From positions 1 to 22,240 of the IMG/VR virus record IMGVR_UViG_3300038466_000061: a stretch of DNA of 22,240 nt; one strand, written 5' to 3'. Under the pieces are notes generated by a model that was given only the letters and a program-made list of their open reading frames with translations, did not search any database and had not been told where the DNA came from. The translations under genes were made by a program, and so were the position numbers. This document shows, one piece after another, positions 1 through 22,240 of this stretch; the first letter of the stretch is position 1, and each line of letters begins with the position of its first letter. The DNA comes from a virus.

Positions 1-53
1 AATAAAGCGCGGCGAGATAACTTAGCGAAAAAAAGTGCGATAAGTCGCCGCGC
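1..53 (-). terminator. Large hairpin with T-rich tail downstream of the methylase
   Basis: On the minus strand GCGCGGCGA (53-45) pairs perfectly with TCGCCGCGC (15-7), and ACTTA/TAAGT can extend it inward. TTTATT follows (6-1). This looks like an intrinsic terminator ending the late transcript about 70 bases after the methylase stop. The long A/T-rich loop and the near-inverted GCGATAAG and GATAACTTAGCG segments could alternatively be part of a transposase-bound prophage end; no prophage boundary can be shown. Confidence 0.45.
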
Positions 54-120
54 CAGATTGCTTGACATGGTCAAAGTACGTTTGAATAAATAGCACGGAC
101 TCCAGAAAAAAGCCCTTCCT

Positions 121-931
121 TTATATATGGGCGTCTAGAGCCTGCTTTCCGGCCGACGGTTTAAAATTCATTATCAGCAACTCTGTCACCTTCTTCTTTT
201 TATTTGCGCCGCCGGCACTGTATGTTGTTGCGACGCCTTCGATATGAAACTGCTTAAAGAGGTTCCTTATTTCACCAACGTCGTTAATCGATAAAATAAA
301 CCTGCCCTTTATACCGGCCAGGATGTCTCGAAGTTTTAAAAAATCGTCACGGCCGAATATCCCTTTACCATAGTAATCTTCGCATCCATAATAGGGCGGA
401 TCTATGTAAAAGAACGTGTCGGGCTTGTCGAATCGGGATAATATCTCGGAATAATCTTTATTTTCGATATAAACCCTCGCCAGGCGAAGATGAATCGTCG
501 ACAATTCCTCCTCTATCCTCAGCAGGTTTAGCCTCGGCCTCGATGTCGTAGCAATTGAAAACGACGGGTTATTAATCCTGGCCGCATAGCCGAGCTTCAG
601 TAAATAATAAAACCGAACCGCCTTTTGTATGTCTGTAAGGGTTTCGGGATTCTCTGCCCTGAATCTGGCAAACTCATCGCGTGATACCAATATCCATTTA
701 AAATATCGGACAAATTCATCTAAGTGGTGCTTAATTACCCGGTACAGAACCACCAAATCCAAATTGATGTCATTTTTTTATCTCCACCTCAGATCTGGCC
801 TCTTCTTTCTTAAACAACATCCAAGCCGCACCCGCAAATACCTCCACATAGCATTTATGTGGAGGTATCTTTGGGATGATCTTATTCGCCAGCAACGACT
901 TTCCACCCATATACGCTAAAAAACTGTTCAT
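121..931 (-). CDS. DNA adenine methylase (D12/Dam-like), frame interrupted at an A7 run
   Basis: A start at 931 (GGGGAGGACCG then ATG) opens a frame reading MNSFLAYMGGKSLLANKIIP and YVEVFAGAAWM, the AdoMet-binding start of D12-class adenine methylases. It reaches a TGA just after seven A bases (779-773). Removing one A joins it exactly to the second frame, open to 121, giving 269 residues, a normal family length. The second part has the catalytic FFYIDPPY motif (DPPY at 177-180), SINDVGEI at about 214-221 and a closing VTELLIMNF. Both halves look intact apart from this one base, so the gene is recently broken, switched by slippage in the A-run, or affected by a read error. It takes the position of Mu mom, and likely protects phage DNA from restriction. 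From 762 a TTG-started partial frame would lack the AdoMet motif. Confidence 0.82.
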
Positions 932-1078
932 CGGTCCTCCCCAAAATTGATTTATGGGAGTAACCCTGCTATAGCCTTTCCGTTCTTACCGCGCGGATGG
1001 CAGCGGGTCATCCCGTCTGGCGTTTACAGCGCCTGGTTTGGGGAGGTGGTGCTCCCTGGAATGCTGTCCGCGGACTTT
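932..1078 (-). promoter_or_regulatory. Structured leader of the methylase gene
   Basis: This 147-base gap has no convincing gene. On the minus strand it can form hairpins GGGAG/CTCCC (1056-1052 with 1045-1041), GGCG/CGCC (1033-1030 with 1022-1019) and CGGG/CCCG (1015-1012 with 1007-1004). In addition CCTCCCCAAA (1046-1037) is perfectly complementary over 10 bases to TTTGGGGAGG (945-936), which contains the methylase ribosome binding site. The first hairpin and the long pairing compete for the same CTCCC. I could not match it to a known riboswitch family. No clear promoter was seen. Confidence 0.45.
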
Positions 1079-1594
1079 TTAATCAGATCCTGCCAGCTTA
1101 GCCCTCTCTGCTACAGCCTGTGACTCGTAATCCTTTAAATATGCCGGGGCATCCGGCTGCGTTACAATCCATTCCCGGATCGAGCGGATCGATTTCAGGT
1201 CGACATCTTCGAGGCGGGCTTTTACCACGGCGTTTTCAGCCTCTTTCTTTTTATCCTGATCCTCCACCCACTTTTCCCCATCCCACCGGGGATAGTCGCA
1301 CGGAACCATGCTCGTAAAACCTTCCGGAATTGCGCCAAGCGCTTCATGTACGGTCTCAGCCGCATCCGAAGTGTTATAAATCTTTTTTCCACGGTTATCA
1401 TCGATCAGGACCCACTCGCCGTTGATGAAGGCCCTTGCCTTGCCCTCCTCCGCCTCGGGCGGTTCGAGCATGACGGCGCTTGCCGGCACGAGATACACAG
1501 TTTTGCCTTGCGCCCGTGTTTCAAGGGGATCCATCGCTGCTTCCGAACAGCCCAAAAGCTCCCTTGTCTCCGGATTATAATGGTATATTTTCAT
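1079..1594 (-). CDS. Tail fibre assembly protein (tfa-like)
   Basis: The 171-residue product starts MKIYHYNPETRELLGCSEAAMDPLE, then has VYLVPASAVMLEPPEAEEGKARAF and NGEWVLIDDNRGKKIY, the N-terminal half typical of phage fibre-assembly chaperones. The WDGEKWVEDQDKKK segment (about 104-117) separates it from a C-terminal helical region with SIRSIREWIVTQPDAPAYLKDYE. Such proteins fold or cap the fibre encoded next to them, in this case the gene 12 bases upstream. AGGAGAAAAATT precedes the start. The stop is followed by a 147-base structured gap. Confidence 0.82.
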   Translation of the reverse strand: MKIYHYNPETRELLGCSEAAMDPLETRAQGKTVYLVPASAVMLEPPEAEEGKARAFINGEWVLIDDNRGKKIYNTSDAAETVHEALGAIPEGFTSMVPCDYPRWDGEKWVEDQDKKKEAENAVVKARLEDVDLKSIRSIREWIVTQPDAPAYLKDYESQAVAERAKLAGSD

Positions 1595-1606
1595 AATTTT
1601 TCTCCT

Positions 1607-2290
1607 CTAAAACGCTTTAATGATCATCATCCTATAGGTGTTGATCCCTCGTGTTTCGTTGCCACCCACAAGTGTTGTGGCAACAGCTCCAATGTACGAA
1701 CAATAGCTTGAGTAATGTATATAGGACAAAGCCCCGCCTGACGCCTGGCCAACTTCGACTACATGCTGATGACTCTTAAAACCGTCGGCCTGATTCGTCC
1801 CAACGTGGTCACCGGCTACGATAGTTGCTCCGGCAGCCGCGGGGATCGTCCTGGTAGCACGATCAGGATCCGTCGTCTGCCCATGCGCCCATATGCGGGG
1901 AAACCGTCCCCGGGCATCGGGAAGATTGAAATGTGTACCGTCGGCTGCTCCGTACATGGTGCCTATCGCGGCGAACAGACCCGGATATGTCGCACGTACA
2001 AGCGATGCGCCGTTTTCCTCTAAAAATCCGGAAGGCGGCGTCTCCGACGGCCACAAAAATTCGGTTCCTACCGGTATGGCCGCGCCGGCCAATGCTGTTA
2101 TGGCGTCGGCTAACTGATCATAAATGCCTTTTTCCAAAACGATTCCGGCAGCCTCGATAGCCTGAGCGACATTTTCCTGCATATCGTTCAGCCAGTCATC
2201 AGAAACTTCGGTAGCCGGTATTCCTAAAACCGGATTGCCTTCGGTAAAAAGATTTTCAGCGGTAGCTCCAGCTGCGTCGATTCGATGCAT
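1607..2290 (-). CDS. Tail fibre protein with tail-collar domain
   Basis: The product is short for a fibre, 227 residues. Residues 1-70 carry the fibre attachment pattern (TEGNPVLGIPATEVSDDWLN, then NVAQAIEAAGIVL). Residues 72-133 form a phage tail-collar domain: PVGTEFLWPSETPPSGFL, then GTHFNLPDARGRFPR. The rest is a Gly/Ala/Ser-rich distal part with SHQHVVEVG and a Tyr-rich stretch near 190-200, ending in YRMMIIKAF. The HQH motif is of the kind found in short fibres that bind metal. The tip likely recognises the host surface. No template or variable repeat pair or reverse transcriptase was seen, so there is no sign of a diversity-generating element. Confidence 0.85.
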   Translation of the reverse strand: MHRIDAAGATAENLFTEGNPVLGIPATEVSDDWLNDMQENVAQAIEAAGIVLEKGIYDQLADAITALAGAAIPVGTEFLWPSETPPSGFLEENGASLVRATYPGLFAAIGTMYGAADGTHFNLPDARGRFPRIWAHGQTTDPDRATRTIPAAAGATIVAGDHVGTNQADGFKSHQHVVEVGQASGGALSYIHYSSYCSYIGAVATTLVGGNETRGINTYRMMIIKAF

Positions 2291-2294
2291 TGTT

Positions 2295-2882
2295 TTATCC
2301 TCCGTATGTGAAAATTAAATGAGTATGAGCCGGCTTTAGCCGTTCTATCACACATTCCAGAAGCTCATTTCCCCAGCTCCTAAGCGCCTCGCCGGCACTG
2401 CTGCCGGCAAAAAAATGATATAATACCGTGGTCTCGGGCGCATTCACTTGCCAGGCAAAGATCCACTCGCCGTTTGTCACCGGATCGCCAGCCAAGCTAC
2501 CGGCGGTAAATGGCCGAAATTCGGCAATGGTTACCGTAAATCCGATTGCGGCAGCCAGATCGATGAAATAGGCCCGGCTCTGTCCGCCGATGCCGGTCAG
2601 TCTGCTGAGAATAAACGCTCTGCGGGCGGCCACCGTATCGGGCTGGCCCATACACGTATCCGGCAGTCCGGTGATCCGCTCCCAATCGGTCAGCAGTTCG
2701 ACTGCGGTACGCGGATCGGCCTCGGCGATCAGATCGTCTCCCCTTGCATCCACGCGACAAAGCTCGGCGGCAAGGGCTGTCAGCAACCGGGTCAACGCCG
2801 CATCGGGCTCGCGCGTAAACGCCGCTCCGGTGGGCAGCAGGGCCTGCAAATGGGAAAGATATCCGGCGGCGTCTATGCCCAT
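2295..2882 (-). CDS. Baseplate/tail protein, Mu gp48-like (DUF2313)
   Basis: The 195-residue protein matches the gp48 family: YLSHLQALLPTGAAFTREPDA at the start, AVELLTDWERITGLPDTC at about 59-76, RAFILSRLTGIGGQSRAYFI at about 88-107, and a C-terminal ELLECVIERLKPAHTHLIF. It is the last conserved baseplate gene before the variable fibre genes and is thought to connect fibres to the wedge (P2 gpI counterpart). The stop lies 4 bases before the fibre gene. Confidence 0.92.
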   Translation of the reverse strand: MGIDAAGYLSHLQALLPTGAAFTREPDAALTRLLTALAAELCRVDARGDDLIAEADPRTAVELLTDWERITGLPDTCMGQPDTVAARRAFILSRLTGIGGQSRAYFIDLAAAIGFTVTIAEFRPFTAGSLAGDPVTNGEWIFAWQVNAPETTVLYHFFAGSSAGEALRSWGNELLECVIERLKPAHTHLIFTYGG

Positions 2883-3943
2883 GTGATCACTCCCAAAGTG
2901 GCAATTTCACCCTGATCATGAATTACATCGGCAACAGGGCTTACCAGCACATGATCTGTTTCGCCGGCCGCGATGCTGATGGCTTCTCTGATGTGGGAGA
3001 GCAGGATCGTTCCCGCGCCGTTTCCGTCTTCGGGTATGGCTTCCCGGAGCAGCAGGTCTCTTATTTCCGTTTCCACAGCTTCCTGTACGGCCGCCGTATT
3101 AGGCGTCAGCTCGATCGTCAGCGCCAGCGGGACCGCCACCGGCGCCACGACGGTCACATCGGCCGTCACCGGGCGCACAGTGTCAAGATAGGCCTGAACG
3201 ATCGCCACATCGGCCGCCTGGGGAATGCCGTCGGCATAGGCGTCATCCATCATAAAGCGCACGGTTACCGTGCCAAGCCCGAGTTCGGCCGGATAGACCC
3301 AGGCGCGCGTTACACCGGCCACCTCCAGCGCCCAGGCTTCGTAATCAAACTCGGCGCCTCCATGAGGCGGTTGCTGTATCCTGGCCAGCAGTCGCACCAG
3401 CAGCGCTGCGTCGGCTTCGACATCGACGCCTCCTGAGAGCCCTTCCGTTTCCACCAGCGCAGTTGCATCGATGCCGGCGATCGGGTTTACCAGAGTGAGC
3501 TGGCTGCCGGCCGGGGTTTTCCCGTCCTCGCCGGCTGCTGCGGCCGTGCAGGCGACAGTAGTTGTTCCGGCTGCAACTGTCCCGTCAGCATCGGTTGAAA
3601 ATTCAGCCCCGTCCGAGCGCTGCAAAACAGTGCCGGCCGGGATCGTCACCCCGTCAGTACCCGAAAAGGTGATATCTCCCCGGGCGGCGGCAGCCGGTTT
3701 TCTGAATATTCCCCAGATCGAAGCCCAGCGCTCCAGGTACTCGGCCTCGGCGGTGTCCGGTATGATCTGCTTTGCCAGAAAATCAAGATGCCCATACAGC
3801 CCATGGGCCGAGCCGGCCATCACGCGGGACAGTACATTCAAAAAGCTTCGCCTGAGTTTGGCATCTGCTCCGGTCAGGCGGCTCTCGATATCGGCGGCAA
3901 TGCGGCCGATCAGATCGGTCAACAGCGGGCGACTAAACGGCAT
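2873..3943 (-). CDS. Baseplate J-like protein, Mu gp47 (Y)-like
   Basis: This 356-residue protein is a Mu gp47/P2 J baseplate wedge protein. The N-terminus has PLLTDLIGRIAADIESRL and EAEYLERWASIWGI (about 69-82). The centre has the FSGTDGVTIPAGTVLQRSDG beta block (93-112) with GEDGKTPAGSQLTLVNPIAG. The C-terminal half carries the conserved PPHGGAEFDYEAWALEVAGV stretch with VTRAWVYP, and a PVTADVTVVAPVAVPLALTIEL region. It links the inner baseplate to the tail fibres. It overlaps both neighbours by about 10 bases. The length is standard. Confidence 0.93.
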   Translation of the reverse strand: MPFSRPLLTDLIGRIAADIESRLTGADAKLRRSFLNVLSRVMAGSAHGLYGHLDFLAKQIIPDTAEAEYLERWASIWGIFRKPAAAARGDITFSGTDGVTIPAGTVLQRSDGAEFSTDADGTVAAGTTTVACTAAAAGEDGKTPAGSQLTLVNPIAGIDATALVETEGLSGGVDVEADAALLVRLLARIQQPPHGGAEFDYEAWALEVAGVTRAWVYPAELGLGTVTVRFMMDDAYADGIPQAADVAIVQAYLDTVRPVTADVTVVAPVAVPLALTIELTPNTAAVQEAVETEIRDLLLREAIPEDGNGAGTILLSHIREAISIAAGETDHVLVSPVADVIHDQGEIATLGVITWA

Positions 3944-4382
3944 ACATGGCCTCCCAGAAGTTCTTAAAGGTGAAGTTCAGCCGGCTTCCATCCGGCCGTT
4001 TGATTTCGATCTCCATTGCAAGCACTCCCATCCTGAGCCATTCGGCGCTGACGCTGACGGCGCCGGCAACTCCGTCATCAATCAGCCACTTAAGAGATTC
4101 GCGGGCATAGGTTTCAATCTTCCGCGCAGTTTCCCGGGTCTGTTTTGCACGCGACAGCAGCCAGAGCTTGCTGCCTATCAGGTCATTGTCAACATCGGCA
4201 TAGGCATCGGCCCACCAGCCGCGCCGGTCATCGCTGCCGTCCGGCAGCGGATCATCCGGATCTGCGCGCCGGTCGGTAAAAAGGCTCACCACTACGGCGG
4301 TTCGGAGTCCATCGTCTTTAGCGAGATCCGCGCCGGAAAGACCGATATCAAAAAATCCATCAAAAGAGATTTGAACGTCCAT
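3933..4382 (-). CDS. Baseplate wedge-type protein, Mu gp46 (W)-like
   Basis: The 149-residue product has the gp46/W (gp25-like) pattern: DVQISFDGFFDIGLSGADLAKD at the start, a WWADAYADVDNDLIGSKLWLLSR core at about 55-78, a helix with TRETARKIETYARESLKWL at about 81-99, and strands ending in a NFTFKNFW segment. It belongs to the baseplate wedge that triggers sheath contraction. It overlaps the gp47 gene by 11 bases, a sign of tight coupling. The length is normal for the family. Confidence 0.9.
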   Translation of the reverse strand: MDVQISFDGFFDIGLSGADLAKDDGLRTAVVVSLFTDRRADPDDPLPDGSDDRRGWWADAYADVDNDLIGSKLWLLSRAKQTRETARKIETYARESLKWLIDDGVAGAVSVSAEWLRMGVLAMEIEIKRPDGSRLNFTFKNFWEAMYAV

Positions 4383-5017
4383 CAGAGCGCCCTCGTTTTG
4401 TCGGTGCAGGTGTTGCCGGTGGAAAGCGCCTGATTCGGTGCGCCGGTAGTGCCTCCGGAATCGCCCGGATGTGTGTGGCTATTGAAAATTGCGATCAGAC
4501 GCTCATCGACCAGACGCCTCAGCTCAATGCGGTTGCCGCCGAGATTAACCTGCGGACTGTTTACCTGGCATTTTGTTGTCGCAGTGATCGTAACTTCCGG
4601 ACAGGTCAGCACCGCATTTGCTGCGATATCGGCAATCAGGTGATCGACACCATACACATGCAAAGTCTTGTTTCTTTTTAGATGTATCACCTGGCCCTGA
4701 TCGTCATATAAGGCCACCTCGCCCGGCGCAATTGCGCGGATACGGTAGCGGCGATCCGCCACTTTTACCACCGCACAGTGATTGGTGCTCCCGCCGAGCG
4801 CCAGCACCAGGGCCTCGGCTTCAGGAAAGGGATGGCTTGTAAAACCATAGTCTTCAAAACGCTCCACATGATCACGTACCTCGCCGGAGAAAATAGCAAG
4901 CTGGAGTTCCTGCATTTTGGGATCGTCATACACCAGAGTCACCACTGCCCGGCGGGCGATCAGGCGCACCCTTCTGGCGATGGGTCCAATAAGTTTAGCC
5001 ACGATGCGCGCTATCAT
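4382..5017 (-). CDS. Baseplate spike protein, Mu gp45 (V)-like
   Basis: The 211-residue protein is the central tail spike. Residues about 20-110 form the OB-type base (VRLIARRAVVTLVYDD, SHPFPEAEALVLALGGS, then a KVADRRYRI segment). About 115-175 is beta-helix repeat sequence (ADIAANAVLTCPEVTIT, then CQVNSPQVNLGG). The tip contains NSHTHPGDSGG at 179-189. The HTH pair (H181, H183) corresponds to the iron-binding His-x-His site at the tip of Mu gp45 and P2 gpV spikes. It punctures the outer membrane, so the host should be a Gram-negative. It shares one base with the gp46 start (TGATG). Confidence 0.93.
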   Translation of the reverse strand: MIARIVAKLIGPIARRVRLIARRAVVTLVYDDPKMQELQLAIFSGEVRDHVERFEDYGFTSHPFPEAEALVLALGGSTNHCAVVKVADRRYRIRAIAPGEVALYDDQGQVIHLKRNKTLHVYGVDHLIADIAANAVLTCPEVTITATTKCQVNSPQVNLGGNRIELRRLVDERLIAIFNSHTHPGDSGGTTGAPNQALSTGNTCTDKTRAL

Positions 5018-6042
5018 TTGCCATCCTTTTCGGGCACCGGCAGAAGTTTAAATGCGTCCGGCGAGCACAGCTCGATTTCGGCAGTGGTTCCTGCTTCATT
5101 GATGCGATAGGCAACCGCCACGATCAGCATCTCCGTATCGAGATACAGATAGGGACAGACGACCTTCACCAGGTGATTGGGCAGCCACAGACCGTCATTA
5201 TGACGCCAGTCCTGCACGGTAAGCGTGGGCCGGGCGCTGCGCCCCATCCGGACAGCCGCCTCCCAGAGCGCCCGGTCTTTCAGGCCCTTGGTAGTGGCGA
5301 TATCTTCAGCCACGATAATCAGCGGCCGGTAGCGGCGAACGTTCGCATCATTTGCTTCGCCTTTTGGTCCCGCATTCTGCGCGGGGGTACTCGTATCAAA
5401 TCCGACGTCCTGCCCCTTACAGATGTAGGTGGAAAAGAGATCCCGCATGGAAAAAGCGCCCCGGCCGGAAAGGATGTTTTCTCCCTGGACCAGTGCCGTA
5501 GAGATGCGCGCGGTTCCGGCCCGGGTGATTACCAGGCTGCCCTGGGCATCTGAGATCAGGAGCACCCCGCGCATGCGGGCGGCTCTCTCTAATGCCTCAA
5601 AAGCGGTTTCTCCTTCCTGGAGCGCCGCCGATTTAAAGGGCGTCCCCACATTGGTTTCAGCGCGCACAATTATTCCGAAGGGCCTGGCGATATCTCTGGC
5701 CACCTGCAAAAGCGTGCGGCCTTTCCACTCCCCGCTTTTTACAATCGCGCTGCAGTCCACCAGATCGCCGGTCTTGTCGCGGCCAACGACTGTTACCCCG
5801 TGCTGGCCGGCATCAAACTGAGGCAGGACATCATCCACATAGCCGGTAATAAGCGTTTCAGCGTCGGATTTTACCGTGCACTCGGCGCCTTTCTCGATCG
5901 GCCACATCTGCTCCCGGCCGGCCCAGCGGTCGGTCACCGAGAGCTCGAATGTGCCTGCGATCTGTTCGATGCCTCGCCGGATCGAGACTTCTTTCCAGCC
6001 GCTATATTCTTTTCCGCCGACCGTCAAAATTACGTCAGGCAT
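5014..6042 (-). CDS. Baseplate hub protein, Mu gpP (gp44)-like
   Basis: This 342-residue protein starts MPDVILTVGGKEYSGWKEVSIRRGIEQIAGTF-type sequence, the Mu P opening. It has a GYVDDVLPQFDAGQHGVTVVGRDKTGDLVDCSA block at about 68-100, typical of the gp27/D-type hub fold, and ends with AGTTAEIELCSPDAFKLLP. It forms the trimeric baseplate hub that links tube and spike. The start overlaps the N gene, and the stop overlaps the spike gene by 4 bases. The length and order match Mu. Confidence 0.91.
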   Translation of the reverse strand: MPDVILTVGGKEYSGWKEVSIRRGIEQIAGTFELSVTDRWAGREQMWPIEKGAECTVKSDAETLITGYVDDVLPQFDAGQHGVTVVGRDKTGDLVDCSAIVKSGEWKGRTLLQVARDIARPFGIIVRAETNVGTPFKSAALQEGETAFEALERAARMRGVLLISDAQGSLVITRAGTARISTALVQGENILSGRGAFSMRDLFSTYICKGQDVGFDTSTPAQNAGPKGEANDANVRRYRPLIIVAEDIATTKGLKDRALWEAAVRMGRSARPTLTVQDWRHNDGLWLPNHLVKVVCPYLYLDTEMLIVAVAYRINEAGTTAEIELCSPDAFKLLPVPEKDGK

Positions 6043-7228
6043 CGGTCAAAACCTCCAGGGCAACGCCGCCGGGCACAAAACCCGGATGGCGGATATGGTT
6101 TCTGGCAATGATCTCTTCGGCGCGTTCAGGATTGTCATAAAGATAGTACGCAATGACCAGCGCGGGCAGGGTCGCTGCCGGCACGTACTGTGATATGCGG
6201 GCGAGATCCACGCCACGGACTGAAATGTCCTTTACCATTGCCACGCGCAGATCGGCCAGAGCCGCATAAACTTCATCCCCGGCCGTCTCCATCTCTCCAT
6301 CAAGTTTATCCGCCAGTTCGTCGCGGACGGCAATGGCGTCGTCGTAGCTTTCAAACTCGATTGCAGCCGACGTTCGCACCGCCTCAACGATGGCGGCACG
6401 CTGCACCAGGCGCTGTACCGCTGCCTGATTGGCCGCCTGTTGCGTGCGGCCGGCTGTCGTCTGAGCTATTTCGCGCTCGCCGGTAAGCGCGTCCCATAAT
6501 TGCCGGTAGGCATTAAACGCCCGGATCGGCCGGTCGGGGAGCAGCGCCAGATCGCTGATCAGGCCATATATTTCCATAGCCAGGTCGGCAGGCTCGCGGA
6601 TGAGGGCTTCGGTCCTGGCCGCAAAACTTGTGAGTTTGGCCACATACGCTGTCACCGTCTCGGGGACTCCCGGCAGCATCTTCTGCAGCGCATCGAGCTG
6701 ATCGGTCGCGAAGCCGATAAGCGTTTTGGCGTCTTCGAAAAGATACTCCGGGCCGGTTACGTCAAAACTCCCGGCAAATTCGCTTTCGGTATCAAGCATG
6801 GTATCATCGGCACCATCCTGCACGTCCGCAACGGTATCGGCTTTAGTCCTTGGGAAAAGGGCTTCGCCGGCCTCAACGAATGTCACGCTAAAACGCGCCA
6901 TGCCGCCTTCGCGGGTGCTTTCACGCGGCCCGCGCGCCTCAATCACGGTGACGGTCATCTCACCCAGATAAGGATGCACCAGGATGCCGGGCCCCGCCTT
7001 TTCAAACGCGTTGATCAGGGCGTCGCGGCCGGCCATGTACTCTTTTCCCAGCACATAGATATCGAGGGTAAAGCGCCTGGCCTTTCGGCCCATGTCCTCG
7101 GCATAGGGCTTGTCGCGCAGCGGGTATTCGTGCAGGGCCGTTCTCCTGCCGACCTCAGCCTCGGATGCCTCGGTCAAAAACGGCACGTCCCGGAAACTGC
7201 CCGCTAAAAGATTTTCTTTCCAGCTCAT
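6035..7228 (-). CDS. DNA circularisation/tail protein, Mu gpN-like
   Basis: The 397-residue product begins MSWKENLLAGSFRDVPFLTE and continues with GRRTALHEYPLRDKPYAEDMG, the recognised start of the Mu N (DNA circularisation) family. The following RRFTLDIYVLGKEYMAGRDAL and GEMTVTVIEARGPRES complete the N-terminal domain (about 1-125). The rest is largely helical. In Mu, N is a tail/baseplate protein that is injected and holds the DNA ends together. It sits between tape measure and P, as in Mu. Its end overlaps the P gene by 8 bases. Confidence 0.9.
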   Translation of the reverse strand: MSWKENLLAGSFRDVPFLTEASEAEVGRRTALHEYPLRDKPYAEDMGRKARRFTLDIYVLGKEYMAGRDALINAFEKAGPGILVHPYLGEMTVTVIEARGPRESTREGGMARFSVTFVEAGEALFPRTKADTVADVQDGADDTMLDTESEFAGSFDVTGPEYLFEDAKTLIGFATDQLDALQKMLPGVPETVTAYVAKLTSFAARTEALIREPADLAMEIYGLISDLALLPDRPIRAFNAYRQLWDALTGEREIAQTTAGRTQQAANQAAVQRLVQRAAIVEAVRTSAAIEFESYDDAIAVRDELADKLDGEMETAGDEVYAALADLRVAMVKDISVRGVDLARISQYVPAATLPALVIAYYLYDNPERAEEIIARNHIRHPGFVPGGVALEVLTDA

Positions 7229-8967
7229 GGCCCCACCATCGTCAGTCCGCTGTAGACATCAATGTCTAAGCCGCTTTTATTGCTGCGGATTCCCTTGACC
7301 TTTATTCTGTCATCAGTAACGCCGACCTCAATTGTTCCGTTTACCTCCACCGGTTTGGCCTTTGCGCCATGGATGGCATCATAAAGCATATCCCCCAGCC
7401 AGCCTTCGCCCCCGTGCTTTCCCTTGGTCATCCATCCGGAGACCGCGCCGAGTCCCTGATTCAAATAGCCGCCGAGTTCATAGCTGATCGCTCCGACCGC
7501 GGCTAAGGCGCCTGCTTTGCCCAGCACGCCCATGATTTTGCCCTCAGCTCCAGCGGTTCCCCCTGGGCCGCCGAAAGTGCCGTCTTTTCCCGGCAGCATC
7601 GAAAGGTGTTTGTTGACCACATAGACCGGGATCGGCGCCATCGCACCGCCTGCAGCTCCGGCCAGACCCCCGCCTGCGCCCTTTCCGAAAATGCCCTTGC
7701 CCAGCTTATAAGCGCCGGCGATTCCCCGGCCCACCTTGTTGGCGATCACCAGTCCGCCGGCGATGAGCATAATGTATTTTCCGATGTTGAGCCACCTTTC
7801 GACAGTGCCGGGTTTTAATCCGTCGAGCGCTGCCGTGAGGCTTTTGATCGGACCGGTGAGCTCCTTATCGGCAAACTGCTGCCAGATGGTGTAGAGCGTT
7901 CTTAGAGACGCGTTGAATGTGCCGGCTTTGCGGGCAGAATCGCCGATAAGGGTGCTGCCATCGCCATGCAATTTCATGAACTTGTCCAGACTTTCCACCG
8001 CGCCGGTTCTGACAAATTCGGAGACTACCGAATTAAAGGCTCGGGCCGCTTCGGTTTCGCCTAAAACTTTCTGAATTATGGTCTTGTCCCCTTTGTATCT
8101 TGTCACCATCTCCTTCATAAGTTCGTTGATCGGCCGTAATACCCGATGGCCCTTTTTCAGCTCCTCAGCGTCAAAGACCTGTATCCCGCCTTGTTGTAGA
8201 ACCTTGACCTTATCGAGATCGCCGAGTACGCGCATTAATGCTTCAAATGAAGTCGCCGCCATTTCGGACGATCCGGCGCCCTGGCGGATGACCTGCAATG
8301 CCGCCCCCATTTCGAGCATAGCGCTTTGCCCGGTGCGGCCCATAGCCGTATAGGAGGTCACCACGCGCGGGCCGAGAGCAGCTAGATTTTTCAGCGTAAA
8401 GGCGCCTTCTTTGCCCTGAAGGTTAAGAGTATCCAAAGACTCAAAGGCTTCCTTGGCGCTTAGACCCATCTTCTGAAATTCGGCCATGACACCGCCGATG
8501 TCTATTCCCTCGGCGCCGGTGGCGCTAATGGCCAGGCCGATATTGCGGATATTCTCCTGGGCAAACTTTAAATCCCCGGTTTTTTGAACGATCTCTTCAA
8601 CAGCCGAAGTGATCTGGCCCGGATCTACGCGGATATCGGGCGCCTTGGCGACATCAAAGATCTGCTTTTTAAGGGCGTCCATCTCCTCTGCACCCCTATT
8701 GGCATCAATCCCCATTTGCACGAAGCGTTCTTCAAGATCGCCCACCATGCGGGCAGCGCCTATGCCGGCTGCGCCAGTAATCAGCGCCGTGTAACGGCTA
8801 CCCAGGCGATCGAGGCCGCGTGAGGCGGCCGATACACCGCTGCCGAGCAGGCGCATGCTGGCCGAGCCCTGTTTCCCGAGGCGCTGCAGGCCACCGGTAA
8901 ACTGGCGGGCGCGGCTTTGGAGGTTGCCGGCCAGATCGAGAATGATGGAAGTTTTGATATCGCCCAT
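7225..8967 (-). CDS. Tail tape measure protein, Mu gp42-like
   Basis: The 580-residue protein has the tape-measure layout. The N-terminus is basic and Gly/Arg-rich (RARQFTGGLQRLGKQGSAS). A TP901-type core spans about 75-330 with helices such as EEMDALKKQIFDVAKAPDI, then AISATGAEGIDIGGVMAEF and KEAFESLDTLNLQGKEGAF. A hydrophobic, Gly-rich stretch at about 390-450 may insert in the membrane during DNA entry. Tape measures set tail length; 580 residues implies a short to medium tail. The stop overlaps the start of the N gene as ATGA. It follows the chaperone genes, as in Mu. Confidence 0.9.
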   Translation of the reverse strand: MGDIKTSIILDLAGNLQSRARQFTGGLQRLGKQGSASMRLLGSGVSAASRGLDRLGSRYTALITGAAGIGAARMVGDLEERFVQMGIDANRGAEEMDALKKQIFDVAKAPDIRVDPGQITSAVEEIVQKTGDLKFAQENIRNIGLAISATGAEGIDIGGVMAEFQKMGLSAKEAFESLDTLNLQGKEGAFTLKNLAALGPRVVTSYTAMGRTGQSAMLEMGAALQVIRQGAGSSEMAATSFEALMRVLGDLDKVKVLQQGGIQVFDAEELKKGHRVLRPINELMKEMVTRYKGDKTIIQKVLGETEAARAFNSVVSEFVRTGAVESLDKFMKLHGDGSTLIGDSARKAGTFNASLRTLYTIWQQFADKELTGPIKSLTAALDGLKPGTVERWLNIGKYIMLIAGGLVIANKVGRGIAGAYKLGKGIFGKGAGGGLAGAAGGAMAPIPVYVVNKHLSMLPGKDGTFGGPGGTAGAEGKIMGVLGKAGALAAVGAISYELGGYLNQGLGAVSGWMTKGKHGGEGWLGDMLYDAIHGAKAKPVEVNGTIEVGVTDDRIKVKGIRSNKSGLDIDVYSGLTMVGP

Positions 8968-8973
8968 TTTAGC

Positions 8974-9117
8974 CTATTCTCTTGGTATAAAGACTCTAAC
9001 GGTCTCGAAAAATTCCCTTAAAGACAGCCTCAGTATCTCGCTGCGGGTAAACCCGGTGCGGGCGGCAATGACCAGCAGGCCGGGGCTAAGCTGCTCTTTT
9101 ACCGCCCGCCTGATCAT
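8974..9117 (-). CDS. Tail assembly chaperone extension, Mu gp41'-like (-1 frame)
   Basis: In the -1 frame relative to gp41, 47 codons run from an ATG that overlaps the gp41 stop (AATGA) to a TAG at 8976-8974. The sequence ends in TRSEILRLSLREFFE, which matches the short C-terminal half of P2 E' and Mu gp41' chaperones (the 'lsLREF' motif). It can be made by ribosome slippage at the G-run as a fused gp41-gp41' protein of about 160 residues, or by restart at the ATG. The tape-measure gene begins 6 bases after its stop. It is short and would be missed by length filters. Confidence 0.78.
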   Translation of the reverse strand: MIRRAVKEQLSPGLLVIAARTGFTRSEILRLSLREFFETVRVFIPRE

Positions 9118-9455
9118 TCCCCCCGGTCAATTACCTTTTTAAGCGAGGCATCTTCGAGTGTCAGCGCCTTTTCCTGGAGCAACGAGAGATCGGCTGCCGA
9201 AAGCTTTTTTAACTCGGAAAGCGTCAGCGGCCCCTTGTAATCGCCGATGCAAACGATCTGGCGGCGCAGCGTGTTTAAGCCCACCAGCGTCGGGCTTGCC
9301 AGTAACTGGTAGCCGTCCGGGGTGGCGATGAGCTTTTCGCTCTCATCGGCCGCATCGATCAGGTCGCCGGCGCTCGCTTCGCGGATCTCGGCCGCGATGT
9401 AAACGGCCTCTCCGATTTTAATGCCTTCTTTCAAATCAAATTTGACAGTTGCCAT
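9114..9455 (-). CDS. Tail assembly chaperone, Mu gp41-like (upstream frame)
   Basis: The 113-residue protein resembles the Mu gp41 / P2 gpE tail assembly chaperones: FDLKEGIKIGEAVYIAAEIREASAGDL at the start and LASPTLVGLNTLRRQIVCIGDY in the middle. It lies in the standard place between tube and tape-measure genes. It is expected to coat the tape measure during tail building. The gene ends in a run of six G bases just before the TGA, and a second frame (next entry) continues from there, as in the two-product chaperone systems of many tailed phages. Confidence 0.87.
   Translation of the reverse strand: MATVKFDLKEGIKIGEAVYIAAEIREASAGDLIDAADESEKLIATPDGYQLLASPTLVGLNTLRRQIVCIGDYKGPLTLSELKKLSAADLSLLQEKALTLEDASLKKVIDRGE
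9119..9124 (-). promoter_or_regulatory. Probable programmed frameshift site (six-G run)
   Basis: The end of gp41 reads GAC CGG GGG GAA TGA, a run of six G bases two codons before the stop. A -1 slip here moves ribosomes into the gp41' frame, which is open for 48 codons. Frameshifting between the two chaperone frames is conserved in tailed phages; in Mu it also occurs on a G-rich site. Whether the shift is -1 slippage or reinitiation is not settled by the sequence. Confidence 0.55.
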
Positions 9456-9467
9456 GTTCGTTCCTCT

Positions 9468-9830
9468 TTAAGCCATCTCCTCTGCCGGTGGACCCTCAAA
9501 GGTCATCGGCACCTTGCCGCCTTCACTGGCCGTCATCTCAGGGGTGTTGGTCAGCCAGGCCCCCTGGACCACATAGAGCTGGCCGGTATCGCACTCGAAA
9601 GAGACGGTCACATTGTCCCAGGCGCGCATCTCAGCGAGGCGCGTTTCAGCCCCGACCGTGATTTCGCACTCCACCTTGCTCGGCTTGGGGGTCTCGAAAA
9701 AACCCTGCACTTTGATTGCGCCTACCACGGTAGTGCGCTCATCGCCGCCGACGTCAAGCTTTGCTCCCGGCAGGCTTTCGAGCACCTTGCCGTCCACCTT
9801 GATGGTGGCTTTCCCAAGTTTTTTAGCCAT
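9468..9830 (-). CDS. Tail tube protein, Mu gpM-like
   Basis: This 120-residue protein fits the Mu-type tail tube family: MAKKLGKATIKVDGKVLESLPGA at the start, GGDERTTVVGAIKVQGFFETPKPSKVECEI in the middle, and an ending with the family-typical MTASEGGKVPMTFEGPPAEE. Hexameric rings of it stack to make the inner tube within the sheath. It follows the sheath gene, as in Mu, and GAGGAACC-like purines precede the ATG. Length is normal. Confidence 0.92.
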   Translation of the reverse strand: MAKKLGKATIKVDGKVLESLPGAKLDVGGDERTTVVGAIKVQGFFETPKPSKVECEITVGAETRLAEMRAWDNVTVSFECDTGQLYVVQGAWLTNTPEMTASEGGKVPMTFEGPPAEEMA

Positions 9831-9872
9831 GAGGTTCTCCTTTATTGAGGCTGCAAAGGACTATCCTTCAGC

Positions 9873-11360
9873 CTATAGTATAAACTGCACCTGAGCCGCG
9901 AAGATCCGGAGCTGGTTCACGAGATCCGGAGGCGCGAGCACGTCGGCGCGGTTGCGATCATTGGCGTTTCTCTCCACAATGAGATCTTCCTTATACTTAT
10001 CAAGATTTTCAACCAGCCCGGCGATTTCCCATTCCCTTGCCAGCGCAATCAGCTCGGCTCTGAGCGTCGAAGGCGTGACAATCGCCTGGCCCGGCCCGAA
10101 CTTGGTGCCGTCGTCGGCGAGTTTATGCCTCGGAAATTTCTGGGTAATGCGCGCCCGGATACTGTAGCGCAGATAAGAAAGCGTTGCCGGAGTGGTAATA
10201 TCCAGATAGCTCGGATCCTCCACACCAAAAGCGTTCGTCTGGTACATCGTGATCTCGCGCTCGATACGCACGAGCCCTCCGTTATCCACAAAATGAGTGG
10301 CAATGCCGTCATAGAGCAGGAGATTTCGTTCCTCCTGGGTCCAGCGTACGCTTTCGGACGGTGGCAGGATCCCGGCAAGCACCAGGGTTTGCAGCGGCCT
10401 GGCCGGATCATTGGTCAAGGAAGCGGCTGCCTGCGCTGCATAGGCCGCAGCCCACAAATACGCCGGCATCGGACTGATGCCGGTTCCGAGGCAAGTCACA
10501 TGCGGGCTGTTACGATCATCGCTATATGTGCCTGTGGCGCCGTGAGTGCCCCTGAATGCGCAAAACGCGATGCCGTCTATCTGGCGCACGCCCGAAAATC
10601 GGTCAGCAAGCTCAGCTTCGAGCAGCGCCATGTTGGCCGCATCAGTCCAGGGATTTACAATTGTCTGGTACCATTCGTCTCCCATGACCACAATTGCATC
10701 TGCAATGTCGGGATTCCCGGCGCCGACAACCGCGCCTCCCATGGCGACGATGACGCAAGTCAGACCGGCCGGCAGCACTTCGCCCTGGTAATAGTTGATG
10801 CGCACATCGATATCGTTGCCGCACTCGCCTTTATTTCGAGCTGTCAGCGTCACCACGTGGGTATTGGGATCTGCACCGGCGGCCGCTGTTACAGGCAGAG
10901 ACGTATCGGCATTGATCACCGTCACCAGGGCGGCGGCTATCTCTGCCGGAGTATCTCCGGCTGCAACGGCAATCCGCACCCGCTTCCCGGCGATATAGAG
11001 ATTAAGAACGCCTGCGGTGGTCGGTAGCCCGCCGAAGGTAAGCGTTCCTGTGGCAGCCACGCCTGCGGCTGCATCGGCCAGCGGGATTGCCCAGCTTTCT
11101 GTGTAGCGGTTATTGGCTTTCAGAGCCGCAAACATGGCGGCAAGCTGCGATCCCCTGCCGAAAAGCCCTTCAGCCTGGTCGGCGCTGGTTATCTGCACCG
11201 GCACTTCGGCAGCGGCAGTGCCGGCCGCAAGTTTTTGCCCCAGCACAAGAATTTTGTGCGGGATCTGCGGCGTTCCCACCACAGCCCGTGTATTGTCAAA
11301 CTCGATATAGGCTAATGGTACGCGCAGATTCGATGGTATGGTGTTAAAAGAAACCGTCAT
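9873..11360 (-). CDS. Contractile tail sheath protein, Mu gpL-like
   Basis: The 495-residue protein forms the contractile outer cylinder of the myovirus tail. The N-terminal opening SFNTIPSNLRVPLAYIEFDN is typical of the Mu sheath family. A central variable domain (about 95-200, Ala/Thr/Gly-rich beta) is followed by the conserved C-terminal sheath core. The core includes GVRQIDGIAFCAFRGTHG, the PSYLDITTPATLSYLRYSI stretch and ERNANDRNRADVLAPPDLVN close to the end, where neighbouring subunits interlock. The length is normal. A 42-base gap with a ribosome binding site leads to the tube gene. Its presence shows that the phage has a contractile tail. Confidence 0.94.
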   Translation of the reverse strand: MTVSFNTIPSNLRVPLAYIEFDNTRAVVGTPQIPHKILVLGQKLAAGTAAAEVPVQITSADQAEGLFGRGSQLAAMFAALKANNRYTESWAIPLADAAAGVAATGTLTFGGLPTTAGVLNLYIAGKRVRIAVAAGDTPAEIAAALVTVINADTSLPVTAAAGADPNTHVVTLTARNKGECGNDIDVRINYYQGEVLPAGLTCVIVAMGGAVVGAGNPDIADAIVVMGDEWYQTIVNPWTDAANMALLEAELADRFSGVRQIDGIAFCAFRGTHGATGTYSDDRNSPHVTCLGTGISPMPAYLWAAAYAAQAAASLTNDPARPLQTLVLAGILPPSESVRWTQEERNLLLYDGIATHFVDNGGLVRIEREITMYQTNAFGVEDPSYLDITTPATLSYLRYSIRARITQKFPRHKLADDGTKFGPGQAIVTPSTLRAELIALAREWEIAGLVENLDKYKEDLIVERNANDRNRADVLAPPDLVNQLRIFAAQVQFIL

Positions 11361-11557
11361 GACTTGCTACCTCCTTTTTCTTTTTTACTCTTCGACTCGG
11401 GAAGATGGTTTTTAACGACCGATCCATCTTTTATCCGGCGCAGCCAGAATGATGAAAGTTTGACCTCTTCGCCGTCTGACGACAGAAAACGGTTCGGCTT
11501 ATCGGGCATCCGGATTCGTAGACCGGTTGCCGGTTTGATAAAGATTTTTTCGGGCAT
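11357..11557 (-). CDS. Mu gp38-like small protein (DUF2635)
   Basis: A 66-residue protein with the DUF2635 pattern: a MPEKIFIKPATGLRIRMPD opening with its conserved RxP, then a SFWLRRIKDGSV segment and a very basic C-terminal tail rich in Lys and Ser. It always lies just before the tail sheath gene in Mu-like phages and does so here, with an ATGA overlap. Its role is not known; its size and position suggest a small neck- or tail-assembly factor. Confidence 0.83.
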   Translation of the reverse strand: MPEKIFIKPATGLRIRMPDKPNRFLSSDGEEVKLSSFWLRRIKDGSVVKNHLPESKSKKEKGGSKS

Positions 11558-11574
11558 GGGATGCTCCTTTTAAA

Positions 11575-12114
11575 TTATTGCGGCAGTTCGATTTCATCGG
11601 ACAGATCGACCCCGCCGTCCTGGTTTATGTCGTAGTCCACATGGCAGAGCACGAAATCATTCAGCTCGGTCAGATCGCTTCCCGCAATATCGACCTCCTG
11701 GCGCCAGGTGACGGCCCACAGGGCCACGCCGTTTTTGTCGAGGTCCCGGGAAAAAAGGTTGTCGGCGCGCACCTGCCTGGCCTGATCGACCGTAGCGTCA
11801 AGTCCCCAGCAGTTTCCCGGTACCAGCAGTGCCAGCGCCGAAACGATGGTGAGCGCCAGAGCGTCGCGGTGCGCCTGGGCCTGGTCGCCGGCAATCACAA
11901 ATGCGCCCCAGACGGTTTGCGCCTTTACCCCAACTTCCGTTGAGGCGATATCTGAAAACCCGAGACAGGCTACCCGCACGGACGGCGCCCGGGCCGAAGC
12001 GGCTTTCAGCTCTTCAAGGCTGAATCTTCCGCCGTGCGCCTTTACTTCTTTGAGAGAAGGCAGCGCCGTTTGGATGGCGGTGATCACAGCCGTTCTCAGA
12101 TCCACCAGGCTCAT
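11575..12114 (-). CDS. Mu gp37-like tail terminator/neck protein with C-terminal EF-hand-like loop
   Basis: The 179-residue product fits Mu gp37 (DUF1834): an N-terminal helix with RTAVITAIQTALPSLKEV, a beta strand VRVACLGF, the conserved WGAFVIAGD region, and a WAVTWRQEVDI strand near the end. The family is placed at the tail end facing the head and probably terminates tail-tube growth. The last 20 residues carry DINQDGGVDLSD (162-173), which has the acid pattern of a dockerin/EF-hand calcium loop (D1, N3, D5, G6, D9, D12). I do not recall this as usual for gp37. The downstream gene starts 17 bases on. Confidence 0.8.
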   Translation of the reverse strand: MSLVDLRTAVITAIQTALPSLKEVKAHGGRFSLEELKAASARAPSVRVACLGFSDIASTEVGVKAQTVWGAFVIAGDQAQAHRDALALTIVSALALLVPGNCWGLDATVDQARQVRADNLFSRDLDKNGVALWAVTWRQEVDIAGSDLTELNDFVLCHVDYDINQDGGVDLSDEIELPQ

Positions 12115-12557
12115 TGCGTCACCTCCCGCAAATAGCTATCGACTACCGCCTCAAGATCCTCTTCATTATCGGCAGAAAGCCCGAGATAAGGCCTTGCCGG
12201 GATGTTTCTGTCTTCATCACCGGCCTGGTGAGTAGCCGCATAGATGAGGTTTGAGCCGATTTCCACCTGGCTGCCATCGATCGCCACGGCATAACCGAGG
12301 CTGTCCTCCAGTTCGCCTTCGCCGAAAAGTTTGCTCTGCCCGGCATGGCGCGTTTTGGCATATCGTTCCGACCATTCCGGCCAGGCAATGCCGTCCGGAC
12401 CCGTTTTTTCTTTTACGATCCGGTATCTGGTCTGGCTCTCCACCACCGATCCGATTTGATCCAAAAGCTTCCGGCGGTCAAAACCGGCGATCGCGTTAAT
12501 GCGCTCCTCAAGCCGCTCGATCGCTTTCAAATCGTATACGAGGCCCACGCCGCTCAT
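12111..12557 (-). CDS. Virion morphogenesis protein, Mu gpG-like
   Basis: The 148-residue protein matches the phage virion morphogenesis family (Mu gpG / P2 gpS type). A helical N-terminus with LEERINAIAGFDRRKLLDQIG leads into a TRYRIVKEKTGPDGIAWPEWS region (about 52-72). GELEDSLGYAVAIDGSQVEIG follows at about 88-108, and the domain ends in AATHQAG and a PARPYLGLS motif. These proteins act at the head-tail junction during tail completion. In Mu itself the gene lies by gene F; here it sits between gp36 and gp37, an arrangement seen in other Mu-like prophages. ATGA overlaps on both sides indicate translational coupling. Confidence 0.86.
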   Translation of the reverse strand: MSGVGLVYDLKAIERLEERINAIAGFDRRKLLDQIGSVVESQTRYRIVKEKTGPDGIAWPEWSERYAKTRHAGQSKLFGEGELEDSLGYAVAIDGSQVEIGSNLIYAATHQAGDEDRNIPARPYLGLSADNEEDLEAVVDSYLREVTQ

Positions 12558-12988
12558 CGCAGATCCTTCATTTTGTTGCGGGTAAAGATCCTTTCCTCGG
12601 CTGAAAATGCAGCCCCGCTTCCGCCGGAAGGAGCGGTCGGATCTGACGCAAAGAGCTGGACTTTCCCCAATGACACGAAGGTGAGAAACTTGACGGCATC
12701 TTCATAGCGCTTGCGCTTTTCCTCTGTAACCGCCGTTTCGACCGATCCCTTATAAAGCGCGATATCCACACAGAAAAAGGTGAGGATACTGGGCGTTGTT
12801 GGAAGCGGCAGGCTGTAGCGACCGGAAAGATAGCCGTCGATCTCCCCGGAGGCATCGGAGAGGGCTTTCTCGGCCACGTTCTCTCCGGCCGCGTTTTCAT
12901 CCACCTCACCGTCGCCGTCCCGGTCAAACGCCAGGAGAAGCTGCTCTTCGCTGTAACGGTCTATGATGTCCTGCTGGGTGGCGTACAT
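12554..12988 (-). CDS. Head-tail connector-type protein, Mu gp36-like (DUF1320)
   Basis: This 144-residue protein has the DUF1320 signature: MYATQQDIIDRYSEEQLLLAF at the start, EIDGYLSGRYSLPLP at about 49-63, and a helical middle with CVDIALYKGS. The family lies between capsid and tail genes in Mu-like phages and is thought to act in the head-tail connector. Residues 22-33 (DRDGDGEVDENA) resemble an EF-hand calcium loop; related proteins often carry a similar stretch. The stop overlaps the next start as ATGA, so the four genes from here to gp38 are likely one tightly coupled block. Confidence 0.85.
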   Translation of the reverse strand: MYATQQDIIDRYSEEQLLLAFDRDGDGEVDENAAGENVAEKALSDASGEIDGYLSGRYSLPLPTTPSILTFFCVDIALYKGSVETAVTEEKRKRYEDAVKFLTFVSLGKVQLFASDPTAPSGGSGAAFSAEERIFTRNKMKDLR

Positions 12989-12991
12989 CTG

Positions 12992-13180
12992 CTATGCCTT
13001 CGGCGATTTAGCGATTTTGCTGTTATCCGGCACGTCCTGCACCAGCAGCATCGGCTCGGCTTTGAGCCGCGCGAGCTCCTTATCGGTAAAGCGCCCGTCC
13101 TTATAGGTCGTGGGCTGCTCGGAATGAGCGATTCCGCAGCGACGGAATTTGTCTTTTTTGGCTGTAATTCTTACTGGCAT
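12992..13180 (-). CDS. FluMu_N domain small protein (Mu gp35 position)
   Basis: The 62-residue product carries the short FluMu_N domain: FRRCGIAHSEQPTTY at about 12-26, then GRFTDKELARLKAEPMLLVQ at 29-48. This domain is seen in Mu-like prophages directly after the major capsid gene, as here. Its function is unknown to me; a head- or neck-associated role is suggested only by position. The start at 13180 has AAGGAGAATACCG before it. The domain is sometimes fused to larger proteins; here it stands alone with a 13-residue Lys/Pro-rich tail. Confidence 0.8.
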   Translation of the reverse strand: MPVRITAKKDKFRRCGIAHSEQPTTYKDGRFTDKELARLKAEPMLLVQDVPDNSKIAKSPKA

Positions 13181-13210
13181 CGGTATTCTCCTTGCTGATA
13201 ATTATTGTTA

Positions 13211-13240
13211 GCGGCGGCCCGGGCAGTCAGCCTGCCGCCG
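13211..13240 (-). other. GC-rich hairpin after the capsid gene
   Basis: The 88-base gap between the major capsid gene and the next gene holds a strong inverted repeat, CGGCGGC (13240-13234) with GCCGCCG (13218-13212), and an alternative inner pairing GGCAG/CTGCC. It lacks a T-run, so it is not a classical intrinsic terminator. It could stabilise the 3' end of the abundant capsid message or attenuate read-through; this is inference. Confidence 0.3.
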
Positions 13241-13268
13241 GTTCATCCATAAAACTTACTCCGTCCGA

Positions 13269-14336
13269 TTACGCGCCGGCGCCGGTGGATCCCACCGAAA
13301 GCTGCCAGAAGCCGTAACCGCCGTTTCCTCTGGCCTCAGCCCCGAATTTAAATTCCTTGCGCATGAAAACGTCGTCGCTTGCTTCGGTCGTCTGCTGCAC
13401 AAAGACCGGCGCTTTCCGTTCCTGGTAGATAAAGGGTTTTACCGGCCGGTTGGCGCAGTGCAGGAACCAGGCGGTAGTCGATGTAAGCCTCGGGTTCACG
13501 ACCAGCTCGGCGGTTCCCTTGTACGGATTCGGGCTGTTGTCGTCGAGCTTGTCGCTATAGCACAGCGTTTTACCTGTGGCTTCCAATGCGGGCGGCACTT
13601 CCAGGATGTCGGGGATGATCGCCAGCGGGCGGGCCTCATCATCCTTAAACGCCATCATTCTGGACCGGGCCTCGCCTAAACTTGCTACCGCGGCGGCCTT
13701 GGTGGCGCAGGAAAGCGCCACGGTCAGCAGGTTTGATACGGACTCTGTTCCGCCGGCGCCGTCTCCGACCGGGTGATCGTCGTCATAAAAATACTGGCCG
13801 TCATAGCACGCCGCCGCAAATGCGCCGTTTTTGAGATCCGCATCGATCTCATCGGGCAATTGCTTGGCCGAGAAGCCCGCTTCCTGGGCCATTGGGCCGT
13901 AGATGCCGAGGCCGTCATCCTCCATGTCGTCGCGGTCGACCGCCACGGTGGCTTCCCAGGGCTTATTGACGATAGTGTACTTAAACGCCGCCAGGGCCTT
14001 GACCACCTTGTCCCCGATCCATTCGCGCATACGGGGGAAACGGCTCAACCAGTTATAATTGTTCTGGCTGCCGCCGGACGGTACCTTCATGGTAGTTTTT
14101 TGCCAGAGGCTGGGTGCAGCCTCAAACGCTTTGTTGAAGGTGGTCTTTATATTTAAAAATACCGCCTCCAGGTTTGCCTTGTTGACGATCATCCCGGCAA
14201 TACCGAAAAACAACATATCTCCGGTGGCGCCCGGGTCTCCGAAAATTTCTGTGCGCACAAACGGCGCGGCCGTTGCCAGGGCGCTGAAAACCAGTCCCAT
14301 GACAAAAGCGATCAGGCAGTAAATCGATTTTTTCAT
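13269..14336 (-). CDS. Major capsid protein, Mu gpT-like, with signal-peptide-like N-terminus
   Basis: The body of this 355-residue protein matches the Mu gpT major head family: MIVNKANLEAVFLNIKTTF at 49-67, a WLSRFPRMREWIGDK segment at about 94-108, the PWEATVAVDRDDMEDD stretch, and the C-terminal GGYGFWQLSVGSTG. I chose the ATG at 14336 because AAAGGAG precedes it by seven bases; the frame is open further upstream to 14426 but no ribosome binding site supports that. This start adds 48 residues before the usual gpT beginning. They look like a Sec signal peptide: MKK, a hydrophobic run and an ALATA-AP cleavage-like site. The later ATGs at residues 41 and 49 lack a properly spaced ribosome binding site. 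About 75 bases upstream of the gene are noncoding and hold a short GCGGCA/TGCTGC hairpin with a T-rich loop. Confidence 0.9.
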   Translation of the reverse strand: MKKSIYCLIAFVMGLVFSALATAAPFVRTEIFGDPGATGDMLFFGIAGMIVNKANLEAVFLNIKTTFNKAFEAAPSLWQKTTMKVPSGGSQNNYNWLSRFPRMREWIGDKVVKALAAFKYTIVNKPWEATVAVDRDDMEDDGLGIYGPMAQEAGFSAKQLPDEIDADLKNGAFAAACYDGQYFYDDDHPVGDGAGGTESVSNLLTVALSCATKAAAVASLGEARSRMMAFKDDEARPLAIIPDILEVPPALEATGKTLCYSDKLDDNSPNPYKGTAELVVNPRLTSTTAWFLHCANRPVKPFIYQERKAPVFVQQTTEASDDVFMRKEFKFGAEARGNGGYGFWQLSVGSTGAGA

Positions 14337-14412
14337 TTTTAAACTCCTTTGTTGATGGTTTTTTAAACTTCCTGCAGCAAAAAAACTGCCGCTTTTTGAT
14401 TCCTGGAAAAGT

Positions 14413-15303
14413 TTATTCTCCGTCATCCACCTGGGCGATGAGAAAAATATCGCAGTTCGCTCCGGCCCCGGCTGCTGTCTCGTTTGCCGTGATCACTAAA
14501 TCTGTATCCTTCGCGACCGCGATGGCCAGCGCCTCCGCCTCACCCACAACGTTCGCCTCGGAGATAGAGACCAGGGCGCTTGTGTTGAGTTTCAGCGCCA
14601 GGGTCTTGCCCGCACCCGGAGCAGTTCCCAGGGCGACATAAGCCCGTTTTACTATTACGGCAACCGGCAATTCGAGGGCGGGCAGGACGATGGTCTTGTC
14701 CGTTCCGTCTTTCACCCAGCCTGTGAACCTGGGCAGGGGGATAGTGATGGTTTTGGCCAGCTTTTGCAGGGCCAGCTCTACCGTACCTTCCTCGGCAGAG
14801 AAATGATTACCCGCATCAGTCATACCGATTGCCGAGGCCGCATGGGCACCGGAACCATCGGCAATGTGAGTCGCAACATCGGCCTGCAAGATGGCGGGTT
14901 CGATATCCACCCAGGCATGAGTGCTGTCCACAAATTCTGCGATGATGCCGCAGAAAATCAGGTTCGCCACATTTGCGGCGAGATCAACCAGTTGGTCATC
15001 AACCAGAAATACGTTATCGCCGGTGTTCGCGAGGCTGATAGCCGTTTGAAATTCCATGAGAAAAAGGCCGCGTCGGCGAACTTCCACTTTGATTGCGCCG
15101 TTCGCGCCGCCGATGTTGTCGGCCCGGTTATTGGCCACGCCCTTGTAAACGAGCCCGGCGGTGTCGGACCCAGGGAGCGCGTAGCCCGCGGCATTTACAC
15201 AGATGTTGCTCCCGCCGTATAGGCAGTCGTTGGCAATCGCCGGAAGCCCGATCGTTACCCCGTCCCTCCGGCTGGTGTTTTTATCTTGCGCTAAAATTGG
15301 CAT
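14413..15303 (-). CDS. Probable capsid decoration/cement protein
   Basis: The product is 296 residues, starting at an ATG with AAGGAGATAATGAC before it. The N-terminal part (about 1-120) resembles the small beta-rich capsid cement proteins found next to phage major capsid genes (DUF2190-like): a Gly/Ala-rich surface, then VRRRGLFLMEF and NTGDNVFLVDD segments. A linker with HIADGSGAHAASAIG follows. The C-terminal part (about 185-296) is a second Ala/Val-rich beta domain. Location between the scaffold and the major capsid gene supports a head-surface role. I do not recognise a named Mu homologue, and classical Mu has no gene at this place. It may be a two-domain head fibre or decoration protein; the function is inferred. 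Confidence 0.55.
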   Translation of the reverse strand: MPILAQDKNTSRRDGVTIGLPAIANDCLYGGSNICVNAAGYALPGSDTAGLVYKGVANNRADNIGGANGAIKVEVRRRGLFLMEFQTAISLANTGDNVFLVDDQLVDLAANVANLIFCGIIAEFVDSTHAWVDIEPAILQADVATHIADGSGAHAASAIGMTDAGNHFSAEEGTVELALQKLAKTITIPLPRFTGWVKDGTDKTIVLPALELPVAVIVKRAYVALGTAPGAGKTLALKLNTSALVSISEANVVGEAEALAIAVAKDTDLVITANETAAGAGANCDIFLIAQVDDGE

Positions 15304-15352
15304 GTCATTATCTCCTTAAATATTGGTTTTTTATTCAGCCCTCTGCCTTTAA

Positions 15353-15850
15353 TTACGCCCGGCCGTATTTTTTCAGATCCTCGGCGGAATTTCCGAACAT
15401 GCCGGCGATTTTGGATTGATCGGCGTTTAGCGCCAGGCCCTTGTCTTTATCCGGATCCTTGCCGTCGAGATCTGACGGTTTGCCGATCACCGGCGCTGTT
15501 GTCAGAAACTTTTCAAACTCTGCCAGCCCGCCTTCCTGACGGCACATGGCCGTATAATAATCCCTGGAGGCCGGGACGATCTTGCCGGACTTGACCGCGC
15601 CGTCCACGGCCGCTGTGACCGCCGTTTCCAGATCGGTCTTGTTGCGCTCGGAGAGTTTGGTCTCGGCATTGGTTGCCCGGGCCACGGCCGCGTCGTAATC
15701 GGCGCGCGGCACAAACTTATCAAGACTCGGGGTTTCGGCCCGGTTCAGGGCCGTTTGCAGGTCTCCCTGCAGTTTTTTAACGGCATTGGTCGCCTGCTCT
15801 TCGGTCGCCGTCTCGGCCAGGCCGAGCAGGATCAGTAAATTTTTCCACAT
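15353..15850 (-). CDS. Internal in-frame scaffolding protein (Mu gpZ-like)
   Basis: Inside the protease gene, an ATG at 15850 (residue 207) is preceded by a textbook ribosome binding site, AAGAAGGAGATTCTACC then ATG. Translation from it would give a 165-residue protein identical to the scaffold domain of the longer product. Mu makes its scaffold Z in just this way, from an internal start in gene I. The product begins with a hydrophobic MWKNLLILLGL stretch and then becomes Lys/Glu/Asp-rich helix. It would direct capsid assembly and later be removed by the protease. The SD strength is the direct evidence; the Mu parallel supports the role. Confidence 0.75.
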   Translation of the reverse strand: MWKNLLILLGLAETATEEQATNAVKKLQGDLQTALNRAETPSLDKFVPRADYDAAVARATNAETKLSERNKTDLETAVTAAVDGAVKSGKIVPASRDYYTAMCRQEGGLAEFEKFLTTAPVIGKPSDLDGKDPDKDKGLALNADQSKIAGMFGNSAEDLKKYGRA

Positions 15851-16468
15851 GGTAGAATCTCCTTCTTTTTTAAGTTGCTGTTGATTTAGCGCCGGAAGCG
15901 CAAGGTTTGGTTTGTTGACAAGGGCCACGCTGCTGATGCCGCGAATCCGGCCGCTGCCGATTTCATAGATCAAAACCGGGGAAATATATCGATACTCTTT
16001 GCTCTCTACCGAGGCCCACCCCCGGTCGGTCCATTCGAAGCGGCCCCAGATTGCGCCGTCTTCGCGGGCCTGCATCTCTTTGCCCCAGGCGGCGGCCGGA
16101 GCCGGGAGTCCCTGGGGCGCCTGGAGTTCGGTGGCGTGCTCCCAGTCGAGCGGAAGCTGCCGGCCGTCCTGCTGAAAATGAGTTACGATGCCGTCGGGAT
16201 TATCGTTCAGCCAGGTTCGGCCGTCATGGCCGGCGACCACCTGTCCGGGAGGTATGAGCTCGATCCATTCGGGCACGCTGCCATCTGCCGGAAGCTGAAA
16301 ATTTAAGGCCAGTCGCTCGCACCCATCCGGAATTTGCTCCGAATTGGCAGCGCCAGTCATCAGGATCGGCCCGTAAAGGGTGTCAAGAGGTGTCATAACA
16401 TGGGTGTCAAGGAATCCCGGTACATTCCTGTGGCTTTTTCCGAGATCGTCGCTTGTAGGGCCTCTCAC
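15353..16468 (-). CDS. Prohead protease, Mu gpI-like, with scaffold domain
   Basis: The 371-residue protein combines a Mu gpI-type maturation protease (about residues 50-195) with a C-terminal scaffold region (207-371). Family-typical stretches are LPLDWEHAT (105-113), the PAAAWG segment, a GAIWGRFEWTDRG block (138-150), YRYISPVL (159-166) and the domain-closing SSVALVNKPNLALPAL. The C-terminal part is charged helix, as expected of a scaffold that is degraded during head maturation. I chose the GTG at 16468 because AAGGAGG lies just upstream and it overlaps the preceding stop as GTGA. The 50 residues before the protease core are longer than I expect, so a later start cannot be excluded. Confidence 0.88.
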   Translation of the reverse strand: MRGPTSDDLGKSHRNVPGFLDTHVMTPLDTLYGPILMTGAANSEQIPDGCERLALNFQLPADGSVPEWIELIPPGQVVAGHDGRTWLNDNPDGIVTHFQQDGRQLPLDWEHATELQAPQGLPAPAAAWGKEMQAREDGAIWGRFEWTDRGWASVESKEYRYISPVLIYEIGSGRIRGISSVALVNKPNLALPALNQQQLKKEGDSTMWKNLLILLGLAETATEEQATNAVKKLQGDLQTALNRAETPSLDKFVPRADYDAAVARATNAETKLSERNKTDLETAVTAAVDGAVKSGKIVPASRDYYTAMCRQEGGLAEFEKFLTTAPVIGKPSDLDGKDPDKDKGLALNADQSKIAGMFGNSAEDLKKYGRA

Positions 16469-17280
16469 GAATTTCCTCCTTTTTGATAATCGGCAATATC
16501 TTTTCTGGCCGCTTCCGCGATTTTGGGATCGGCATCGGCAAGTTTCCCCTGCATGTATTTATCCAGGTTCTCTTTCCGCTTTCTCCCGGGGTTGGTGTCC
16601 CATCCGGGATCGATCCCTTCCGGCACCATCTCGGTCTTTCCGGTGCGCTTGTTGACCCACTCCACTTTCTTTACCGCCGGATCGGAGCTCACCTGCCAGT
16701 TTCTTCGCGTCATCTCCACCCTGGAGATCTGCCGCACCCGTCACTTTCAGCCCCAGCCGTTTGGCGGGTAATGGCTTGACCAGAATTCATGATCGACCGG
16801 CAGCGTCAACCCATCCCAGGCGGCATGCTGCAGGCGGTGGTTTTCACTTGGCCCGAGCCCGTAGCGGAAGTAGGGCAGCGCCTGTTTGGTGCGCTGTGCC
16901 CGCTCCCACTGACCGGCCGCCCGGGCGGTCCGCATGTTCGCGTTATAGATCACCTTGAGCCTTCGCGGGCTTCCGAGCTGCGCGCTGATCACCTCGCCGG
17001 TCTCCGGATCCACCATCTGTTTGCGGCCCCACCAGCCAAGTTTTTGAAGCGTCGGCGTCAAATTCTTTTTGAAATCCCGCAGCGTCTGTCCGTCCGCAAT
17101 CGCCTGATCGATGGCGCTCCTGATGGCTGTCAACACATCGAGCTGGATGGCTTTGGCCACAGTAAACGCAAACGAATGCTCATAGCGCCAGACATCCCGG
17201 TAGTCGAAACCGATCTTAAAGCCTTTGTTTCTGAAAAAGGCCAGCACGTCTCTTGGGACCGGTCCGGGAAAGCTGATCAT
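16465..17280 (-). CDS. MuF-type minor head protein, probable selenoprotein with two in-frame UGA codons
   Basis: Residues 1-177 form the Phage_Mu_F (gp30/SPP1 gp7-like) domain: YNANMRTARAAGQWER at about 112-127 and HAAWDGLTLP at 152-161, closing with HYPPNGWG at 170-177. In the family the last motif continues as a Cys-x-Cys pair and a basic strand. Here the same frame reads UGA-Lys-UGA-Arg-Val-Arg-Gln (UGAs at 16749-16747 and 16743-16741). It then runs open for about 90 more residues, including WVNKRTGKTE and PEGIDPGWDTNPG, which belong to the usual MuF C-terminus. The end meets the next gene in a GTGA overlap. UGA acts as a normal stop elsewhere in this window, so recoding to selenocysteine at residues 178 and 180 is the best reading, helped by the stem-loop listed separately. 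Total length is 271. Conventional calling would give a 177-residue truncated protein plus a separate ORF from a GTG at 16737. The protein is a minor capsid component associated with the portal. Confidence 0.85.
16706..16743 (-). promoter_or_regulatory. Candidate bacterial SECIS stem-loop
   Basis: On the minus strand, after the second UGA, ATCTCC (16728-16723) and GGAGAT (16717-16712) form a perfect 6-bp stem around a 5-base loop AGGGT (16722-16718). A lower 4-bp helix can form between TGCG (16736-16733) and CGCG (16709-16706), with one G-U pair. Eighteen bases separate the UGA from the loop, the same as in E. coli fdhF, and the loop carries G residues near its 5' side as SelB-binding SECIS loops do. 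It lacks the bulged U of fdhF; that base is paired here. The same element is 24 bases from the first UGA and could serve both. Confidence 0.68.
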
Positions 17281-17298
17281 TGTCTATACCTCTTGAGG

Positions 17299-18870
17299 CT
17301 ACACCTCATCGGTCGCATCTCCCATGCCGCGGGCTTTCATCATTGCGGTCGCCAGAGTATCGGTCAGCGCCGCCGGGTCCTGCTTTTCAAAAAGTTCCGG
17401 AAGCCGTTCAAGCAGATCGGACAGTGTCCCTCCACGGGCAATCACATCATCGATGAGCCGTTCAACCGGATCGATCAACGATGTCATGACCGGCTCCCAG
17501 TCGGATAGCTCTTCATCAGTCAACGCATCAATCGCGTCACCGGCATCGCCGTCATCGGCGGCTTGCGCATTGCGTGCAATAGTCTCCCTGTTTTGCGCGG
17601 AAGAGAGATCGGGTATCGCAGCCGCCGGCCTCAGCAGATCTTCGGGCTTTGCCCTTTTGTCCGGGTCCGGCAGACCGAGTTTGTCCCGGATCACGCTCTG
17701 CTCGACGCGCAATCCCAGAGGAACCAGTTTTGCCAGAGACTCGGAAAGCGCCGTGATGTTTTCCGGCTTTGACGCCCGCAGATGTACGGTGGGGTAGTTT
17801 TCCTGCGGGCCGAAGTTGAGATCGATATATGCCTTAATCAAATCCCGGTTGATCGTCTCCTCGATCTGCTCGGCATCATCATCGCGAATATCTTCGCGCA
17901 CCTCCTTTTGCGCCTCTTCATTGCCCAGTTTACCGGGGGTTCCCTGTGTGGTAGCAGTCTGGCCTAAAATTCCGCGCGATACCTGGGCATCGAGATAATC
18001 GGCCAGGCGCTGGAAAAAGTCCGTGGATCCCGCTTTCTGAGCCTCCTTAAATTCGACGTCCATAGATTTAGGGAATATGGCCGCGGCATCTGTCCCCAGA
18101 TTGGCAACCGCCATTCTCAAAACAGCCTTATCCTCCTCGCCGGCGCCGGGATCATAGCGGCCGATTCTAAACGGCATGCCGAATACCTCTGCAAATGCGA
18201 GCCAGTCTTTAATCGTATAACCCTTGCACATCCAAGCCCAGGCGGCAATCCGGGCGATACCGCCCCGTATCGGGATGCCGCTTTTTATTTTGGGAACATG
18301 CCGGATAAAACAGAAAGGCTCCAGCTGGATCCCGTTCATGAGATCGGCATCATCCCGCAGCCGGATTTCGGTGCGGCTCACCTGGTCGAAGGTGAAAAAG
18401 TGAGGATCACGCCAGGTGTATTCCCTGGGCTTCCATTGTGCTCCGGAGCGGTCCCAGCGGATCTCGCAAACGGAAAAACCTTTGCCGAGCCCGTCTAACA
18501 GATCCTTTATGAGACCGCGGAAACCCGGTTTTCGCACGAGGCCGCGCACGGCATCGGCCAGATCGACGTCTTTCTGGTCATCGCTGTAAGACTCCACAGT
18601 GACCGGCAGTCGTGAGACGGCCAGTTTTCTTTTGGACAGTTCACAGGCATAATGCAGGTCGCGTTCTTCCATCTCTTCCGCCAGCGTGAGATACGCGCCG
18701 TGGTCGTTGTCGGCGGCGCTGCGCAAAATAGAGGCCAGGCTCTGCGGTGTAAGTCCGCCGGCCACCGTTTCCGTCCAGATGGTGCGGATGCCGGTAAGCT
18801 GCGGAGCCGCGTGCTCGCGTGTAAGCGCCTGAGTGCGGACAGGGCGGCCATATGCGTCAAGAAGTGCCAT
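17299..18870 (-). CDS. Portal protein, Mu gp29-like (DUF935)
   Basis: The 523-residue protein has the DUF935 pattern: an N-terminal LTGIRTIWTETVAGGLTP region followed by a mixed core. The core includes DLLDGLGKGFSVCEIRW at about 100-116 and FCFIRHVPKIKSGIPIRGG at about 155-173. It ends in a long acidic helical tail. It is the dodecameric portal through which DNA enters the head and to which the neck attaches. Gene order (large terminase, portal, MuF) is the standard Mu order. The length agrees with the family. The C-terminal 60-80 residues are rich in Asp and Ala and probably flexible. An 18-base gap with an AGAGG ribosome binding site leads to the next gene. Confidence 0.92.
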   Translation of the reverse strand: MALLDAYGRPVRTQALTREHAAPQLTGIRTIWTETVAGGLTPQSLASILRSAADNDHGAYLTLAEEMEERDLHYACELSKRKLAVSRLPVTVESYSDDQKDVDLADAVRGLVRKPGFRGLIKDLLDGLGKGFSVCEIRWDRSGAQWKPREYTWRDPHFFTFDQVSRTEIRLRDDADLMNGIQLEPFCFIRHVPKIKSGIPIRGGIARIAAWAWMCKGYTIKDWLAFAEVFGMPFRIGRYDPGAGEEDKAVLRMAVANLGTDAAAIFPKSMDVEFKEAQKAGSTDFFQRLADYLDAQVSRGILGQTATTQGTPGKLGNEEAQKEVREDIRDDDAEQIEETINRDLIKAYIDLNFGPQENYPTVHLRASKPENITALSESLAKLVPLGLRVEQSVIRDKLGLPDPDKRAKPEDLLRPAAAIPDLSSAQNRETIARNAQAADDGDAGDAIDALTDEELSDWEPVMTSLIDPVERLIDDVIARGGTLSDLLERLPELFEKQDPAALTDTLATAMMKARGMGDATDEV

Positions 18871-20519
18871 TACCAGAGTCCTTTCCCGGCGCCGAGGGCG
18901 GCGGTAACTTTGACCGGGCGCGGAATGCGATCCTCACCCCGGGTTTTAACCGCCTCGTAGGCGTATTCGGAAGAAAGATTAAGCGCCGCATATTCTCCCA
19001 TGACCAGCGATATGGCAAAATCACCGTGCCGGTAAAGCTCAGGATCTTTCAGATCCTTGCGATTTGCCTTGGGCACCATCGGGATCCCGTCGATGATCTC
19101 TACGGCCCTGACATCGGCTTCGAGATTCTCATCGCGCGGCAGATCATAGATACCGTCCTCAAACCCTTTGGTCATCCTGGGCATCCATGCCCCGTACCAC
19201 TTGCGCGATAGATCTACCTGGTGAATCATGGTATGGCCGAAATGATCGGCGGTCAGCTCTGCCAGACCCAGACCCGGCCCGGTGGCATCAATCGCCGCGC
19301 CGCAGAAACGGGGCAGAGCATGAAAGAGCGCCCAGGTGATCTGCATCTGCTGACTTACCGGCACATTCTGCATCTCAATGACAAAAGGCGCTTTCCTCAT
19401 CAGAGTCTGGGTGATTTCAAGGGGCGTGAGCACTGAGAAATTGCGATGCCTGGCAAAGTCCATGCCGGCCACGTATCGCCGGTTCTCAGCAAACATGCCA
19501 TAAAGCCGTTCCATATTCGCCCTGATCCAGGCTTCGCACCATTTCTTTCGCTCGTTATCACTCAAATTCACAAACTCATCGCTGCATACCAGGCGCAAAA
19601 CAGGACGCGCTTCCGGCATGGCCCGCTCGATCCAGACACCGGGGATGCACATGCCTCCGGAATCACGAGGTATGGCGTCCAACTCCTCGCGCATGGCGGC
19701 AGTTCGAGGACCATAAGCATTGCGGATGCGGGTGTACCATTTCTTTTTCCCCTCCGGAGTGGGCTTTTCGCCCTTCATCATGCAGACGCGTTCAAAAAGA
19801 CCGTTGGCCACGGCATCATCGAAGGTGACTTTATACACCTGGGCATCGGACGCATCGCCATACAAGCCGTTTCCGATATCTCGGACAAGCTGGTTGAACG
19901 GGTTGTTTTTTCCGTTGTGGGTGGAAATGACGGCGATCTCGCCACCCCAAATTAGAAGCGCCGTGGCCGCATCCAGCACTCCCTGGACGTCGGCATGAAA
20001 AGCCGCCTCATCGATCCTGACCTTCCCCTGCAATCCCCGGATGTTGGCCGGGCGCGAGGAAAGAGCGACGGCCTGAAAGCCTGCCGCAGTGCGGATGCGG
20101 TACGCGGCGATGTATTTGGTATTGCCCTTTTCATCCTGATCAGGAAAAAGAAATTCCTCGATACCGGAAACACCCTGGCCCTGAGCCTCGGCGATCACCC
20201 TCAAAAATTTCGCAATGTAACCGATGAATTCGAGGCCCTTGTCTTTGGTGTCGCCGATGTAATAGACATTGTCGCCGCCGGCGCTTTTACGGCTGCCGAT
20301 GGTGACGGCGTCATCAAGAGCGGTGGCAAAGGTGATACCGGTGCGCCGCCCTTTCTCACAGGCTTTAATAGGCGCCTTGATCCTGATCCACTCGGCCTGA
20401 TGGCGCATGAGTACGCCTTCCGCCAACGGATCAAATCCTTCCGGTATATCCCGGACTTTGGCCGGCAGTTCCTCCCAGTCGATTATGCGCTGGGTGTCGT
20501 TTAAGGGTGCAAGGGTCAT
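18870..20519 (-). CDS. Large terminase subunit (packaging ATPase/nuclease), Mu gp28-like
   Basis: This 549-residue protein is the DNA-packaging motor. The N-terminal ATPase half shows a Walker A-like segment CEKGRRTGIT (54-63), a Walker B VRIDE (167-171, with D170 and E171 as metal/catalytic acids) and a coupling motif IST (198-200). The C-terminal RNase H-like nuclease half shows MDFARHRN with D354, AIDATGPG with D411, and the late RHGD motif with D500, giving the usual acidic triad. The Walker A lysine of classical terminases is replaced by an Arg-rich form, which I believe is common in Mu-like terminases. The stop and the portal start overlap as TAATG. In Mu-type packaging this enzyme cuts host DNA beyond the phage ends and fills heads by the headful mechanism. 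Confidence 0.93.
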   Translation of the reverse strand: MTLAPLNDTQRIIDWEELPAKVRDIPEGFDPLAEGVLMRHQAEWIRIKAPIKACEKGRRTGITFATALDDAVTIGSRKSAGGDNVYYIGDTKDKGLEFIGYIAKFLRVIAEAQGQGVSGIEEFLFPDQDEKGNTKYIAAYRIRTAAGFQAVALSSRPANIRGLQGKVRIDEAAFHADVQGVLDAATALLIWGGEIAVISTHNGKNNPFNQLVRDIGNGLYGDASDAQVYKVTFDDAVANGLFERVCMMKGEKPTPEGKKKWYTRIRNAYGPRTAAMREELDAIPRDSGGMCIPGVWIERAMPEARPVLRLVCSDEFVNLSDNERKKWCEAWIRANMERLYGMFAENRRYVAGMDFARHRNFSVLTPLEITQTLMRKAPFVIEMQNVPVSQQMQITWALFHALPRFCGAAIDATGPGLGLAELTADHFGHTMIHQVDLSRKWYGAWMPRMTKGFEDGIYDLPRDENLEADVRAVEIIDGIPMVPKANRKDLKDPELYRHGDFAISLVMGEYAALNLSSEYAYEAVKTRGEDRIPRPVKVTAALGAGKGLW

Positions 20520-20523
20520 TTAT

Positions 20524-21096
20524 TTAAGCCACTCCCAAAACTTTTTCGCGCCAGAAGCGCGCCTGCTCTTTGTCCAGGCCTTGTGCCTGGGCAGCTTCAT
20601 CCACCGCGGCTGCGGCCTGTAAAAGGGTTTTTTTGCGGATCTTATCTTCGAGCACCGCGTTTTCATTGGCGGCACGTTCCAGTCGATAAACCGAAACAGC
20701 CAGGCTCTTCAGGAGCTTCGGATCGATGGGCTCATCTTCGTCGGCTTCGCTTGCCTTCATCGCGGCGCGGAATGCGAGCGTCCTGACCAGCTCATTTAAC
20801 AATTTCCCGACTTCACCCTGGGGCTCGCTGCCGAGTTTGCCGATCCACATCCTGGCCACCTCGCGCGTTTCGCGCAATTTTGCTCCGACATCTTCCATAC
20901 GCTGGGCATAGCGGTTCACCGAGGATTTACTCAGGCGTTCGGGATGGTCGGTCCCGTCCAGGATCTCATTTATCCGGATCCTGGCTTCCTTTTGAGTTAA
21001 TTGCGGATCCCGCAGATATTCCTGCAGCTTCACCCGGATATCTTCCGGCAGCCGGTCAATGCTGGATTGCTGTTGTTTCTTTTTCGCAGCCATCAT
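20524..21096 (-). CDS. Small terminase subunit, Mu gp27-like (DUF3486)
   Basis: The 190-residue protein starts with a basic, Gln-rich segment (MMAAKKKQQQ). The hallmark gp27 region follows, with SIDRLPEDIRVKLQEYL and a helix-turn-helix-like stretch ending in SSVNRYAQRM at about residues 30-70. The rest is mostly charged helix with coiled-coil character. Mu gp27 (DUF3486) is regarded as the small terminase partner that recognises the phage DNA for packaging, and it lies directly upstream of the large subunit, as here (4-base gap). The protein probably oligomerises through its helical middle. The family assignment rests on the N-terminal motif, length and gene order. Confidence 0.85.
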   Translation of the reverse strand: MMAAKKKQQQSSIDRLPEDIRVKLQEYLRDPQLTQKEARIRINEILDGTDHPERLSKSSVNRYAQRMEDVGAKLRETREVARMWIGKLGSEPQGEVGKLLNELVRTLAFRAAMKASEADEDEPIDPKLLKSLAVSVYRLERAANENAVLEDKIRKKTLLQAAAAVDEAAQAQGLDKEQARFWREKVLGVA

Positions 21097-21389
21097 GCCT
21101 CCGGCCTGGGCCGCTTGACGCCCGGACAGGTTGCTGCGCCACAGGCCACATCAGCGCCGCGTGCGTTCAGTTTGGCGACCATCACGCCGGATATATCCTC
21201 TGTCTCGATGAGGCCCTGCTCTTTGAGCCAGGAGAGTTCCGTGCGCAGTTTGTCGCGGCTTACCCGGTGTCCGAACAGCACGAGCGCGTCATTCAGCACA
21301 TACTCATTGTGAGAATAATCTCCGTCTTCAGCCAGCACGCGCAAAATCACCAGGCGAATGTCGGATGCGAGCAGCTCGGCAAAATTCAT
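21093..21389 (-). CDS. Mu gp26-like winged-helix-type protein
   Basis: This is a 98-residue protein. Residues 1-75 read as a small winged-helix fold: an N-terminal helix, a VILRVLAEDGDYS segment, a HRVSRDKLRTELSWL recognition-helix-like segment, then a beta wing around GLIETEDISGVMVAKL. The size and place between the gp25-like protein and the small terminase match Mu gp26. The last 20 residues form a Cys/Pro-rich tail (ACGAATC) that looks unstructured. A good ribosome binding site (AAGGAG) lies at the end of the preceding gene. The stop overlaps the next start as ATGA. A DNA-binding role is inferred from fold character only; no function is known to me. Confidence 0.68.
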   Translation of the reverse strand: MNFAELLASDIRLVILRVLAEDGDYSHNEYVLNDALVLFGHRVSRDKLRTELSWLKEQGLIETEDISGVMVAKLNARGADVACGAATCPGVKRPRPEA

Positions 21390-21394
21390 TATCC

Positions 21395-21820
21395 TTACTC
21401 CTTTATGATGTACTCATGTATCAAATTTACCTGGTTGCTGAGACCTTTCAGGCTGCCGTCCATCTTGCTGACTTCTTTTGCCAGATCGGTCACACGGCCA
21501 TGTAGCTCATTGACGCTTTTCTGCCCCGGCATATTCTCTATTCCAACCTCTATGCCCTTCACGGATAACTCCAGCGTGTGGGTTTTCTTGAGATGATCCA
21601 GGCAGCGCTTTTCGCGGACGGTATCACTTTCCTTTAACGCGGTTTCGGTAACACGTTTTGACACTTCCTTTTCAAGTGCGGCAAACCGACGCCCGGTCAC
21701 TTTCTCGCGACTGACCCACCATGAGTAAATGCCGTTTACCACGATCCCGACAAGCATCAGCATCTGCCACCAAAACTGCCAACTCTCGTAAAACGGCCTG
21801 ACCGCGTTCGGATCTGTCAT
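21395..21820 (-). CDS. Mu gp25-like membrane protein (DUF2730 type)
   Basis: The 141-residue product has one strongly hydrophobic segment at about residues 14-36, rich in Trp and Met, followed by a long charged region with coiled-coil character to the C-terminus. This architecture, and the position between a TraR-like gene and a gp26-like gene just before the small terminase, match the Mu gp25 (DUF2730) family. Its biochemical function is not established. An inner-membrane protein with a cytoplasmic coiled coil is the natural reading. The start overlaps the upstream stop by ATGA. Its final codons contain an AAGGAG sequence that serves the next gene, which starts 5 bases downstream. Confidence 0.72.
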   Translation of the reverse strand: MTDPNAVRPFYESWQFWWQMLMLVGIVVNGIYSWWVSREKVTGRRFAALEKEVSKRVTETALKESDTVREKRCLDHLKKTHTLELSVKGIEVGIENMPGQKSVNELHGRVTDLAKEVSKMDGSLKGLSNQVNLIHEYIIKE

Positions 21821-22041
21821 GATAATATTTCTCCTTTACCACGCCCTTCGGCCTTGTTTTTACACACCACACATCGCGTACACCCCGGTTCCGCCCGGCG
21901 CCTTTTCTCGGGGATCTTCCCGCCGCAATCCTCGCAATATCGGTTGCTCATTGCCGCCGGTTCCTTTTTCCGAAACGCCATCAGCGCAATACGGTTATGA
22001 AAATCCTCACTCTTTTTTGCCAGGCCCCCTTCATCTGCCAT
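21817..22041 (-). CDS. TraR/DksA-type C4 zinc-finger protein
   Basis: This 74-residue protein has the zinc-finger signature of the DksA/TraR family: CEDCG at 36-40, then a basic stretch, then PGCTRCVVC at 52-60, with C36, C39, C57 and C60 as likely zinc ligands. Family members bind RNA polymerase in its secondary channel and modulate promoter opening. Short phage versions like this lack the long DksA coiled coil. The N-terminal half is a plausible short helix of the kind seen in phage homologues. I chose the ATG at 22041. A later ATG at residue 31 also has a purine-rich stretch before it and would give a finger-only protein. The stop overlaps the next start as ATGA, so the two genes are probably translationally coupled. 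The family call is firm; the role in this phage is inferred. Confidence 0.82.
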   Translation of the reverse strand: MADEGGLAKKSEDFHNRIALMAFRKKEPAAMSNRYCEDCGGKIPEKRRRAEPGCTRCVVCKNKAEGRGKGEILS

Positions 22042-22105
22042 CTAATCGACGATCCCCTCATTGCTTGCTCCGTTCAAGCCGTTTGAGCTGTTCACTATTT
22101 ACTGA

Positions 22106-22240
22106 TTAGTTATCCTTAGAGGGAAACAGCATGGCCGCTGCCACATCAATAGTTTTGTCCACCAGTGGCGCCACTGCGGTAAGCGTTTCTGCCTGGCCTC
22201 CGGTCGATATCCCCTGTACGCCTTCAAAAGTTGTCTTGAT
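22106..22240 (-). CDS. C-terminal fragment of an unidentified phage protein
   Basis: An open frame enters from the right edge of the window and gives 44 residues ending in MLFPSKDN before a TAA stop at 22106-22108. The start lies outside the window. The fragment has no transmembrane stretch or motif that I recognise. It lies directly upstream of the TraR-like gene, in the zone where Mu-like phages keep lysis genes and small accessory genes, so a holin or another lysis-module protein is possible. Nothing in these residues proves that. About 60 bases separate it from the next gene, and I see no distinct signal in that gap. Confidence 0.55.
   Translation of the reverse strand: MKTTFEGVQGISTGGQAETLTAVAPLVDKTIDVAAAMLFPSKDN

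Follow-up and report, generated by a model that had tools for sequence, protein, structure and literature searches.

Does a phage head gene end at its first UGA?

A 22,240-base virus record from IMG/VR (the window, meaning the whole stretch of DNA analyzed) contains the gene for a MuF minor head protein with two in-frame UGA codons, which raises the question of whether these codons end the protein or are decoded as selenocysteine (Sec). From the comparisons described here, it appears highly probable that both cysteines of the closing Cys-x-Cys motif would be made as Sec, with the SelB of the host decoding the UGAs at a hairpin 3' of them.

Two UGA codons at invariant cysteines of a MuF gene

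Mu-like head and tail genes lie on the minus strand of the window, as do all window features given below. An open reading frame (ORF) that starts with ATG runs from 17280 to 16747 and encodes 177 amino acids up to a UGA at 16749-16747 (residue 178). A single AAG codon (16746-16744) separates this UGA from a second one at 16741..16743 (residue 180). Past UGA180 the MuF frame continues for 91 codons (residues 181-271; 16468..16740) and closes at a TGA at 16467-16465. If both UGAs are read as Sec, the gene occupies 16465..17280 and encodes 271 residues, an assignment based on the frame, Pfam, PHROG, alignment, and predicted fold. The terminal TGA shares bases with the GTG at which the next gene starts (GTGA, 16468-16465), and the AAAGGAGG site of that gene sits within the read-through frame. 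A preliminary description of this DNA had claimed that the frame passes through UGAs on both motif cysteines, continues as a MuF C terminus, and closes in a GTGA overlap with a ribosome binding site inside the frame; all of this was borne out, with 91 residues following UGA180.

The gene after MuF (15353..16468) is a putative Mu I-type head protease/scaffold, judging by position and sequence alone, and the gene upstream (17299..18870) is, by gene order, a putative Mu-like portal; the order is the same in a prophage of a Nitrospirae metagenome-assembled genome (MAG) (G002). Elsewhere in the window, an ORF at 121-762, whose start is not clear, resembles by eye a D12-class DNA adenine methylase (DPPYYG).

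The preliminary description had suggested aligning the 271-residue product with Phage_Mu_F proteins. The product matched Pfam Phage_Mu_F (PF04233) over residues 52-182 (E value, 4.6e-18), and its score of 66.4 bits against a curated cutoff of 29.6 places it within the family. PHROG 220 (minor head protein and DNA pilot) matched residues 9-262, on both sides of the UGAs (E value, 1.9e-88), and the sole NCBIfam match was to a general minor capsid model, TIGR01641, below its cutoff. Both UGAs fall on columns that are invariant cysteines (Cys1 and Cys2) in 46 aligned relatives. The region after UGA180 is conserved in Cys and Sec relatives and includes a VPxGIDPGWDYNPG-type motif. Like Mu gpF and SPP1 gp7, with which it shares near full-length homology, a PPNGWG-CxC motif, and a portal-adjacent gene, the protein is a clear Phage_Mu_F member; the members retrieved mostly have Cys-x-Cys, whereas both positions in the window are UGA and predicted to be Sec.

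The predicted structure of the read-through product had a mean pLDDT of 87 and was confident on either side of residues 178-180. No match was found in a PDB sequence search with the MuF product, and Foldseek and VIA-align gave weak, uninformative matches only, so that the predicted structure is uninformative on the chemistry of the Cys-x-Cys motif.

UGA recurs at the cysteine columns of MuF genes in other phages

A protein search of IMG/VR returned 80 relatives with Cys at both positions in all, because the cysteines formed part of one search pattern. The preliminary description had also proposed a search for homologues that carry UGA at these positions. When the same collection was scanned with patterns that placed UGA at one or both cysteines and the hits were compared by blastp, 38 further contigs emerged with UGA at a MuF cysteine, 22 at Cys1 (UxC), 14 at Cys2 (CxU), and 2 at both (UxU); two bacterial genomes, described below, are added to these. 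The MuF E values for the 38 contigs were 8e-29 or better, compared to 0.03 or worse for chance matches. Nearly all were homologous to MuF both before and after the UGA, and most carried on into the family C terminus, including the GIDPGWDYN-type motif. Several of the variants were found in separate metagenome assemblies. A second protein search, with patterns outside the Cys columns, detected the motif at 42 loci; in 7 of these, a Cys column held UGA and the inspected stretch was free of other stops, a proportion enriched for UGA members because the search was centered on one. No phage-borne tRNA-Sec was found in the window or in the 38 UGA loci, which are fragments.

A MuF tree was built without the Cys-x-Cys columns. 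On this quick tree, which has many weak branches, at least 16 Cys/Sec switches are required. The double Sec of the window is not adjacent to that of the other double-Sec sequences (L100/L112), and its nearest relatives are CKC, which is consistent with the earlier proposal of two independent Cys-to-UGA changes. In one small clade (L100, L148, L164, L169, L177, L182, and L239-L241), the predicted Sec position varies among Cys1, Cys2, and both, and Cys-only members fall inside the clade, a pattern that points to fast Cys/Sec exchange. The frequency of Cys forms implies that Cys also functions at both positions of the motif.

SECIS-type hairpins are concentrated in the UGA copies

In a published model, bacterial SECIS elements have a loop of 3-9 nt with a G in its first two nucleotides and a stem of 4-16 bp, lie 16-37 nt from the UGA, and have a minimum free energy (MFE) of ≤-7.5 kcal/mol (PMC13188914). 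With this limit, 26 of 30 distinct UGA sequences passed, compared to 14 of 80 Cys sequences, and in comparisons with synonymous codon shuffles the UGA set was more stable than expected (combined p, about 2e-8) while the Cys set was not (p, 0.78); for the UGA set versus the Cys set, p was 5e-10. These p values are optimistic because the UGA sequences are related and many share one hairpin by descent, so that the tests are not fully independent. The separation obtained with the published geometry was much clearer than with the MFE of the whole 45-nt region, by which UGA and Cys copies were weakly separated (p, 0.07), or with a first synonymous-shuffle test, which was modest (mean z, -0.97 for UGA versus -0.24 for Cys).

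The hairpins differ in sequence from clade to clade. In the best-sampled clade, the 6-bp stem showed 100% pairing with three compensated pairs across 15 distinct UGA sequences, compared to 66.7% pairing in 15 Cys sequences. Each of the three closest Cys relatives (L239-L241) has a change in the stem, and in two of them a pair is broken.

The candidate element of the window (AUCUCC-AGGGU-GGAGAU, 16712..16728) has a loop that begins 24 nt past the first UGA and 18 nt past the second; one extra A-U pair is possible, in which case the loop is GGG. It has the geometry of the model, with an upper stem of -7.0 kcal/mol against the -7.5 limit and -13.1 kcal/mol when the lower stem is included. The nearest Cys relative (L001) has the same residues, RVRQISRVEM, but only the codons of the window form the perfect hairpin (UCC AGG GUG GAG in the window versus AGC CGC GUG GAA for the same residues within ISRVEM). 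Taken singly, the window hairpin is suggestive but not significant (p, 0.31 versus synonymous codons; z, -1.8 versus shuffled DNA), and its strength comes from the family-wide evidence. A Cys-x-Cys sequence that adjoins the window on the tree (L003) has a partial hairpin (AUCUC-CAGGGCC-GAGAU, about 3540-3569), which may be a remnant of an earlier Sec form.

Selenocysteine genes in the bacterial hosts

GTDB genomes were also scanned for UGA at Cys1. Of the 12 matches, two were MuF genes, one in a Desulfobacteraceae MAG (L182) and one in the Nitrospirae MAG (L188). In two bacterial-genome searches, these two TGA copies were the only MuF matches with an internal stop. In both genomes, selB and tRNA-Sec scored above the cutoff. 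Because selB is common in both host classes (323 of 389 genomes in the class of L182, the genome G001, and 59 of 61 in the other), its presence indicates capability and is no test of association.

In G002, the MuF gene and selB are on one contig, and selB is flanked by apparent host housekeeping genes (RNase III, ketoacyl synthase, and aminotransferase, named by sequence alone). What appears to be the Mu-like prophage with the UGA MuF gene begins about 1 to 2 kb from this host selB (L188; L344, L345; G002:C85:24000-58000).

In a comparison that covered the class of L182, the window DNA was most similar to a prophage in another genome of that class, G216 (73% over 2.6 kb). Because the window resembles prophages of this class, its own host is probably a member as well. 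The G216 prophage (G216:C61; L338, L209) has a Cys MuF gene, and there was no selB match in that genome, which may reflect genome incompleteness. UGA was found in 1 of about 35 MuF matches in Desulfobacteria, indicating that the Sec form is a minority.

Other explanations for the UGA codons

The in-frame UGAs could terminate translation, giving a 177-residue MuF protein with a decaying remnant downstream or a distinct protein that initiates at the GTG codon after UGA180, which opens a 90-amino-acid ORF (16737..16465). This is improbable. The region 3' of the UGAs is under purifying selection (dN/dS of 0.15-0.33 versus six relatives) and is part of the family protein in Cys relatives, and in several other UGA members that place lacks a start codon. 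Neighboring codons also argue against termination: two contigs matched a pattern with UGA at the Trp of PNGWG, which is one mutation away, but neither was MuF, and the pattern scan found no MuF gene with UAA or UAG at the Lys between the cysteines. Termination would moreover leave the concentration of SECIS-like hairpins in UGA copies unexplained.

Insertion of a standard amino acid, by programmed or leaky UGA read-through or under a code in which UGA is reassigned, is less likely still. It would account for a frame that is open and conserved past the UGAs. However, several other genes in the window terminate with UGA, and the extensions beyond those stops are short, so that the genetic code is standard and a UGA-reassigned code was rejected, in agreement with what the preliminary description had held. 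A read-through signal need not fall on a Cys column or interconvert with Cys, whereas the UGAs are on Cys columns, followed at 16-37 nt by a SECIS-type hairpin with G in the loop, and sel genes are present in the two known hosts. Least likely of all is a sequencing or assembly error from TGC to TGA, which the single metagenomic contig of the window might suggest, given that there are two UGAs two codons apart, that identical UGA variants occur across several metagenomes (e.g., L163/L165/L176 and L164/L168/L171/L175) and UGA copies also in two bacterial genomes, and that nothing of the kind appears at the adjacent Trp.

Decay and sequencing error had been considered unlikely in the preliminary description, and the recurrence in 38 contigs, the Trp and Lys controls, the dN/dS values, and the confidently predicted fold of the full-length product uphold that judgment. 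Its reading of the motif as Sec-Lys-Sec is supported, at the level of sequence, by the UGA homologues, the UGA-specific hairpins, selB and tRNA-Sec in both identified hosts, and the use of UGA as a standard stop elsewhere. As expected of a selenoprotein gene, the in-frame UGAs stand at the Cys columns of homologues, with conserved sequence beyond.

A proposed mechanism for selenocysteine in MuF

In the proposed mechanism, SelB and Sec-tRNA(Sec) of the host would recognize the hairpin immediately 3' of UGA178 and UGA180 and decode both codons, after which the ribosome would translate the 91-residue C-terminal region, running into the overlapping downstream gene. We infer both the insertion of Sec itself and the presence of sel genes in the host of the window. 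One hairpin would have to serve two Sec residues two codons apart, which counts against the predicted decoding.

One to two copies of the SPP1 MuF protein (gp7) bind to the portal (PMC5576092), and by analogy the MuF protein of the window would be in the virion, bound to the portal in few copies. The Sec pair would most likely be redox active (a selenenylsulfide or diselenide) or metal binding, and Sec would be favored where anaerobic hosts make use of it, with frequent exchange for Cys. A more speculative suggestion, to which we give rather little weight, is that a phage structural protein has repeatedly recruited host Sec and that Sec-x-Cys or Sec-x-Sec near the portal acts as a redox switch, making particle maturation or DNA delivery dependent on host selenium and redox state; for instance, the pair might be locked within the virion and become reduced when the phage enters an anaerobic cell.

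Relation to known selenoproteins and significance

The UGA MuF genes resemble those of bacterial SelB-type selenoproteins in having UGA on a conserved Cys column with Cys homologues, a hairpin that has G in its loop and lies 16-37 nt past the UGA, and, in the two hosts identified, selB and tRNA-Sec (PMC13188914). UxC, CxU, and UxxU selenoproteins (thioredoxin-like Sec.1, Sec.2, Prx-like UxxU, and FmdB-like UxxU) have Sec in place of one or both cysteines of a paired motif, as predicted for MuF, but these belong to other families and are cellular rather than virion proteins (PMC13188914). Most of the 119 prokaryotic families in the same 2026 inventory have one Sec, and the double-Sec motifs listed are UxxU and the like, unlike UxU in the window; the inventory has no phage, capsid, or MuF/PF04233 entry (PMC13188914). 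The glutathione peroxidases of poxviruses (molluscum contagiosum and fowlpox) are also virus-encoded selenoproteins that use host Sec machinery, but they are host enzymes captured by viruses of eukaryotes, have SECIS elements of the eukaryotic type, and are nonstructural (PMC8310308). The word "phage" is absent from two reviews (2022 and 2026) and a 2008 survey. No report of a selenoprotein phage head was found in a literature search, nor a described function for the MuF Cys-x-Cys motif. The selenoproteome of an Olavius symbiont is reportedly the topic of a 2007 paper.

As far as we found, the UGA MuF proteins would constitute a new family of selenoproteins in phage heads and the first among phage particle proteins. 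With UGA on the Cys columns in dozens of related phages and a SECIS-type hairpin, phages with such a gene very probably incorporate selenium into one of their particle proteins. Standard gene callers cut genes at UGA, and thus annotations probably list some phage head proteins in truncated form. If the assignment is true, Sec MuF is spread over many phages, with the repeated switches counted on the tree, and the repeated replacement by Sec at either cysteine suggests redox or metal chemistry at a portal-associated site. Such phages would depend on hosts with SelB, a possible constraint on host range that could be read from sequence.
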